Part shown: positions 1 through 64,000 of the stretch, one piece after another
Layout of the letters: each line of letters opens with the position of its first letter
Position numbering within the stretch: position 1 is the stretch's first letter
Assembly: GCA_021805565.1 (NCBI GenBank)
Contig: JAJZFA010000060.1
Coordinates: forward strand, 62,001-126,000
Reading direction: 5' to 3'
Source: Pseudomonadota bacterium
GTDB taxonomy: Bacteria; Pseudomonadota; Alphaproteobacteria; Acetobacterales; Acetobacteraceae
Length of the DNA: 64,000 bases
Notes under the pieces: generated by a model
Databases searched by the model: none
What the model was told of the DNA's origin: nothing
What the model saw: only the letters and a program-made list of their open reading frames with translations
Program-made: the position numbers and the translations under genes

Positions 1-1
1 G

Positions 2-1093
2 AAAACCGAGGCCGATCTTGTGCTGGTGGAAGGCGCCGGCAGCGCGGCCGAGGTCAATTTGCGCGCCAACGACATCGCCAACATGGGGTTCGCCCGGCAC
101 GCGGACGTGCCGGTGGTGCTGATCGGCGACATCGATCGCGGCGGGGTCATCGCGCAAATCGCCGGCACGAAGCTGGTATTGGACCCGGCCGACGCTGCAT
201 TGGTGGGAGGATTTCTGGTCAACAAATTCCGTGGCGACCCCGCATTGTTTCAGCCCGGCATGGACCTGATCGCCCACCACACCGGCTGGGCCGGCCTGGG
301 GCTGATCCGTTATTTTCGCGAAGCCGGCCGGTTGCCGGCGGAAGACGCGGCGGTGCTCGACAAACGAACGCCCACGGCCGGGGGACCGGTCATCGTCGCG
401 GTCCCGCGTTTGGCGCACATTGCAAATTTCGACGATCTCGACCCGCTGCGGTTCGAACCGTCGCTGTCCGTCGCGATGATCGAACCCGGACAGGCACTGC
501 CGGGCAACGCCAATCTGGTGATCCTGCCCGGGTCCAAGGCCACGCTGTCAGATCTGGCGGATTTTCGCCGGAACGGCTGGGATATCGATCTGCACGCCCA
601 TGTCCGGCGCGGTGGCCGGGTTCTGGGCCTGTGCGGCGGCTTTCAGATGCTGGGCCAAACCGTGGCCGACCCGGACGGACTCGAGGGGCCGGCCGGCGCC
701 ATGCCGGGCCTCGGCTGGCTGGACGTGCAAACCGTGCTGACCCAAGGCAAGGTGCTGACCCAGGTGCATGGCACCTCCGTCGCCGATGCGGTGCCGTTCC
801 GAGGGTACGAAATGCATACCGGCCGCACCGGCGGACCCGGTTGCGCCCGCCCATTGCTCCGCTTCGCCGATGGCCGTCTGGATGGCGCGATATCGGCGGA
901 TGGCCGCGTCAGGGGAACCTACGTGCATGGGCTGTTCGCGGACGACCGGCAGCGGTCCGCCCTGATGGCCTGGTTCGGGGCGACCGGCGGAGCGGACTCG
1001 TATGAAGCCGATATCGACCGGGTTCTCGATGCACTCGCGGAACATCTAGCCCAGGATATCGACTTGGACCGGTTGCTCAGCCTCGCGCGATAA
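2..1093 (+). CDS. cobQ: Cobyric acid synthase, 5'-truncated by the window edge
   Basis: CobQ amidates the b, d, e and g side chains of adenosylcobyrinic acid a,c-diamide, using glutamine and ATP, in late cobalamin synthesis. The frame is open from base 2, so about 363 C-terminal residues are present. The family is usually near 480-500 residues, so roughly 130 N-terminal residues lie outside. Visible features are the dethiobiotin-synthetase-like core ([13 protein letters not shown], then GDIDRGGV) and a C-terminal class I glutamine amidotransferase domain with nucleophile motif [10 protein letters not shown] and a late YVHGLF histidine segment. The 3' end overlaps the end of the convergent cobD by 17 bases. 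Neighbouring cobD and cobC confirm the pathway. Confidence 0.96.
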
Positions 1094-2042
1094 GGACGAT
1101 CGCCAGCAGCGTCAGCCACTGGATGGCGCAGGCAATCCGATAGACGCGCAGCGCCCGGACGATATCGGCGGCGCCGGCCTCGCGGCGGCCATCGCCCATG
1201 AAGGCATCGTCCACGAGCGTATCGCCATAAACCCTGGGGCCGGCCAGCCGCAGACCGAGCGCTCCGGCCATGGCGGCTTCAGGCCATCCGGCGTTGGGGG
1301 ACCGGTGGTGGCGCGCATCCCGCCACACGGCCCGCATTGCGCCCCCGGCGGATTCACCCGCCACCGCCGCGGCCAGCACAAGAAACAGCGCGGACAGGCG
1401 CGACGCGGGCAAATTCACGGCATCGTCCAGCCGCGCGGCCGCCCAACCGAACGCAGCATAGCGCGGCGTGCGGTGGCCGATCATGGAGTCCGCCGTGTTG
1501 ATCGCTTTGTAGCCCGTCGCGAACGCCAGGCCGCCCAGCACGAGCCAGAAGGCCGGGGCGACGATGCCGTCGGAGAAATTCTCGGCCAGACTCTCGATGG
1601 CTGCCCGGGCCACGCCGGCTTCGTCCAGGCTGTCCGGATTGCGCCCCACGATCGCCGAAACCGCCCGGCGGCCGGCCGCCAGCCCGTCCGTTTGCAGCGC
1701 GGCGGCAACGGCGCGGACATGATCGTGCAGGCTGCGCTGCGCCGGCAGGCTGCCAGCCGCCAGGATCAGGACAGCGGTCCCAGCCAGACCGGGCAAATAA
1801 CCAAGCACGAAGGCCGGCGCCATCGCGGCGCACAGCAAGACCGCCAGGGCCAGAATGCCGAACGCGCGGCGTCGCCAGGACGGTGCGGCGGCGCGGTTCA
1901 GCCGCGACTCCAGGGCTGCCAGCAACGCGCCCATCCAGGTGACAGGGTGGCCGATCGCGCGGTAGAGGAAGGCCGGATACCCGGTCGCCGCCTCCAGCAA
2001 AAGCGCGGCCAGCGCGAGTTCGGCATGGGAAAGTTGGTGCAT
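1077..2042 (-). CDS. cobD: Adenosylcobinamide-phosphate synthase (CobD/CbiB)
   Basis: This is a membrane enzyme that attaches aminopropanol (or its phosphate) to adenosylcobyric acid in cobalamin synthesis. It has 321 residues, normal for the family, with several hydrophobic segments. The N-terminal region contains GHPVTWMG and the C-terminal region contains [16 protein letters not shown], both typical of CbiB. Its start codon overlaps that of the divergent cobC: CATG at 2040-2043 gives ATG on both strands, so there is no spacer and each promoter must lie inside the other gene. Its end overlaps cobQ. In alphaproteobacterial naming this is CobD, not the Salmonella decarboxylase of the same name. 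Confidence 0.95.
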
Positions 2043-3126
2043 GGAGTCGCGACAAGACTGTCCGGAAAACGCGGAAGCGCCACGGTATCACGGCGGCAAC
2101 ACCGATGTCGCCCGGCGGCTGTTTCCAGATGCGGCGCGGCCATGGATCGACCTTTCGACCGGCATCAACCCGGTGCCCTACCCCGTGGGCACCATCCCGT
2201 CCTCCGCGTGGTGCACATTACCGGAGCAATCCGCCGTCGCCGCCCTGGAAGCGGCGGCGGGCGCCGCATATGGCGCGAATCCGCTTGCCCAGGTGGTGGC
2301 CGCGCCGGGCACCCAGGCGTTGATCCAGTGGCTACCGCTGGTGTTTCCAGCCAGGCGCGTGGGAATTCTGGGCTTCACCTACGGCGAGCACGAAGCCTGC
2401 TGGCGGGCCGCCGGCGCCGAGGTCACGACCGTGACGACGCTGGCAGACCTCGCGGGGTTCGATACCGGTGTGGTGGTGAATCCGAACAACCCGGACGGGC
2501 GGACGATCGCGCCGGACGATCTGGTGGCGATGGCCGGCATCCTGGCCCGCCGCGGCGGACGATTGATCGTCGATGAGTCGTTCACGGACGTAGCGGGGCA
2601 GTCCGCAAGCGTCGTACCGCGGTTCCCCGCCGGCGGTGCCCTGATCTTACGTTCCTTCGGCAAAGCCTTCGGTCTGGCCGGCCTCCGGCTCGGTTTTGCC
2701 CTGGCACCGGCGGCGGACTGCCTGCGATTACGCCGAGCGATCGGCCCGTGGGCCGTGTCCGGCCCGGCAATCGAGATCGGCCGGCGCGCCCTGATGGACA
2801 AGGCCTGGCTGGCCGAAACCATCGTCCGCCTGCACCATGACGCGCAGCGCCTGGATACGCTGCTGCGATCCGCCGGGTTCGCCGTCGTTGGCGGCACGCC
2901 GCTGTTCCGGCTGGGCTCGCACCGCCAGGCCGCCGCCATCTTCCAGCATCTGGGCCGATCCGGCATTTTGGCGCGGCCGTTCCCCGAGAATCCGGCGTGG
3001 CTGCGATTTGGCATCCCCGGCGAACCCGTGGCCTGGTCGCGGTTGGAAGCGGCGTTGCGCACGATCGATCTGCCGTCCCCGGCAGCGGCCGGTTCGCCCG
3101 GCATTCCGCCGACGGCCAGGCCCTAG
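2041..3126 (+). CDS. cobC: Threonine-phosphate decarboxylase, PLP-dependent (CobC)
   Basis: This class I/II aminotransferase-fold enzyme decarboxylates L-threonine O-3-phosphate to the aminopropanol phosphate used by CobD. It has 361 residues. Visible features are DLSTGINPVPYP near residue 37, NPNNPDG at 147-153, DES near 178-180 and the PLP lysine K208 in SFGKAFGLAGLRLGF. The ATG at 2041 is the only reasonable start and shares bases with the divergent cobD start. The stop TAG at 3124-3126 overlaps the stop of the convergent chvG through CTAG, so the gene has no intergenic DNA on either side. Confidence 0.94.
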   Translation: MESRQDCPENAEAPRYHGGNTDVARRLFPDAARPWIDLSTGINPVPYPVGTIPSSAWCTLPEQSAVAALEAAAGAAYGANPLAQVVAAPGTQALIQWLPLVFPARRVGILGFTYGEHEACWRAAGAEVTTVTTLADLAGFDTGVVVNPNNPDGRTIAPDDLVAMAGILARRGGRLIVDESFTDVAGQSASVVPRFPAGGALILRSFGKAFGLAGLRLGFALAPAADCLRLRRAIGPWAVSGPAIEIGRRALMDKAWLAETIVRLHHDAQRLDTLLRSAGFAVVGGTPLFRLGSHRQAAAIFQHLGRSGILARPFPENPAWLRFGIPGEPVAWSRLEAALRTIDLPSPAAAGSPGIPPTARP

Positions 3127-4799
3127 ACCGCCGGCAGACGCACGATAAACCGTGCGCCCAGCACCCGCCCCGACCCATCGCGGCGGTTCTCGGCCGAGAT
3201 CTGGCCGTGCAGCGCCTCCACGATCTGGCGGCTGATCGACAACCCAAGGCCGGAATGCTGCCCGAAGCTCTCGCCCGACGGCCGTTCGGAGTAAAACCGG
3301 TCGAAGATATGCTCCAGATTGGCTTGCGGGATGCCCGGCCCATCGTCTTCCACGCACAATTCCGCCATTCCGCCGGTATCGCGCACCCGCACGGCGATCC
3401 GGCCGCGCGGCGGGCTGAAGGACTGTGCGTTGCCGATCAGGTTACGCAGCACCTGCACCAGCCGGTCTTCCACCGCCCATATCTTCAATCCGTTCGGCGG
3501 CGCGATCACCTCCAGCCTGGGCGCGGTTTCCGAGGACCGCGTGGCCTCGTCCAGTTCCTGCAAGGTGCGCAGGATCGGCACCACATCGACCGGTTCCGCC
3601 GTCACCCGCGACAATTCCGCGTCCAGCCGGGACGCATCCGACACATCGCTGATCAGCCGGTCCAGCCGCACCACATCCTGGGCGATAATGGTCAGCAACT
3701 GCCGCTGCCGTCCGGCATCCTCGATCCGGCGCAGCGTTTCGATGGCGCTGCGGATCGACGACAGCGGGTTCTTGATTTCGTGCGCCACATCCGCGGCGAA
3801 ACGTTCGGTCGCGTCCATGCGTTCCCACAGCGCCGCCGAGGATTCCGCCAGCGCGACCGCCAGCAGCCCAACCTCATCCCGCCGCTTCAGCAGCGATGGC
3901 GGCACGCTGCCCGACCGGCCGCGGCCTTCGCGCATATCCGCCGCCGCTTCGGCCAGCCGCAGGATCGGACGGGCAATGGTCAGCGACATGTACCACGACA
4001 ACAGCACGGTCAGGCCCAGCGCCATGCCAAACAGCGCCAGGATCGACATCCGCACGCTGAACAGGCTTTCGTCCACTTCGCGCGCTTCCCGCGTCAGCGA
4101 CACGATGCCGACGGTGTGCTTATCGCGTTCCACAGGCACCGCGACGGTCACCAGCAGCCGGTTATCCTTGGTGCGGCGGATATAGGGCGCGGTTTCGTTG
4201 CTGTTGCCGGCGCTGCTGAGCCGCAGTTCTTCCTTCACATCCGGCTGCCAGTCCGGTCCGCCCGCCGTGGGCGTGGTATCGACCAGGGTGGTTGGCGTTT
4301 CATGCGGCAACAAGCCCAGCATAGCATCGTACACCCAGCCGACCATCGACAGCACCGGCCCGCGATCCAGCGGCGGCGGCAGTGGGTCCGCGCCGATGAC
4401 GCCACCCGGTCCTTCGCGCATGCGCGTATTGGCCAGGATGGCGCCGTCGGGGGCGTAAAGCCGGGCCTGGGCGCCTGGGGTGGGTTCCGTCAGGCGGCGC
4501 AGAAGCGACGCCGCGACTTCCGGCACCAGTTTGGGATTATCCGGGTCGGTGATACGAACCGCGCTTTCGCCCAGCGCGCCAGCGAACACCCGAGCTTGTT
4601 CGCGCAGGGCGGTGACCTGGGCTTCCAGCAGGCCGTTTTGGTACTGGTCCAGATAAAGCAGCGACATCACCAGCAGCGCCAGCGGCAGCGCATTGACCAG
4701 CAGGATGCGCCGCAGCAGGGGCGACACCCAGGGCTGACGAAATCGCCGCCGGGGCGCCGCCGCCCTGTTCAGCCCGGACAGGATGCCGCCGTCGGGCAA
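3123..4799 (-). CDS. chvG: Sensor histidine kinase, ChvG/ExoS type
   Basis: This is an inner-membrane kinase of the alphaproteobacterial ChvG-ChvI pathway, which responds to acid and envelope stress in rhizobia and agrobacteria. It has 558 residues. An N-terminal transmembrane helix (LLVNALPLALLVMSLLYL) is followed by a large periplasmic sensor region, a second membrane segment near residues 250-270, a HAMP-like linker, an H-box FAADVAHEIKNPLSS with H at about 340, and a C-terminal ATPase domain with DDGPGIP and SGLGLSISRQIVEALHG. It lies immediately downstream of chvI (stop at 4800, start at 4799) and is cotranscribed with it. Its stop overlaps the cobC stop. Confidence 0.94.
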   Translation of the reverse strand: MPDGGILSGLNRAAAPRRRFRQPWVSPLLRRILLVNALPLALLVMSLLYLDQYQNGLLEAQVTALREQARVFAGALGESAVRITDPDNPKLVPEVAASLLRRLTEPTPGAQARLYAPDGAILANTRMREGPGGVIGADPLPPPLDRGPVLSMVGWVYDAMLGLLPHETPTTLVDTTPTAGGPDWQPDVKEELRLSSAGNSNETAPYIRRTKDNRLLVTVAVPVERDKHTVGIVSLTREAREVDESLFSVRMSILALFGMALGLTVLLSWYMSLTIARPILRLAEAAADMREGRGRSGSVPPSLLKRRDEVGLLAVALAESSAALWERMDATERFAADVAHEIKNPLSSIRSAIETLRRIEDAGRQRQLLTIIAQDVVRLDRLISDVSDASRLDAELSRVTAEPVDVVPILRTLQELDEATRSSETAPRLEVIAPPNGLKIWAVEDRLVQVLRNLIGNAQSFSPPRGRIAVRVRDTGGMAELCVEDDGPGIPQANLEHIFDRFYSERPSGESFGQHSGLGLSISRQIVEALHGQISAENRRDGSGRVLGARFIVRLPAV

Positions 4800-5501
4800 T
4801 CAGTGCTCCTTGTAACGGTAACCGATACCGTACAGCGTCTCGATCTGGTTGAACTCCTCGGTCCCGATGCGGAACTTCTTGCGGATACGCTTCACGTGGC
4901 TGTCGATGGTGCGGTCATCGACGTAAATGTTCTCGCCATAGGCCGCGTCAATCAATTGATCGCGGCTTTTCACCATGCCGGGGCGCGTGGCCAGTGCCTT
5001 GACCAGCAGGAATTCCGTTACCGTCAATTGAATGTCGTGGCCTTTCCAAACGCATTGGTGCTTGGTTTCGTCCAGCACCAGTTCGCCGCGTGTCATGACA
5101 CCGCCGGGCGCCGTGCCGGACCCTTCCGCCTTGCCCGCCTCATTCCGGCGCAGCAGCGCCCGGATCCGTTCCAGCAACAGGCGCTGGCTGAACGGTTTGG
5201 CAATGTAATCGTCGGCACCGAGGCGCAGGCCCATCAGCTCATCGACTTCCTCATCCTTCGACGTCAGGAAGATCACCGGCATGGAGCTGCGCTGGCGCAG
5301 GCGTTGCAGCAGTTCCATGCCATCCATGCGCGGCATTTTGATGTCCAGCACCGCCAGATCGGCCGGCTTGGCGGTAAGGCCCTGAAGGGCGCTTTCGCCG
5401 TCGGTATAGGTGCGAACCGTGAAGCCTTCCTGTTCCAGCGTCATTGACACGCTGGTCAGGATGTTGCGGTCGTCATCGACCAGGGCGATGGTCTGCTTCA
5501 T
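4800..5501 (-). CDS. chvI: Response regulator, ChvI type (OmpR family)
   Basis: This is the DNA-binding partner of ChvG. The 233-residue protein starts at [11 protein letters not shown]. The frame is open further upstream, but only this start gives a receiver domain of normal length. The acidic pocket is DDD at 9-11, the phosphorylated aspartate is D53 in [11 protein letters not shown], and the conserved lysine is in FLTSKDE. The C-terminal winged helix carries [15 protein letters not shown] and [16 protein letters not shown], typical of OmpR regulators. It is the first gene of the chvI-chvG pair and diverges from the HugZ-like gene across 85 bases. Confidence 0.95.
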
Positions 5502-5586
5502 CGTGTTGTCCTTGAAGATCCGTTCGCGTTCATAGCATGATATGGCGCGCGATTGTGGCGGATTACGGACGGAGGGCGACCGGAAT

Positions 5587-6300
5587 ATGACATCCGAGGC
5601 AGCGAACGAAAGCCCGGCCTGGCAGGCCAGATGCCTGTTGCGATCAGCCCGAGCCGGGTGTCTGGCGACAAGCGCCAAGGGCCAGCCGTTCGCGTCGCTG
5701 GTCACGCCGGCGTGCATGCCGGACGGGTCGCTGCTGCTGCTGCTGTCCGGACTGGCGGACCATACACGGCATCTGGCGGCCGATCCGCGTTGTTCGGTGA
5801 TGCTGAGCGGGGCGGCGGCAAGCACCAATCCGCAAACGACTCCGCGCCTGACGGTAACAGGAGTGGCCGCCGCCGTGGACGATCCGGCGTTGAAGGCCCG
5901 TTATTTGGCTGTGCATCCGTATGCGTCTTTGTATGCCGGTTTTGCCGATTTCGCGACCTGGCGCATCGCGTTGTTTGGTGCGGTTCTGGTGGGCGGGTTC
6001 GCACGCGCGTTCCGGCTGAAACCAGCCGATCTGGCGCCGGACGCGGGTGCGATGGCGGCGCTTCTGGCGGCGGAGGAGGGAATCATCTCCCATTGCAACC
6101 GCGATCACGCCGATGCGCTGGCGGCGATCGCCGGTTCGGCCGGCGATTGGCGGATGGCGACCGCCGATGTGGACGGGTTCGATCTGGCGCTGGAAGAAAA
6201 GGTGGTGCGATTCGCCTGGTCCGAACCGGTCGCCACGGCCGCCGACGTGCGGCGGGAATTGGTCCGGTTGGCAAAGGCCGGACGGGGTGAGGCACCATGA
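5587..6300 (+). CDS. HugZ-like pyridoxamine-phosphate-oxidase-fold protein with DUF2470
   Basis: The 237-residue cytoplasmic protein combines an N-terminal split-barrel flavin/heme-binding fold ([19 protein letters not shown], then [23 protein letters not shown]) with a C-terminal DUF2470 domain marked by [12 protein letters not shown]. This architecture is that of HugZ/HutZ heme-utilisation and degradation proteins and of many alphaproteobacterial proteins annotated as pyridoxamine 5'-phosphate oxidase family. Start at 5587 is preceded by GGAGGG; an upstream in-frame ATG at 5542 would add a non-conserved leader. No heme transport genes lie nearby, so a heme role is inferred from family only. 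Confidence 0.82.
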
Positions 6301-6346
6301 GTATGATTCAGCCGGGCGCCAGACGGCCGGTCTAGATGCGCGTCGC

Positions 6347-6402
6347 CTTAGGCCATGCCCAACAATTAACGCTTCGGATTGCGGTGTCGGGCATGCCCTA
6401 AG
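6347..6402. repeat. Long inverted repeat between convergent genes
   Basis: CTTAGGCCATGCCC (6347-6360) pairs with GGGCATGCCCTAAG (6389-6402) with one mismatch across a 28-base loop. It lies just after the HugZ-like stop and before the end of the convergent cytochrome fusion gene, so it may act as a transcript-end hairpin. No U-tract follows on either strand. Confidence 0.55.
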
Positions 6403-6410
6403 CTCATGTT

Positions 6411-6464
6411 TTGCTCGCCAACTTTGCTGGCGCGCTGACGCACTTATTTGCCAGCGTCGCCTTA
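6411..6464 (-). repeat. REP-like dispersed palindrome, copy 1 (family R)
   Basis: On the minus strand this resembles the units at 20703-20772, 49533-49591 and 59153-59214. It shares most bases with the 59 kb unit over about 55 positions, including an exact match of CACTTATTTGCCAGCG. It ends at the stop codon of the XoxJ-cytochrome gene. Confidence 0.6.
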
Positions 6465-7643
6465 TTGGGTTTGTACGCTGCTCAGATAAGCAAAGATTTT
6501 ATTGAACTCGTCTTTCGTGAAAATTCCGTTCCAGTTAGGCATGCCCTTGGCCGGACGACCATGGGTGACTGTTTCGTGGAACATCGCTTGCGCATCGTCG
6601 CCATAGCGATGCCGTAGAAGGCGCAGATCGATCTTCCTGACCGACTGCACTGCGTCTGGTCCGTGACAGTGCGCGCACGTGCCGTTGAAGAGTTCATGAC
6701 CCGCGGCGACCATGGCGGGGTCTAGGGCGTCGTCTGGGGCGGCAACGGTGGCGGCAACATCGGCCGCTCGCGGGGCCGGGGATTGCGCAGCCCCGGGTTC
6801 GGTGGTCGTGGCCAGCGTGATCGGGGACGACGGTGCATCTGGAAGGCTGGCCAATATGACTGGCGCGGCCGTCGGCAGGCCATATTTTACGGCCAGATTT
6901 GCTATGGCGGTATGGTTGGCGTCCAGCGCAAGATCGATCTGGTCGCGCAAGTCTTCATCGACCCGGGCAAACCCGATTTTGACCGGATACCGCATATCGT
7001 CGCCCGCAACCGGTGTCACCCGAAATAAGCCATGGAAGACGGTCTGGTTGATATAGCCTGCTGTTGGCCCCCAGATGAACGCAGCGTCCACGTCATGGCG
7101 CCCCAAAGCCTGAGCGGCATCCTCGGGATTGAGGAACGTCACCGACTGGACGTCGTCGCGGTTTGCCAGAAGGGTTTGGGGTGGGGTCGAAAACTGCACG
7201 GCCACGCGCTTGCCGGCCAGATCGTCCAGCCCGGTTATGGGTTGCCCGGCGGCGGCCATGATCGCGTAGCTAAGATGCATGAATGGCTTCGAATAGATAA
7301 CTGCCGGCCCCATAAAGCCCTTGACGCCGGGCAGGCCGATGTAAGCGTCGCATGTTTTGGCAAGCAAGGTTGTCCGCACCGCCCGCTTGCCAAAATTGCT
7401 CAGCACCCAAACCGGCTCGAACGTCCGGCCGAGATCCTGTGCGATCAACTGTCCAAGTTCAACGTACAGGCCGGACGGTTCGGGTTTCGCGCCGCTGAAC
7501 GGAAGGTCGTCTGGATCCGCGCACACCCGCAACGAACGGGCTACCGCCGCGGAATTCTGGGCAATGGCATGAGCCGGCGCCGCGAACGCGACGCCGGTTA
7601 AGAGTATTGCGGCGAGGCGGCGGACGTAGTGACGCTGCCGCAT
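6462..7643 (-). CDS. Periplasmic XoxJ/MxaJ-like binding protein fused to cytochrome c
   Basis: The 393-residue exported protein carries a signal peptide (residues 1-28, cleavage near AHAIAQ). Residues about 35-260 form a quinoprotein-associated substrate-binding-protein domain (RVCADPDDLPFS, then IGLPGVKGFMGPAVIYSKPF). After a proline/alanine-rich linker, residues 305-393 form a class I cytochrome c with heme motif CAHCH at 323-327 and a probable axial methionine in KGMPNWNG. Family knowledge: XoxJ assists PQQ methanol dehydrogenases and XoxG is the cytochrome electron acceptor. Here both functions sit in one chain. The ATG follows GGAG and lies 5 bases after the dehydrogenase stop, so the two are cotranscribed. 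Confidence 0.88.
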   Translation of the reverse strand: MRQRHYVRRLAAILLTGVAFAAPAHAIAQNSAAVARSLRVCADPDDLPFSGAKPEPSGLYVELGQLIAQDLGRTFEPVWVLSNFGKRAVRTTLLAKTCDAYIGLPGVKGFMGPAVIYSKPFMHLSYAIMAAAGQPITGLDDLAGKRVAVQFSTPPQTLLANRDDVQSVTFLNPEDAAQALGRHDVDAAFIWGPTAGYINQTVFHGLFRVTPVAGDDMRYPVKIGFARVDEDLRDQIDLALDANHTAIANLAVKYGLPTAAPVILASLPDAPSSPITLATTTEPGAAQSPAPRAADVAATVAAPDDALDPAMVAAGHELFNGTCAHCHGPDAVQSVRKIDLRLLRHRYGDDAQAMFHETVTHGRPAKGMPNWNGIFTKDEFNKIFAYLSSVQTQ

Positions 7644-7648
7644 TACCT

Positions 7649-9355
7649 TTACTCCGAAAAAACGAACAGGGTGCCGCCTTCCGGCGTTGCGTCGGTCATC
7701 TTCTTGCCGATATCCCCGAGGAAGGCTGGGATGGAGGCGGTTCTACCGGCCACCACGGCAACATACTGCTTGCCATCGATAGAATAGGTGATCGGGCCGG
7801 CGCCGACGCCGGTTCCAAGCTGCGCCTTCCACAGCGATGCGCCGGTTTTGGCGTCAACCGCGTTGAAGAACCCCTGCAAGTCGCCATAGAAGACAAGATC
7901 GCCGCCGGTTGCCAGCGTGCCGCCGTTGAACGGAAGCGGCTCCTTGATGTGCCAGACCGCCTTATTCGCAATCGGATCCCATGCCTCGATGTCACCGAGG
8001 TAGTTGCCCGGCCCCGGCGTCGCCGTGAAGTCCTTGCCCAGGTAGAACACGCCCTTCTTGTATTCCACGCCCTTCGCTTCGGACATGTCCTGGCAGATAT
8101 TGTTAGACGGAATATAAACGAAGCCAGTCTTCGGGCTGAACGACATCGGTTGCCAGTTCTTGCCGCCAATAAGGTTTGGACAGATGTCTTTTGCCGCATG
8201 GTCCGGGCCGGGACGCTTGTCCGGGTCTTCGACCGGCAAGCCTGTCGCCAGGTCGATTTTCGATGCCCAGTTGGTCGGCACGAACTTCTCGGCGGAGATC
8301 AGCTTGCCGGATACGCGATTGAGAACATAAAAAAATCCGTTCCGGTTTGCCTGCATCAATACGGGCGTTTCGGTTCCGGCAATCTTAATGTCGGCCATCA
8401 CCAATTCGTTGACGCCGTCATAATCCCAGGCATCGGCCGGGGTTGCCTGATAGCTCCATTTTATCGCACCGGTATCTGGATCGAGTGCGAGGGTGCTGGA
8501 CGTATAAAGATTTGTCAGCTTACCGTACTTGCTGTTTCCGGTGCTACGAACCGCCGTGGCCCAAGGGCCGGGATTGCTGGTACCATAAAAGATCGTGTTG
8601 GTTTTCGCGTCATAGGAACCAACCAGCCACGCCGCGCCGCCGCCATGCAGAGCGCTGTCGCCTTTCCAACTGTCGCCGCCGGGCTGATCCGTGGACGCTG
8701 TTGTCCAGGTCTTCCAAATCTGCTTCCCGGTATCGATATCATAGGCCTGCAGACTGCCGCGGGCGCCATATTCGCCGCCGCCGAAGCCAGTAATGACTTT
8801 GCCATGCACAATGGTTGGCGGGGAAGTGATAACCGACCCCTGCTTGTAATCGACAACGGTGACGACCCAGAGTTCTTTGCCGGTCTTGGCGTCCAGCGCA
8901 GCGAGTTTGCCGTCGAGACGGCCAACAAAAATCTTGCCTTCAGCGAAGCTCACACCACGGCTGTTCACGTCGCAACAGGCATATTGCAGCACGTCATCGG
9001 GAATGTCGGGCTGATAGTTCCACTTTTGCGCTCCGGTCTTGGCGTCCAGTGCGAATACGTATTTCGGTCCCCATGAACTGGAGACGTACATGGTGTCGCC
9101 AATCACGATCGGGGTCGATTCGTTGGAACGGAGGGAGCCAAGCGAGAAGGCATACACCATCTTCAGCTTGGACACGTTCGTCGCATCGATTTGGGCAAGT
9201 GGGCTGTAACGGGTATTGGCCGCTCCGTTGCCATAGCTGGCCCAGCCATTGGCATCCGCGCCCATGGCCTCATCGGCCGCGTGGGCGGGGCCGATGCCCG
9301 CCAGCAGCCCCGCGATCATCGCTGCGCCGCTCAGTAATTTTAGCCCAGACGCCAT
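7649..9355 (-). CDS. PQQ-dependent alcohol dehydrogenase with lanthanide-type active site
   Basis: This is a periplasmic quinoprotein that oxidises alcohols and passes electrons to cytochrome c. It has 568 residues from ATG 9355 (GGGAG lies 7 bases upstream; a second ATG at 9373 is less likely), with a signal peptide ending AHAAD. Eight-bladed propeller (tryptophan-docking) repeats such as ALDAKTGKELW are visible. The vicinal disulfide is C127-C128 in QYACCDV. The catalytic aspartate is D311 in DAWDYDGVNE, and D313 two residues on is the extra acidic ligand of lanthanide-dependent enzymes (XoxF, ExaF, PedH). Sequence around GTSNPGPW and LYTSSTLALDP looks closer to ExaF/PedH than to XoxF. Substrate is unknown. 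Confidence 0.9.
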   Translation of the reverse strand: MASGLKLLSGAAMIAGLLAGIGPAHAADEAMGADANGWASYGNGAANTRYSPLAQIDATNVSKLKMVYAFSLGSLRSNESTPIVIGDTMYVSSSWGPKYVFALDAKTGAQKWNYQPDIPDDVLQYACCDVNSRGVSFAEGKIFVGRLDGKLAALDAKTGKELWVVTVVDYKQGSVITSPPTIVHGKVITGFGGGEYGARGSLQAYDIDTGKQIWKTWTTASTDQPGGDSWKGDSALHGGGAAWLVGSYDAKTNTIFYGTSNPGPWATAVRSTGNSKYGKLTNLYTSSTLALDPDTGAIKWSYQATPADAWDYDGVNELVMADIKIAGTETPVLMQANRNGFFYVLNRVSGKLISAEKFVPTNWASKIDLATGLPVEDPDKRPGPDHAAKDICPNLIGGKNWQPMSFSPKTGFVYIPSNNICQDMSEAKGVEYKKGVFYLGKDFTATPGPGNYLGDIEAWDPIANKAVWHIKEPLPFNGGTLATGGDLVFYGDLQGFFNAVDAKTGASLWKAQLGTGVGAGPITYSIDGKQYVAVVAGRTASIPAFLGDIGKKMTDATPEGGTLFVFSE

Positions 9356-9546
9356 TTTATTTCTCCCTAACAACGTTATATCGGCGGTTTTTAACTGTTC
9401 ATTTCTAAATCGTAAAAGAAATGCACGCCATTTCTCTTACTGCCCACGTGTCAGGCGCTTGTCAACGCCTAATTGAAGGCCGATCAGCGGGATCGCATTT
9501 GGAATCTCCTTGACACGCGAATCGTCGCTTGCCCGATTCGGACGCG

Positions 9547-10322
9547 ATGGATTCTACGTCCGGCATCGTAATCACGGAGGTCGCGTAGGATCGGTTTGTC
9601 GCCTGCTTCGAGGGACTGAAGGACCCACGAACCGGAAATGCCGGCCTCGATGACCTGCTGTTTATCGCGCTATGCACCGTCCTGAGCGGCGGGCGGGGTG
9701 CGACTGACGTGGCAAGGTTCGCAGCGGCGAAGGAGCCGTTCCTGCGCGGCTTCCTCAGGCTCGAGAACGGCTTGCCCAGCCACTACACTTTCAGCCGCCT
9801 GTTCCGCCTGCTTGACCCCGAGCAGTTCCGCGCGGTCTTCCAGCGGTTCATGGCGAGGTTTTCTGAGACTGCTCAAGGCGTGACCGCCATCGACGGCAAG
9901 GTGCTGCGCCGTTCGTTCGACCCGGCCAGCGACACGTCGGCGCTGCACATGGTCAGCGCCTGGGGACGCGACCAACGAATGGCGCTGGCGCAGATCGCCA
10001 CCGACGCCAAGTCCAATAAGATCGCCGCCGTGCCCAAGCTGTTGGAATGCTTTCCCTCAAGGGCACCATTGTTACGACCGACGCGCTCAAGCGCCAGCGC
10101 GAGATTGCACGGAAGATCATCGCTCGAGGGCGCGACTATGCGCTCGCCCTGAAGGGCAATCAGGGCAGGCTGCATGTTGATGTCGTCGCCTATTTGAAGG
10201 ACCCCGCGAGCAAGACCGTTACCGCCAAGCCGGTCGCCGACGGCGATCACGGCCGCATCGAGACACGCTCGGCTACGGTCAGCACCGACATCGAATGGTT
10301 GCAGGACACTCATCAGTGGCCC
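9547..10322 (+). pseudogene. Decayed ISAs1-family transposase
   Basis: This is a DDE transposase of ISAs1 type, broken three ways. A frame opening with ATG 9547 has a TAG at 9586-9588. It then continues through FEGLKDPRTGNAGLDDLLF, AIDGKVLRRSFD (first catalytic D) and AVPKLLE. At about 10046 one base is missing, and the protein resumes in the next frame as MLSLKGTIVTTDALK (second D), LALKGNQG and DGDHGRIETR (final E). It stops abruptly after DTHQWP near 10322, where cheB sequence begins. No terminal inverted repeats or target duplications are visible, so the element cannot move. Confidence 0.85.
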
Positions 10323-10899
10323 TGCGCCCGATCCGGACGATCTCCCGCGCGATATCCTCCGGCGCGAGAATGAAATCGATGCAGCCGCTTTGGATCGCAC
10401 TCTCCAGCATATCGGGCTGTCCGGCCGTATCCAGTTTCTGCGCGATGGTAATGCCGCCAACGTCCTTGATGCCGCACAGCGCCGCCGCCCCGTCGCCATC
10501 ATAACCGGACACGATCACGGCGATGATCCTGCCGCGCCAGTGCCGGGCAAGGGAGCGCAGAAAAACCGTGATCACGTCTGGCAAGCCTCGCGGTTTCGAT
10601 ATCGGCTTCAGACGAAACTCGCCATTGCGGACGTGGAGGTCGCGCTGTTCGGGGATGATGAAGACGTGGTTTGGCCGGAGGAGCAGTCCCTCGGTAATCA
10701 ACGCGACTGGCATTTCAGTGTACCGCGGCAGGATTTCGTGGAGCCGGGTGGCCACGATCCGGAGGTGGTTCACGATCACGATCGCGGCCCCCGTGTCGGG
10801 CGGGAGATTGCGCAGAAGCCTGATGTAAGCATCCAGCCCACCGGCCGAACCGCCCACGCAAACGACGGGAAAGGTATTCGCGGCGATTTTGGTCCGCAT
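10279..10899 (-). CDS. CheB-type methylesterase domain protein with an IS-derived C-terminus
   Basis: The 206-residue stand-alone CheB catalytic domain has no receiver. The catalytic triad is visible: serine in VGGSAGGLD near residue 18, histidine in VIVNHL, and aspartate in SGYDGDGAAAL. ATG 10899 has GGAGGA six bases upstream; the ATG at 10959 would only add a leader. The last 10-15 residues, after EIVRIGRR, are read from antisense IS DNA, so the native stop was lost where the ISAs1 remnant abuts. Such orphan CheB domains also occur next to CheR-like or hybrid-kinase genes, but none is here. The core appears intact. Confidence 0.82.
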   Translation of the reverse strand: MRTKIAANTFPVVCVGGSAGGLDAYIRLLRNLPPDTGAAIVIVNHLRIVATRLHEILPRYTEMPVALITEGLLLRPNHVFIIPEQRDLHVRNGEFRLKPISKPRGLPDVITVFLRSLARHWRGRIIAVIVSGYDGDGAAALCGIKDVGGITIAQKLDTAGQPDMLESAIQSGCIDFILAPEDIAREIVRIGRRATDECPATIRCRC

Positions 10900-10955
10900 T
10901 GGCGATCCTCCGGGTGCATCCCGATCGCGAGCGATGGCCGACTGTCCAACCGGCA

Positions 10956-12164
10956 TCATACTTGGCGGACGATATAACTCCGTTCCAGCGCCTCGATGAT
11001 CGCATTCGCGTGCGCCTTGTCGCGGGCTTCGACCATCACCTCCAGCTCCGCCGCCTGGACCGAAGACGACGCGAACAGCCTCTGATGCGACACCTCGATG
11101 ATATTGCCGCCGGACTCGCCGATTTTTCCCGCGATATCGGCCAGCACACCAGGACGGTCGGGGATTTGCAGGTGCAGCCGCAACAGCCGGCCGTCGCGCA
11201 GCAGATCGCGCAGCAGCACATTGGACAGGATGCGCGCGTCGATATTGCCGCCGGTGACGGCGACCCCGACCTTCTTGCCGCGAAACCGTTCCGGATAGGC
11301 CAGCAGCGCGGCCACGCCGGCGGCACCGGCGCCCTCGGCTACCGTCTTCGCGCCCTCGGCCAGCAGGCCGATCGCCTCCTCGATCGCCCGTTCCGGCGCG
11401 ATCAGAATGCCAGCGATGCGGCGGCGGACTATTTCGAACGCAATTTCGCCGATATCGCGCACCGCTATGCCCTCGGCGATAGTGGCCCCGCCAACCGAAA
11501 CCGGCCGGCCGGCCAGGCGCTGCGCCATCGCGGCGTAGGTTTCCACCTCCGCCCCGTAAACCGCGATTCCCGGATGCAGCGCGGTCGCCGCGACCAGACA
11601 GCCGGCCAGCAGACCGCCGCCACCCACCGGGATGATCAGCGCATCGAGATCGGGCACGTCTTGTAGCATTTCCAGCGCCAGCGTGCCCTGCCCGGCGATA
11701 ATCGCAGGGTCGTCATAGGGATGGATGAACACCAGGGATTGGGCGGCGGCTAGTTCGTGGGCGTGCGCCGCCGCTTCGGCCAGGGTTTCGCCCACCAGCA
11801 AGACGGTGGCGCCCCAAGAAGCGGTGCGCGTCACCTTGGTGGACGGAGTGAATTTCGGCATCACGATCGTGGCGGACACACCCAGCAGGCTGGCATGCCG
11901 AGCCACCGCCTGGGCATGATTGCCGGCCGACATGGCGATAACACCGCGCGCCCGTTCCGCCGCGCTCAGCAGCGCCAGGCGATTGGCCGCGCCGCGTTCC
12001 TTGAACGCGCCTGTCACCTGCAAATTATCCAGTTTCAGGAAGACATCCGAACCTGTCAGCCGCGAAATCGCGTGGCAAGGCAGCATCGGCGTCCGCAATA
12101 CGCGGCCGGCGATGCGTTCCGCCGCCTGCTGAATGTCCTCAAGCCCGATCGCGATGGGACCCAT
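10956..12164 (-). CDS. Threonine ammonia-lyase (threonine dehydratase) with ACT domain
   Basis: This PLP enzyme deaminates threonine to 2-oxobutyrate for isoleucine synthesis or threonine breakdown. It has 402 residues: a fold-type II catalytic domain with PLP lysine in TGAFKERGA near residue 55, the phosphate-binding GGGGLLAG, and a C-terminal ACT domain from about residue 325 (LQIPDRPGVLADIAGKIGE). This is the shorter ilvA/tdcB-like class with one ACT domain. A TTG at 12194 overlaps the greA stop (TTGA) and could be a coupled start adding 10 residues. ATG 12164 lacks a clear ribosome site, so the choice is open. Confidence 0.9.
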   Translation of the reverse strand: MGPIAIGLEDIQQAAERIAGRVLRTPMLPCHAISRLTGSDVFLKLDNLQVTGAFKERGAANRLALLSAAERARGVIAMSAGNHAQAVARHASLLGVSATIVMPKFTPSTKVTRTASWGATVLLVGETLAEAAAHAHELAAAQSLVFIHPYDDPAIIAGQGTLALEMLQDVPDLDALIIPVGGGGLLAGCLVAATALHPGIAVYGAEVETYAAMAQRLAGRPVSVGGATIAEGIAVRDIGEIAFEIVRRRIAGILIAPERAIEEAIGLLAEGAKTVAEGAGAAGVAALLAYPERFRGKKVGVAVTGGNIDARILSNVLLRDLLRDGRLLRLHLQIPDRPGVLADIAGKIGESGGNIIEVSHQRLFASSSVQAAELEVMVEARDKAHANAIIEALERSYIVRQV

Positions 12165-12190
12165 CGCCGGCACGCAGCCGGGACCAGGTT

Positions 12191-12664
12191 TCAAATGAAT
12201 CTGACTTCCAGAATTTCATAAGACCGGTCGCCACCCGGCGCCGGCACCGAAACGGTGTCGCCCACTTTCTTGCCGATCAGCGATTTGGCCAGCGGCGAAG
12301 AGACCGACAACAGCCTGGCCTTGATATCGGCCTCATACACGCCGACGATCTGATATGTCGCTTCCTTGTCCGTCTCCTCGTCCACCAGTTTGACGTGAGC
12401 ACCGAACTTGACGTGAGATCCCGAAAGCGTGGACGGATCGATCACCTCGACGCCGCCGACAATCTCCTCCAGTTCCTGGATACGGCCTTCGATGAACGAC
12501 TGGCGTTCCCGGGCCGCATGATATTCCGCGTTCTCGGACAAATCCCCATGCGATCGCGCTTCGGCGATGGCGCGTATGATCGACGGCCGCTCCTGCGAGC
12601 GCAGCGTCCGGAGTTCTTCTTCCAACCGCTTTAGGCCTTGGGCCGTCATCGGAAACTTCTGCAC
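12191..12664 (-). CDS. greA: Transcription elongation factor GreA
   Basis: GreA binds RNA polymerase through the secondary channel and stimulates cleavage of backtracked RNA. The 157-residue protein starts at GTG 12664, preceded by AAGGA eight bases upstream, and gives the canonical N-terminus VQKFPMTAQGLKRLEEEL. The open frame extends to 12820 but that leader is not conserved. The coiled-coil tip carries ARSHGDLSENAEYHAARE with the acidic residues needed for cleavage. A C-terminal FKBP-like domain ends near SYEILEVRFI. It lies 112 bases downstream of carB on the same strand, and its stop overlaps the possible TTG start of the threonine lyase. Confidence 0.97.
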   Translation of the reverse strand: MQKFPMTAQGLKRLEEELRTLRSQERPSIIRAIAEARSHGDLSENAEYHAARERQSFIEGRIQELEEIVGGVEVIDPSTLSGSHVKFGAHVKLVDEETDKEATYQIVGVYEADIKARLLSVSSPLAKSLIGKKVGDTVSVPAPGGDRSYEILEVRFI

Positions 12665-12776
12665 GGCGTGGTCCTTCAATACTCGGTCAGTGCGCACGCC
12701 ACGAGCGGGTTCTTGATATGACACCGCCGCGGCCGGGTTGCTCCCAGCCGCGGCGCGTCCGCTCCGTGGCAAGACG

Positions 12777-16022
<3,246 letters not shown>

Positions 16023-16027
16023 TGGAC

Positions 16028-16468
16028 CTAATTACTTTCTGCGAGAGCGAACGGATTAGTTTTCGGTGCTATTGGTTTCTGGAAGAAGGGAAGGTCGAAG
16101 TTCTCTTTTGTGTGCCGATGGTTGGGATAAATATCGCGCCGAAGCGTTCTCAGCAGAGTTTGAAGCGTTCTTCCCGAAATTTTCGTTTGCTGCTTAGCGA
16201 AGCTCTCGTTGAAGGTAGCAACGGCATCCAGAACACTGGGCGGCGCAACGAGTCCAAGAGCATTAGTAGCTTCGACATAAGCCGGTTGAATATCTGTAAA
16301 ATCGCTTATTTGAGCTGGGAGAGCCATGATAAAATTCTTACAAAGGTCAAGTTTCATCTTCCTCCAATCAGCCTCCCGTTCTTTCCGTTTGGTCAGCAGG
16401 TACGTAAGGACCGCAACGGCGATGCCCACCACCAGTGGAAGTACAGTTGCGAAAAGATATGAGATCAT
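16028..16468 (-). CDS. Small single-pass membrane protein of the car islet, function unknown
   Basis: The 146-residue protein starts at ATG 16468, whose ATGA overlaps the stop of the ATPase gene and implies translational coupling. Residues about 5-25 form a transmembrane helix ([21 protein letters not shown]) followed by a positively charged stretch KRKERE, so the remainder is probably cytoplasmic. The soluble part is helical, with [18 protein letters not shown] and [16 protein letters not shown] recall this pattern from widespread small hypothetical membrane proteins, without a known function. The end is five bases from the carB start, so carB translation may depend on it. Confidence 0.75.
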
Positions 16469-17694
16469 GTCTTTACTTCCGAATTCGACATTGCTCTGGC
16501 ATTGGCGACGGGCGGCACCCATTCGGGCATCGCGCGGCGGAGATATTCGTCGAACATCGGAACCGTAAACGCCGTGCTGCCCCAGGCCGGAGCGTAAATC
16601 ATGCCCTTGGTAATCAACCCGCTACGCATCGCCGCGAGGCTTTGCGCCTTCGCCCCGACAACAGAAGCAATCTCGCCAGCAGTCGATGACGGGCCAGGCA
16701 GTGCCGCCATCGCCCGCAGATAGTTCTTTTCGCGAACAGTCAACCTGTCGAACCGGACCCGGAAGAAGCTAGCATCCAGCTGCCGTTCGGCCTTTGGGGC
16801 CGCCGCCAGCACATCCGCTTTCTCGATGACGCTGCCCGAGGCACGGTTCCAAGCATGGTACGCCCATTCCTGAAGAAAATACGGGTAGCCCTGTGTCGTG
16901 TCGTAAATCTCGGCAAGAGCCTCCGGGGTGACTTGGACGTCCTGCGCCCAAGCCGGCACCAGAATGGCCCGGTCCGCATCGAACCGGCTCAGCGCCCCGA
17001 TTTCGGGAAAATCGAACATCCGCTCCGCATAGGACTTCGCCTGCCCTGCCAGGCCGACCAGATGCGGCAAACCCGCGGCGATCAGCAACACCGGAAGCTG
17101 CTCTTGCACACAGCGATGCATCGCCATGATCAAGGAGCCGAAATCGCGCACGGTCAGGTACTGCAACTCGTCGATGATCAACACGAGTTGGCTCTGGCGT
17201 GCCGCCGCCGCGCGCCCAACCGCCGAGATCAGGTCCGCCAGATCGATATCCAGATTGCCCGTATCGCCAACACCCGGTTCGGGATCGATATCCAGCGCCA
17301 GTTCGGCCTCGCCGTAGCTGATTTTTATCTTCGAGAGAAAGCTCTTGAGCACACGCAGACCGCGCTTAACCTCCGCCGACAGCCTTCCGAGCCGATCTAG
17401 ATCGAGCAACACCGTCCGCAGGCCTGGAACCAGTAATTCCGCCAGCCGCATATGGTCGTTTGCCTCCAGGAAGCAGATCCGGAATTCCTCCTTCTGGGCG
17501 AGACGCAGCGATTCGCGGAGCAAAACCGTCTTGCCGACGCCGCGCAAACCGACAGCGATAAAGCTCTTCGCCGGGCGATGCAGCCGGATCCGGCCGAGCG
17601 CAATCCGGGTGTTTTCCAGCAGTTCCTGCCGCCCGGTCAGTTCGGGCGGAGGCGTGCCGGCTCCGGGAGCATAAGGGTTGCGTAGGGGGTCCAT
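16465..17694 (-). CDS. AAA-type ATP-binding protein of the car islet
   Basis: The 409-residue protein is an ORC/STAND-like AAA ATPase. The N-terminus NPYAPGAGTPPPELTGR marks a family of stand-alone prokaryotic ATPases. Walker A is GLRGVGKT near residues 49-56, and Walker B is LVLIIDELQYL near 170-180. The C-terminal third looks like a winged-helix region (LTVREKNYLRAMAALPGP, ending with GMIYAPAWGSTAFTVPMFDEYLRR). The function is unknown. It precedes the membrane-protein gene with an ATGA overlap. An internally deleted copy of the same family lies just upstream. Upstream DNA at 17695-17807 is strikingly AT-rich for this genome. Confidence 0.8.
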   Translation of the reverse strand: MDPLRNPYAPGAGTPPPELTGRQELLENTRIALGRIRLHRPAKSFIAVGLRGVGKTVLLRESLRLAQKEEFRICFLEANDHMRLAELLVPGLRTVLLDLDRLGRLSAEVKRGLRVLKSFLSKIKISYGEAELALDIDPEPGVGDTGNLDIDLADLISAVGRAAAARQSQLVLIIDELQYLTVRDFGSLIMAMHRCVQEQLPVLLIAAGLPHLVGLAGQAKSYAERMFDFPEIGALSRFDADRAILVPAWAQDVQVTPEALAEIYDTTQGYPYFLQEWAYHAWNRASGSVIEKADVLAAAPKAERQLDASFFRVRFDRLTVREKNYLRAMAALPGPSSTAGEIASVVGAKAQSLAAMRSGLITKGMIYAPAWGSTAFTVPMFDEYLRRAMPEWVPPVANARAMSNSEVKT

Positions 17695-17807
17695 GACAAA
17701 TCTTACTGAAGTTATCTAATCTTACGAGATTTTTGGTAAGGATCAATAAACTTTGTAATTTTTCGTTTTCCTATAAAACATTTCAATATGTTAACTTCGT
17801 ACATGGC
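17695..17807 (-). promoter_or_regulatory. AT-rich leader of the ATPase gene, probable promoter region
   Basis: This 113-base stretch is far richer in A and T than its surroundings and sits directly upstream of the ATPase start. No convincing -35/-10 pair could be assigned. A weak candidate reads TTGATC, 17 bases, then AAGATT on the minus strand. It may be an islet promoter or simply transferred DNA. Confidence 0.4.
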
Positions 17808-18042
17808 TCAGTGTCCCACCGCAGGGCGCGCCCATCTGGGCACGATGCGCTTGAGGAAGCGATCGAATAAGGGAACGGAAAACACCATATCGCCGTGCGC
17901 GGGGCTGTAGATCATTCCGTTGCCCGCCCAGGCGCGTTTGCCCCAAAGCGATACCGGCGCGTTCATGAAAATCCCGCCGTCCGGCCAGTTCCGGTGGCTG
18001 CGCAGCGGCGCCCGGAACGAAGGTATTAAGAATTGGGACCAC
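17808..18042 (-). pseudogene. Internally deleted second copy of the AAA ATPase
   Basis: From ATG 18042 the minus strand encodes a start like that of the neighbouring ATPase (PGAAAQPPELAGR against PGAGTPPPELTGR, and IALGQTRL against IALGRIRL) for about 40 residues. At about 17920 the frame changes, and the sequence jumps directly to the family's extreme C-terminus (GMIYSPAHGDMVFSVPLFD against GMIYAPAWGSTAFTVPMFD), ending at 17808. About 320 central codons, including both Walker motifs, are missing. It lies three bases downstream of the 104-residue gene, so the intact ATPase was probably once third in that operon. Confidence 0.8.
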
Positions 18043-18045
18043 CGT

Positions 18046-18360
18046 TCAGCAACCTTGGCAGAGTGTGCGGATATTTCGAACGCTCCGAATATCTTGTTCA
18101 CTTCCGTCCATGGCCCTTACAAAAGCAACGCCAGCCGGTGTCGGTTCCAGATGCCAGTGGCATTGCAAACTGGCCTCTGGCAGGCGGACTGGATCGCGGA
18201 TCAGGCCATCGCGGATGCATTCCGAGATTGCATCGCAAAACGCATCGAAACCCGGATCGCAGCCGGTAAGTTTCGCGATACGAGCGAATCCCGCCTCGAT
18301 ATCCGGTTCGTTAATCACGTTACCGAAGGCCACGGTCAGAATGAGTGCGCGCAATTCCAT
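18046..18360 (-). CDS. Small hypothetical protein next to the SinR-like gene
   Basis: The 104-residue acidic protein has no recognised domain. It has a helical N-terminal half (RALILTVAFGNVINEPDI, then FARIAKLTGCDPGFDAFCD) and a segment ASLQCHWHLEPTPAGV that could be a winged-helix wing, a guess only. The C-terminus has two cysteines close together, CQGC. The ATG lies five bases after the stop of the SinR-like gene and its stop lies three bases before the truncated ATPase, so these are one transcription unit. Confidence 0.6.
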   Translation of the reverse strand: MELRALILTVAFGNVINEPDIEAGFARIAKLTGCDPGFDAFCDAISECIRDGLIRDPVRLPEASLQCHWHLEPTPAGVAFVRAMDGSEQDIRSVRNIRTLCQGC

Positions 18361-18365
18361 GGCGA

Positions 18366-18671
18366 TCAGGCGCGATCGCCGACGCGTTCATCCGAACGGC
18401 GCCCGATCCACTTCCAACCGGTCTCAGGTAACCAGCCGTCCGATCGATCGGTATTAATTTCAACCACCAGAAGGCGGGCCTCTTTTGTGTATTGACGGAG
18501 AGCCTTGCCGATAGCGGCGGCGCTTTGTTCGCTTACGACCAGAAAGACGCCAGGAATGAGGTTCCACCAATTTTCGAAAATATCGTTTGTTTTGGCAGAT
18601 TCTTTCAGCGCGTCCAAAACGAGTGTCCGATTGAGCAAATCGAGGGCGATCGGATAGGTTCTACTAGCCAT
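18366..18671 (-). CDS. SinR/Cas2-like small protein
   Basis: The 101-residue protein has a strong ribosome site (AAGGAGG, seven bases before ATG 18671). Its layout, with a short first strand (TYPIALDLLNR), then FENWWNLIPGVFLVVS, SAAAIGKALRQYTKEARLLV and the ending SDGWLPETGWKWI, matches from memory the so-called SinR family. That family has a ferredoxin-like, Cas2/VapD-like fold and the signature of a WW pair, a central conserved strand and a GWLP...W.WI tail. It is unrelated to the Bacillus SinR repressor. Biochemical function is unknown. It is the first gene of the small operon inside the car islet. Confidence 0.62.
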   Translation of the reverse strand: MASRTYPIALDLLNRTLVLDALKESAKTNDIFENWWNLIPGVFLVVSEQSAAAIGKALRQYTKEARLLVVEINTDRSDGWLPETGWKWIGRRSDERVGDRA

Positions 18672-18716
18672 CGCTGTCCTCCTTTAATCGCTTCCCCGAA
18701 AATACGAGCGTCCATT

Positions 18717-20093
18717 TTAACCCGCGCGTTCCATCATCCCCACAAACCGCCCAAATAAATAATGGCTGTCGCTCGGTCCCGGGCTGGCCTCCGGGTGATA
18801 CTGCACGGAAAACGCCGGCCGGGTTGTGGACGCGATCCCCTCATTCGATCCGTCGAACAGCGATACGTGAGTGACTTTCACATCCGCCGGCAAAGATGCC
18901 GCATCCACCGCGAAGCCATGATTTTGGCTGGTGATTTCCACCTTTCCGGTCGCCAGATCCTTCACCGGCTGGTTTGCCCCGCGATGCCCGCGTTCCAGCT
19001 TGTAGGTCTTGCCCCCAAGCGCCAGCGCCAGCAACTGATGACCCAGGCAAATCCCGAACACCGGCACGCCGCTGTCCAGCACCTGCCGCAGTACGGGCAC
19101 GGCATAGACTCCGGTCGCGGCCGGATCGCCGGGGCCGTTCGACAGGAACACGCCATCCGGCCGGTGCCGCAGAATATCGTCCGCCGAGGCCGTCGCCGGC
19201 ACTACCGTCACGTGACACCCGGCCGAAGCCAGGTGACGCAAGATATTTCGCTTTGCCCCGTAATCGACCGCGACCACGCGATGCCTCGGCGCATCCTGCC
19301 GTCCTGTGCCGGCCGGCCATGCCCAGGTGGTTTCGTCCCAGGTGTAGGACTGGCGACAAGTCACGTCCCGAGCGAGATCCATTCCCTCCAAACCGGGCCA
19401 GCCGGCTGCCTGGGCACGTAGCGCGGCCAGATCGAAGCGCCCGGCGGCGGGATACGCCAGCACTCCGTTCGGCGCCCCACCGGCGCGGATGCGAATGGTC
19501 AGCGCCCGCGTGTCCACCCCGGCAATGCCGACAATGCCTTGCGCGCGCAGCCAGGCCTGGAGCGTTTGCGTCGAACGCCAGTTGGATGGGTCCGTAATGT
19601 CCTGCTTCACAACAACGCCCCGGGCGGCGATGGTCGCGGCCTCGGTATCGGCCTGATTCGTGCCGGTGTTGCCGATATGGGGGAAGGTGAAGGTAACGAT
19701 CTGCCCGGCGAAGGACGGATCGGTCAGGGTTTCCTGGTAGCCCGTCATGCCGGTGTTGAAGCAAACCTCACCCACCGGGGCGTCCGCCTGGGTATGGGCA
19801 CCGAAACCGCGGCCCCAGAAGATCGTGCCATCGGCCAGCACCAGAACCGCGGTTGCGCCCGGCGGCACGGTATCGGTCGCGTCTTGCATGGTCGCACTCG
19901 CCTTGTTGGAAGGTTCGGTTTGCAGATCGGCCATGGTCAGGCCCGTGGCGGCGCTGACGGCCGGCCAGTGACGCGATGGGATGGACCGGGACTGGCGCCA
20001 TTTGCGCACCGCTTCGGTTCCCACGCCGGTCAGGTGGGCGGCGGCATCTGCCCCGCCCATACGGTCTATGATATCATTGATGGAAATCGGCAT
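18717..20093 (-). CDS. carA: Carbamoyl-phosphate synthase small subunit with N-terminal HTH-like extension
   Basis: CarA hydrolyses glutamine and channels ammonia to CarB. The conserved CarA body begins at MQDATDTVPPG (19889), includes FNTGMTGYQETLTDPS, nucleophile cysteine C349 in GICLGHQLLALA and the histidine/glutamate pair in QYHPEASPGP. In the same open frame upstream, residues 1-60 from ATG 20093 form a YdaS/Cro-like HTH (INDIIDRMGGADAAAHLTGV, then TEAVRKWRQSRSIPSRHW). I recall a named carph-isopro domain fused to CarA in related bacteria. An alternative start at 19889 has AAGGCGAG upstream and would give plain CarA. It is divergent from yqeY. Confidence 0.93.
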   Translation of the reverse strand: MPISINDIIDRMGGADAAAHLTGVGTEAVRKWRQSRSIPSRHWPAVSAATGLTMADLQTEPSNKASATMQDATDTVPPGATAVLVLADGTIFWGRGFGAHTQADAPVGEVCFNTGMTGYQETLTDPSFAGQIVTFTFPHIGNTGTNQADTEAATIAARGVVVKQDITDPSNWRSTQTLQAWLRAQGIVGIAGVDTRALTIRIRAGGAPNGVLAYPAAGRFDLAALRAQAAGWPGLEGMDLARDVTCRQSYTWDETTWAWPAGTGRQDAPRHRVVAVDYGAKRNILRHLASAGCHVTVVPATASADDILRHRPDGVFLSNGPGDPAATGVYAVPVLRQVLDSGVPVFGICLGHQLLALALGGKTYKLERGHRGANQPVKDLATGKVEITSQNHGFAVDAASLPADVKVTHVSLFDGSNEGIASTTRPAFSVQYHPEASPGPSDSHYLFGRFVGMMERAG

Positions 20094-20244
20094 AGCCGCG
20101 ACCATAAGGGAAGAAAATTCCCAGCGCAACCCACGACGACCGGCACGGGAAATTATTTCCGGGAACCGGCCGCCCGGCAACGAAGCGACTGACGCTTCCG
20201 GCCTCCTATAGTATAGGGATATTTTTTCGCGCAGGAGCGCCGCC

Positions 20245-20703
20245 ATGGATCTCAGAGAAACGCTCGCCGAACACGTCAAGCTGTCGATGAAGGCCGGAAC
20301 CGCTGCCCGGACATCCACACTCCGCATGGTGATGGCAAAGCTCAAGGACACCGACATCGCCGCGCGGCCGAAAGGCATCGCCCAAATCCCCGAGGAGGAG
20401 ATTGTCGCGATGCTGCGCGGCATGGTGAAATCCCGCCGCGAATCGGTGGAACTCTACACCCAGGGCAACCGCCCCGAACTCGCCGCCAAGGAAGAAGCCG
20501 AGATCGCCGTGATCGAAAGCTTTCTTCCCAGCCGAATGGACGACGCCGCGATGCAACAGGCGGTCGCCGCCGCGGTTGCGGAAACCGGGGCCGCAAGCAT
20601 CAAGGATATGGGCAAGGTCATGGCCGCGCTGAAAGCGAAACACGCCGCCAGCCTCGACATGGCCAAAGCCGGCCCGATGGTCAAAGCCCGGTTGTCCAGC
20701 TAA
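20245..20703 (+). CDS. GatB/YqeY domain protein
   Basis: The 152-residue helical protein of the YqeY family resembles the C-terminal domain of the GatB amidotransferase subunit and probably binds tRNA or aminoacyl-tRNA. The typical features are TLRMVMAKLKDTDIAAR near the start, the central IPEEEIVAMLRGMVKSRRES and EIAVIESFLPSRMDD, and the end SIKDMGKVMAALKAKHA. A good ribosome site (AGGAG) precedes ATG 20245. In alphaproteobacteria this gene commonly lies between carA and dnaG, exactly as here, so the neighbourhood is conserved. Confidence 0.92.
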   Translation: MDLRETLAEHVKLSMKAGTAARTSTLRMVMAKLKDTDIAARPKGIAQIPEEEIVAMLRGMVKSRRESVELYTQGNRPELAAKEEAEIAVIESFLPSRMDDAAMQQAVAAAVAETGAASIKDMGKVMAALKAKHAASLDMAKAGPMVKARLSS

Positions 20704-20772
20704 GCGCGGCATCGACACCGCCTGCGCCGGCACGCCGGTAAAGCTGGCCGTTCGGACCAAACTTTCACGCAG
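20703..20772 (-). repeat. REP-like dispersed palindrome, copy 2 (family R)
   Basis: It begins at the yqeY stop codon. The minus-strand reading GGCCAGCTTTACCGGCGTGC aligns with the units near 49.5 and 59.2 kb. The palindrome is less perfect than in the 49.5 kb copy. Confidence 0.55.
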
Positions 20773-20850
20773 GTCCGCGTCAGGCAGGTCCGGCGCCGCA
20801 ATCCGAAGCAATCGCCGCCGAACATGGCATAAGCGAAACACGGACGAACC

Positions 20851-22680
20851 ATGGCCCTTCCCGCCAGTTTCCTGGACGAACTCCGAACCCGCACCCCCCT
20901 TCCGGCGGTGATCGGGCGCCGGGTAAAACTGGCGCGATCCGGCAAACAGTGGAAAGGCTGCTGCCCGTTCCACGGCGAAAAAACGCCCAGCTTTTACGTG
21001 TACGACGACGGCTATCACTGCTTCGGCTGCGGCGCGCATGGCGACGCGATCGGCTTTATCATGCAAAGCCAGGGTCTGCCGTTCATGGACGCGGTCAGCC
21101 AACTGGCTGCCGAAGCCGGGCTGGACGTCCCGAAACCGACTCCCGAAGCCGCCGAGGCCGAACGTCGGCGACTGGGCGTTGTCGAGGTTCTCGAAGCCGT
21201 GCAGGGCCATTACCAGCGCTGCCTGGGGCTGCCCGAGGGACAGGCTGGCCTAGGTTACCTGCTCGGGCGCGGACTGACCGGGGACACCATCGCGCGCTTC
21301 GGCCTCGGCTGGGCCGGCGATCGCGGCACCCTGACCGCGGCACTGGCCCGCCAGGGGATCGAAGCGGACCAGCTAACACAAGCAGGACTGATTCGTCGCG
21401 ACGAGGAAACCGGGCGCACCTTCGAATTGTTCTCTCACCGGGTCATGTTTCCAATCCGGGACCGGCGCGGAGCGATCATCAGCTTCGGCGGCCGTATCCT
21501 CGGGGCCGGACAACCCAAATACGTCAACGGGCCGGAAACCGCGGTTTTTTCCAAACGCCGCACTCTGTATGGCCTGAACCTCGCGCGCGAAGCCGTGCGC
21601 AACGGGGCAACGCCGATCGTGGTGGAAGGGTATATGGACGTCATCGCCGCCGCCCAAGCCGGATTCACCGGTGCCGTCGCGCCGCTCGGTACGGCGCTGA
21701 CGAACGAACAGTTGGAAGAATTGTGGCGCGTCTCGCCCGCCCCGGTGCTGTGTTTCGACGGCGACGGCGCTGGCGCGCGGGCGGCCTCGCGCGCCCTGGA
21801 ACTGGCGCTGCCGATGCTAACGCCGCAGCGGTCGCTGAAATTCGCCACACTGCCGTCTGGCGAAGACCCGGACAGCATGGTGCGCAAAGGCGGACCCGCC
21901 GCATTTCAGGCGGTGCTGGATGCAGCGTTGGGTCCGTCCGACACATTGTATGAGATGGTTCGCGGACAGGCCGGCGATGCAACCCCCGAACAGCGTGCCG
22001 CCTTCCGCACGCGCCTGATCGAGGCAGCCGCCCGCATCGGCGACAAATCGCTGGCCGCCGAGTACCGCGCCGCCCTGCTGGACCGGTTTTTCGCCAGCCG
22101 GTCCCGGCCCGCCGCGGCACGCGGCCAGAAATGGGACAAAAAACGCAGCCAGCTAGGTCTGCCCGGCGGCGTGCGGGTCCCCAGGCCCATCCTTCAGCAC
22201 AATAATGCCGCGCCGGAACGCATGCGCATCCTGACCGCGATTTTGCTGCGGCATCCGTTTTTGCTCAACGACGTCGCCCAGGCCTACAACGCGCTGGCGT
22301 TGGACCTGGTGCTGACGCGGGTCCGGACTGCAATCGAAGATTGGTCTGAATCGGCGGAAACCCTTGACTCCGCTGGGCTGATGGACCACCTCACGAAATC
22401 TGGATTTGAGCAGGACGTTCAGCATGTACTGGCGGGAGCACCCATGCCCCTTCCGGTCTGTGCATTGCCGGACGCGATGCCAGCCGAGGCGGAATCAGGG
22501 TGGTGGCATATTTTCGGCTTTCTCAACGAGGCATTGCTGCGCGAGGAAGTCGCACAGGCCGAAGCGGCAGCCGCCCGCGACCTGACATCGGAAACGTGGC
22601 GCCGCCAGAAGGCCCTGGTCGAGGCATTGGCAAAAATTCGCAGCGGTGAGCCCGATGGCGTGGGCGTCGCCGATGCATAG
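20851..22680 (+). CDS. dnaG: DNA primase
   Basis: DnaG lays RNA primers for replication. The 609-residue protein has an N-terminal CHC2 zinc-binding domain with C38, H41, C57 and C60 (CCPFHGEKTPSF and CFGCGAHGDAIGF), a catalytic RNA polymerase/Toprim region with VVEGYMDVIA near residue 258 and FDGDGAGARA near 303, and a C-terminal DnaB-binding helical domain. It lies upstream of rpoD, 61 bases apart, in the classic dnaG-rpoD macromolecular-synthesis arrangement. Confidence 0.98.
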   Translation: MALPASFLDELRTRTPLPAVIGRRVKLARSGKQWKGCCPFHGEKTPSFYVYDDGYHCFGCGAHGDAIGFIMQSQGLPFMDAVSQLAAEAGLDVPKPTPEAAEAERRRLGVVEVLEAVQGHYQRCLGLPEGQAGLGYLLGRGLTGDTIARFGLGWAGDRGTLTAALARQGIEADQLTQAGLIRRDEETGRTFELFSHRVMFPIRDRRGAIISFGGRILGAGQPKYVNGPETAVFSKRRTLYGLNLAREAVRNGATPIVVEGYMDVIAAAQAGFTGAVAPLGTALTNEQLEELWRVSPAPVLCFDGDGAGARAASRALELALPMLTPQRSLKFATLPSGEDPDSMVRKGGPAAFQAVLDAALGPSDTLYEMVRGQAGDATPEQRAAFRTRLIEAAARIGDKSLAAEYRAALLDRFFASRSRPAAARGQKWDKKRSQLGLPGGVRVPRPILQHNNAAPERMRILTAILLRHPFLLNDVAQAYNALALDLVLTRVRTAIEDWSESAETLDSAGLMDHLTKSGFEQDVQHVLAGAPMPLPVCALPDAMPAEAESGWWHIFGFLNEALLREEVAQAEAAAARDLTSETWRRQKALVEALAKIRSGEPDGVGVADA

Positions 22681-22741
22681 CAACATGGGGGCCACGGCAT
22701 ACGCGGGCCGTGACCCGTCGGATGAAGGAGTGCCCTGAGCG

Positions 22742-24685
22742 ATGGCCACGAAGCCCATGGTTGCCGGCGATACCGCCACGGCGGAGCAGGATGCCGAAAC
22801 CACCCTTTTGGATGTCACCGCCGCCGGCGTGAAGCGGCTGATCGCGAAGGGCAAGGAACGCGGCTATATCACGTTCGATGAGCTGAACGCCATTCTGCCG
22901 CAAGACCAGAACAGTTCCGAACAGATCGAGGACGTGATGGCCAACTTGTCCGAAATGGGCATTCAGGTCGTCGAAAGCGAAGACAACGAAGACGGCGACG
23001 CGCCCGTCGCCAAGGTCGAAAAAGCCGAGGAAGAAGAAGCCGAGGAGCAGACCGGCAACGTCGATGAGGCCAGCCTGGGCCGCACCGACGATCCCGTCCG
23101 GATGTATCTGCGCGAAATGGGCAGCGTGGAACTGCTGTCGCGCGAGGGCGAGATCGCCATCGCCAAGCGGATCGAAGCCGGCCGCGACATGATGATCAAC
23201 GGGCTGTGCGAAAGCCCGCTGACCTTCAAGGCAATCATCACCTGGCATGAACAGCTCAAGGCCGGGCGGATGCTGCTGCGCGACATCGTCGATCTGGAGG
23301 CCACCGATGGGGCCGGCGCGCCGCCGCCGGATGTCGCCGACGCAGCCGATCCGTCCGCGCCCGATGCGTTCGCCGCCCCTGACGACATCGACACCGACGA
23401 TGACGATGGCGGCCCCAGCATGTCGCTGTCCGCGCTGGAGGAAAAGCTGAAACCCGAGGTTCTGGCGAACTTCGAGGACATCGAAAACCTGTATAAAAAA
23501 CTGCATAAAATGCAGCATCGCCGCCTGGAAACCATCACCAGCGGCGAGGAAATGAGCACCCGGTCCGAAAAGGGCTACGAAAAAATCCGCGAGGAACTGG
23601 TCGAGAAAGTCGGTCAGGTGCGGCTGCACAACAACCGGATCGAGGAGCTTGTCAGCCAGCTTAAGCTGCTCAATCAGCGGCTGACGACGCTGGAAGGCCA
23701 GTTGATGCGCATGGCCGAAAGCTGCAAGGTCAATCGCGAAGACTTCCTGAAGCACTACCGCGGCGCCGAACTCGATCCGAACTGGCTGGACCGCGTCGGC
23801 CGCCTGACCGGCAAGGGCTGGAAGGTGTTCGTCATCAAACACCCGGACGATATCATCAAAATCCGCGGGCAGATCGGCGGCGTGGCGACCGACGCCAGCC
23901 TGCCCATCGCCGAGTTCCGCCGCGTGTATATGACCGTTTCGCGGGGCGAACGCGACAGCGCACGCGCGAAAAAGGAAATGATCGAGGCGAACCTGCGCCT
24001 GGTGATCTCGATCGCCAAGAAATACACCAATCGCGGCCTGCAATTCCTGGATTTGATCCAGGAAGGCAATATCGGCCTGATGAAGGCGGTGGATAAATTC
24101 GAATACCGCCGCGGCTATAAGTTTTCCACCTACGCGACATGGTGGATCCGCCAGGCCATCACGCGCTCGATCGCCGATCAGGCTCGCACGATCCGCATAC
24201 CGGTCCACATGATCGAGACGATCAACAAGCTTGTTCGCACCTCGCGCCAGATGCTGCATGAGATCGGGCGGGAGCCGGCACCGGAAGAACTGGCCGAAAA
24301 GCTGGGCATGCCGCTAGAAAAAGTCCGCAAGGTGCTCAAGATCGCCAAAGAGCCGATCAGCCTGGAAACGCCGATCGGCGACGAGGAAGATTCGCACCTG
24401 GGCGACTTCATCGAGGACAAGGCCGCCGTCATCCCGCTGGACGCCGCGATCCAGGCCAACCTGCGCGAAGCCACCACGCGTGTGCTGTCGTCGCTGACGC
24501 CGCGCGAAGAACGGGTTTTGCGCATGCGGTTCGGCATCGGCATGAACACCGACCATACCCTGGAAGAGGTCGGCCAGCAGTTCAACGTTACCCGCGAACG
24601 GATCCGCCAGATCGAGGCAAAGGCGCTGCGCAAGCTGAAACATCCAAGCAGGAGCCGCAAGCTGCGAAGCTTCCTGGACGACTGA
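22742..24685 (+). CDS. rpoD: RNA polymerase primary sigma factor RpoD
   Basis: This is the housekeeping sigma-70. The 647-residue protein has region 1.1 at the N-terminus ([21 protein letters not shown]), an acidic linker, region 1.2 ([22 protein letters not shown]), and a non-conserved insert containing an Asp/Ala/Pro-rich stretch near residues 195-225. Region 2 spans about 415-480 ([20 protein letters not shown], then [14 protein letters not shown]), and region 4 near 608-633 has the helix-turn-helix [20 protein letters not shown]. It follows dnaG on the same strand, and its stop lies 36 bases from the end of the convergent GST-like gene. Confidence 0.98.
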
Positions 24686-24721
24686 AACCGCGAATGACCG
24701 AAGGCGGGCGGTGCGATCGCA

Positions 24722-25360
24722 TTATGGCGGCGCGGCGTTGGTCTCCAGCGCGCGCCGGTAGGCGGGCCGGGCCGTGACCCGGTCGTTGTAGGCCAGCACG
24801 GTGTCCGTTACCGGCACATCGTAACGAACGGCCCAGGTGATGCAGGTGGACAGCAGTATGTCGGCGGCCGTGAAACGATCGCCCATGATGTACGGCGGAT
24901 CGCCCAACAGAGACCGTTCGACGCTGTGCATCTGTTTTTGGAAATATCCGGCCGCGGCCGCGTTGGCCAGTGGCGCCTCGCCGTAGATATGACGCAGCTC
25001 GCCGTGCCGGCGCATCACGTACAACGACGTGGCGTCCAGTTCGCTGATAACGAAAAAGCACCATTCCAGGCATTTAGCCCGTTCCCGCGGGCCGGGGGGA
25101 ATCAGCCGGTTATGCGGCTGGCCATACGTTTCGGACAGATAAGCGACAATGGCCGCGCTTTCGGTCAAAACCAGTCCATTATCCTGTAACAGCGGTATTT
25201 TCTGCCGGACGCTCAGGGCGGTGAATGCGGCGCTTTGCGTGTCGCCGTTGCGCGGCAGGATGGGGCGCAGATCGAACTCCAATCCAAGCTCGTGCAGGGC
25301 CCAGTGCGGGCGGATGGTCCGGCTGGTGCCAACACCCCACAGGATGCGTTCATGCGGCAC
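24722..25360 (-). CDS. Glutathione S-transferase family protein
   Basis: The 212-residue cytosolic protein has a thioredoxin-like N-terminal domain beginning [20 protein letters not shown], the glutathione-binding segment [20 protein letters not shown] around residues 53-72, and an all-helical C-terminal domain with [15 protein letters not shown], the GST N-capping box. It may detoxify or isomerise an intermediate. It is the last gene of the hpaB-to-GST operon, overlapping the CoA transferase by 11 bases, which suggests a role in the same aromatic catabolic route. Substrate is unknown. Confidence 0.86.
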
Positions 25361-26543
25361 CGTGCATCGCCTCCCGCGGGCGCGGGGCCATCAGCGCTTC
25401 GATTTCCCCCGGCGAATAACCGGCCTCGGTCAGAATAGCGACGGTATGTTCGCCGATGCCCGGCGCCGGACCGCCGATGCGTGCCGGCGTCAGGCCGAAC
25501 CGAGCAGCCGGGCGCGGCTGCCGGACGGTACCCAGCCCTGGCTGTTCCATCGTCTCGATCAGTTCGTTGTTGACGACCTGAATATTGCCGATGACCTCGG
25601 ACCGGGCCAGCACGGGCGCGCAGGGAACATCGGCGGCATCCAGCCGGTCCAGCCAGTCCTGGGTGTATCCGCCCGCCAGGATTTCGCCGGTCAGCGTCAG
25701 CCGTTCGGCCGCGTTGTGCGAACGGGCGGCGGGCGTCCGAAAGCGCGGATCGTCGATCCAGTCCGGCCTGGCGAGCACGCCGCACAGCCCGAGCCATTCT
25801 GAATCCGACAGCGCACCGACCGTGATGTAGCCATCCAGCGTCGCGAAAATCAGATCCGGGCGCGGAACCGGTTGCGGCGCGTCTTCCTGGCCAACGACGG
25901 TGTACTGTGTCATCGCTTCCGGCCACAGGAACGCCACCATGGTATCCAGCATGGACAAGCGAATATGCTGGCCCTGCCCGGTGCGGCCGCGCGCCACCAA
26001 TGCCGCGCAGATGGCCTGCGCGGCATAAACCGCGGTGGTTTTGTCGGCGACGATGGTACGAACCATCTTCGGGCGGCCGGTTGCCGTATCCGTTTGAATG
26101 TCGGCCAAGCCGGACAGGGACTGGATAACCGGGTCGTACACCCGCTTTTTGACATACGGGCCGGTATCGCCAACACCGGAGATCGATACGTAGATCAATC
26201 CGGGATTCAGTGCGCGCATCGCCGGCTCGCTGAGGCCGAACCGGTCCATCAGACCGGGCCGGAAATTCTGCACCAGCACGTCGGCGGTGGCAATCAGCCG
26301 CCGGACGGCGTCCAGCGCGGCCGATTGCTTCAGATCCAGCGCGATCGATCGCTTGCCACGGTTGGACGAAACGAACATCGGGCTGAATGCGCCATCGCCG
26401 GCGGTGCGGCGGGCGATATCCCCGCCGGGCGGTTCTATCTTGATAACATCCGCGCCCTGGTCGGCCAGGATCATGGTGCAGACCGGCCCTGAAATGACAG
26501 TGGTCAGGTCGATTACGCGGAGTCCTTGCAGCGGGCCGCCCAT
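25350..26543 (-). CDS. Family III CoA transferase (CaiB/BaiF type)
   Basis: The enzyme transfers CoA between carboxylic acids. The 397-residue protein starts at MGGPLQGLRVIDLTT. ATG 26543 overlaps the SDR stop (TGATG) and has GGAAAG upstream; an ATG 18 bases earlier is possible. Characteristic features are the N-terminal GLRVIDLTTVISGPVCTMIL, IKIEPPGGDIAR, VSSNRGKRSIALDLK and QNFRPGLMDRFG. The acid substrate cannot be read from the sequence. The operon context (pobA, hpaB-like, amidohydrolase) suggests activation of an aromatic or ring-cleavage acid. Confidence 0.92.
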   Translation of the reverse strand: MGGPLQGLRVIDLTTVISGPVCTMILADQGADVIKIEPPGGDIARRTAGDGAFSPMFVSSNRGKRSIALDLKQSAALDAVRRLIATADVLVQNFRPGLMDRFGLSEPAMRALNPGLIYVSISGVGDTGPYVKKRVYDPVIQSLSGLADIQTDTATGRPKMVRTIVADKTTAVYAAQAICAALVARGRTGQGQHIRLSMLDTMVAFLWPEAMTQYTVVGQEDAPQPVPRPDLIFATLDGYITVGALSDSEWLGLCGVLARPDWIDDPRFRTPAARSHNAAERLTLTGEILAGGYTQDWLDRLDAADVPCAPVLARSEVIGNIQVVNNELIETMEQPGLGTVRQPRPAARFGLTPARIGGPAPGIGEHTVAILTEAGYSPGEIEALMAPRPREAMHGAA

Positions 26544-27274
26544 CACCAGCTTTCCGTCCACGGGCGCAGATCAAGTTCGTGCGTCCAGGCATCGTGCGGC
26601 TGACAGTGCAGATTCCAGTAGTTTTCCGCGATCGAATCCGGGTTGACGATGCCATCGGCGGCCTTGCGGGCCTCGTAACGGTCCGGCGCGCGTTCGCGGG
26701 TGAAATCGGTATCGATGGCGGCATCGACAACCACATGGGCGACGTGAATGTTAAGCGGACCGAGTTCCCGCGCCATGCTTTGCGCCAACGCCCGCAGCGC
26801 ATGTTTGCCGCCGGCGAACGCGGCATAACCAGACCCGCCGCGCACGCTGGCGGTGGCGCCGGTGAACAGGATAGTACCGCGCCCGCGGGGGACCATGACC
26901 CTGGCAGCCTCCCGCCCGGTCAGAAATCCACCCAGGGCGCACATCTCCCACACCTTGGTATAGACCCGAGCGGTCGTTTCCCGAATCGGGAAGCGGACAT
27001 TGCCGCCGACATTGAACGACAACACCTCGACCGAACCGATATCGCGTTCGATGGTCGCGAACAGGGCGATCACGTCTTCTTCCCGCCGGGCATCGCTGCC
27101 GAAGGCATGCGCCTTACCGCCTTCGGCCTCGATACTGGCGACCAGCGATGCCAGCTTGTCGCCATGGCGGCGGGTGACACAGGCGATGTAGCCTTCCCGG
27201 GCGAAACGGCGGGCGATGGCGCCGCCGGTAGAATCTCCGGCGCCTATGACCAGCGCGACCTTGGGTGCGGACAT
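26543..27274 (-). CDS. Atypical short-chain dehydrogenase/reductase family protein
   Basis: The 243-residue SDR-fold protein starts at ATG 27274, with AAGGAAG ten bases upstream. A nucleotide-binding start ALVIGAGDSTGGAIARRFA is clear. The usual active-site YxxxK is read here as FAGGK in GYAAFAGGKHALRALAQSMA, so the catalytic tyrosine is replaced by phenylalanine. I recall this Phe variant, followed by HVAHVVVD, from one SDR subgroup, so it is probably a subfamily trait and not decay. Whether it is a redox enzyme is uncertain. It is cotranscribed with the CoA transferase, which overlaps its stop. Confidence 0.86.
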   Translation of the reverse strand: MSAPKVALVIGAGDSTGGAIARRFAREGYIACVTRRHGDKLASLVASIEAEGGKAHAFGSDARREEDVIALFATIERDIGSVEVLSFNVGGNVRFPIRETTARVYTKVWEMCALGGFLTGREAARVMVPRGRGTILFTGATASVRGGSGYAAFAGGKHALRALAQSMARELGPLNIHVAHVVVDAAIDTDFTRERAPDRYEARKAADGIVNPDSIAENYWNLHCQPHDAWTHELDLRPWTESW

Positions 27275-27393
27275 ACCGGCTGCTTCCTTGAATATTATCA
27301 TGAAAGCCTGATCGCTCGATGGCGCCGTGTCAATCCCAGTCGAAGCGCCCGGTCGCCTCGCTCGGCCGGATCGCAGCCGTGCCCGGCCCCCGA

Positions 27394-29480
<2,087 letters not shown>

Positions 29481-29483
29481 TCC

Positions 29484-30518
29484 CTATCGATTGGCGATCA
29501 TGCCGGGCAGTGCGGCGGCCCAGCTTTCCCGCGCGATGGCGATGGTGGCACGATCGGCGATCATGACAAGCCGGGATTGCCGCGGCCCGTCCGGCCAAAC
29601 GTCCAGTTCCACCGGGGCATCTATCACATGGTGAACGCCTTGCACCACAACCGGGCCATCGGCGCCGTCGATATTCAGCATCCCCTTCACCCGCAGCAGG
29701 TTTTCGGCGTGGGCGATGCGGATGCCGCGGAGCCAGGTTTCGAACGCCCGCCATCGCAGTGGCTGGGCGGCGTAGAGCGAAACAGAATCGTACTGGCCGG
29801 CATGATCTATATCTACGCTTTCCGCGAATAACCCAGGCCGGTAGGGGACGCCCCCGGACAATGCCGGGTCCAGGAACCGCGCCGGGAACAGTGCGGCGGC
29901 ATCGGCCGCGCCGTGCAAGGCCGTGACGACGGGTGCCCCCGGGTTCAGGTCGCGCAGGGCAGGCCGCAACGCCTGGACGCGACCGGGTTCCGCCAGATCG
30001 GTTTTGGTCAGCACCAGCCGGTCGGCCAGGGCGATTTGCTTGCGCGTTTCGGGATGCCGGACCAACTGCGCCGCCGCGAACAGCGCATCCACCGTGGCAA
30101 CGATCGCTTCGAGCCGCATCGCCCGCGCCATTACCGGGTTGCGTAGGATTGCCTGAGCGATGGGCGCGGGGTCCGACAGGCCCGATGGCTCGATAATCAG
30201 CCGCCGGAACTGGGGCATCTCGCCGCCATCGCGGCGGCTGAACAGGCGCATCACGGCGTCTTCCATGTCGCCCGCCAGATTGCAGCACAGGCAGCCGTTC
30301 GCCAGCACCACGGTTTTGTCGGCACCGTGGTCGATCAGATCGCGGTCCAGCGGGATTTCGCCGAACTCATTGACCGCGACGGCGGTGCCGGCCATGTGCG
30401 GATCGCGCAGCAACGCATTGACCAGCGTGGTCTTGCCGCTGCCGAGAAATCCGCTCAGCAGCGCCACCGGCATACGATTGCGGTCGGTGTCCGGCGTCAG
30501 GAAGGCGAAACGGTTCAC
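29484..30518 (-). CDS. G3E-family GTPase (CobW/COG0523 type)
   Basis: This is a metal-chaperone-type GTPase of 344 residues. Walker A is SGFLGSGKTTLVN near residues 22-34, the signature metal motif GCLCC (GxCxxC class) is near residue 75, a SIMIBI switch-like EPSGLSDP follows, and the guanine-specificity motif is LTKTDL. The C-terminal CobW domain begins near LRWRAFETWLRG. The start is GTG 30518, overlapping the hpaB stop (GTGA), so translation is coupled; ATG at 30473 is an alternative. Position in the operon suggests metal delivery to the amidohydrolase or another neighbour, an inference. Cobalamin genes are elsewhere in the window. Confidence 0.88.
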   Translation of the reverse strand: MNRFAFLTPDTDRNRMPVALLSGFLGSGKTTLVNALLRDPHMAGTAVAVNEFGEIPLDRDLIDHGADKTVVLANGCLCCNLAGDMEDAVMRLFSRRDGGEMPQFRRLIIEPSGLSDPAPIAQAILRNPVMARAMRLEAIVATVDALFAAAQLVRHPETRKQIALADRLVLTKTDLAEPGRVQALRPALRDLNPGAPVVTALHGAADAAALFPARFLDPALSGGVPYRPGLFAESVDIDHAGQYDSVSLYAAQPLRWRAFETWLRGIRIAHAENLLRVKGMLNIDGADGPVVVQGVHHVIDAPVELDVWPDGPRQSRLVMIADRATIAIARESWAAALPGMIANR

Positions 30519-31954
30519 ACCGCCTCGGTCAAAAACCGATCGACCAGCCGGTTCGCGGCGGTTCGGTCGGCCCGCATCTGCACGTTCTGGCGGTTACGCG
30601 CGCCGGACGTCAGATAGAACCGCTCATACTGTTCGTTCCGGCTGGCCAGCGCACTGCCGGCGAAATCCCAGCCGAGGCGGAAAATCCGGGCCCGTTCCAA
30701 CGCCGAGGTATCGCCTGCTCCGCGCAGATATTTGTCGATCAGCGGCCGCAAATCCGGGTCGGCGAACGCGCCGGATGCGGGCGTCGCCAGCACGTTGTGC
30801 GATCCGATCAGCCGGATGATCTCGTTCACCCGGGGAAACCAGTACGGCAAAGACGTGCGCAGCGCGTCCATCGGCCTGTCATCGAGGAACCACGCGCCGT
30901 TGCCATATTCATGGGCGCCCTCCTCCCCGGCCAGCACGGCGGATCGCGCCAGTTCCGCGAACGACCAGATTTCGCCCAGCATTTGCAGCGTCGCCGGGTC
31001 CGACGCCCCGATCGCCTCCGCCATCCGGCACGCGAGACCCCAGGCAAATTCCAGCTTCGTCCAGGCGCGAATCATGGTTTGGTGCATGGCGTTGGCGCGC
31101 CAGCTTGCCGACATGACGGTGTTATAAACCTGAAGGTTGCCATCGCAGAACACCCGGTCGCGCGGCACTTCCACGTTGTCGAAGATTACGAACGCATCCT
31201 GTTCGTCGAACCGGCCGGACAGCGGATGATCGAACCGGTCGTCCGGCATGGACACGCTGTCGCGGCAGATGAATTTCAGTCCCGGCGTGTCCATGCGGAT
31301 GCTGAACGACAAGGCGTGGCGCCGGCTGGCATCCGGCATCGGCTGGCTGGGATAGACGGCCAGTTCGTCGGAAAACGGCGCCAGCGTCGCCAGCACGCGG
31401 GCACCCCTCACCAGAATGCCGTGTGCGGTCTTTTCGACGGTGTGCAACTGGGTTTCATCGAAACCGGCCGGAACATGGCCCTTGGATTTATCCGACATGG
31501 CATGGATCAGCGTGTGCGTCAGGCTGAGATCCTGCCGGGCCATTTGCTTTTGGTAGGCGACAAGGTTGGCCGAACCTTCGTCGTTGCCGTTGGCCGCCCA
31601 TTCGTCGCTGCGGCCGGCAAACCCGGCAAAGGTGACGTTCATGTAGTCCGGCGTGCGGCCCATTAGCCCGACCGAAAATTCGGCAACCCGGCGGAGCGCC
31701 TTATGGCGGCGGCGCAGGTCGGCCTTGGACCGGGGGATCATGTGACTGACGGCAATCGCCTCGCCGGTTTCCGGGTCGGGCATCAGGCAGTCTTCCGGGT
31801 ATCGATGGTGCAGGTCGAACACGGCCGCGATGGCTTCGGCCGCGCCGCGCAAGGCGGGGTGGTCCATCGGATCGGTGACGCGCTGCCCGCCCAGCCATAG
31901 CGCGCGCGTGTCGCGCAGACCGCGCAGGAACTCGGCCCCGGTGCGTGCAGGCAT
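30515..31954 (-). CDS. 4-hydroxyphenylacetate 3-monooxygenase-type oxygenase (HpaB family)
   Basis: This is the large component of a two-component FADH2-dependent aromatic hydroxylase. The 479-residue protein starts at ATG 31954 after GGGAG; the frame extends upstream but without conservation. Typical features are RTPDYMNVTFAGFAGRSDEW, the flavin-binding core around THTLIHAMSDKSKGH, FVIFDNVEVPRDRVF, and the C-terminal LIGSHNVLATPASGAFAD. The required flavin reductase (HpaC) is not in the window, so it must be supplied from elsewhere. It is the first gene of the seven-gene operon and diverges from argS. Confidence 0.9.
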   Translation of the reverse strand: MPARTGAEFLRGLRDTRALWLGGQRVTDPMDHPALRGAAEAIAAVFDLHHRYPEDCLMPDPETGEAIAVSHMIPRSKADLRRRHKALRRVAEFSVGLMGRTPDYMNVTFAGFAGRSDEWAANGNDEGSANLVAYQKQMARQDLSLTHTLIHAMSDKSKGHVPAGFDETQLHTVEKTAHGILVRGARVLATLAPFSDELAVYPSQPMPDASRRHALSFSIRMDTPGLKFICRDSVSMPDDRFDHPLSGRFDEQDAFVIFDNVEVPRDRVFCDGNLQVYNTVMSASWRANAMHQTMIRAWTKLEFAWGLACRMAEAIGASDPATLQMLGEIWSFAELARSAVLAGEEGAHEYGNGAWFLDDRPMDALRTSLPYWFPRVNEIIRLIGSHNVLATPASGAFADPDLRPLIDKYLRGAGDTSALERARIFRLGWDFAGSALASRNEQYERFYLTSGARNRQNVQMRADRTAANRLVDRFLTEAV

Positions 31955-32061
31955 CGCCGTTTTCTCCCGATTGCTGTTCGGTCTCACATAAACGGCCCCG
32001 TCCGGCGTGTCCAAGACCTTCGCCATCGACCGGGGTCCGATCCCGCGCTAAGACGCCGCCC

Positions 32062-33852
32062 ATGAACCCATCCGACCTGTACGAAAGCCTGCGCGAAACC
32101 GTGCTCGCCGCCCTGGCCCAGATCATCCCCGATCTGCCGGCGGAGATCGCCGCGCGCGTCGAAATCACGCCCACGAAGGATACGGCGCACGGCGACATGG
32201 CCACCAACGCCGCCATGGTCTCGGCCAAGGCCGCGCGCCAGCCGCCCGGCAAAATCGCCGCCACCCTGGCCCAGCGCCTGACCGGCGGTCCGGCCATCGC
32301 CACCGCCGAAGCCGCGGGGCCCGGTTTCGTTAACCTGCGCCTGCACCCCGGAACCTTCCGGGCGCTGCTGCCCACGATCCTGGCGGCCGGGGAATCCTAT
32401 GGCGATTCCACCGCCGGCGCGGGGACGAAAATCAACGTCGAATACGTCTCCGCCAACCCGACCGGCCCGATGCATATCGGCCACTGCCGCGGCGCCGTGG
32501 TCGGCGATGCGCTGGCCAACCTGCTGCACAAGGCCGGATATACCGTCACCAAGGAATACTACATCAACGACGCCGGGGCGCAGGTCGCCGCCCTCGCCTG
32601 GGCCGCGTACTGGCGCTACCTCCAGGCTATCGGATCGCCGATGACAGAAGACGCCTTCGCCGCCGCGGTGCCCGGCGGGCTGCAATACAAGGGCGAGTAT
32701 CTGATCGCGGTCGGCGAAGCCCTGCAAGCCGAATTTGGCCCGGCACTGGCAACGCCAGACAAAACCATCGCCCCCGCCGGGCTCTGGCTGGACACGGTGA
32801 AAGACCGCACCATCGCCGCCATGATGGCCGAAATCCGCCAAGACCTCCGTCTGCTCGGTGTCCAGCAAGACATCTACAGTTCCGAACGCAGCCTGGTCGC
32901 CAGCGGCGCCGCCGATACGGTTATCGCCGGGCTGGAAGCGGACGGGCTGATCTACGAAGGCGTGCTGGAACCGCCCAAGGGCAAGACGCCGGATGACTGG
33001 GAACCCCGCCCGCAAACGCTGTTCCGGTCCACCCAATTCGGCGACGACGTGGACCGGCCGTTACGAAAATCCGACGGCAGCAACACGTATTTCGCTAACG
33101 ACATCGCCTACCACGCCGACAAGATCGCGCGCGGTTACGACGTGCTGATCGACGTTCTGGGTGCCGATCACGGCGGCTACGTCCCCCGCATGAAAGCGGC
33201 GGTCAAAGCCGTGTCCGGTGGCCGCGTCGCCTTCGAAGCGGTGCTGTGCCAGATCGTCCACATCGTCAAGGGCGGACAGCCGGTACGCATGTCCAAACGC
33301 GCCGGAACGTACGTTACGCTGCGCGATCTGTTGGATGAGGTGGGCAAGGACGCCGTCCGGTTCGCGATGCTGACCCGCAACGCCGACGCCCAGATGGAAT
33401 TCGACCTCGACAAGGTGCTCGCGACCACCCGGGAAAACCCTGTCTTCTACGTGCAGTACGCGCATGCCCGTTGCCGGTCCGTGCTGCGTGCCGCGGCCGA
33501 TATGTTTCCGGATCGGCCTTCGACGGATTTGGCCCTTGCATCGGTCGCGACGGACAGCCTGGACGGCGATGCCGAATTGGCCGTCATCCGCCGGCTGGCG
33601 CAGTGGCCGCGCATCGTGCAAGCCGCCGCCCTGGCCAGGGAACCGCATAGAATTGCATTTTTTCTCTATGACTTGGCGGCCGACTTTCATATGCTGTGGA
33701 ACCGGGGCAAGGACGATACGACGCTTCGATTCCTCCAGCCGGACCAGCCGCACCAGACGCTGGCGCGGCTGGCGCTGGTCGCGGCAACGGCGATCGTTAT
33801 CCGTTCCGGCCTGACTGTCATGGGCGTGACGCCCGTCGAGGAAATGCGCTGA
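32062..33852 (+). CDS. argS: Arginyl-tRNA synthetase
   Basis: This class I aminoacyl-tRNA synthetase has 596 residues from ATG 32062. An N-terminal tRNA-binding Add-1 domain is followed by the HIGH motif in PTGPMHIGHCRGAVVG, the catalytic Rossmann fold and KMSKR-like VRMSKRAGTYVTL, then an all-helical DALR anticodon-binding domain at the C-terminus. The upstream open frame to 31945 overlaps the hpaB promoter region and is not conserved. SPOR-domain protein and nagZ follow on the same strand, an arrangement I know from other alphaproteobacteria. Confidence 0.98.
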   Translation: MNPSDLYESLRETVLAALAQIIPDLPAEIAARVEITPTKDTAHGDMATNAAMVSAKAARQPPGKIAATLAQRLTGGPAIATAEAAGPGFVNLRLHPGTFRALLPTILAAGESYGDSTAGAGTKINVEYVSANPTGPMHIGHCRGAVVGDALANLLHKAGYTVTKEYYINDAGAQVAALAWAAYWRYLQAIGSPMTEDAFAAAVPGGLQYKGEYLIAVGEALQAEFGPALATPDKTIAPAGLWLDTVKDRTIAAMMAEIRQDLRLLGVQQDIYSSERSLVASGAADTVIAGLEADGLIYEGVLEPPKGKTPDDWEPRPQTLFRSTQFGDDVDRPLRKSDGSNTYFANDIAYHADKIARGYDVLIDVLGADHGGYVPRMKAAVKAVSGGRVAFEAVLCQIVHIVKGGQPVRMSKRAGTYVTLRDLLDEVGKDAVRFAMLTRNADAQMEFDLDKVLATTRENPVFYVQYAHARCRSVLRAAADMFPDRPSTDLALASVATDSLDGDAELAVIRRLAQWPRIVQAAALAREPHRIAFFLYDLAADFHMLWNRGKDDTTLRFLQPDQPHQTLARLALVAATAIVIRSGLTVMGVTPVEEMR

Positions 33853-33901
33853 CAGCCGGCACCGCCCGCCGGCCGGCAGCCTAGCGGGAAAGAGCATTAT
33901 C

Positions 33902-34696
33902 GTGCCGGAAGATATGACCATCCCCAACCCTGATTTCCGTGGTAACCGAGCAGGGCGTTACGGCACGGGTCAGGGCCATGTGCGACAGGGCATGGACCCC
34001 GATACAAGGCGGCTGACACTGTTCGCCGGCGGCCTGGGTGCCGTTCTGGCGGTATTGATCGGCGCGTCCGCGCTGGTGGGGCATCATGGCGATAGCGTCC
34101 CCGTGGTGCTGGCGGACAACCGGCCGATCCGGGTCAAGCCGGACAATCCCGGCGGCATGAAGATCGATGGCGCCGAAAACGACGTGTTTTCCGGTGGATC
34201 GGACACCGCCGATGCCAAACTGGCCCCGGCGCCGGAAAGCCCCGACACCAAAGCCCTGCGCTCGGCGGCCGCGGTCATACCGCCGCCGGTCCCCAGAGCC
34301 GAAACGCCATTGGCCGCTGCTCCATTGGCCACGGCGGCGGTCATCGTCCCGCCGGCGATCGCACCATCGCCGCCCGCGAAAATCGCCGCCGCGCCGTCCA
34401 AGGCCAAGCCGGTGCCGGGTACGGAAGCCGCGCATCCGCCAGTCGCCGGCCGGCGGACGATGGTGCAGCTTGCCGCCCTGGGGTCGGAGGAAGCCGCGCG
34501 CAATGAATGGCAGGTGTTGTCGAAGCGGATGCCCGGCCTGTTGAACGGGCATCAGCCGGATTATTCCCGCACCGAACACGATGGGCGCACGTTCTGGCGG
34601 GTGCGCACGGCCGGTTTCGCCGACATCGCCCGGGCGCGCGATTTTTGCGACCAGGTGCGCCAGAAGGGCGGCGGCTGTTCGGTTGCCGACTTCTAA
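33902..34696 (+). CDS. SPOR-domain cell-envelope protein
   Basis: The 264-residue bitopic protein has a short cytoplasmic N-terminus, one transmembrane helix near residues 40-60 (LTLFAGGLGAVLAVLIGASA), a long proline/alanine-rich periplasmic linker, and a C-terminal SPOR domain from about residue 185 (MVQLAALGSEEAARNEWQVL, ending FCDQVRQKGGGCSV). SPOR domains bind denuded peptidoglycan strands at division sites. The start is GTG 33902 with GGGAAAGAG upstream; ATG 33914 is an alternative. Position between argS and nagZ, with scpAB downstream, fits a cell-wall and division cluster. Confidence 0.88.
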   Translation: MPEDMTIPNPDFRGNRAGRYGTGQGHVRQGMDPDTRRLTLFAGGLGAVLAVLIGASALVGHHGDSVPVVLADNRPIRVKPDNPGGMKIDGAENDVFSGGSDTADAKLAPAPESPDTKALRSAAAVIPPPVPRAETPLAAAPLATAAVIVPPAIAPSPPAKIAAAPSKAKPVPGTEAAHPPVAGRRTMVQLAALGSEEAARNEWQVLSKRMPGLLNGHQPDYSRTEHDGRTFWRVRTAGFADIARARDFCDQVRQKGGGCSVADF

Positions 34697-34741
34697 CGGC
34701 ATGCCTCGCCGCTGGCTGCTGGCCCTCCGGGCGACCCGGCA

Positions 34742-35860
34742 GTGACAGCCGGACCGCTTCGGGCCGCCATCGCCGGTATCGCCGGCCCGGCGCTGCTGGC
34801 GGAGGAGGCCGCACTGTTCCGGGCCTTCCCACCGGCCGGAGTCATCCTGTTCGCCCGCAACATCCAGGACCCGGCGCAGCTTACCGGCCTGATCGCCGCG
34901 CTTCGAACCGTTCTTCCCGCCACTGCCGACCTGATGATCGATCAGGAAGGCGGCCGTGTCGCCCGCCTGAAACCGCCCCACTGGCACGCCCACCCGCCCG
35001 CCGCGACGTTCGGTCGCCTGTTTGCGACCAACCCCGCGGCCGCCCTGCGGGCCGCGTGGCTGACCGGCGCGCTGATCGGGGAAGACTGCCGGACCGCCGG
35101 CTTTACCGTCGCTGCCGCCCCGGTGCTGGATCTCGCCGTCCCCGGTGCCCACGACGTCGTTGGCGATCGCGCGTTCGCCCGGCATCCCGCCATTGTCGCC
35201 CGCCTGGGCCAGAGCCTGGCCAACGGCCTGCTCGCGGCCGGAATCCTGCCCGTCTGCAAGCATGCCCCCGGCCACGGCCGGGCGCGGGCCGATAGCCATC
35301 TGGCCCTGCCCAGGGTGACCGGCAGCGGTCTGTCCGCGGACATCCGGCCGTTTGCGCTGAATGCCCTCCTGCCCTGGATGATGACGGCGCATATCGTGTA
35401 TGACGCGATCGATCCGTATCGTCCGGCAACCCTGTCGCCAACGGCGATAGAAACCGTTATTCGCGGCCGGATCGGCTTTCAAGGAGTTCTGGTGACCGAC
35501 GACCTCGCGATGAAGGCACTGTCCGGGCCACCGGCCGGTCTGGCGATCCAGGCATTGAACGCCGGCTGCGACGTGGCGCTGTATTGCAGCGGCGAGTTCG
35601 CGCCCACGCAAGACCTGCTGCGTACCTGCCCGGCACTGACACCGGCCGCCCTGCAACGCCTCGAAAACGGCCGGCATGCCGCGGCGAACCAGCGCCTGAC
35701 CCTGAATCCGGCGCTTTTGAACGCGGAACGGGAGCGGCTTCTAGTGTCCTGCCCCGTTGATTTGGCGCAGCTTGCGCCAAGGCAATGGGACCGGCAGGCC
35801 ACTGAAAACAAAAAGCTAGTGCCTTGCTTCCCCGACACAGCTAACAGTCAAAGTGGTTGA
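34742..35860 (+). CDS. nagZ: Beta-N-acetylhexosaminidase (NagZ) with a repeat-encoded tail
   Basis: This cytosolic GH3 enzyme releases GlcNAc from 1,6-anhydromuropeptides in peptidoglycan recycling. Motifs are LMIDQEGGRVARLKPP, the loop KHAPGHGRARADSH bearing the catalytic Asp-His pair, and nucleophile aspartate in LVTDDLAMKAL. The start is GTG 34742. The protein is 372 residues, but codons from about 334 onward are read through the inserted 133-base CTAG-bounded element, which supplies about 38 foreign residues and the stop. Without the element the frame would end CTA-GGA-TGA, giving 335 residues and an ATGA overlap with the next gene. Confidence 0.94.
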   Translation: MTAGPLRAAIAGIAGPALLAEEAALFRAFPPAGVILFARNIQDPAQLTGLIAALRTVLPATADLMIDQEGGRVARLKPPHWHAHPPAATFGRLFATNPAAALRAAWLTGALIGEDCRTAGFTVAAAPVLDLAVPGAHDVVGDRAFARHPAIVARLGQSLANGLLAAGILPVCKHAPGHGRARADSHLALPRVTGSGLSADIRPFALNALLPWMMTAHIVYDAIDPYRPATLSPTAIETVIRGRIGFQGVLVTDDLAMKALSGPPAGLAIQALNAGCDVALYCSGEFAPTQDLLRTCPALTPAALQRLENGRHAAANQRLTLNPALLNAERERLLVSCPVDLAQLAPRQWDRQATENKKLVPCFPDTANSQSG

Positions 35861-35873
35861 CGCAAGGCACTAG
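35741..35873 (+). repeat. CTAG-bounded palindromic element A (modules A1+A2), copy 1
   Basis: The element is 133 bases from CTAG to CTAG. Module A1 (35741-35818) begins CTAGTGTCCTGCC, has the core palindrome TTGGCGCAGCTTGCGCCAA and closes with GGCAGGCCACT and an A-rich tail. Module A2 (35815-35873) has inverted ends CTAGTGCCTTGC and GCAAGGCACTAG. Identical-length copies occur at 42325-42457 (inverted) and 44354-44486. It overlaps the 3' end of nagZ and supplies the leader of the M50 gene. Confidence 0.88.
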
Positions 35874-35874
35874 G

Positions 35875-36585
35875 ATGAACCGATTCCTGATCGATCTGGC
35901 CCTGGCGGTTGTCCCGGTCATCCTGGCGATCACGTTGCATGAGGCCGCGCACGGCTATGCCGCGCTCGCACTCGGCGACACCACCGCTCGCGACGCCGGC
36001 CGGCTGTCGCTCAATCCTGTCCGCCACATCGACCGTACCGGCACGATCCTGGTGCCCGGCTTTCTGCTGATCAGCCAGTTGCTGGTTCCGCCCCACAAGG
36101 TGTTTTTCATGTTCGGCTGGGCCAAGCCCGTGCCGATCGGGGCCTGGCGTTTCAAGAACCCCCGGCAGGGCATGGCGCTGGTCGCCGCCGCCGGCCCGCT
36201 GGCGAATTTCGTCCTGGCCTGGATGGCCGCGCTGGTCATCCCGATGGACGATTTCCCCAATGCCTCACAGGCCATTGGGCAGCAGTTTCTGCTGTATTTC
36301 ATGCTGTCCAACGTGGTGCTGGGCCTGTTCAACCTGCTGCCAATCCCGCCGCTGGACGGTGGCCGTATCGCGGTAGGCCTGCTGCCGCTGGAACTCGCCA
36401 AAATCTGGGCGAGAGTCGAAAAGGCGGGCATTTTCGTCGTCCTGCTAATTGTCTTCATCCTGCCCCGGATGATCGGTTTCGATCCGGTGGGTCAGGCGCT
36501 GAATCGGGTCCTGCCCTGGGCGTTCCGGACGCTGTTCTGGCTCGCCGGGCGCCATACCGGCGGTATCGATGGAAACTTCATCTGA
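35875..36585 (+). CDS. Site-2 protease family (M50) membrane metalloprotease
   Basis: This is an integral membrane zinc protease of the small rhomboid-sized M50 group. The 236-residue protein from ATG 35875 has several hydrophobic segments. The zinc motif is HEAAH in ITLHEAAHGYAALALGD, and a downstream LPIPPLDGGRI supplies the third ligand aspartate. The ATG lies directly after the CTAG end of repeat element A, whose last bases (CAAGG) are the only ribosome site. It overlaps scpA by 17 bases, so the unit runs nagZ-M50-scpA-scpB, common in alphaproteobacteria. Confidence 0.9.
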   Translation: MNRFLIDLALAVVPVILAITLHEAAHGYAALALGDTTARDAGRLSLNPVRHIDRTGTILVPGFLLISQLLVPPHKVFFMFGWAKPVPIGAWRFKNPRQGMALVAAAGPLANFVLAWMAALVIPMDDFPNASQAIGQQFLLYFMLSNVVLGLFNLLPIPPLDGGRIAVGLLPLELAKIWARVEKAGIFVVLLIVFILPRMIGFDPVGQALNRVLPWAFRTLFWLAGRHTGGIDGNFI

Positions 36586-37351
36586 CATCGCCAGACCTGA
36601 CCCGCCGTCCGGAAACCTTCTTCTAAGGCTGGAGGGGTTCGAAGGCCCCATGGACCTGCTGCTGGACCTCGCCCGGTCGCAAAAGGTCGATCTGGCGAAA
36701 ATCTCCATCCTGTCCCTGGTCGATCAGTATCTGGCGGTGATCGAAGGTGCCCGGCGCGTCCGGCTGGAACTCGCCGCCGACTGGCTGGTGATGGCGGCCT
36801 GGCTGACCTGGCTGAAATCCCGCCTGCTGGTCCCAGCGGCCGCCAACGACGACCTGGAAAGCGGCGAGCTGGCCGCCGAGGCGCTGGCGGCGCGCCTACG
36901 GGAAATGAACGTCATCCGCACCCTCGCTGCCTGGCTGAACGCCCGCCCCATTCTGGGACAGGACGTGTTCGCCCGTGGCGCGCCGGAAACCCATTATGAC
37001 TACGACCGGTCCCGCATCGCGATCGACGCCGGCCCGTTCGTCCGCGCGTATCTCGGCGCGATCCGGCGCGGCACCAAAACCACGCAATATGCACCGCGCG
37101 CCCTGACATTATGGACCGTCCAGGACGCGCTGCGCCGGCTGGCCCGCCTGATCGGCACGTTGCCGGACTGGACCACGCTGGAACACTTCCTGCCCGGCGA
37201 TCTGGACAGCCCGGCCGAACGCCGGGCGGCGCTGTCCAGCACGCTGCTGGCCAGCCTGGAAATGGCGCGCAACGGTACGATCCGGCTGCGCCAGGAAGAA
37301 CCTTTCGCGCCGATCCTGCTGCGTGGCGGCGACGGGGGCCGCGACGCATGA
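36569..37351 (+). CDS. scpA: Segregation and condensation protein A
   Basis: ScpA is the kleisin that bridges SMC heads in chromosome segregation. It has 260 residues. The N-terminal FEGPMDLLLDLARSQKVDLA is the classic ScpA signature, followed by SLVDQYLAVIE and LVMAAWLTWLKSRLLVP. The C-terminal winged helix ends near LLASLEMARNGTIRLRQEEP. It begins inside the end of the M50 gene and overlaps scpB by ATGA, so all are translated together. Confidence 0.96.
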   Translation: METSSDIARPDPPSGNLLLRLEGFEGPMDLLLDLARSQKVDLAKISILSLVDQYLAVIEGARRVRLELAADWLVMAAWLTWLKSRLLVPAAANDDLESGELAAEALAARLREMNVIRTLAAWLNARPILGQDVFARGAPETHYDYDRSRIAIDAGPFVRAYLGAIRRGTKTTQYAPRALTLWTVQDALRRLARLIGTLPDWTTLEHFLPGDLDSPAERRAALSSTLLASLEMARNGTIRLRQEEPFAPILLRGGDGGRDA

Positions 37352-37980
37352 GCGACACCCCGGTTCCGCCGCCGGCCGCCCCGCGCGAACCGGACGAGGA
37401 CTCGCTGCGGCTCGCCGAGGCCCTGGTGTTTTCCAGCGCCGCACCGGTCACCGCGCAAAGCCTGTCCAAAATACTGCCCGGCGATATCGCCGCCGATGCC
37501 GTGCTGGCCGCGTTGAAGGCGCGCTATGCAGGCCGTGGGGTGGAACTGACCGAGGCCGGCGGCGGCGTCATGTTCCGGTCCGCCCCAGATCTGGCGCCGC
37601 GGTTGCGCAAGATAATCGAAGTGCCGCGCCGCCTGCCCCGGGTCGCGATGGAAACACTGGCGATCGTCGCCTACCACCAGCCGGTGACACGGCCAGAGAT
37701 CGAACACATCCGTGGCACCGCCCTGTCCCAGCAAACCCTGGAGTCGCTGCTGGAGCTGAATCTGATCGCCCCGAAAGGCCGGCGGGAAACGCCTGGACGG
37801 CCGACCCTGTGGGGCACGACGCCGGAATTCCTGGCACATTTCGGACTGAAAGACCTGCGAGACCTACCCCGCCGGGACGACCTGCTGCTGGAAACCGCAC
37901 CGCCACGAACCGTGCCGGACACTATACCGCCCGACCTGCATCCGCCGCCCGACCTGCAAGGAACCCAGGATGAATCGTAG
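37348..37980 (+). CDS. scpB: Segregation and condensation protein B
   Basis: ScpB dimers bind ScpA in the SMC complex. The 210-residue protein starts at ATG 37348, whose ATGA overlaps the scpA stop. The frame is open upstream to 37111 but that part runs inside scpA. Two winged-helix domains are visible, with LRLAEALVFSSAAPV, VAMETLAIVAYHQPVTRPEI and GRPTLWGTTPEFLAHFGL, all conserved. The proline-rich C-terminal tail is poorly conserved in the family. It overlaps the next gene by 11 bases. Confidence 0.96.
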   Translation: MSDTPVPPPAAPREPDEDSLRLAEALVFSSAAPVTAQSLSKILPGDIAADAVLAALKARYAGRGVELTEAGGGVMFRSAPDLAPRLRKIIEVPRRLPRVAMETLAIVAYHQPVTRPEIEHIRGTALSQQTLESLLELNLIAPKGRRETPGRPTLWGTTPEFLAHFGLKDLRDLPRRDDLLLETAPPRTVPDTIPPDLHPPPDLQGTQDES

Positions 37981-38461
37981 AATACTGATAACCGGCGCCG
38001 CGATGTCGGCCGGCACCCTGATCCGGCCCGCCGCCGCCCAGGACGACGGCGGATCGCGGGCTTTAGCGGAGCGCTTCGCCGCAACGCTCAGCGATCACGA
38101 CATGGGTGCCTTCGCGGCCCTGTTCGCCGACGATTATGTCAATCGTCAGGTCAGCGCCGCCGCGCCGCCGCCGCCGCCCGGCAAATCGCCGAGGCAAGCA
38201 ACCGTGGCTTTCTTCGCGGCGCGTCTGGCCGGCATTCCCGACCTGCATGTCGCAATCGAGACGATCGTGGCGTCGCCCGGCAAGGTAGCGGCAAGTTTCG
38301 TCTATTCCGGCACCCATGGCGGCCCGTTGTATGGCATCGCGCCGACTGGCCGCGCCCTTCGCTTCACATCCTGCGATATTTTCACGGTTCGGAACGACCA
38401 GTTTGCCGAACACTGGGGCATGGGCGATATCGCCGGCGTACTGGCGCAAATCCGCGGCTGA
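37970..38461 (+). CDS. Exported SnoaL-like (ester cyclase family) protein
   Basis: The 163-residue protein has an N-terminal signal sequence (RRILITGAAMSAGTLIRPAAA, cleavage after AAAQ), possibly Tat type because of the RR pair. The mature part is a SnoaL-like, NTF2-like fold, with ALAERFAATLSDHDMGAFAALFADDY, then TVAFFAARLAGIPDLHV and the end AEHWGMGDIAGVLAQI. Members include polyketide cyclases and many ester-cyclase-like proteins of unknown substrate. It overlaps the end of scpB and is probably cotranscribed. Confidence 0.78.
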   Translation: MNRRILITGAAMSAGTLIRPAAAQDDGGSRALAERFAATLSDHDMGAFAALFADDYVNRQVSAAAPPPPPGKSPRQATVAFFAARLAGIPDLHVAIETIVASPGKVAASFVYSGTHGGPLYGIAPTGRALRFTSCDIFTVRNDQFAEHWGMGDIAGVLAQIRG

Positions 38462-38491
38462 CCGGCATTCGGCTTCTGGACCGGAGCCGGC

Positions 38492-40621
38492 CTATGCCGC
38501 CGTTCCGCACAACGGATACCGAACACCGCCGGTAACGTGAATGTCGAGACCGCCAACGCCGCCAACGAACAGCGGCTCGGGCAGGACCGCGTCGCCATCG
38601 GTCCAGCGATGCCCGTTATCCGGCTCATACGCATGAAAGCCCTGGCACAGCCGCGGATCGTCCGCTTCGATAACGACCGGCCACCGCCCCCGCCAGCCAA
38701 CGATGCGCCGGATCGCGACCCCAAGCGGGCGCGGATCGCGCGCCAGGCCGAGTTCGCCGGGAACGCCGGCGCGCGACACCAGACGCAGACTGGAAACGCC
38801 AGGCGGTAGGCGAAACCCATACACACCGTTGCGCTGGCGCTGCCCGTCCACGCGGCGCCCGTTCGCGATAAGATGCAGGTCCGGTTCGTCGGTCACGGGC
38901 ACCCCTGGCCGCGGCCCCGACCGGCCGAGCAGCCGACGCCAGACGGAATCGACGATGGGGCCGCCGGTTAGCACCGGCGCACACGGCGGTTGCGGCGGCA
39001 ACGTCCGGGCATCGTTACCGTTTTGGAACAGCCAACGGTTGCCGTCGTCGCGATAGCTTTCGGCCGGTGCGCCATTGGCCAGCAGCACGTCATGGGTCGC
39101 CAGTTCGATATGATAGACCGTGACTTCCTGGCCGCGGTCGTCCCACAGGACCGAACGATGGTTCACCAGGAACTCGGCTGGGATCAATACGCCATCCAGA
39201 TACAGCGCATGGCCTTTGGTGACGAACAGGTCGCGGTTTGGCACATTGTCGCCCAGCGCGCCCTTGCGGACGATCACCGGCGTGGCCGGCCCTCGCCGGC
39301 CAGTTGCCGCCAGTGCTTTGCCACGACCAATCCAGACCACGGGCCGGGCCTGTCCGGTCTGTGTGGAGACCATATCGCCAACCGCGAGGGACTGCACCGG
39401 AACCTCCCCGTCCGGCGTTGCGATCATGGTGTTCGGCAGGAAACATGCGACCAGACCGTACCCCAGAACGTTCAGTATCCGCAGGTCGGTGGTACTGACC
39501 GCCGAGACCGTCCCGGCGGCGCTATAGCCAAAGGCATCGCCCGGAACGGTGGCTGCCCAGTCGGCGACATCGGTTTTGTTGGCAACCGCGGACGGTATGG
39601 AAAACTGGTTCGTTACGGTCGTGCCATTATAGGAAAAATACGAATAGGAATTCAGGCCCGCAGCCGCGCTGGCCGCCGCGGTGGTGCTGTAACCGGTTGT
39701 GAACGGCTCATTGAGGACGCCGGCGGCCGACCCCGCGGCGGCCCCGGACGCGCCGTTGGCCGCCGTGTACCGGAACATGTCCAGAAGTGTGTAAACCCCG
39801 CCGGCGCCCCCGGTGGCGCTGCGTCCCAGCACCTCCGATATTTCATGCTCGAACAGACCGACCGCGTCGTATTGGCCGTTGACGGGCGTTGCCTGCGACC
39901 AAAAAAACGAACTCGCGTTGGCGACGATTCCGACGCTGCCGGCGGTCGATGTGTATCCCGATACCAACCCCAATGCCTGTGCTTCGGAGGTCGAGACGTT
40001 GAATAGTGCTCCGCCCGTCGGGTCCGTGGCCGGCAAGGAAGCGGCGGCCGCTTTCTGTACCGCCGACGTTGTATCCGCGGCCAGAACCGCCGCGCGAAGT
40101 TGGGAATAGGTATATTGATAGTCCAGGGTCAGGCTCCGGCCGATGCTGACCGTCCCGATCGGGGCGCCGCCCACCTCCCCCCAGCCGAAATTGATGTTCA
40201 GCGTCAGGTTGGAGGTGATTGTCGTCTGATAAAACCGCACCGCCGATTGTACGGCGCCGGTGTATTCGGCGTATAAGCTTGGATTGTACGCCGCGTTACC
40301 GACAGTATTCAGCGCGGTCACGCTGCTGTCGTAGGTAACATTGATGATCAGGCCGCCGGCCTGAGTTTGGCCGGTGACAGGTATGGGCGCCGTAGTGGAC
40401 GCCACACCCATGGGGGACACACCCCCGGCCAGCTGCGCCGCGCCGGTCGTCAGCACCGAACCGGACGCGGCTTCGGCCCAGGCAACAGCCGGGTTCAGCC
40501 CGTCCGGCGACGGGATCGGCGGATTGCCTGCGCTCGCGGTATCGTCTCCCGTCGAATCGTCTGGCAGTCCGTGCAAGCCGTGATGGCGAAAATCGGTGTT
40601 CATCCCGTTCATCCAGCGCAT
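38492..40621 (-). CDS. Secreted metalloprotease-like protein with Hint (hedgehog/intein) domain
   Basis: The 709-residue protein has no classical signal peptide, as usual for such secreted proteins. The first part (about 90-390) is a zincin-like domain with HEISEVLGR at 259-267, where the third ligand position is Glu instead of His. At C393 a Hint domain begins, CFLPNTMIATPDGEVPVQSL, with GHALYLDGVLIPAEFLVNH and an internal HDVLLANGAPAESY, the usual Hint_2 features. The C-terminal 200 residues form a further beta-rich domain (GFRLPPGVSSLRLVSRAGVP). Hint domains self-cleave at the leading cysteine, releasing the protease-like part. Alternative starts are at 40612 and 40603. Confidence 0.85.
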   Translation of the reverse strand: MRWMNGMNTDFRHHGLHGLPDDSTGDDTASAGNPPIPSPDGLNPAVAWAEAASGSVLTTGAAQLAGGVSPMGVASTTAPIPVTGQTQAGGLIINVTYDSSVTALNTVGNAAYNPSLYAEYTGAVQSAVRFYQTTITSNLTLNINFGWGEVGGAPIGTVSIGRSLTLDYQYTYSQLRAAVLAADTTSAVQKAAAASLPATDPTGGALFNVSTSEAQALGLVSGYTSTAGSVGIVANASSFFWSQATPVNGQYDAVGLFEHEISEVLGRSATGGAGGVYTLLDMFRYTAANGASGAAAGSAAGVLNEPFTTGYSTTAAASAAAGLNSYSYFSYNGTTVTNQFSIPSAVANKTDVADWAATVPGDAFGYSAAGTVSAVSTTDLRILNVLGYGLVACFLPNTMIATPDGEVPVQSLAVGDMVSTQTGQARPVVWIGRGKALAATGRRGPATPVIVRKGALGDNVPNRDLFVTKGHALYLDGVLIPAEFLVNHRSVLWDDRGQEVTVYHIELATHDVLLANGAPAESYRDDGNRWLFQNGNDARTLPPQPPCAPVLTGGPIVDSVWRRLLGRSGPRPGVPVTDEPDLHLIANGRRVDGQRQRNGVYGFRLPPGVSSLRLVSRAGVPGELGLARDPRPLGVAIRRIVGWRGRWPVVIEADDPRLCQGFHAYEPDNGHRWTDGDAVLPEPLFVGGVGGLDIHVTGGVRYPLCGTAA

Positions 40622-40680
40622 ACGAATCAGATCGTTCCCGCGGAACGCGAACCGGCTCGCATCTGCATGTCACAGCAATC

Positions 40681-40920
40681 TCACAAATTCGTGATATCGG
40701 GTAGAAAAAATTCAGCCCCCCCGGTGCGCCCGGCATGCAAAGACAGAAACAGCGACACGCGGCCGGACCTTGGGTGCGTTCGCACCAGCACCCGTGGCAT
40801 CGGCGCCATCGTCTCCGGTTCTTCCGGCGACCAGCCGGAAAACGCAATTGCCGGGCGCGAGAACAACTGCGTATGGTCGCGGATCGGGTCGTTCTGTTGT
40901 GCCTTCATCCGGTACACCAT
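40681..40920 (-). pseudogene. Remnant of a TauD/TfdA-family dioxygenase, C-terminal part
   Basis: A minus-strand frame of about 79 residues carries IRDHTQLFSRPAIAFSGWSP, then VLVRTHPRSGRVSLFLSLHAG, which is the usual C-terminal segment of alpha-ketoglutarate-dependent TauD/TfdA dioxygenases (LVRTHP..GR.SLYL..HAG). After HAG the frame diverges and stops at 40681. Upstream sequence to about 40990 has recognisable but frame-shifted remains. The N-terminal iron-binding HxD part is absent. No intact dioxygenase lies nearby. Confidence 0.5.
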
Positions 40921-41025
40921 GACGGTCGCCGCCGCCCGGACGGCGGAGACGCGGTTATGGTCCAGGAACGGCACAATTGCCGCGCTGGCCGAAGGATCGT
41001 TACAATACAAGGAAAGGCACGTCCG

Positions 41026-42207
41026 ATGATCCCGGCCAGCGACATCGATCCGTTCTGCACCGAATTCTTCGACGACCCGTATCCGGCGCACGCCGTACTG
41101 CGGGATGCCGGGCCGGTGGTGTATCTGTCGCGGTATGACATCCATGCCGTCGCGCGCTACGACGACGTGCGGGCGATGCTGATGGACTGGGACAGCTATA
41201 CCAGCGCGCGCGGCGTCGGCCTGTCCGACTTCGCCCGCGAAAAACCCTGGCGCCTGCCCAGCCTGCTGCTGGAAACCGATCCGCCTCTGCACGACCGGAC
41301 CCGCAAGCTGATGGACAAGGTGCTGTCGCCCGCCGCGATCCGCGGGCTGCGGGACGCCTTCGCCACCGCCGCCGATACGCTGATCGACACCCTTCTTGCT
41401 CGCGGCACGTTCGACGCCGTACCCGACCTGGCCGAGGCCTACCCGCTGACCGTCTTTCCCGACGCCGTTGGCATGCCGCCGGAAAACCGCCGCTTCCTGC
41501 TGCCCTATGGCAACATGGTGTTCAACAGCTTCGGCCCCCGCAACAGCTACTTCGAAACCGCGGTCGCCGACGCCGAACCCGTCCTGGCCTGGGTGCGGGC
41601 ACAAACGCGCCGCGATGCGCTGTCGGCCAGTGGCTTCGGTGCCGCCATCCACGCCGCGGCCGACGACGGCACCGTTTCGGAAGCGGAAGCCGAAGTCCTG
41701 GTCCGTTCGCTGCTGACCGCCGGTGTCGATACCACCGTCAACGGCCTGTGCGCCGCTGTGTATTGCCTGGCCCGCTTTCCGGCCGCGTTTCAGCGCCTGC
41801 GCGCCGACCCGTCGCTGGCCCGTGCCGCGTTCGAGGAAGCCGTGCGCCTGGAAAGCCCTGTCCAGACCTTCTTCCGCACCACCACGCGCGCGGTATCCAT
41901 CGGCGGCGAAACCGTCCCGGAGGGCACCAAGGTGCTGATGCTGCTGGGCGCGGCCAATCGCGACCCAAGGCGATGGGACCGACCGGACGACTATGACATC
42001 GCCCGCCGCAACGCCGGCCATGTCGGCTTCGGCACTGGCATTCATGGCTGCGTCGGCGCCGTCCTCGCCCGCCTGGAAGGCGAAGTCGTCCTTAACGCGC
42101 TGGTTCGGAAGGCCGCCGGACTCGAGATCGCCGGCGAACCCAAACGCCGCTACAACAACACGCTGCGCGGCATGGCCAGCCTGCCGGTACGCATCGTGGC
42201 GGCGTGA
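41026..42207 (+). CDS. Cytochrome P450, CYP199-like
   Basis: The 393-residue soluble bacterial P450 starts at ATG 41026, preceded by GGAAAGG. The frame extends upstream through the TauD remnant, which is not coding. Visible are the I-helix oxygen-binding motif LLTAGVDTTVNG, the K-helix motif FEEAVRLESP, TFFRTTTRAV, and the heme-binding FGTGIHGCVGAVLARLEGE with the axial cysteine. The opening DPFCTEFFDDPYPAHAVLRD and VVYLSRYD resemble the CYP199 family that demethylates para-substituted benzoates such as 4-methoxybenzoate. That would feed pobA, 13 kb away. No redox partner is adjacent. Confidence 0.9.
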   Translation: MIPASDIDPFCTEFFDDPYPAHAVLRDAGPVVYLSRYDIHAVARYDDVRAMLMDWDSYTSARGVGLSDFAREKPWRLPSLLLETDPPLHDRTRKLMDKVLSPAAIRGLRDAFATAADTLIDTLLARGTFDAVPDLAEAYPLTVFPDAVGMPPENRRFLLPYGNMVFNSFGPRNSYFETAVADAEPVLAWVRAQTRRDALSASGFGAAIHAAADDGTVSEAEAEVLVRSLLTAGVDTTVNGLCAAVYCLARFPAAFQRLRADPSLARAAFEEAVRLESPVQTFFRTTTRAVSIGGETVPEGTKVLMLLGAANRDPRRWDRPDDYDIARRNAGHVGFGTGIHGCVGAVLARLEGEVVLNALVRKAAGLEIAGEPKRRYNNTLRGMASLPVRIVAA

Positions 42208-42219
42208 CCACGGTGTTGC

Positions 42220-42328
42220 TGGCACCCCGAGTCTTTGATATTGCGGGTAGGCATCCCGCAGGCTGTCGCCCGGTAGAGGCTGCACCGAGCCGCAATATCA
42301 CCGCAATATCAAAGACGCGGGGCACTAG
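42220..42328 (+). repeat. CTAG-bounded palindromic element B, copy 1
   Basis: The inverted ends read GAGTCTTTGATATTGCGG on the left and CCGCAATATCAAAGACGCGG on the right, with a central hairpin around GGCATCCCGCAGGCTGT. The right boundary CTAG (42325-42328) is shared with element A copy 2. The left boundary CTAG is degraded. A direct copy is at 45579-45689. Confidence 0.85.
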
Positions 42329-42457
42329 TGCCTTGCGTCAACCATTTTGTCTGTTAGCTGTGCCGGAGAAGCAAGGCACTAGCTTTTTGTTTTCAGTGGC
42401 CGGCTGGTCCCATTGCCTTGGCGCAAGCTGCGCCAAGGCAATGGGGCAGGACACTAG
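42325..42457 (-). repeat. CTAG-bounded palindromic element A (modules A2+A1), copy 2
   Basis: This is the reverse complement of the 35741-35873 copy, again 133 bases from CTAG to CTAG. A2 occupies 42325-42382 and A1 occupies 42379-42457. It abuts element B through a shared CTAG and lies in the region between the P450 and the convergent LysR gene, about 45 bases from the LysR stop. Confidence 0.88.
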
Positions 42458-42501
42458 GATGCCTGCGCCGCTGGGTCAGGTTTGTTCGCAAGGCCCGGTC
42501 G

Positions 42502-43482
42502 TCACGCCCGATCGAAATAATCCGCTCGTTTGGAAATGTTTATCCCAGATATAGGACCGTGAGTCGTTCCGCTAACTTGAGACACCGAATACGCCGCCAA
42601 TCCCGGCGCTACTCGGGCGGCGAGCATGTCGACAAAGAGGCGCGTCTTGGCCGGGAGCAGGCGGCTCGGCATCAGGGCATAGACCGGGGCTGCACGCAGC
42701 ACCCAGTCGGGCAGCACCCGCTGCAATCGCCCGGCCTTCACGTCGGGGCCGACCATCGGTTCGTGCAAGGTGACGATGCCGAGGTCGAGCAGAGCCAGTT
42801 GCCGCATCAAGCCGAAATTGTTGATCATGACCGAACCGCCGACGGGCACTTCCACCGTCTCGTCATCGCGCGACAGGACCCAGACATCGGGCTGCGGCGC
42901 GTTCAGGTTTCGGATGACCGCGTGAGCGGAGAGTTCCTCCGGCCGCGTGGGCACGCCCACGCGCGCAAGGTGGGCGGGTGACGCGAAAAGGGTTGTCCGC
43001 AGGATTCCGAGATGGCGGGAGATAAGACTGGAATCCGGCTGCTGCCCGACGCGGAGCGCCAGGTCGTAGTTTTGCGCGATCAGATCGACCCGGTTTGGAT
43101 TGAGGTCGATCTCCAGCGTGACCTCCGGATAAAGCCGCGTGTAATCGGCGATAAGCGGCCCGAAATACAGGCTGGCCAATTCCACGGTGGTCGATATGCG
43201 AAGCCGGCCGCGAGGCTTGTCGGCCACCTCGCCCAGTTTCTCGTGGGCCACGCGGGCGGCTTCGACGATATCGCGGCATCGCTGGTAGTAGATCGCTCCG
43301 GCTTCGGTAAGTTCGATCGACCGAGTCGTTCGGTTAAACAAGCGTACGCCAACGGCCCGCTCCAGGTCCGCAATCCGGCGAGACAGTGTGGAATTGGGCA
43401 CTCCAAGCGATTCGGCCGCCCGCTTGAAACTCATCGCCCGGGCGACTTCCACGAAGAAGCCCATCTCGCGGAGGTTATCCAT
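42502..43482 (-). CDS. LysR-family transcriptional regulator
   Basis: The 326-residue regulator starts at ATG 43482 (MDNLREMGFFVEVARAMSFK). The open frame reaches 43689 but the extra part overlaps the divergent promoter. An N-terminal winged helix (RAAESLGVPNSTLSRRIADL) is followed by the linker helix and a periplasmic-binding-like effector domain (GRLRISTTVELASLYFGPLI). It diverges from the isochorismatase-like gene across 112 bases, so it probably controls that gene and itself. The effector is unknown. The group is that of LysR regulators often named DsdC/TrpI-like transcriptional activators. Confidence 0.92.
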   Translation of the reverse strand: MDNLREMGFFVEVARAMSFKRAAESLGVPNSTLSRRIADLERAVGVRLFNRTTRSIELTEAGAIYYQRCRDIVEAARVAHEKLGEVADKPRGRLRISTTVELASLYFGPLIADYTRLYPEVTLEIDLNPNRVDLIAQNYDLALRVGQQPDSSLISRHLGILRTTLFASPAHLARVGVPTRPEELSAHAVIRNLNAPQPDVWVLSRDDETVEVPVGGSVMINNFGLMRQLALLDLGIVTLHEPMVGPDVKAGRLQRVLPDWVLRAAPVYALMPSRLLPAKTRLFVDMLAARVAPGLAAYSVSQVSGTTHGPISGINISKRADYFDRA

Positions 43483-43594
43483 CGCATCATCCCATCCGTG
43501 GAATAGAGATATCCAAAACGCAGAATTCCTTCCTCCGGCGGGACGATGTAAATCTCTCATCCGACAACGCGTCAAGAGCCAAGAGGGAAACGTC

Positions 43595-44296
43595 ATGACT
43601 GCACTCGATCGTCGTACTTTGCTGGCCAGCGCCGCTCTTGTCTCCGTCGCGGCCGCTCTGCCGGGCGCCGCCTTCTCTGCAACCCACACTCAAAATGGAG
43701 CCGACCCCGTGACCGCCAAGCCCTATACCACCCAGAACAGCATCGTCATGCTCGTGGATCACCAGACCGGCACCATCGGTTGGGTGAAGTCGATCCCCAA
43801 AGAGACCGTCGTCACCAGTTGCCGCGTGCTAGCCAAAATGGCCATAGCCTATAATATGCCGCTGATCCTGACCACCACAGTGGAGCAACAGGTTGGGCTG
43901 ACCATCGAGGATCTCCAGGAAATCGCGCCTAAGGCGTTCGCCAACCGTTACGCGCGTGGCGGTCAGCTCGACTGCTGGGACGATGAACGGCTGCGCGACG
44001 GAGTCGCCAAGCTCGGTCGCAAGAAAACCGTCATGGCGGGGCTCACCACCGATATCTGTCTTTACTGGGCCGCAACGAGCGCGCTTAAGCTCGGTTACGA
44101 AGTTTTGGTGGTCGCCGACGCTTGCGGTACAACGAGCACCCAAGGCGATGAGATGACCTATGCTCGCCTGCGCAAGGCCGGCGCGGAGATCACCGTTGTG
44201 AACCAGATTACCACGGAGCTCGCCAACGACTTCTCCCGTCCTGAGGACCAAAAGGCCCAGAAGATCATGGGCGATGAGATCATCTCCAAGCTCTAG
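43595..44296 (+). CDS. Exported isochorismatase-like hydrolase (Tat signal)
   Basis: The 233-residue protein starts at ATG 43595 after GAGGG. An N-terminal Tat-like signal (DRRTLLASAALVSVAAAL, ending AFSA) targets it to the periplasm. The isochorismatase-like cysteine hydrolase fold follows: catalytic aspartate in VMLVDHQTG, lysine in LGRKKTVMAG and nucleophile cysteine in TTDICLYWAA. It is similar to YcaC-type hydrolases of unknown substrate. Its stop TAG is the first CTAG of the adjacent repeat array (44293-44296). Regulation by the divergent LysR gene is inferred. Confidence 0.87.
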   Translation: MTALDRRTLLASAALVSVAAALPGAAFSATHTQNGADPVTAKPYTTQNSIVMLVDHQTGTIGWVKSIPKETVVTSCRVLAKMAIAYNMPLILTTTVEQQVGLTIEDLQEIAPKAFANRYARGGQLDCWDDERLRDGVAKLGRKKTVMAGLTTDICLYWAATSALKLGYEVLVVADACGTTSTQGDEMTYARLRKAGAEITVVNQITTELANDFSRPEDQKAQKIMGDEIISKL

Positions 44297-44357
44297 TGGT
44301 CCGATGCCAACGCCCACTTCAGGGCGTTGGCTGAATCGGCCCACAAAATCAGGCTAG
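44293..44357 (+). repeat. CTAG-bounded palindromic element C, copy 1
   Basis: It is 65 bases from CTAG to CTAG. It has a strong hairpin, CCGATGCCAACGCC against GGCGTTGGCTGAATCGG, then an A-rich tail before the closing CTAG. The first CTAG contains the isochorismatase stop codon; the last is shared with element A copy 3. A near-identical direct copy is at 44483-44546. Confidence 0.85.
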
Positions 44358-44486
44358 TGTCCTGCCCCATCGATTTGGCGCAGCTTGCGCCAAAACAATG
44401 GGACCAGCAGGCCACTGAAAACAAAAAACTAGTGCCTTGCTTCTCCGGCACAGCTAACAGGCAAACCGGTTGACGCAAGGCACTAG
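44354..44486 (+). repeat. CTAG-bounded palindromic element A, copy 3
   Basis: It is 133 bases, same orientation as the 35.7 kb copy, with A1 at 44354-44432 and A2 at 44429-44486. It sits exactly between the two direct copies of element C and shares a CTAG with each. Confidence 0.88.
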
Positions 44487-44546
44487 TAATCCGATGCCAA
44501 CGCCACTTCAGGGCGTTGGCTGAATCGGCCCACAAAATCGGGCTAG
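44483..44546 (+). repeat. CTAG-bounded palindromic element C, copy 2
   Basis: It is 64 bases and nearly identical to 44293-44357, with one base shorter arms and a few substitutions. It shares boundary CTAGs with element A (left) and element D (right). Confidence 0.85.
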
Positions 44547-44589
44547 TGCTCTGACCCCCGCTGTATCTTCTGAAAGTGTCAGAGCACTA
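44543..44589 (+). repeat. CTAG-bounded palindromic element D
   Basis: It begins CTAGTGCTCTGAC and ends GTCAGAGCACTA, an 11-base inverted repeat around a loop with GCTGTATCTTCTG. The right end reads CTAC, a one-base loss of CTAG. It lies about 30 bases before the pirin start. Confidence 0.75.
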
Positions 44590-44618
44590 CCTTGGCTCCA
44601 ATCGCCAGCGAGGCCACT

Positions 44619-45491
44619 ATGCGGCATCCAGGAAATCCTGCTCCAGAAATCGGCGCGCTTCGTTCCATCGAAGCGCGCGTGGCGGGCCGGCAGCATGGCC
44701 CGATCTCCCGGCTCATAAGTCCGGGCGATCTAGGGGAGCGACTAAAGCCTTTTATCTTCCTCGACTTCTTCAATGCGGAGATCGGGCCGGGCTTCGGGTT
44801 TGGAATGCACCCTCACTCCGGCATCGCCACACTCACCTGGCAGCCGGGCAGCGATGTTCGCTATCGGGATACGACCGGTAAGACCGGCGTCCTGAAAGCG
44901 GGCGGGCTTGAATGGATGAATGCGGGGGGCGGCGCCTGGCACCAGGGATCGCTCCTTGGGCACGGCCGGGTCACGGGCTTCCAACTCTGGGTGCCGATGC
45001 CGCCGGGGATAGAGGACGGCCCCTCGTTCGGACAGTACGTCTCGCCGGATGAGGTCCTGGACGAGCAAATTCCCGGAGGGTCCATCAAGGTCTTGCTCGG
45101 ATCGATGCAGGATGGGGACGCCGTCCGCCGAAGCCCGATCGAATCCCATCACGACATGAACTACTTCGTGGTGACGCTAGAGGCGGGCGCCGTGTTGCGG
45201 TATTCCCCGCCTCGGGCGCACGATGTGGCTTGGGCGTTCGGCTTCGAAGGGGCCGCCGTCCTTCAAGGCGAACCTTCCCGGGGCGATCTATTGGTGTTCG
45301 GAAACTCTGGCGCCATCGAAATCGGCGCGTCCGGCGAACCCGCACGCGTTTTACTAGGGACGGCCAAACGCTACGCTCATCCCTTGGTCCTGGGTCCGAG
45401 TTCAGTGCACTCCAACGCGAACTCGCTCGCCAGGGGCGCCCAGCGTATTCAGTCCTTGCTCGAAGAGATCACTTCGAAAGGGCCTCTATAG
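44619..45491 (+). CDS. Pirin family protein
   Basis: This is a bicupin protein of 290 residues from ATG 44619, with GCGAGG six bases upstream. A TTG at 44592 extends the frame by nine residues but lies against the repeat. The pirin metal site is visible: FGMHPHSGIATLTW near residue 70 and the later WMNAGGGAWHQG, with histidines and glutamate binding iron. The C-terminal cupin contains PPRAHDVAWAFGFEG. Bacterial pirins include quercetinase-like and redox sensor proteins, but function here is unknown. It forms an accessory segment with the LysR and isochorismatase genes. Confidence 0.88.
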   Translation: MRHPGNPAPEIGALRSIEARVAGRQHGPISRLISPGDLGERLKPFIFLDFFNAEIGPGFGFGMHPHSGIATLTWQPGSDVRYRDTTGKTGVLKAGGLEWMNAGGGAWHQGSLLGHGRVTGFQLWVPMPPGIEDGPSFGQYVSPDEVLDEQIPGGSIKVLLGSMQDGDAVRRSPIESHHDMNYFVVTLEAGAVLRYSPPRAHDVAWAFGFEGAAVLQGEPSRGDLLVFGNSGAIEIGASGEPARVLLGTAKRYAHPLVLGPSSVHSNANSLARGAQRIQSLLEEITSKGPL

Positions 45492-45578
45492 TCGATGACC
45501 TTGGCAGACAATTGGGCGCTCTAAAAATCAAGGCCGGCTGCCCGCTCTGCAGCGCTAAGAGACCATCCGCTTTGAACG

Positions 45579-45689
45579 CTAGTACCCCGAGTCTTTGATA
45601 TTGCGGGGTAGGCATCCCACAGGCCGTCGCCCGGTAGAGGCTGCACCGGGCCGCAATATCACCGCAATATTAAAGACGCGGGACACTAG
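45579..45689 (+). repeat. CTAG-bounded palindromic element B, copy 2
   Basis: It is about 111 bases from CTAG to CTAG, same orientation as the copy at 42220-42328. The left arm reads GAGTCTTTGATATTGCGG and the right arm CCGCAATATTAAAGACGCGG. The right CTAG holds the stop codon of the adjacent endonuclease-like gene. The two B copies bracket the LysR-isochorismatase-pirin segment. Confidence 0.85.
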
Positions 45690-46564
45690 TCCGGCACCGC
45701 AAACCGCACCGAAACCGGACAATGGTCGGACAGCCGGTCCTTCAATGACCGATCCGTTTCCTGGTAGGTCAGGACGCGGATCGTATCCGCGTGCATCCAG
45801 CCGGCCGCCGCACCGCCGGCCAGGATGTGATCGATGAACGCTTCATTGCCCCAGCATGGCGAGCTATGCCCCTCGGTCGCCCGAGCCAGCGGCGCCGCGG
45901 CTCGCAAACCCGCGAGCAATGCATCGTTGCCGTCCATCCAGCGGTTGAAGTCGCCGAGGATCAAAAACGGTATGCCTTCGCCGCGGCGTGCGGCGATCCA
46001 GCCGGTCAGTACGGCAAGCTGATCGCGGAGTTCCTCGCAGGCGCGTCCGCGGGCCGGTGCCAGCGCCCCGTCGCGGCAACCTTTCTTCAGGTGAACCGCC
46101 AGCACCCGCAGCGTTGCCGGTCCCAGATGCAGCGTAATGTCGGCACCGCTGCGCAGATGGTGCGCGGACAGCGCGGTCACGTCGGGATTGATGTCATAGT
46201 GCAGCCCCCGCCGCACGGCGATGCCAGCCCGTTGCACGACATGGTCGCGGGTCATGTGGATGGAATATTGCTCGCTTGGAAAAACCTTCGACGCGGCGGC
46301 GAAACCGTCCACTTCCTCGATCGCCACGACATCGGCGTCCAGTTCCGTGGCGTAGTGTGCGAGGCGCGCGAAATCGGCGTCGGATCGCGGGGTGACATCG
46401 GACGGCAGTTCGGGATCGCCGGCCGAACGGGTGGTCAGCCAGTCCAGGTTCCAGGTGGCGATCTTTAGTTCCGCCGCGAATGCGCGGACGGGGATAAGCA
46501 GCGCGAGAACGAGGAGAATGCGGATCACGACGGTCTGGGCTCCACCACGGCGGATCGGCAGCAT
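45686..46564 (-). CDS. Exported endonuclease/exonuclease/phosphatase family protein
   Basis: The protein is 292 residues with an N-terminal signal sequence (ILLVLALLIPVRAFA, cleavage before AELK), so it is periplasmic or secreted. The EEP fold is shown by IATWNLDWL, VVAIEEVDGF (catalytic glutamate), LAVHLKKGC, FLILGDFNRWMDGND and the terminal LSDHCPVSV (catalytic aspartate/histidine). Substrate could be DNA, RNA or phosphoesters. The stop TAG comes from the CTAG end of element B copy 2, but the same stop would remain in the empty site. An alternative GTG start at 46528 gives a shorter signal peptide. Confidence 0.88.
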   Translation of the reverse strand: MLPIRRGGAQTVVIRILLVLALLIPVRAFAAELKIATWNLDWLTTRSAGDPELPSDVTPRSDADFARLAHYATELDADVVAIEEVDGFAAASKVFPSEQYSIHMTRDHVVQRAGIAVRRGLHYDINPDVTALSAHHLRSGADITLHLGPATLRVLAVHLKKGCRDGALAPARGRACEELRDQLAVLTGWIAARRGEGIPFLILGDFNRWMDGNDALLAGLRAAAPLARATEGHSSPCWGNEAFIDHILAGGAAAGWMHADTIRVLTYQETDRSLKDRLSDHCPVSVRFAVPD

Positions 46565-46587
46565 CGCATAACGGGATGAAGAGAAGG

Positions 46588-47508
46588 TTAAGACCGAGCG
46601 GAATTCAGCGCCGGAAACGCCGCCGCCAGAATGTCCCGCGCCGCCCGTCCGGCCTCCAGCGTCCAGGCATTGATCGCCGCCAGCCGGAATCCGCCGGGCG
46701 GCATCGAATGATGCGTCGGGTCCCGGTCCTGGTGAAACGAAATCTGCACGCTGGAAACTTCTTCGATCGCCTGCGCCTGGGCGATCACCGCCTGGGACGG
46801 ATGACGGTAAGCCGGCCCGTGCGGCCCGAACAGGACCACGCTGAAACCATCTGCCCGGCCGGAGTCATCGAACACCCAGTTCCCGGTGGCATAAAGCCGA
46901 ACCAGGGCCTCCACCCATCCAGGCCCGTACAGATCGGGCCATTGATCGGCGAAGCGCAAATGCGCCTCGATGATCCGTCCGTCGATGGTCTCGAAATTGA
47001 CCATCCCGGTGTATCCCGCCAGATGCGTGCGCGCCCACGCGCCGCACCAGTCCTCGATATCGGGCATCGTCCCGGCATGGATGTGCCAGTGATCGAAGGT
47101 GCCGCCCGGCGCGGTCGCCCCTGTCGCGTGCCGCCACCAGCGCACATGCCCATCGGCGACCGCCGCATCGGTGCTGACATGCGGCCCGGTCAGCAGCGTG
47201 CTCCAGAAATGCCCAGGATTCAGCGACGCTCGGTAGGTTTCGATATCCGGGATCGCCAGGCTGCCCGCGCCCATGCTGCGCAGGTTCATCATCGGTTTGG
47301 AAAACACCGGAAACGCCGGCGGAACAACCCCGTGCGGCGCCGCGTCCAATCCCTGCGACAAGGCCACCGCCAGTTTGTCGTAAATCCACCGGTGCCGCGG
47401 ATACAGTGTCCAGGCTTCCCAGTCCTTGGTCGGAACGATGACATCGTCCGGACATGCCACGCCGGCGAAAAACTGTTCCCGCCACGGATCGGTCCGATAG
47501 ACCGGCAT
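46588..47508 (-). CDS. Uncharacterised protein with ATP-grasp-like C-terminal motif
   Basis: The 306-residue soluble protein starts at ATG 47508, overlapping the aldo/keto reductase stop (TGATG). I do not recognise the family with confidence. The segment GMVNFETIDGRIIEAHLRFA resembles the metal-binding end of ATP-grasp enzymes (DGxxxxxExN/H), and the upstream GPHVSTDAAVADGHVRWWRH fits the strand before it. That assignment is a weak inference. The last region (GNWVFDDSGRADGFSVVLFG, then PPGGFRLAAINAWTLEAG) is unassigned. Coupling to the reductase suggests a shared pathway. Confidence 0.6.
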   Translation of the reverse strand: MPVYRTDPWREQFFAGVACPDDVIVPTKDWEAWTLYPRHRWIYDKLAVALSQGLDAAPHGVVPPAFPVFSKPMMNLRSMGAGSLAIPDIETYRASLNPGHFWSTLLTGPHVSTDAAVADGHVRWWRHATGATAPGGTFDHWHIHAGTMPDIEDWCGAWARTHLAGYTGMVNFETIDGRIIEAHLRFADQWPDLYGPGWVEALVRLYATGNWVFDDSGRADGFSVVLFGPHGPAYRHPSQAVIAQAQAIEEVSSVQISFHQDRDPTHHSMPPGGFRLAAINAWTLEAGRAARDILAAAFPALNSARS

Positions 47509-48515
47509 CAGGCCGGAACCGGTGCATCCGGATGCAACAATCCTTCGCTTCGCAAATCGGACCACAGGGCGGCGGGAATCTTCATCGCGAACAACGGCAG
47601 GTTCGCCACAAACTCCGCCGCATCGCGCGGCCCTGGAATGACCGAGGCCACCACCGGGTGCGCCAGCGGAAATTGCAGCGCCGCCGCCGGCAGCGGCACG
47701 TTGTGCGCCTTGCACACCGCATCGATTTTTCGCACGCGCGCAACGATCTCCGGCGGCGCGGTTTCGTAATTCCAGGTATCCCGGCCCGCCAGGATGCCGG
47801 AATTCAACGGCCCGCCGATCACCAGCGATGTGCCACGCGCGACGCATAGCGGGATAAGGTCGTCCAACGGCGCCTGTTCCAGCAGCGTGTACCGCCCGGC
47901 GAGCAAAAACGCATCCCAGTCGCCGAACCCCAGCGCGTCGACTAGCACCGCCGTCTCGTTCACGCCGATACCGATGGCACTGACGACCCCGCTGCGGCGC
48001 AGTTCGTCCAGCGCCTTGTATCCGCTGTCGCGCAGTTGTTTCAGATACCGTTCGTTCAGCGCGGGTCCGTGCTGGTAGGCCCCGATGTCGTGAACGTACA
48101 GAATGTCGATCCGGGCGAGACCGAGCCGCTGATAGCTGTCCTCAACGGATCGCATGATGCCGTCGTAACCGTAATCGTATTCCACCTTGAAGGGCATCGG
48201 CGACAGCCGCCCATCTGGCGACGGCGCGGTATCGGTCTTTGGGCGTAACAACCGCCCGGCCTTGGTCGATAGCACCCAATCGTCGCGGTTTTTATCGCGC
48301 AGCGCATCCCCGACCCGGTGTTCCGACGCGCCCACGCCATAGAACGGCGCGGTATCGACATAGCGCACCCCGGCATCCCATGCCGCAGCGACGATCGCCT
48401 GGCCCTCGGCCTGGGAAACCGGAAAACGGCTGCCGCCCATGGTGGCGGTACCCAGGCCCAGCGTTGTGACGTTCAGCTTCGTGCGGCCGATCCGGCGTTG
48501 TTCCCATTGCGGCAT
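47508..48515 (-). CDS. Aldo/keto reductase (D-threo-aldose dehydrogenase-like)
   Basis: The NAD(P)H-dependent oxidoreductase has 335 residues from ATG 48515, with GGGGGA upstream. A leader to 48632 is possible but unlikely. The AKR barrel shows GLGTATMGG, the catalytic YVDTAPFYGVGASEHRVG (Asp and Tyr), VLSTKAGRLLRP (Lys) and LYVHDIGAYQHG (His). Subgroup features point to L-fucose/D-threo-aldose 1-dehydrogenase-like enzymes. It overlaps the following uncharacterised gene by one base and lies divergent from panC. Confidence 0.9.
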   Translation of the reverse strand: MPQWEQRRIGRTKLNVTTLGLGTATMGGSRFPVSQAEGQAIVAAAWDAGVRYVDTAPFYGVGASEHRVGDALRDKNRDDWVLSTKAGRLLRPKTDTAPSPDGRLSPMPFKVEYDYGYDGIMRSVEDSYQRLGLARIDILYVHDIGAYQHGPALNERYLKQLRDSGYKALDELRRSGVVSAIGIGVNETAVLVDALGFGDWDAFLLAGRYTLLEQAPLDDLIPLCVARGTSLVIGGPLNSGILAGRDTWNYETAPPEIVARVRKIDAVCKAHNVPLPAAALQFPLAHPVVASVIPGPRDAAEFVANLPLFAMKIPAALWSDLRSEGLLHPDAPVPA

Positions 48516-48697
48516 CTGGACGTCCCCCATTGCATCGAAGGCAGAGTGAAGGCGTTCGCCGCCACGCGCAACCGGCCTGTCCCGGCCCCACGATCCACGA
48601 CCGCGCGGGGCGGTCCGGTTTGCCGATTTCATTCGGCATGCCCGCTGTCCGGCGGCCTATATTGCCTGCCGCGTCAGACTGAACCAAGGTCCGCCGC

Positions 48698-49534
48698 ATG
48701 TTGATCGCCCGCACTCTTCCCGACCTTCGCGCCGCCTGCGCGCACCTGCGTCGCACCGCCGGTTCCCTGGCGTTGGTGCCTACGATGGGTGCCCTTCATC
48801 TTGGCCACCGGACATTGGTCCGTGCCGCGCTGGCGTCCGGTGCGGCGACGGTCGCCTCGATTTTCGTGAACCCCCTGCAGTTTGGGCCAACCGAAGATTT
48901 GTCGCGATACCCGCGCGATGAGGCAGGCGATCTGGCGGCACTGCAAGCCGAGGGCTGCGCCCTGGCATGGCTGCCGGATGGCGCGACGATGTACCCCGCC
49001 GGGGATGCGACGACCATCTCGGTGGACGGGCCGGCCGATGGCTGGGAGGGCACGATCAGGCCGGGGCATTTCCGGGGGGTAGCGACCGTGTGCGCCAAAC
49101 TGTTTGGCCAGGTGCGGCCAGATCGTGCCTATTTCGGCGAAAAGGACTGGCAACAGCTACAGGTGGTCCGGCGCATGGCCACCGACCTGCTGCTGCCGCT
49201 GGATATCGTGGGAATCGAAACGGTGCGAGAGCCGGACGGGCTGGCGATGTCGTCGCGCAACCGGTTCCTGTCGCCGACGGAACGGCAAACCGCGGCGGGC
49301 CTGATCGGCGTATTGCGGGCTACGGCGGCTTCGGTCGCCGCGCGCCGCGATGCCGCCGAACCGCTGGCCCACGCTCGGCGCACACTGGCGGATCAGGGGT
49401 TTGCTGTTGACTATCTCGCGCTGGTCGATGGTCCCTCGCTTATGGAGACCGGCCGATCCGGTCCGGGCGTTCGGCTGATCGCCGCCGCGACACTGGGCAG
49501 CGTGCGGCTGCTGGACAATATTCCGGCTGGCTAA
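48698..49534 (+). CDS. panC: Pantothenate synthetase
   Basis: PanC condenses pantoate and beta-alanine with ATP for coenzyme A synthesis. The 278-residue protein has the nucleotidyltransferase HxGH-type motif LVPTMGALHLGHRTLV, FVNPLQFGPTEDLSRYPR, FRGVATVCAKLF, FGEKDWQQLQVVRRM and the late MSSRNRFLSPTER. The start is ATG 48698 (TTCGATC-poor leader, no strong ribosome site). The stop begins REP-like copy 3, which separates panC from the convergent glycogen operon. Confidence 0.97.
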   Translation: MLIARTLPDLRAACAHLRRTAGSLALVPTMGALHLGHRTLVRAALASGAATVASIFVNPLQFGPTEDLSRYPRDEAGDLAALQAEGCALAWLPDGATMYPAGDATTISVDGPADGWEGTIRPGHFRGVATVCAKLFGQVRPDRAYFGEKDWQQLQVVRRMATDLLLPLDIVGIETVREPDGLAMSSRNRFLSPTERQTAAGLIGVLRATAASVAARRDAAEPLAHARRTLADQGFAVDYLALVDGPSLMETGRSGPGVRLIAAATLGSVRLLDNIPAG

Positions 49535-49591
49535 GGGCAGCATCGGCAATTAGTGCGCCAGCACGCCGATAAAGCTGCCCGCTCAGACTTA
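49533..49591 (+). repeat. REP-like dispersed palindrome, copy 3 (family R)
   Basis: This is the clearest copy. GGGCAGCATCGGC at the panC end pairs with GCCGATAAAGCTGCCC, separated by a short loop around AATTAGTGCGCCAGCAC. It fills the whole gap between the panC stop and the glgX::malQ stop, so it may terminate both transcripts. Confidence 0.75.
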
Positions 49592-52500
49592 AGCCGGGGC
49601 GGGTGGAACACGCGCCGCCATCGCGGCCAAAATCGCCCTGGCCAGCCCGGTCCGGCAGAGGTCCGCGACATCCACGCCGATTCGTCGGCGCCAGTTGGGC
49701 CGCTCCGTGTCCGTCCCGGGCAGGTTGACCGCAACCGTCTCGCCCGCCAGATCGTCGGCCTGCACCAGCGCCACCATCGATGGCGTGGCGGACACAAAGC
49801 CATGAACGGCGGCGGCGAACCGCACCGGCATATCCCCCGCCGGATCGCAATCCCCGGTCAACAGATTTTCTGCCCGCAGCAGCGCGATCAGTTCCACCTT
49901 TTCCGCCATTCGGACCCGGTTCGCATCCGGATCGTCCAGCAGCGACAAGGCGCGCTTCTCGGCGATATCGTTGCCGTTCCACCAGCCCGCGAGGGTTGCC
50001 AGGTCGTGCGTCGTTACGCACGCGGCGGCGAAACGCTGCCAGTCCGCCGGCGGCCGGTGGCGGCCGTCGCGGCGTTCGAACCACAGCACGCTGTACGACA
50101 GGACATTGGCGGCGGCGAGGGCCTCGGGCATGCCTTCGGGGACGGTCCCCAGCGCCTCGCCGACCACCACGCAGCGCGACCGGTGGCTTTCCAGCGCGAC
50201 CTCGGCCAACAGTCCGGACATAGGGTAGGCCACATACGCGCCGTCCGGCCCGGCGGCACCGCCGGGAATGACGAACAGCCGTCGCAAACCCATCGCATGA
50301 TCGATCCGCAACGCCCCGGCATGACGCATGTTCGCGGCCAACAGGTCGCGAAACGCGGTGAAGCCATCGCGGCGCATGGCCATCGGATCCGGCGGGGGCA
50401 GTCCCCATATCTGGCCTTGTTCCGCGAACGGATCGGGCGGCGCGCCGATCGAAACGCCGTGCATCAGGGTGTCCTGCGCCGACCAGGCTTCGGCACCGTC
50501 GGGCGCTGCGCCGACCGCCAGATCGCGGTAAAATCCCATCGACAATCCGTCGCGGCTGGCGGCAGCGGCGGCGTTGGCAAGCTGGCCATCGGCCATCCGT
50601 TGCATAAACGCATGAAATGCCACGGTTTCGCGATGCCGAACGGCGAACGCCGCGACGGCGGGACCGTCGGGATGGCGCAACCCGTCCGGCCAGGCCGTCC
50701 AGTCGGAGGTTGCCAGAACTTCGGCGATCGTCTCGAACGTCGCGAAGCGCAGCAGCGCCGGCTCGATCGTTTCTGTCGCGTCCGCGTTGAACGCCGCGCG
50801 CAGCACGGCCCGCTTGCGGTCCCAGACCGCTCGGTAGTCCACCGAGCCGGTGGGTGACGCAAGGCCGGCGCCGCCCGGCAGGTCCGATACGTCGATATAG
50901 ATCGGGTCGAGAAACCGGCGGTCGGACGGCTGATACGGGCTGGTCCGGCTGCGATCGTGCGGGAACAGCGCGTGCAGCGGATTCAGCCCGATCGTGACGG
51001 CGCCCGTTCGGGCCGCTTCGGCGGACAGCCTGGCCAGTGCGGTGAAATCGCCGATACCCTGATCGTTTTTTGAACGCAGCGAATAGAGATGCGCGGCGAT
51101 GCCGAACCGGCGACCGCCCGCCAGCAGTTCTGGCGGCAGGTAGCAGGCGGCGGGTGCAACGGTCAGGTGGCAGACCGGTTCGGGCCGGTCCTCGTTCAGC
51201 AGGCGATGCCGCCCGGCCGGTTGTGGCGGCAGGACGAGTGTGTCGCCGGATACCTGGAACCGTTCAAGGCTGCCGTCCTGGCGGATCAGCGTAATCCAGG
51301 CGGGCCTGGGGCGGCCGAACCGGACCTGGATGGCCTGGCCGTCGCGAACGGTCAGGACAGGAGGCAAAGCGGGCTCCAGCGACAGCCGCATCAGGCTGTC
51401 GGTCAGGTCGTCGCGCGTTGCGGCGGGCAGGCGCATCGCCGCGAGCAGCGACCGTTGCGTATCGGCACCCACCTTGTGGAACCCGCCGCCGACATCCCAC
51501 CAGACCGGATCGATCCCCGCCCGTTCCGCCAGTCGCGCGAGTGCCTCGTCGGTCGCGCCGGTCGTCCGGGCGGGTTGGGCCGCCGGTTGGGCGTCGGGCG
51601 CTTCGTCCGCCCGATGACCGCCCCCGGACGGGTTCGGCGACGATCCCAGCGGCACGCGCTCCGCGGGCCGATCCTGGAACACCGCGACCGACCGGGCGCC
51701 AATGGTAAGGCCATCGCCATCGGTCAGGCGCGCCCAGGTATTGCCGGGGCGCGGCGCGGGCAGCGATAGAGCGACCGATTCCGTGCCGGCATGAAAAACC
51801 AGCGCCGCCCTGACGTCATCGGCGAACAGCACGGCGATCAGCGTGCGGGCGGTGTCGCGGTTCCAGTCCGCCGCGGTCATGGCATCGCCGTTGACGGTCA
51901 GCCAGGCCGCATCCGGTAAAATCTGGCCATCGGCCGGCCGGCCTTGCAGCGCCCGTCCGCCGAACAGCGGCGCCAGCGACCGCCGCACCGCGATCAGCGC
52001 CGCCGTATAGCCGGTCAGCGCATCGTCCGCCGCCGCCCAGTCGATCCACGAACCGGCGTTGTCTTGTGCGTAGGCATTATTGTTGCCGTTCTGGCCGCGC
52101 CCGAGTTCGTCGCCCATCGACAGCATCGGCGTGCCGCGCGACAGCAGCAGCGTGGCGAGCAACGCCCGCTGGTCGCGTCCGCGACGGGCCAGAATCGCCG
52201 GATCGGCTGAAGGCCCCTCCGCGCCGTTGTTCCAGGACAGATTGTCGTCCGACCCGTCCCGGTTATCCTCGCCGTTCGCCTGATTATGCTTTGCCGCGTA
52301 GGACACCAGATCCGCCAGCGCGAAGCCGTCATGGGCCACGATATAGTTGACGGAGCGCGACGACGGCCGGCCCGCGAACACATCGGCCGACCCGGCGAAA
52401 CGGGTCGCGAAATCGCCCAGCGTGCCCGCATCGCCGCGCCAGAAGCGCCGCACCGAATCGCGGAACCGGTCGTTCCACTCGCCCCAGCGCGGGGGGAATG

Positions 52501-53644
52501 CCCCAAGCTGGTAGCCGCCGGGGCCAATATCCCAGGGTTCGGCGATCATCGCGCGGTGCGACAGCACCGGATCCTGTTCCACCGCCTGGAGAAACGGGGC
52601 ATGCGGATCGAAACCGGTTTCGCGGCGCGCCGCGGTGGTGGCCAGATCCAGGCGGAATCCGTCCATTCCGCCGTACAGCGCCCACGCCCGCAGCGCATCC
52701 ATCCCCAGGCGCAGAACGGCGGGCCGGTCCATCGCCAAGGTATTGCCGCAGCCGGCATCGTTGACATAACGCGACCGGTCGGCGGCGAGCCGGTAATAGC
52801 CGGCATTATCCAGGCCGCGCATCGACACCGTCGGACCCAGTTCATCGCTTTCGCCGGAATGGTTCAGCACGACGTCGAGAATGACCCCGATCCCCGCCGC
52901 GTGCAGCGCATCGGTGGCCGCCCGGATCTCAGGCCAGCCGCCAGGCGCCAGCCTTGGATCGGGCGCCAGGAAAGCAATTGGATTATAGCCCCAGTAATTC
53001 GACAGGGTCAGCGGCGGCAAATGGCGTTCGTCGATCCAGGCGGCGCTGGGCATGATCTCGACCGTGGTAATCCCCAGCCGGGTCAGATGACGGATGCTGG
53101 CGGGATGACCCAGGCCGGCAAAGGTGCCGCGCATCGCGGGCGGGATATCCGGATGGGTCATGGTGAAGCCGCGCACGTGCAGCTCGTAAATCACCTGACG
53201 GTCCCAATCGAAAACCGGGCGTCCAGTGACGGGCAAAGCCAGCGGCGCGCCAACGATCGCCTTGGGCATCAGACCGGCGGTATCCTCGGGGCGCGGCCCG
53301 TCCCGGTCGAACAGCAGCGCATCCAGCCGGAACGGCCGGTCGATCCGGGTGGCCCATGGGTCCATCAGCAGCTTGGCCGGATTGAACCGCAGGCCGTTTG
53401 CCGGGTCCCACGGACCATAAGCACGCAGGCCGTAGCGGGTACCCGCGGGCACCAAGGCGATGTGACCATGCACCACCGGCCCGGTGCGGCCGGGCAAGCG
53501 GAACCTGCCGGTTTCCCGGCCGGAGTCATCGAACAGGCAGATCGCGACCGCCTCGGCGTCGGGCGCATGCACCGCGACATCGATGCCATCGCCCGCGATG
53601 GTAACGCCAAGCGTGTCTGGCGATCCCGTTCCCGCCAAATTCAA
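49589..53644 (-). CDS. Glycogen debranching enzyme fused to 4-alpha-glucanotransferase (GlgX-MalQ)
   Basis: The protein is 1351 residues, about the sum of the two enzymes. Residues 1-650 form GlgX: a CBM48-like start (VAVHAPDAEAVAICLFDDSG), then a GH13 barrel with nucleophile D333 in GFRLDLATT, acid/base Glu in AEPWDIGPGGYQLG and VAHDGFALADLVSYAAKHNQ. A low-complexity linker (about 660-695) follows. Residues 700-1351 form GH77 MalQ, with FHKVGADTQRSLLAAM, nucleophile D1115 in RIDHAMGLRRLFVIPGG and THDLATLAGWWNG. The start is TTG 53644, overlapping the glgA stop. One chain may debranch and recycle released maltodextrin. Such fusions are unusual. Confidence 0.92.
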   Translation of the reverse strand: MNLAGTGSPDTLGVTIAGDGIDVAVHAPDAEAVAICLFDDSGRETGRFRLPGRTGPVVHGHIALVPAGTRYGLRAYGPWDPANGLRFNPAKLLMDPWATRIDRPFRLDALLFDRDGPRPEDTAGLMPKAIVGAPLALPVTGRPVFDWDRQVIYELHVRGFTMTHPDIPPAMRGTFAGLGHPASIRHLTRLGITTVEIMPSAAWIDERHLPPLTLSNYWGYNPIAFLAPDPRLAPGGWPEIRAATDALHAAGIGVILDVVLNHSGESDELGPTVSMRGLDNAGYYRLAADRSRYVNDAGCGNTLAMDRPAVLRLGMDALRAWALYGGMDGFRLDLATTAARRETGFDPHAPFLQAVEQDPVLSHRAMIAEPWDIGPGGYQLGAFPPRWGEWNDRFRDSVRRFWRGDAGTLGDFATRFAGSADVFAGRPSSRSVNYIVAHDGFALADLVSYAAKHNQANGEDNRDGSDDNLSWNNGAEGPSADPAILARRGRDQRALLATLLLSRGTPMLSMGDELGRGQNGNNNAYAQDNAGSWIDWAAADDALTGYTAALIAVRRSLAPLFGGRALQGRPADGQILPDAAWLTVNGDAMTAADWNRDTARTLIAVLFADDVRAALVFHAGTESVALSLPAPRPGNTWARLTDGDGLTIGARSVAVFQDRPAERVPLGSSPNPSGGGHRADEAPDAQPAAQPARTTGATDEALARLAERAGIDPVWWDVGGGFHKVGADTQRSLLAAMRLPAATRDDLTDSLMRLSLEPALPPVLTVRDGQAIQVRFGRPRPAWITLIRQDGSLERFQVSGDTLVLPPQPAGRHRLLNEDRPEPVCHLTVAPAACYLPPELLAGGRRFGIAAHLYSLRSKNDQGIGDFTALARLSAEAARTGAVTIGLNPLHALFPHDRSRTSPYQPSDRRFLDPIYIDVSDLPGGAGLASPTGSVDYRAVWDRKRAVLRAAFNADATETIEPALLRFATFETIAEVLATSDWTAWPDGLRHPDGPAVAAFAVRHRETVAFHAFMQRMADGQLANAAAAASRDGLSMGFYRDLAVGAAPDGAEAWSAQDTLMHGVSIGAPPDPFAEQGQIWGLPPPDPMAMRRDGFTAFRDLLAANMRHAGALRIDHAMGLRRLFVIPGGAAGPDGAYVAYPMSGLLAEVALESHRSRCVVVGEALGTVPEGMPEALAAANVLSYSVLWFERRDGRHRPPADWQRFAAACVTTHDLATLAGWWNGNDIAEKRALSLLDDPDANRVRMAEKVELIALLRAENLLTGDCDPAGDMPVRFAAAVHGFVSATPSMVALVQADDLAGETVAVNLPGTDTERPNWRRRIGVDVADLCRTGLARAILAAMAARVPPAPA

Positions 53645-55089
53645 GACCGGTCCGCCAGCAGCGACCGATACAGCGCGACGTACCGGCTCGCCGATCCGCG
53701 CCAGGATACGTCGGCCGCCATACCGTTACGCTGCACACGGTCCCAGACCGGACGGTCCTGCCACAGCGTTCGCAGCCGGTGCAGCGCGGTCCCGAGTCCG
53801 TCGGCGGTGGCTGGCCAGAATTGAATACCGGTCGCGACCCCGGCCACCAGGGCGGCTTCGTTCGCATCGATCACGGAATCCGAGAGTCCGCCAACGCGGG
53901 ACACGACGGGGATAGCGCCATAGCGCAGAGCGTACAGCTGGGTCAGGCCGCAGGGTTCGAACCGCGATGGCACCAGAAGCGCGTCGCTGCCGGCCTGCAT
54001 CAGATGCGCAACCGGTTCATCGTAGCCGACGATGCACCCGACCGACCCGAGATGCCATTCGGCCGCGGCGAGAAACGCTTGCTCCAGGTCTGGATCGCCA
54101 GCCCCCAGCACGGCCAGTTGCATGCCCGCCGCCACCATGGAATCGATCTGGTCCACCAGCAGATCGAGCCCTTTTTGCGAGGTCAGGCGGCTGACGACCC
54201 CGATCAGCAAGGCGTCCGGATTTGGCTCCAGACCCATGCGTTGCTGCAGAGCCGCTTTATTGACAGGCCGCTTGCCCGTCCGGCCCCGGCCATACTGTGC
54301 CGGGATCAGGGAATCTGTCGCCGGATTCCACAGCGTATCGTCGATGCCGTTGAGAATGCCGGACACTACGCCGGCGCGGTGGCGCAGCAGGCCGTCCAGG
54401 CCCATGCCGTTGTCGATGCCGGCGATTTCGCGGGCATAGGTGGGCGATACGGTGGTGATCCGTCCGGCGAAGGACAGGCCGCCTTTCAGGAAGCCGACAT
54501 CGCCGTGGTATTCCAGCCCGTTGAGCGCAAACGCCGTGTCCGGCAGGCCCAGCCGTGGAAACAGGCTGGCCGGATAGCGGCCCTGAAACGCCAGATTATG
54601 CACGGTCAGGACCGAACCCGGTCGCGGGCCATCATGAAAATGCAGATAAACCACGGCCATCGCCGCCTGCCAGTCATGCGCATGCAGAATGTCGAACTCC
54701 ATCCCCGGCACCAGCCCGGCCGCGATCGCCGCCGCCGCCGCGCCGAGGCCGGCGAAGCGGATGCCGTTGTCGGCCCATTCCCGCCCGTCGGCCCCCAGAT
54801 AGGGATTGCCGGCCCGGGCAAAGAGATGCGGTGCATCGAGCGCGATTATGTCGAGCGACCCCGCATTGCCGCGCACAACCCTGGCCGGCCCGCCGAACAG
54901 GTCGGCGAATGTGTGCACCGCGACAGCGCCGGTCAGGGCCTGCATGACGGCGGGGTATCCCGGCACCATGGTTGTCGTTTTCGCGCCGGCCGCGGCGATC
55001 GCCGGCGGCAGGGCGCCGGCGACATCCGCCAGTCCGCCGGTTTTGATCAGCGGGACAATTTCCGACGCGACCGCCAGAACCTGGATCAC
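53641..55089 (-). CDS. glgA: Glycogen synthase (ADP-glucose dependent)
   Basis: This GT5 enzyme extends glycogen from ADP-glucose. It has 482 residues from GTG 55089. The substrate-binding KTGGLADVAGALPPAI is at residues 16-31. HDWQAAMAVVYLHFHDGPRP and VHNLAFQGRYPA follow, and the GT-B C-terminal half has RFEPCGLTQLYALRYG with its glutamate. Its stop overlaps the glgX::malQ TTG start (TTGA), and its start lies one base from the glgC stop, so all three are coupled. Confidence 0.97.
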   Translation of the reverse strand: MIQVLAVASEIVPLIKTGGLADVAGALPPAIAAAGAKTTTMVPGYPAVMQALTGAVAVHTFADLFGGPARVVRGNAGSLDIIALDAPHLFARAGNPYLGADGREWADNGIRFAGLGAAAAAIAAGLVPGMEFDILHAHDWQAAMAVVYLHFHDGPRPGSVLTVHNLAFQGRYPASLFPRLGLPDTAFALNGLEYHGDVGFLKGGLSFAGRITTVSPTYAREIAGIDNGMGLDGLLRHRAGVVSGILNGIDDTLWNPATDSLIPAQYGRGRTGKRPVNKAALQQRMGLEPNPDALLIGVVSRLTSQKGLDLLVDQIDSMVAAGMQLAVLGAGDPDLEQAFLAAAEWHLGSVGCIVGYDEPVAHLMQAGSDALLVPSRFEPCGLTQLYALRYGAIPVVSRVGGLSDSVIDANEAALVAGVATGIQFWPATADGLGTALHRLRTLWQDRPVWDRVQRNGMAADVSWRGSASRYVALYRSLLADRS

Positions 55090-55090
55090 G

Positions 55091-56356
55091 CTACAGGTCC
55101 AGCCGGTCGATCATCGGTTGGGTGATCAGACAGATGCCCCGTTCGGTGCGACGGAATCGCTTTGCATCCTCCAGCGGGTCCTCGCCCACGACCAGTCCGG
55201 CGGGAATACGCACGCCCTTTTCCACGATCACGTTCCGCAACCGGGCACCGCGGCCGATATCGGCATCCGGCAGGACCACCGCGTTTTCCACCCGCGAATA
55301 AGAATGCGCATGCACGCCGGTGAACAACAGCGACTGCCGCAGGAACGATCCCGAGACGATGCAGCCGCCCGACACCAGCGACGAAATCGCCTCGCCCCGG
55401 CGGCCGACTTCCTCATGCACGAATTTGGCGGGCGGGGTGATTTCGGCATAGGTCCAGATCGGCCAGTCCCGGTCGTACAAATCGAGCGCCGGGATGATCG
55501 CGGTCAGATCGATATTGGCCTCCCAGTAAGCGTCAAGTGTGCCGACATCGCGCCAGTACGCCTGTTGCTCGGATCCCGACGTGACGCAGGAGTTCGTGAA
55601 GCGATGAGCAACGGCTTTACCGTGCTGAACAAGATACGGAATAATATCCTTGCCGAAGTCGCGACTGGACGATTTGTCGGCTTCGTCGCGATGAAGCTGT
55701 TCGATCAGAAAGCGGGTGTTGAAGACATAAATACCCATGCTGGCCAGCGCCATGGCCGGGTTTCCCGGCATGGCCGGCGGATCGGCGGGCTTTTCGATGA
55801 AGGCGACGATGCGATCGGCGTCATCGACATGCATCACGCCGAAACCGCTTGCCTCCTGCCGCGGCACCTCGATGCATCCCACGGTGACATCGGCGCCCTG
55901 TTCGGCGTGCTGCACCAGCATGGCGGCGTAATCCATCTTATAGACGTGATCGCCGGCCAGAATAACGATGTATTCCGGGTTATAGCCCTCGATGATGTCG
56001 ATGTTCTGATACAGCGCATCGGCGGTGCCGGCGTACCAACTGTCGCCGGATCGCTGCGACGCGGGCAGGATATCGAACCCTTCGTTGCGTTCCGGCCGGA
56101 AGAAGTTCCAGCCGCGTTGCAGATGGCGGATCAGGCTGTGCGCCTTGTATTGCGTCGCCACGCCGATCCGCCGGATGCCGGAGTTCAGCGCATTGGACAG
56201 GGCAAAGTCGATAATCCGGCTTTTGCCGCCGAAATAGACCGCCGGCTTGGCCCGAACATCGGTCAGTTCCAGCAGGCGCGATCCGCGGCCGCCGGCAAGA
56301 ACATACGCCATCGCGTCGCGGACGATGGGGGCGTGCAATCCAGGACGTTGTGTCAT
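55091..56356 (-). CDS. glgC: Glucose-1-phosphate adenylyltransferase
   Basis: GlgC makes ADP-glucose, the committed step of glycogen synthesis. It has 421 residues from ATG 56356; the longer frame to 56521 is not conserved. Motifs are [56 protein letters not shown] and EKPADPP. A left-handed beta-helix C-terminal domain follows ([11 protein letters not shown], then [20 protein letters not shown]). It is first in the glgC-glgA-glgX::malQ unit. Part of its 5' end is duplicated in decayed form at 57652-57752. Confidence 0.97.
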
Positions 56357-56673
56357 TGCGCCGTCTCCGGTGTGGGCGGTTCTTGTTATCGCCCCACAAT
56401 ACGCATGCAATGCCAAACACGCCAGAACCGAACGGACGCATCGTCGGCCGCCGGGACTGGGATAAACAGCACCCCCAGAACCGGCGCGGTGGACCGCATT
56501 ACTGATATCGGTCGATCGCATCGTCTCATGGAACGGACAAATTGCAGAAAAATCTTTTTTGTAATAAAATTGACACGTTGCGAATTAATTTGACCGCATT
56601 TTTCGTTTCCAGTAATCACTTTGGGCGCTATCGCGATTGTCTGCGGCTTGCGAACGTCCTTAAGGAGCAATCT
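56357..56673. promoter_or_regulatory. Divergent intergenic region between glgC and the PEP-CTERM gene
   Basis: The 317-base region has no gene. It is GC-rich on the glgC side and AT-rich at 56540-56620 next to the PEP-CTERM gene, where TTGACA at 56570-56575 and TTGACC at 56590-56595 could be -35 hexamers, though no good -10 follows at 17 bases. AAGGAG at about 56661 is the ribosome site of the downstream gene. Confidence 0.4.
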
Positions 56674-57615
56674 ATGAGAAGTAAAATCCTGGCGGCAGCG
56701 TTGTTCGCGGCGCCCATAATCCTGACCACGGCAGGTTCAGCGTTCGCTGGCTACTCCGTGCAGACTGTCTTGGACCCGACGGGCAACAACTTCATCAATT
56801 TGTTGGGTATCAATGATTCCGGAAAGGTGGCCGGATTCGACAATCAGGGCTTCACATTGACGTTGCCGAATACTTTCACGGCGGTCAATTTCCCAGGCGC
56901 GACTATCACCCAGGTTACAGCCATCAACAACGCTGGCAGCGTCGCCGGTATTTATACGGATGCCGCCGGCAACAACCACGGCTTCACAGAAATCGGCGGC
57001 GTATTCAAGACGGTCGATAACCCGGCCAGCACCGTTTTCAATCAGGCCCTGGGCATCAATAACGCCAACAACACGGTCGGCTATTACGCACCCACGGTGG
57101 CGGGCTCGACCAATCAAATTGCCTACTCGCAGTCCGGCGGGGTCTTCACCGATATCAATGCGCGGCTGCCCAGTAATGTGAACAGCCAGGCCGTTGGAAT
57201 TAACAGCGTCAATGCCATCGTCGGCTTCTTCCAGCCCACGACCACCACATCGATCGGCTTTCTCGACGCGGCCGGCAAGATCACCCAAATCGATCCGCTC
57301 GGTTCGGCCTTCACGCAGGCGCTGGGAATCAACGGCCTGGGTGAGATCGTTGGCGTTTATACCGATGCCGCAGGCGTCCAGCACGGATACATCGACAATA
57401 ATGGGGTGTTCACGACCTTCGATCCGGCCGGGTCCACCAGCACAACCATCAACGGCGTCAACAACCTGGGCCAAATCGTTGGGTTTTATTCCACGGCCAA
57501 TGGCGCAACCGTTGGTTTCGTTGGCAGCCCCGTTCCCGAACCTACGGCGCCGATCGCAATTGCATTGGGCGGTCTACTGGCGGTTCGCCTGACGCGGCGT
57601 TCCAAGCCGGCGTGA
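56674..57615 (+). CDS. Secreted HAF-repeat protein with PEP-CTERM sorting signal
   Basis: The 313-residue protein starts at ATG 56674 with AAGGAG upstream. A signal peptide (residues 1-25, ending GSAFAG) is followed by at least six HAF-type repeats of about 40 residues: GINDSGKVAGFDNQGFT, INNAGSVAGIYTDAAGNNHG, GINGLGEIVGVYTDAAGVQHG. The C-terminus is VPEPTAPIAIALGGLLAVRL followed by TRRSKPA, the VPEP, hydrophobic and basic tripartite signal handled by exosortase. Such proteins are surface or exopolysaccharide-associated. No exosortase gene is in the window. The longer frame to 56542 is not conserved. Confidence 0.85.
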   Translation: MRSKILAAALFAAPIILTTAGSAFAGYSVQTVLDPTGNNFINLLGINDSGKVAGFDNQGFTLTLPNTFTAVNFPGATITQVTAINNAGSVAGIYTDAAGNNHGFTEIGGVFKTVDNPASTVFNQALGINNANNTVGYYAPTVAGSTNQIAYSQSGGVFTDINARLPSNVNSQAVGINSVNAIVGFFQPTTTTSIGFLDAAGKITQIDPLGSAFTQALGINGLGEIVGVYTDAAGVQHGYIDNNGVFTTFDPAGSTSTTINGVNNLGQIVGFYSTANGATVGFVGSPVPEPTAPIAIALGGLLAVRLTRRSKPA

Positions 57616-57651
57616 ACACAGCGTGCGGTGACCTGTATCGCCGATGATCGG

Positions 57652-57752
57652 GCCACCGCATCGCGGATGATGGAGGCGCGCAATCCAGAACGCCAAGAGA
57701 TTGCGCCGTCCCAGGTGGAAGCGATTTTGGTGTCGCCTCCCGATACGCATCC
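57652..57752 (-). pseudogene. Decayed duplicate of the glgC 5' end and leader
   Basis: About 100 bases resemble 56316-56407 in the same orientation. Shared stretches include GCGCAATCCAG against GTGCAATCCAG, ATTGCGCCGTC, GATACGCAT against AATACGCAT, with roughly three-quarters of bases alike by eye. One minus-strand frame reads RSGLRASIIRDAVA, matching [14 protein letters not shown] of GlgC, then breaks down. It lies just after the PEP-CTERM gene, so that gene is flanked by the intact and decayed glgC starts. Confidence 0.6.
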
Positions 57753-57910
57753 CCAGAGAGCGGTCGCGAATAATCTGTCCTGTGCCAAAGGACAATCGTG
57801 AATGACGCCCCCAACGGACGAACCTGCTTCGATACCATATTGAAAGCCTCCTCCTGATAGGTCTCCGCAACCGCACAATGCGAGGCGACCGGAGGAAGAT
57901 CGGACAGGCG

Positions 57911-59191
57911 ATGGCGGAAACGGCCCGGAATGCTCCGCGTATAGCCTGGCTCGATGGTTTGCGAGGCATCGCCGCCTTGCAGGTCGTTTCGATGCACTAT
58001 GCGATCGCGTTTCTGCCAGGGATAGGATACCAGACATCGCGCCTGACACAACACGCATGGCAAAACGCCTTTATCTGGACCCCGCTCGGCTTTCTGTTCG
58101 ACGGAACCTCGGCCGTCTGCTTGTTTTTCATCATGAGCGGCGTTGCCCTGACCTACGCTTTCAGTGGGCGCGCGATCTGCTTCCGTACGGAGATGGCGCG
58201 CCGCCTGATCCGGCTTGGCCTGCCGATGGCTGTTGCGGTCCTGCTCGCGGCGGGCGTGCTTGCTCTCTTGCCCGATGCACCGGTCGTCGCCGGCGAACGA
58301 TATGGACCGCTCAGCTTTCTGGACATGCGGCCGAAAGATGTAAGCATTGCCGCGATCGCCCATCAAATCGCGTTCGAGGGATTGCTGACAGGCTTTCGAG
58401 GCCTAAGCTTGCTGCCCGATTGGACGACCGGATTCTTGCACCTCGCATTCCGGGGGCAAGGCTTCGATTCGCCGCTTTGGACACTGCATTATGAGTTTTA
58501 CGGCTCGCTGTTGTTACTGGTACTTGTCACCTTGCGTAAATCGTCCAATCGCATCCTTCACCCAGTGGCATGTCTTTGCGCGGGTTGTGGCAGCATCGCG
58601 ATAGGCAGTCCTGTCAGCCTGTTCGTCCTGGGTCACCTCGCAACGATCTGGATCGGGAAGACCGACCGGTACCGATGGCACGGCCCGCTCGGTATAGCCG
58701 CCTTGATATTGGGGCTCCTGCTGTGTTCGACGCAGGCATACAAGGCATTACTGGGCATGACCGGACTATCGTCTCTTAATCGTATGCCTTGGCTGGATGT
58801 GGTTTTCCTCCAGAAGACCATCGGCTGCGCCCTGATCTTCGGCGGGCTTACTTTGATTCCATCGGTGCAACGGCACTTGGAACGGCCGATCGCGCGCTGG
58901 TTGGGGAAAATCTCTTTCAGTCTATATCTGACGCATTTTCCATTGCTGTTCATCTGGATCGCCGCGCTATTTGTCCATCTGCCCGGAACCTGGCCCTATT
59001 CGATGTCCGCCGCTATCGTCGGCGCGGTGGGGATCGGTACCAGCCTCGCGCTGGCGGTTCCCTTCGAACGCTGGGTCGATCGCCCCACGATCGCGCTCAG
59101 CCGGAGAGCCGGACTTCTACGGAGCGGTACGGTCGCCGCCGCGCCCATTCTCAGGCAACGCTGGCAAATAAGTGCCTCGGCACGCCGATAA
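57911..59191 (+). CDS. Membrane acyltransferase family 3 protein
   Basis: The 426-residue integral membrane protein starts at ATG 57911 (GGAGGAAG upstream; ATG 57878 possible). About ten transmembrane segments are visible. The acyltransferase-3 opening is IAWLDGLRGIAALQVVSMHY with the conserved histidine, then LFDGTSAVCLFFIMSGVALT and the late KISFSLYLTHFPLLFIW. Members O-acylate lipopolysaccharide, exopolysaccharide or other glycans. The last residues (QRWQISASARR) and the stop are encoded within REP-like copy 4. Confidence 0.88.
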   Translation: MAETARNAPRIAWLDGLRGIAALQVVSMHYAIAFLPGIGYQTSRLTQHAWQNAFIWTPLGFLFDGTSAVCLFFIMSGVALTYAFSGRAICFRTEMARRLIRLGLPMAVAVLLAAGVLALLPDAPVVAGERYGPLSFLDMRPKDVSIAAIAHQIAFEGLLTGFRGLSLLPDWTTGFLHLAFRGQGFDSPLWTLHYEFYGSLLLLVLVTLRKSSNRILHPVACLCAGCGSIAIGSPVSLFVLGHLATIWIGKTDRYRWHGPLGIAALILGLLLCSTQAYKALLGMTGLSSLNRMPWLDVVFLQKTIGCALIFGGLTLIPSVQRHLERPIARWLGKISFSLYLTHFPLLFIWIAALFVHLPGTWPYSMSAAIVGAVGIGTSLALAVPFERWVDRPTIALSRRAGLLRSGTVAAAPILRQRWQISASARR

Positions 59192-59214
59192 AGCTGCCCG
59201 CTCAAACAAGGACT
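59153..59214 (+). repeat. REP-like dispersed palindrome, copy 4 (family R)
   Basis: It contains CACGCCGATAAAGCTGCCCG, identical to part of the 49.5 kb copy, and CGCTGGCAAATAAGTGC shared with the 6.4 kb copy. It spans the end of the acyltransferase gene and provides its stop codon. Confidence 0.65.
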
Positions 59215-59224
59215 TAGACCAACC

Positions 59225-59289
59225 GGCGGTAAGGATGACTCTCCATCCTTTCCGCCGTTTGGCATCGCGGCCTACGCCACGATGCCAAA
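59225..59289. terminator. Two adjacent hairpins between convergent genes
   Basis: Hairpin one pairs GGCGGTAAGGATG with CATCCTTTCCGCC (59225-59257). Hairpin two is a perfect 10-base stem, TTTGGCATCG (59258-59267) with CGATGCCAAA (59280-59289). They lie between the acyltransferase stop and the rutA stop. No long U-tract follows, so termination is a plausible inference only. Confidence 0.5.
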
Positions 59290-59297
59290 CGATGCGA

Positions 59298-60374
59298 TCA
59301 GGCCGCCGCGACGTGCCCGCGGCTGGCCATCAGCGGCTGGATGCGCTGGCCGAAATTCTCCATACCGACGATAAAATCGTCGAATGTCAGCATGACCCCG
59401 GCTAAACCTTCCAATGGTTCGAGTTGATCGAGCATCCGGGCGACGGACGCATAGGACCCGACGATCGTGCCCATATTGAAATTGACCGCCGAGGCTGGGT
59501 TGGAAATGCTCTGGGCGGTGCTGCCGGCGGTTGCCCTGTCATCGGCCGCCGCCTGATCGCCAAGCCAACTCAGCGCGGCGAGATCCTTGCCGGCTTTGTA
59601 GGCTTCCCATTTCGCTTGCGCGGCTTCGTCGGTTTCGTCCGCGATCACCATGAACAGGGCGTAGGCCCCCACCTTGCGGCCGGTTTTCGCGACCGCGCTC
59701 AGCAGGCGACCGATCGTGGCGCTGCATTTGGTAGGGGTATTGACGCCTTCCCCCAGGCAAAAGCTGTAGTCGGCGTGTTCGGCCGCGAACGCCATGCCGA
59801 CATCGCTTTGTCCGGCGGAGACGATCGTGGGCATGACCGACGGGCGGGGACTCAGCTTGCAGTCCGCCATCTGAAAATAATCGCCCTTCAGATCGGACGT
59901 GCCGGTCTCCCACAACTGCTTCATAATAGTGACATATTCGGTGCTGTACTGATAGCGCCGTTCGTAATGTTCCTTGCCCGGCCACAAGCCCATCTGAGCA
60001 TACTCGGCCTCGGCCCAGCCGGACACGATATTGATACCGAACCGTCCAGGCGCGATGCTGTCGATGGTGGACGCCATGCGTGCGGCGATGGCGGGCGGCA
60101 GGGTCAGCACGGCCGAAGAGGCATACAGCTTGATCCGCTGCGTCACCGCGGCGATGGCAGCCATCAGGGTGAAGCTTTCCAGGCAATGATCCCAGAATTC
60201 GGTTTCTCCCCCGAAACCGCGCAGTTTGACCATGGAGAGCGCGAATTCGAAGCCGTATTTCTCGGCCAGCAGCGTCACATCCCGGTTCAGTGCATAACTC
60301 GTGTTGTACTGCGGCGAGGCTTTCGAAATCAGCCAACCGTTATTAGCGATAGGGATGAAAACGCCTAAATCCAT
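59298..60374 (-). CDS. rutA: Pyrimidine monooxygenase RutA-like (LLM flavin-dependent)
   Basis: RutA opens the uracil ring with FMNH2 and oxygen to form ureidoacrylate. The 358-residue protein begins [20 protein letters not shown], nearly the RutA start known from Escherichia coli, followed by [40 protein letters not shown] and [20 protein letters not shown]. The C-terminal [11 protein letters not shown] is also typical. The start ATG 60374 has GAAGGAG. The other rut genes (rutB-G) are not present. Formamidase and an acyl-CoA synthetase lie upstream on the same strand, so the product may be processed differently. Confidence 0.87.
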
Positions 60375-60829
60375 CGGCTTACTCCTTCAAGGAACGACAT
60401 CCTGGTCCAAGCACACCGCGTGCCATGGCGCATCGCACGATCATCGGGGAAACTAGGCGGCTGGGAAAGGGATATTTGCCGAATCGGCGGCGATCTGACA
60501 GGCGGTCAGGCGGCGGCCTGTGCTGCTGCGAACAGTTGCCCAGCTTTAAGGCATTCCGCCCCGGCAGATACAGGATTCAGGGCAATTTCAGCAGCGTGGG
60601 TAGTAAAGCGATCGGGTTCGTGCGCGTTACGCTGCCCCGCCAGACGAGACCGCCAGGCCTTGCACATCTGCTGGCGCCGCCGACGAAACGGGGTTTGGCT
60701 TACAGCGTTCGATATCTCCGCGAGGCTGATCCCAACGACCGGCTATGTCCAATTCCGCTCGGTTTTTTCCGTCTCAGGTTGCATCTCAACATCACAACAG
60801 CACGTTACCGCCGGGCAACCGGCGGCGTC
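60375..60829. other. Intergenic stretch between rutA and formamidase
   Basis: This 455-base stretch has no recognised gene. A short minus-strand frame (60506-60667, 53 codons) reads RFTTHAAEIALNPVSAGAEC and KAGQLFAAAQAAA, helical and alanine-rich. It may be the remnant of a small protein, but cannot be assigned. It probably includes the rutA promoter. Confidence 0.35.
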
Positions 60830-61846
60830 CTACTCCGCCGCCTTTGGCATCGGCGCGACATACACGCGATCGGGTTCCGGAATGCCGCAGCCGGTTCCAT
60901 CCGTCACGCGCACGGTGTCTTCCCACGGCAGGCGATACCGGCCGGCCATCAGATCGTGCATATACGTATAAGGACAATCGCCGGCACCGCCGCGCACCGC
61001 GGCAAATCCGCGATGGCCGAACTGGTAAATGTTGTTTTCCACGCCCCACACAGCCCGAGCTTCGCGCACCAGATCGGGACGTACCTCGGCGGCGATTATC
61101 TCATCGGTCCGGCCCTGTGCCCCGTGTGCGATCACAGTACCGTCGAAGTTGCATACCATCGCCTCGCCCATTGAATCGAACGTACCGTCGGACCCGCACA
61201 TGCAGACGCTGGCGGTGATCATCAGGTTGCAGAACGCGTTCGACTGATTGGTGAACTGCCACGCCGCCCGCACCGGCGGGGTGTAGCCGGCGGTGCGCAA
61301 CATAACCTCGGCCCCCTTGTAGGCGGCTTCCCGTGCCATTTCGGGAAACATGCCATCATGGCAAATGATCAAGGCCAGCTTACAGCCATTCGGTCCGTCG
61401 ATGACGGGGATGCCGAGGTTGCCCGGTTCCCACGGTTCGACCGGCACCCACGGATGCAACTTACGATAGTACAGCGCGAGCCTACCCGTGTCGTCGATAA
61501 TCAGGCCAGAGTTATACGGCATACCGCCGGGATTGCGTTCCATGATGGAAAAGCAGCCCCAGATTTTGTGTTCGATGCAGGCGGCCTTGAACGCGGCGAC
61601 TTCATAGCCGTCCAGATCGCACAGAATTTCATCGCGAATGTCCATGGACAGGCCATGCAATGCGTATTCCGGGAACACCACCAGATCCATCGCAGGCATC
61701 GCTCGCCTGGCCTTGCCGACCATTGCGACGATTTTTTCCGTCTGGGCCGCGATGTCGCCGCGATTGGCGATCGCTGGCAGCTTCAGTTGCACAAGGCCGA
61801 TCACGACGCCATTCGGCGATTTGTTCAGTCCGCCCAAGCCGTTCAT
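60830..61846 (-). CDS. Formamidase / aliphatic amidase (nitrilase superfamily)
   Basis: AmiF-type enzymes hydrolyse formamide to formate and ammonia. The 338-residue protein has the C-N hydrolase triad: glutamate in VVFPEYALHGL, lysine in LYYRKLHPWVPVEPW and nucleophile cysteine in LALIICHDGMFPEMAREAAY. The AmiF-specific end KLPWEDH-like RYRLPWEDTVRV and WGVENNIYQFGHRGFAAV closely match Helicobacter AmiF as I recall it. The start ATG 61846 has GGGAG. It sits 56 bases downstream of the acyl-CoA synthetase on the same strand and upstream of rutA, suggesting nitrogen scavenging. Confidence 0.9.
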   Translation of the reverse strand: MNGLGGLNKSPNGVVIGLVQLKLPAIANRGDIAAQTEKIVAMVGKARRAMPAMDLVVFPEYALHGLSMDIRDEILCDLDGYEVAAFKAACIEHKIWGCFSIMERNPGGMPYNSGLIIDDTGRLALYYRKLHPWVPVEPWEPGNLGIPVIDGPNGCKLALIICHDGMFPEMAREAAYKGAEVMLRTAGYTPPVRAAWQFTNQSNAFCNLMITASVCMCGSDGTFDSMGEAMVCNFDGTVIAHGAQGRTDEIIAAEVRPDLVREARAVWGVENNIYQFGHRGFAAVRGGAGDCPYTYMHDLMAGRYRLPWEDTVRVTDGTGCGIPEPDRVYVAPMPKAAE

Positions 61847-61902
61847 TGCGCTTCTCCCAGGAAATGTCCCGATGCGAAATGCAAAATAGCGGCCAGCCGA
61901 CC

Positions 61903-63555
61903 TCAGGCGACATCCGCTCCTGGATTATCCAGCAGATAGTCCTGATATTTTCGCCTCAGCGCCAGCTTGTTCAGCTTTCCTGTGGCGCCGTGCGGCAGTT
62001 CATCGACCACCACAACGGCATCGGGAAACCACCACCGGGCGACGGCGCCGTCATACAGCTTCATCAGGTCCGCTGTGTCGATGGTGCGGCCTTCGCGCGG
62101 CACCACCAGAAGCAGCGGGCGTTCCTGCCAGCGTTCGTGTTTCGCGTTGATCACCGCGGCCTCGGCGACATCGGGATGGGACACGGCGATGTTCTCCAGC
62201 GCGATAGAACTGATCCACTCGCCACCCGACTTGATCACGTCCTTGGACCGGTCCACCAGTTCCACATAACCATCCCGGTCGATGGTGGCGACATCGCCGG
62301 TGGCAAACCAGCCATCCACGGCCGCCGCGCCCTCGGCGCCAAGAAACAGATATTCGCGGCAAACCCAGGCGCCGCGGGTCAGCAGGTCGCCGAAGGCAAT
62401 ACCGTCGCGAGGCAATTCGTTGCCATCCGCATCGACGATTTTGATGTCGGCGCCATAGAGCGGACGGCCCTGTTTCTGGCGCAATCTGGTTGCCGATTCG
62501 GTATCGAGTCCGGCGGTGGCGGGGATCGTGGCGTGATGGGCGACGATCGGGCTGGTCTCGGTCATGCCCCAGGCCTGGAAGACATCGACGCCGTACGCAC
62601 CGAATCCTTCGATCAGCACACGAGGACAGGCCGACCCGGCGACCATCAGTCGCTTCAAATACGGCAGGGATGCCCCGGTTTTGCGCAGCGCGTCCAGCGC
62701 CCCAAGCCATATGGTTGGAACACCGCCGGAGTAGGTGATGCGTTCCTCGTTGAGGGTGTGCAGCACAGCCGGTCCGTCCAGCCAGCGGCCGGGCATGATC
62801 ATGGCGGCACCGGCCATGGCGGCGGCATAAGGCCAGCCCCAGGCGGTGGCGTGAAACATCGACGTCGCGACGAATATCCGGTCCATGGCTCGGAAGCCGT
62901 AATTATCGGCGGCATTGGCGGACAAGGCATGCAGCACGGCCGACCGGTGACTGTACAGGACGCCTTTCGGACGTCCGGTGGTGCCGGACGTATAGCACAG
63001 CGCGCTGGCGGTGTTTTCGTCGAAGTCGGGCCAGATAAAGCTTTCATCGGCCTGAGCCATCAGGTCTTCATAACAATGCAGCGCCATGCCGGACGGCAGC
63101 GTCAGAGCCGGCATTTCGTCCGGGGCGGCCAAAAACACGATGTGGCGGACACAGCCGGCGATCGCCGGGGCGATGTCGTCGATCAGGCCAGCGAAAGACA
63201 GGTCCGCGAACAGAACGGAATCGCCGGCGTGGGTTATAATGTAAGCGATATCGTCCTGCGCGAGGCGCGGGTTGACGGTGTGGCAGACCGCGCCCATGCC
63301 GGAAATCGCCCAATATAATTCCAGGTGACGGTATCCGTTCCAGGCCATGGTGGCGACCCGGTCGCCGGATTTAACACCCAGGCGGAGAAGGACATTGGCA
63401 AGGCGACGGGAACGGCGTTCGACGGTCGCGTAATCGGTGCGATGAACCAAAGTCTCGCTGACCCGCGAGACGATTTCGCCGCTGGGATGCCACCGCGCCG
63501 CGTGCTGGATAATCGAAGACAAAAGCAGGTTTTTCTGCTGCATAAGGCCAAGCAT
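61903..63555 (-). CDS. AMP-forming acyl-CoA synthetase (long-chain type)
   Basis: The 550-residue adenylating enzyme has the AMP-binding P-loop-like motif CYTSGTTGRPKGVLYSHRS, the ADAAR-like VFQAWGMTETSP, and the catalytic GWFATGDVATIDRDGYVELVDRSKDVIKSGGEWIS with PHGATGKLNKLALRRKY near the end, including the terminal lysine. This group is often annotated as long-chain fatty acid-CoA ligase or FadD3/AlkK-like enzymes. Substrate is not readable. ATG 63555 has GGGAGC upstream. It is first in the synthetase-formamidase unit. Confidence 0.91.
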   Translation of the reverse strand: MLGLMQQKNLLLSSIIQHAARWHPSGEIVSRVSETLVHRTDYATVERRSRRLANVLLRLGVKSGDRVATMAWNGYRHLELYWAISGMGAVCHTVNPRLAQDDIAYIITHAGDSVLFADLSFAGLIDDIAPAIAGCVRHIVFLAAPDEMPALTLPSGMALHCYEDLMAQADESFIWPDFDENTASALCYTSGTTGRPKGVLYSHRSAVLHALSANAADNYGFRAMDRIFVATSMFHATAWGWPYAAAMAGAAMIMPGRWLDGPAVLHTLNEERITYSGGVPTIWLGALDALRKTGASLPYLKRLMVAGSACPRVLIEGFGAYGVDVFQAWGMTETSPIVAHHATIPATAGLDTESATRLRQKQGRPLYGADIKIVDADGNELPRDGIAFGDLLTRGAWVCREYLFLGAEGAAAVDGWFATGDVATIDRDGYVELVDRSKDVIKSGGEWISSIALENIAVSHPDVAEAAVINAKHERWQERPLLLVVPREGRTIDTADLMKLYDGAVARWWFPDAVVVVDELPHGATGKLNKLALRRKYQDYLLDNPGADVA

Positions 63556-63922
63556 GCGTCGCTCCCGGTGGTCCGTGTTCTATACTCTTACGCAATAGTA
63601 TCGCACGGCCGGCCGCTGCCGGTAAGGGCGATTTTTCGCCCCGCTCTCGTTTGACGGGCTATGTCCGGATCGGCGGCAAGACAAGCCGCGGGGCCGGCCG
63701 GGCTGCTACCTGTCTAGATTGGCAACGGCCTCATCGAATACCGAACGATAGGCTGGCATTGCGGCGATAACCGTTGCATACTTTGCCCCGTCTCGGAATT
63801 ATTGCGATATATTTCAATTATAAATAAAAATAAATGTGAAACACAGTTATTTGTAAAACAAACGACGATCTTTTCTGGTTATTCGACATTAGTATATCCA
63901 GGACAACCTGGGATCGTGCACC
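63556..63922. other. Intergenic region with AT-rich tract near the right edge
   Basis: This 367-base region holds the synthetase leader and, at about 63800-63880, a tract very rich in A and T (TTTCAATTATAAATAAAAAT) in an otherwise GC-rich genome. No gene or RNA is visible. It probably contains the promoter of the gene that starts at 63923, or is transferred DNA. Confidence 0.4.
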
Positions 63923-64000
63923 GTGTTCGTCATAGGGATGGCTTATCTGCTGGCCGCACTGACCGCATCGGCGCTGTTTGTCGCCGTCGGCTGGCGCAGC
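63923..64000 (+). CDS. Start of a membrane-protein gene, cut by the window edge
   Basis: An open frame of 26 codons runs to the last base. It begins with GTG 63923 or ATG 63938 and encodes MAYLLAALTASALFVAVGW, a signal-like hydrophobic segment. Too little is present to name the family. Confidence 0.4.
   Translation, partial: MFVIGMAYLLAALTASALFVAVGWRS

Follow-up and report, generated by a model that had tools for sequence, protein, structure and literature searches.

CTAG-bounded two-hairpin units of Acetobacteraceae: probable IS630-type mini-transposons that stack by sharing their target site

The window analysed here, a stretch of 64,000 nucleotides from an Acetobacteraceae genome, carries palindromic modules of the five types (A1, A2, B, C and D) claimed in the original prediction, all present as judged by direct reading and repeat search. 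Unit A copy 1 (35741-35873, plus strand; direct reading, repeat search and genome search) consists of hairpin 1 with an A-rich tail (A1, 35741-35819) and hairpin 2 (A2, 35816-35873). Repeat and genome searches place copy 2 at 42325-42457 on the minus strand (A2 at 42325-42382, A1 at 42379-42457) and copy 3 at 44354-44486 on the plus strand. The repeat search confirms the coordinates of the three predicted A1+A2 composites, each 133 bp from CTAG to CTAG; the copies are 92-93% alike, with an inner (third) CTAG at 35816, 42379 and 44429. Module B occurs on the plus strand at 42219-42328 (direct reading, repeat and genome searches), its right CTAG being common to unit A copy 2, and at 45579-45689 (direct reading, genome search), where it runs from CTAG to CTAG. 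Unit A copy 3 lies between two plus-strand C modules, at 44293-44357 (direct reading, genome search) and 44483-44546 (genome search), and has one CTAG in common with each; module D follows at 44543-44590 (plus strand; direct reading). These coordinates bear out the claims that B and C each occur twice and that touching modules have a CTAG in common at 42325, 44354, 44483 and 44543. CTAG boundaries hold for most modules, but B copy 1 starts with CTGG and D ends in CTAC. The TAG stop codon of the gene upstream of C copy 1, labelled isochorismatase-like by eye, falls inside the left CTAG of that module. CTAG is rare in the window (32 observed against 60.7 expected from shuffles), and module borders, assigned by hand, hold 13 of the 32. 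The pattern CTAGTG-N20-50-CACTAG is found three times in the window, as the A2 hairpins, against an expectation of 0.01.

A1 and A2 had been described as separate modules; genome-wide they form the single 133-bp unit A, and C and D pair likewise. Nine full copies of unit A, short and without a transposase gene, occur in the window's genome. Module B is limited to its two window copies, while module C has three copies, the third of which (C37:61549) also precedes its own D, so that C+D is a second two-part unit. Both units join a tailed hairpin to a symmetric one (C copy 2 and D, respectively, in the window's C+D). In the tailed hairpin the left end folds onto an inner copy, followed by the A-rich tail and the inner CTAG; the symmetric hairpin is two ends set nearly back to back. 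Some copies lack a CTAG end, which by the original prediction's own standard speaks partly against it.

Unit A is common in Acetobacteraceae, with matches in 31 of 193 genomes, patchy among relatives and most numerous in genome G095 (125 copies); several single matches among the 31 (loci L056, L079-L082) look like chance. An end filter removed 42 of 151 hairpin-1 elements and left 109 units for the counts, two of which (L068 and L080) resemble a solitary hairpin 1 and a random match; by eye, L036 was also taken for a chance match and excluded. CTAG stands at the left border of 69 of the 109, at the right border of 73 and at both borders of 51, under a filter that itself favours CTAG. Units also stack with other hairpins through a common CTAG, and in one case (L319) the right CTAG of a unit is the start of a CTAGAGC-type IS630 element, which extends as far as the end of the contig. 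Searches of plasmids gave no matches for unit A or for a CTAGAGC stack, and three weak matches only (E 0.02-0.3) for C+D.

In 29 relatives the orthologous junction lacks unit A copy 1. The spacing there is exactly that of a 4-bp site in 16 of the 29 and within 3 bp of it in 25, and none comes near the +129 bp that the element would add. The net gain at 35741 is 129 bp at a 4-bp site, with which duplication of TA and of CTAG are both compatible, and taking out the copy restores the overlap of the nagZ stop and the M50 start. Empty sites lacking CTAG had been named in the original prediction as a point against it, and 0 of 29 empty sites read CTAG, the closest being CTGG or CTGA, one or two substitutions off, so a prior substitution must be assumed.

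Full IS630 elements of related bacteria are bounded by CTAG and have module-like ends. Over 26 of 26 positions, the unit of one relative (L069) is identical to the right end of a Roseomonas mucosa gene annotated as an IS630 transposase, which has its stop codon in the TAG of the terminal CTAG. Module D starts with CTAGTGCTCTGAC, as do the right end of the IS630 in L119 and the left end of that in L125. When module ends were scored against the best of 34 IS630 ends (maximum 12), the 15 inward ends reached 8-11 (mean 9.2; at least 9 in 11 of 15), the three A, two B and two C copies among them not being independent. The 38 control faces, taken from non-module CTAGs, reached at most 8 (2 of 38), so that 11 of the 15 module ends score above every control; the 11 outward module faces reached at most 7. 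Seven complete transposases match the NCBIfam IS630 model (NF033545) at 236-285 bits, over a cut-off of 100. The A2 end type, CTAGTGCCTTGC, is on none of the full IS630 elements examined, and A2 is the weakest end match; the conserved inner core of hairpin 1, GCAGGCCACTGAAAACAAA, is absent from all IS630 ends examined. Insertion of the IS630 family into TA is experimentally supported (PMC2170065), and a title in the reference list of that paper (Tenzen and Ohtsubo 1991) gives a preference of IS630 for the TA in CTAG.

The original prediction had named the IS5 group as a possible source. Mobilisation by IS5- or IS701-group elements, which make a 4-bp YTAR duplication, has a precedent in MITEPsy1 of Pseudomonas syringae, a 100-bp MITE described as shown to move and as duplicating CTAG or YTAA on insertion (PMC3189936). 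MITEPsy1 differs from the units in its 18-base terminal repeats, its 4-bp duplication and its presumed derivation from ISPsy2 (IS5, with a query; PMC3189936). The matching ends found here belong to IS630-family transposases, the searches having covered IS630/DDE_3, Y1 and Y2, and among the commonest border tetramers of the 109 units, under the CTAG-favouring filter, there are few TTAG or CTAA and no TTAA. On these searches, we regard an IS5 or IS701 origin as highly improbable.

The matching full IS630 elements lie in related genomes. The search for an IS with module-like ends thus succeeded among relatives but found no matching transposase in the window's genome, which has only two DDE_3 genes, of another group, with no CTAGTG ends by eye (the one listed is 26% alike to the query). 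The claim that no transposase lies nearby holds for DDE_3, the one family covered by that search, with none on the window's contig. In G095, the genome with most copies, the only IS630 is of the CTAGAGC type. By a hand count, transposases strongly related to the query (E at most 1e-60) occur in 5 of 21 genomes with at least three copies and in 19 of 97 other family members, which is no association between copy number and transposase presence. With no matching transposase and no such association, mobilisation would therefore be in trans or in the past. Among the 25 of 149 hairpin-1 sites that have no hairpin 2 after them, none was found to be an autonomous element that opens with hairpin 1 on its left; L255, which resembled one, is actually a different IS630 nested in a unit.

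The tailed hairpin, with its A-rich tail of about 9-12 bases and its CTAG, could instead have been mobilised in single-stranded form by an HUH enzyme of IS200/IS605, RAYT or IS91 type, in the manner of REP/REPIN or Helitron ends. Four different units contain tailed hairpins of one layout, hairpin 1 forms tandem arrays in L078, L249 and L286, and it sometimes precedes a different module (L147, L152), all of which would suit such a route; GTAG- and CGTC-tagged REPs and the REPIN/RAYT system are likewise described as paired palindromes, of high copy number and often clustered (PMC3116915, PMC3733652). However, the outer ends are IS630-like, a hairpin-2-type end comes next at 124 of 149 hairpin-1 sites, and GTAG is not usual, being the left tetramer of 3 of the 109 units against 69 for CTAG. 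Most module-rich genomes have no Y1 transposase: Y1 (PF01797) was not found in G095, G089, G090, G022, G099, G106 or G014, and among the 21 genomes with at least three copies it occurs in G000, G065 and G094 only. Of 13 genomes searched for Y2 (IS91 type), 9 have none, the window's own and G095 among them, and G022, G014, G025 and G106 have it. Mobilisation by Y1/RAYT or IS91-type enzymes was rejected because the enzymes are missing in most module-rich genomes, and an HUH route of any kind appears very unlikely.

The folded structure is itself conserved, as would be expected if the units were retained as RNA or DNA structures (mRNA stabilisers, attenuators or sRNAs) and their mobility were history. 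Across 18 units, 95.2% of cells are paired, two-sided changes occur in 11 of 27 pairs (reached by 2 of 500 shuffles), and the covariation score is reached in 0 of 500. Fold z is below -2 in 34 of 35 representatives, the borders covary (inner CTGG with right CCAG, 7/24 versus 4/85, p = 0.002), and the core of hairpin 1 hardly varies between genera. Template switching in palindromes, however, can also yield symmetric change. Rfam gave no match at gathering level in the window, in agreement with the expectation that the modules are not known RNA genes, and five matches in seven loci are all far under gathering. Presence is patchy (31 of 193 genomes), and the single site compared across species, 35741, is not common to relatives. 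On balance, retention for a cellular function seems unlikely.

The modules are, in our judgement, very probably mini-transposons moved by an IS630-type (Tc1/mariner superfamily) transposase at CTAG, a reading that gives good support to the predicted non-autonomous, MITE-like family inserting at CTAG and stacking through it. An IS630-type DDE transposase, supplied in trans by another element or by one since lost, would bind ends of the type CTAGTGTCC, CTAGTGCTCTGA, CTAGTACCC or CTAGTGG, excise the unit and insert it at the TA of a CTAG, presumably duplicating the TA. Because both the target and the unit borders are CTAG, each insertion would add new targets, and in a CTAG-poor genome units may accumulate end to end, with one CTAG per junction. 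IS630-derived mini-transposons are a known kind. RUP of Streptococcus pneumoniae, a 107-bp MITE whose proposed mobiliser is IS630-Spn1, likewise is non-coding, of about 110 bp, with TA at its ends and ends common with an IS630-family element (PMC2229807, PMC3049150). RUP, however, is catalogued as a single unit whose inverted repeat is 9 bp long, whereas here there are two hairpins, an A-rich linker, an inner CTAG, several end types, a CTAG target, stacking end to end and, in the window's genome, no matching resident IS. The two-hairpin design looks new, as does the one-sided methylation site described next.

In 26 of 28 alphaproteobacterial IS630 elements one end, and only one, has the CcrM site GANTC at a constant position; this holds for 0 of 9 non-alphaproteobacterial relatives. 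The end table was built from loci in which both ends are clear, 12 of 31 IS630 loci and 11 from plasmids (n = 23); of five further IS630 loci added, four fit and L125 does not. L139, L233, L234 and L391 (one end unclear), L208 and L214 (CTAGAGC type) and the cut or fragmentary remainder were omitted. GANTC occurs in 70 of 109 units, with 68 sites at one common offset; in the window, modules B and C have it, and the A copies and D do not. Among the non-alphaproteobacterial elements, those of four Actinobacteria and one Cupriavidus carry GAGTC at each end. The density of GANTC is 13.7 per kb in alphaproteobacterial ends and 0.6 inside (two of these elements having misplaced ends), against 18.5 and 3.7 in the others, which weakens enrichment in the ends as proof of CcrM adaptation. 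This equal richness, with the GAGTC pairs of those five, makes the site ancestral in part; what is specific to alphaproteobacteria is confined to the one-end pattern and the free middle base.

From sequence alone, the one-end pattern suggests cell-cycle gating of transposition. Dam gates IS10 in a comparable way. RIME and Bru-RS of Rhizobiales, which have a two-palindrome layout, resemble the units, by description, as intergenic palindromic repeats of alphaproteobacteria. A further comparison is with CIR, the CcrM-associated intergenic repeats of Caulobacter and other alphaproteobacteria (PMC2229807), described there as about 110 bp with two hairpin arms and a linker, TA termini and a conserved GANTC. 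Compared by description, the units match this layout in arms, linker and termini, but the GANTC of CIR is reported at or in a terminal loop, whereas here it lies 10 bases from the outer end, and the window's A and D modules have none. That a one-end CcrM site ties transposition to the cell cycle, with only new half-methylated copies active, and that CIR are IS630-derived MITEs, is a tentative and somewhat doubtful proposal; such an origin would explain both the GANTC of CIR and their unsettled mode of moving. If functional, the one-sided site would be a case of CcrM-gated transposition, on which a literature search by title and opening of the abstract found no paper.

IS630 elements with CTAG ends offer a concrete source for these widespread Acetobacteraceae palindromes, and stacking would gain a simple reason, namely that the element carries its own rare target site. 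The way in which two-armed repeats of the CIR kind move, and the reason why they hold methylation sites, thereby become accessible to test.

The five CTAG-bounded palindromic module types of the original prediction (A1, A2, B, C and D) are present in the window as described, both by direct reading and by repeat search. The A unit, in which an inner CTAG separates A1 from A2, spans 133 bp, both border CTAGs counted, in each of its three window copies (35741-35873 and 44354-44486 on the forward strand, 42325-42457 on the reverse). B measures 110 and 111 bp (42219-42328, 45579-45689), C 65 and 64 bp (44293-44357, 44483-44546), and D 48 bp (44543-44590). The CTAGs said to be common to touching modules at 42325, 44354, 44483 and 44543 are real. 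CTAG as a module border holds for most modules, the exceptions being B copy 1, which begins CTGG, and D, which finishes CTAC. The tetramer is depleted in the window (32 occurrences vs 60.7 expected), 13 of the 32 are module borders, and the arrangement CTAGTG-N20-50-CACTAG occurs 3 times vs 0.01 expected.

In the genome that contains the window (G000, 4.49 Mb in 64 contigs; the window is C32:62001-126000), the expected repeat family extends beyond the window for A, with nine full-length copies 92-100% alike, and for C, with three copies, while B has its two window copies only. Because A1 and A2 occur together in every one of the nine full-length copies, A is one unit; likewise C+D is a second two-part unit, since the third C copy, at C37:61549, precedes D. 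The linker GGCCACTGAAAACAAA is found at 39 places with up to 3 mismatches (vs 12 for its reversed control). At 14 of these places it has at most 1 mismatch; inspection by eye assigns them to the nine A copies and to five elements whose stems differ in sequence, and one of the five (L011) lacks a clear hairpin 2 (A2-type). When up to 2 mismatches are allowed, the core of hairpin 1 (A1-type), GCAGGCCACTGAAAACAAA, is present in 31 of 193 genomes, own included, several single matches looking like chance (L056, L079-L082); copy number reaches 125 in genome G095, and the reversed control gives 0-1 per genome. The exact 28-base linker occurs in 44 stretches, whose named hosts are Rhodopila, Acidisphaera sp. 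S103, other Acetobacteraceae or Rhodospirillales, and Proteobacteria MAGs. A 19-mer of the linker also lies on two IMG/VR viral contigs (L375, L376).

The units share one order: CTAG, hairpin 1 (whose stem varies, whereas its inner core hardly changes), an A-rich tail, CTAG, and hairpin 2, closing with CTAG. From 189 anchors, 151 distinct elements were obtained. A filter on the ends, allowing up to 1 mismatch to CACTAG at the right end and up to 2 to CTAGTG at the inner border, kept 109 of them. Their lengths cluster at 133 (41 units), 122 (18) and 111 (17). Under this filter, which favours CTAG-type borders, the tetramer stands at the left in 69 units, at the right in 73 and at both in 51; the outermost base is C on the left of 96/109 and G on the right of 104/109. 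A border of CTGG on the inner side goes with CCAG at the right above expectation (7/24 vs 4/85, mainly G095, G089 and G106), the change being inverted, not direct. A hairpin-2-type end follows hairpin 1 at 124 of 149 sites. Among the 25 sites with none, hairpin 1 is in tandem in L078, L249 and L286 and stands before another CTAG module in L147 and L152, and two A copies (L003, L008) carry mutations at the right end; decayed or chance cases are also included.

A 27-pair structure fitted to 18 diverse units has 95.2% of its cells paired. Eleven of the 27 pairs are changed on both sides, as in 2/500 shuffles, and the covariation score of 0.313 exceeds the 0.141 of shuffles (0/500 as high), a comparison that relatedness can inflate; structures slid along the alignment reach at most 0.071, also far lower. 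Folding z averages -7.4 in 35 representatives, 34 of them below -2. The hairpin 1 core (e.g. window 35794-35812) is nearly invariant across genera while adjacent stems vary freely; no known end or RNA accounts for it, and a pure terminal-repeat model offers no explanation for its conservation.

When one unit (L069) was searched against plasmids, a single record matched: 26/26 bases at the right end of a Roseomonas mucosa gene for an IS630 transposase, in an element whose left end looks worn. Relatives of this transposase match in 71 of 193 genomes, and full elements are about 1,130-1,200 bp, both ends reading CTAG, then TGTCC, TGCTCTGA, TACCC or TGG. Modules A1, B, C and D begin in these same ways. 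CTAGTGCCTTGC, with which A2 begins, is on none of the full elements examined. Scored against 34 IS630 ends, the 15 inward module ends of the window match at 8-11 of 12 positions (11/15 at 9 or more), vs at most 8 (2/38) for 38 faces of non-module CTAGs and at most 7 for 11 outward module faces. NCBIfam assigns seven complete transposases to IS630 (236-285 bits, cut-off 100), and these carry Pfam DDE_3; a partial one of the CTAGAGC type (L208) scores 39.5 bits, under that cut-off. In vitro work on ISY100 has established TA insertion by the family (PMC2170065), and the title of Tenzen and Ohtsubo (1991), in the reference list of that paper, gives an IS630 preference for TA in CTAG.

The distribution of transposases speaks against this source. 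G000 has no close relative of the query transposase (the IS630-family gene used to find relatives). Its two IS630-like genes (L052, C41:280-708; L053, C15:1614-2042) belong to another group, with no CTAGTG ends seen by eye, and it carries one IS200-type Y1 transposase (L090, C58:172880-173236). The single full IS630-like gene of G095 has the right end GGCTCTAG, of the other (CTAGAGC) type. By hand count, strong relatives of the query occur in 5/21 genomes with at least 3 copies vs 19/97 other family members, so copy number cannot be predicted from the presence of this IS630 subgroup. Some DDE_3 gene is present in 11 of 12 module-rich genomes.

The genes flanking A copy 1 were identified by eye as nagZ and that of an M50 peptidase. 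The genus set comprised 33 genomes, counting the own one, and 32 of them matched. The junction was read in 29 relatives, and the copy is absent from all 29; the predicted CTAG at empty sites was not borne out in any. Flank spacing equals a 4-bp site in 16/29 and lies within 3 bp in 25/29; in the other four it exceeds such a site by 15, 17, 20 and 66 bp, vs the 129 bp that the element would contribute. Excising the element in silico leaves CGG CTT CTA GGA TGA, restoring the nagZ stop and overlapping ATG. The sites nearest to CTAG are CTGG (L176, L177, L179) and CTGA (L174). With no CTAG in relatives, a prior change, e.g. a synonymous CTG to CTA, is needed before insertion, and we assume one of this kind for A copy 1. 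In the window the nagZ frame has lost its stop and continues into the element (at 35741-35819); in several relatives nagZ ends RLLA or similar exactly at the junction.

GANTC, the CcrM methylation site, is depleted in the window (125 vs 263 expected). In 17 IS630 elements the 34 ends of 45 bases hold 34 GANTC (22.2 per kb), against densities of 0.64 per kb in the interior and 1.97 per kb in the flanks. Nine relatives from beta- and gammaproteobacteria and Actinobacteria have 18.5 per kb in ends and 3.7 inside (alphaproteobacterial elements in the same comparison, 13.7 and 0.6); these ends are also GANTC-rich because many read CTGAGTC. Placement is more specific. Both ends are clear in 23 alphaproteobacterial elements: in 22 of them a single end carries GANTC at offset 10, in one (L235) neither end does, and in no case do both. 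The middle base at this site is A in 11, T in 6, C in 3 and G in 2, and in the 23 elements GANTC falls only at offsets 10, 23-25 and 32-36. In the nine non-alpha relatives both ends carry it (5) or none does (4), never one alone, and the middle base is always G. Taking one element per end-similarity cluster of the 23 leaves 13/14 with one-end placement (p = 0.003 for that arrangement), and five added elements (four one-end; L125 neither) bring the total to 26/28 (ends in L114-L138, L235-L238, L390-L397). Of the 109 units, 68 carry GANTC at offset 10, counted from the right end; in the window it occurs in B and C (42229, 44333, 44522, 45589) and in neither A nor D. Judged from titles and abstract starts, no paper listed in searches on CcrM or GANTC with transposition describes CcrM control of IS630, and none listed in those on Acetobacteraceae MITEs or palindromes, or IS630 with CTAG, describes such units. 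The nearest known systems are RUP in mechanism and CIR in anatomy; on CIR movement, a review passage calls for more information (PMC2229807).

Units also adjoin other CTAG elements. At L319 a unit's right CTAG also begins an IS630 whose end is of the CTAGAGC type and which extends to the contig end, and the TAG of the unit's left CTAG closes the gene on the left. CTAGAGC modules adjoin many units in G095, where 30 loci yield 41 distinct CTAG-to-CTAG segments of 35-140 bp, among them two additional tailed hairpins that have CTAGAGC ends, as well as symmetric hairpins of the CTAGAGC type. At L255 (G089:C273) a different IS630 lies in the hairpin 2 loop, itself interrupted by another two-hairpin unit. 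It would appear that stacking is explained by target supply together with safe landing sites: units would bring the rare CTAG target at their own ends, and those between genes would be safe places for further insertions.
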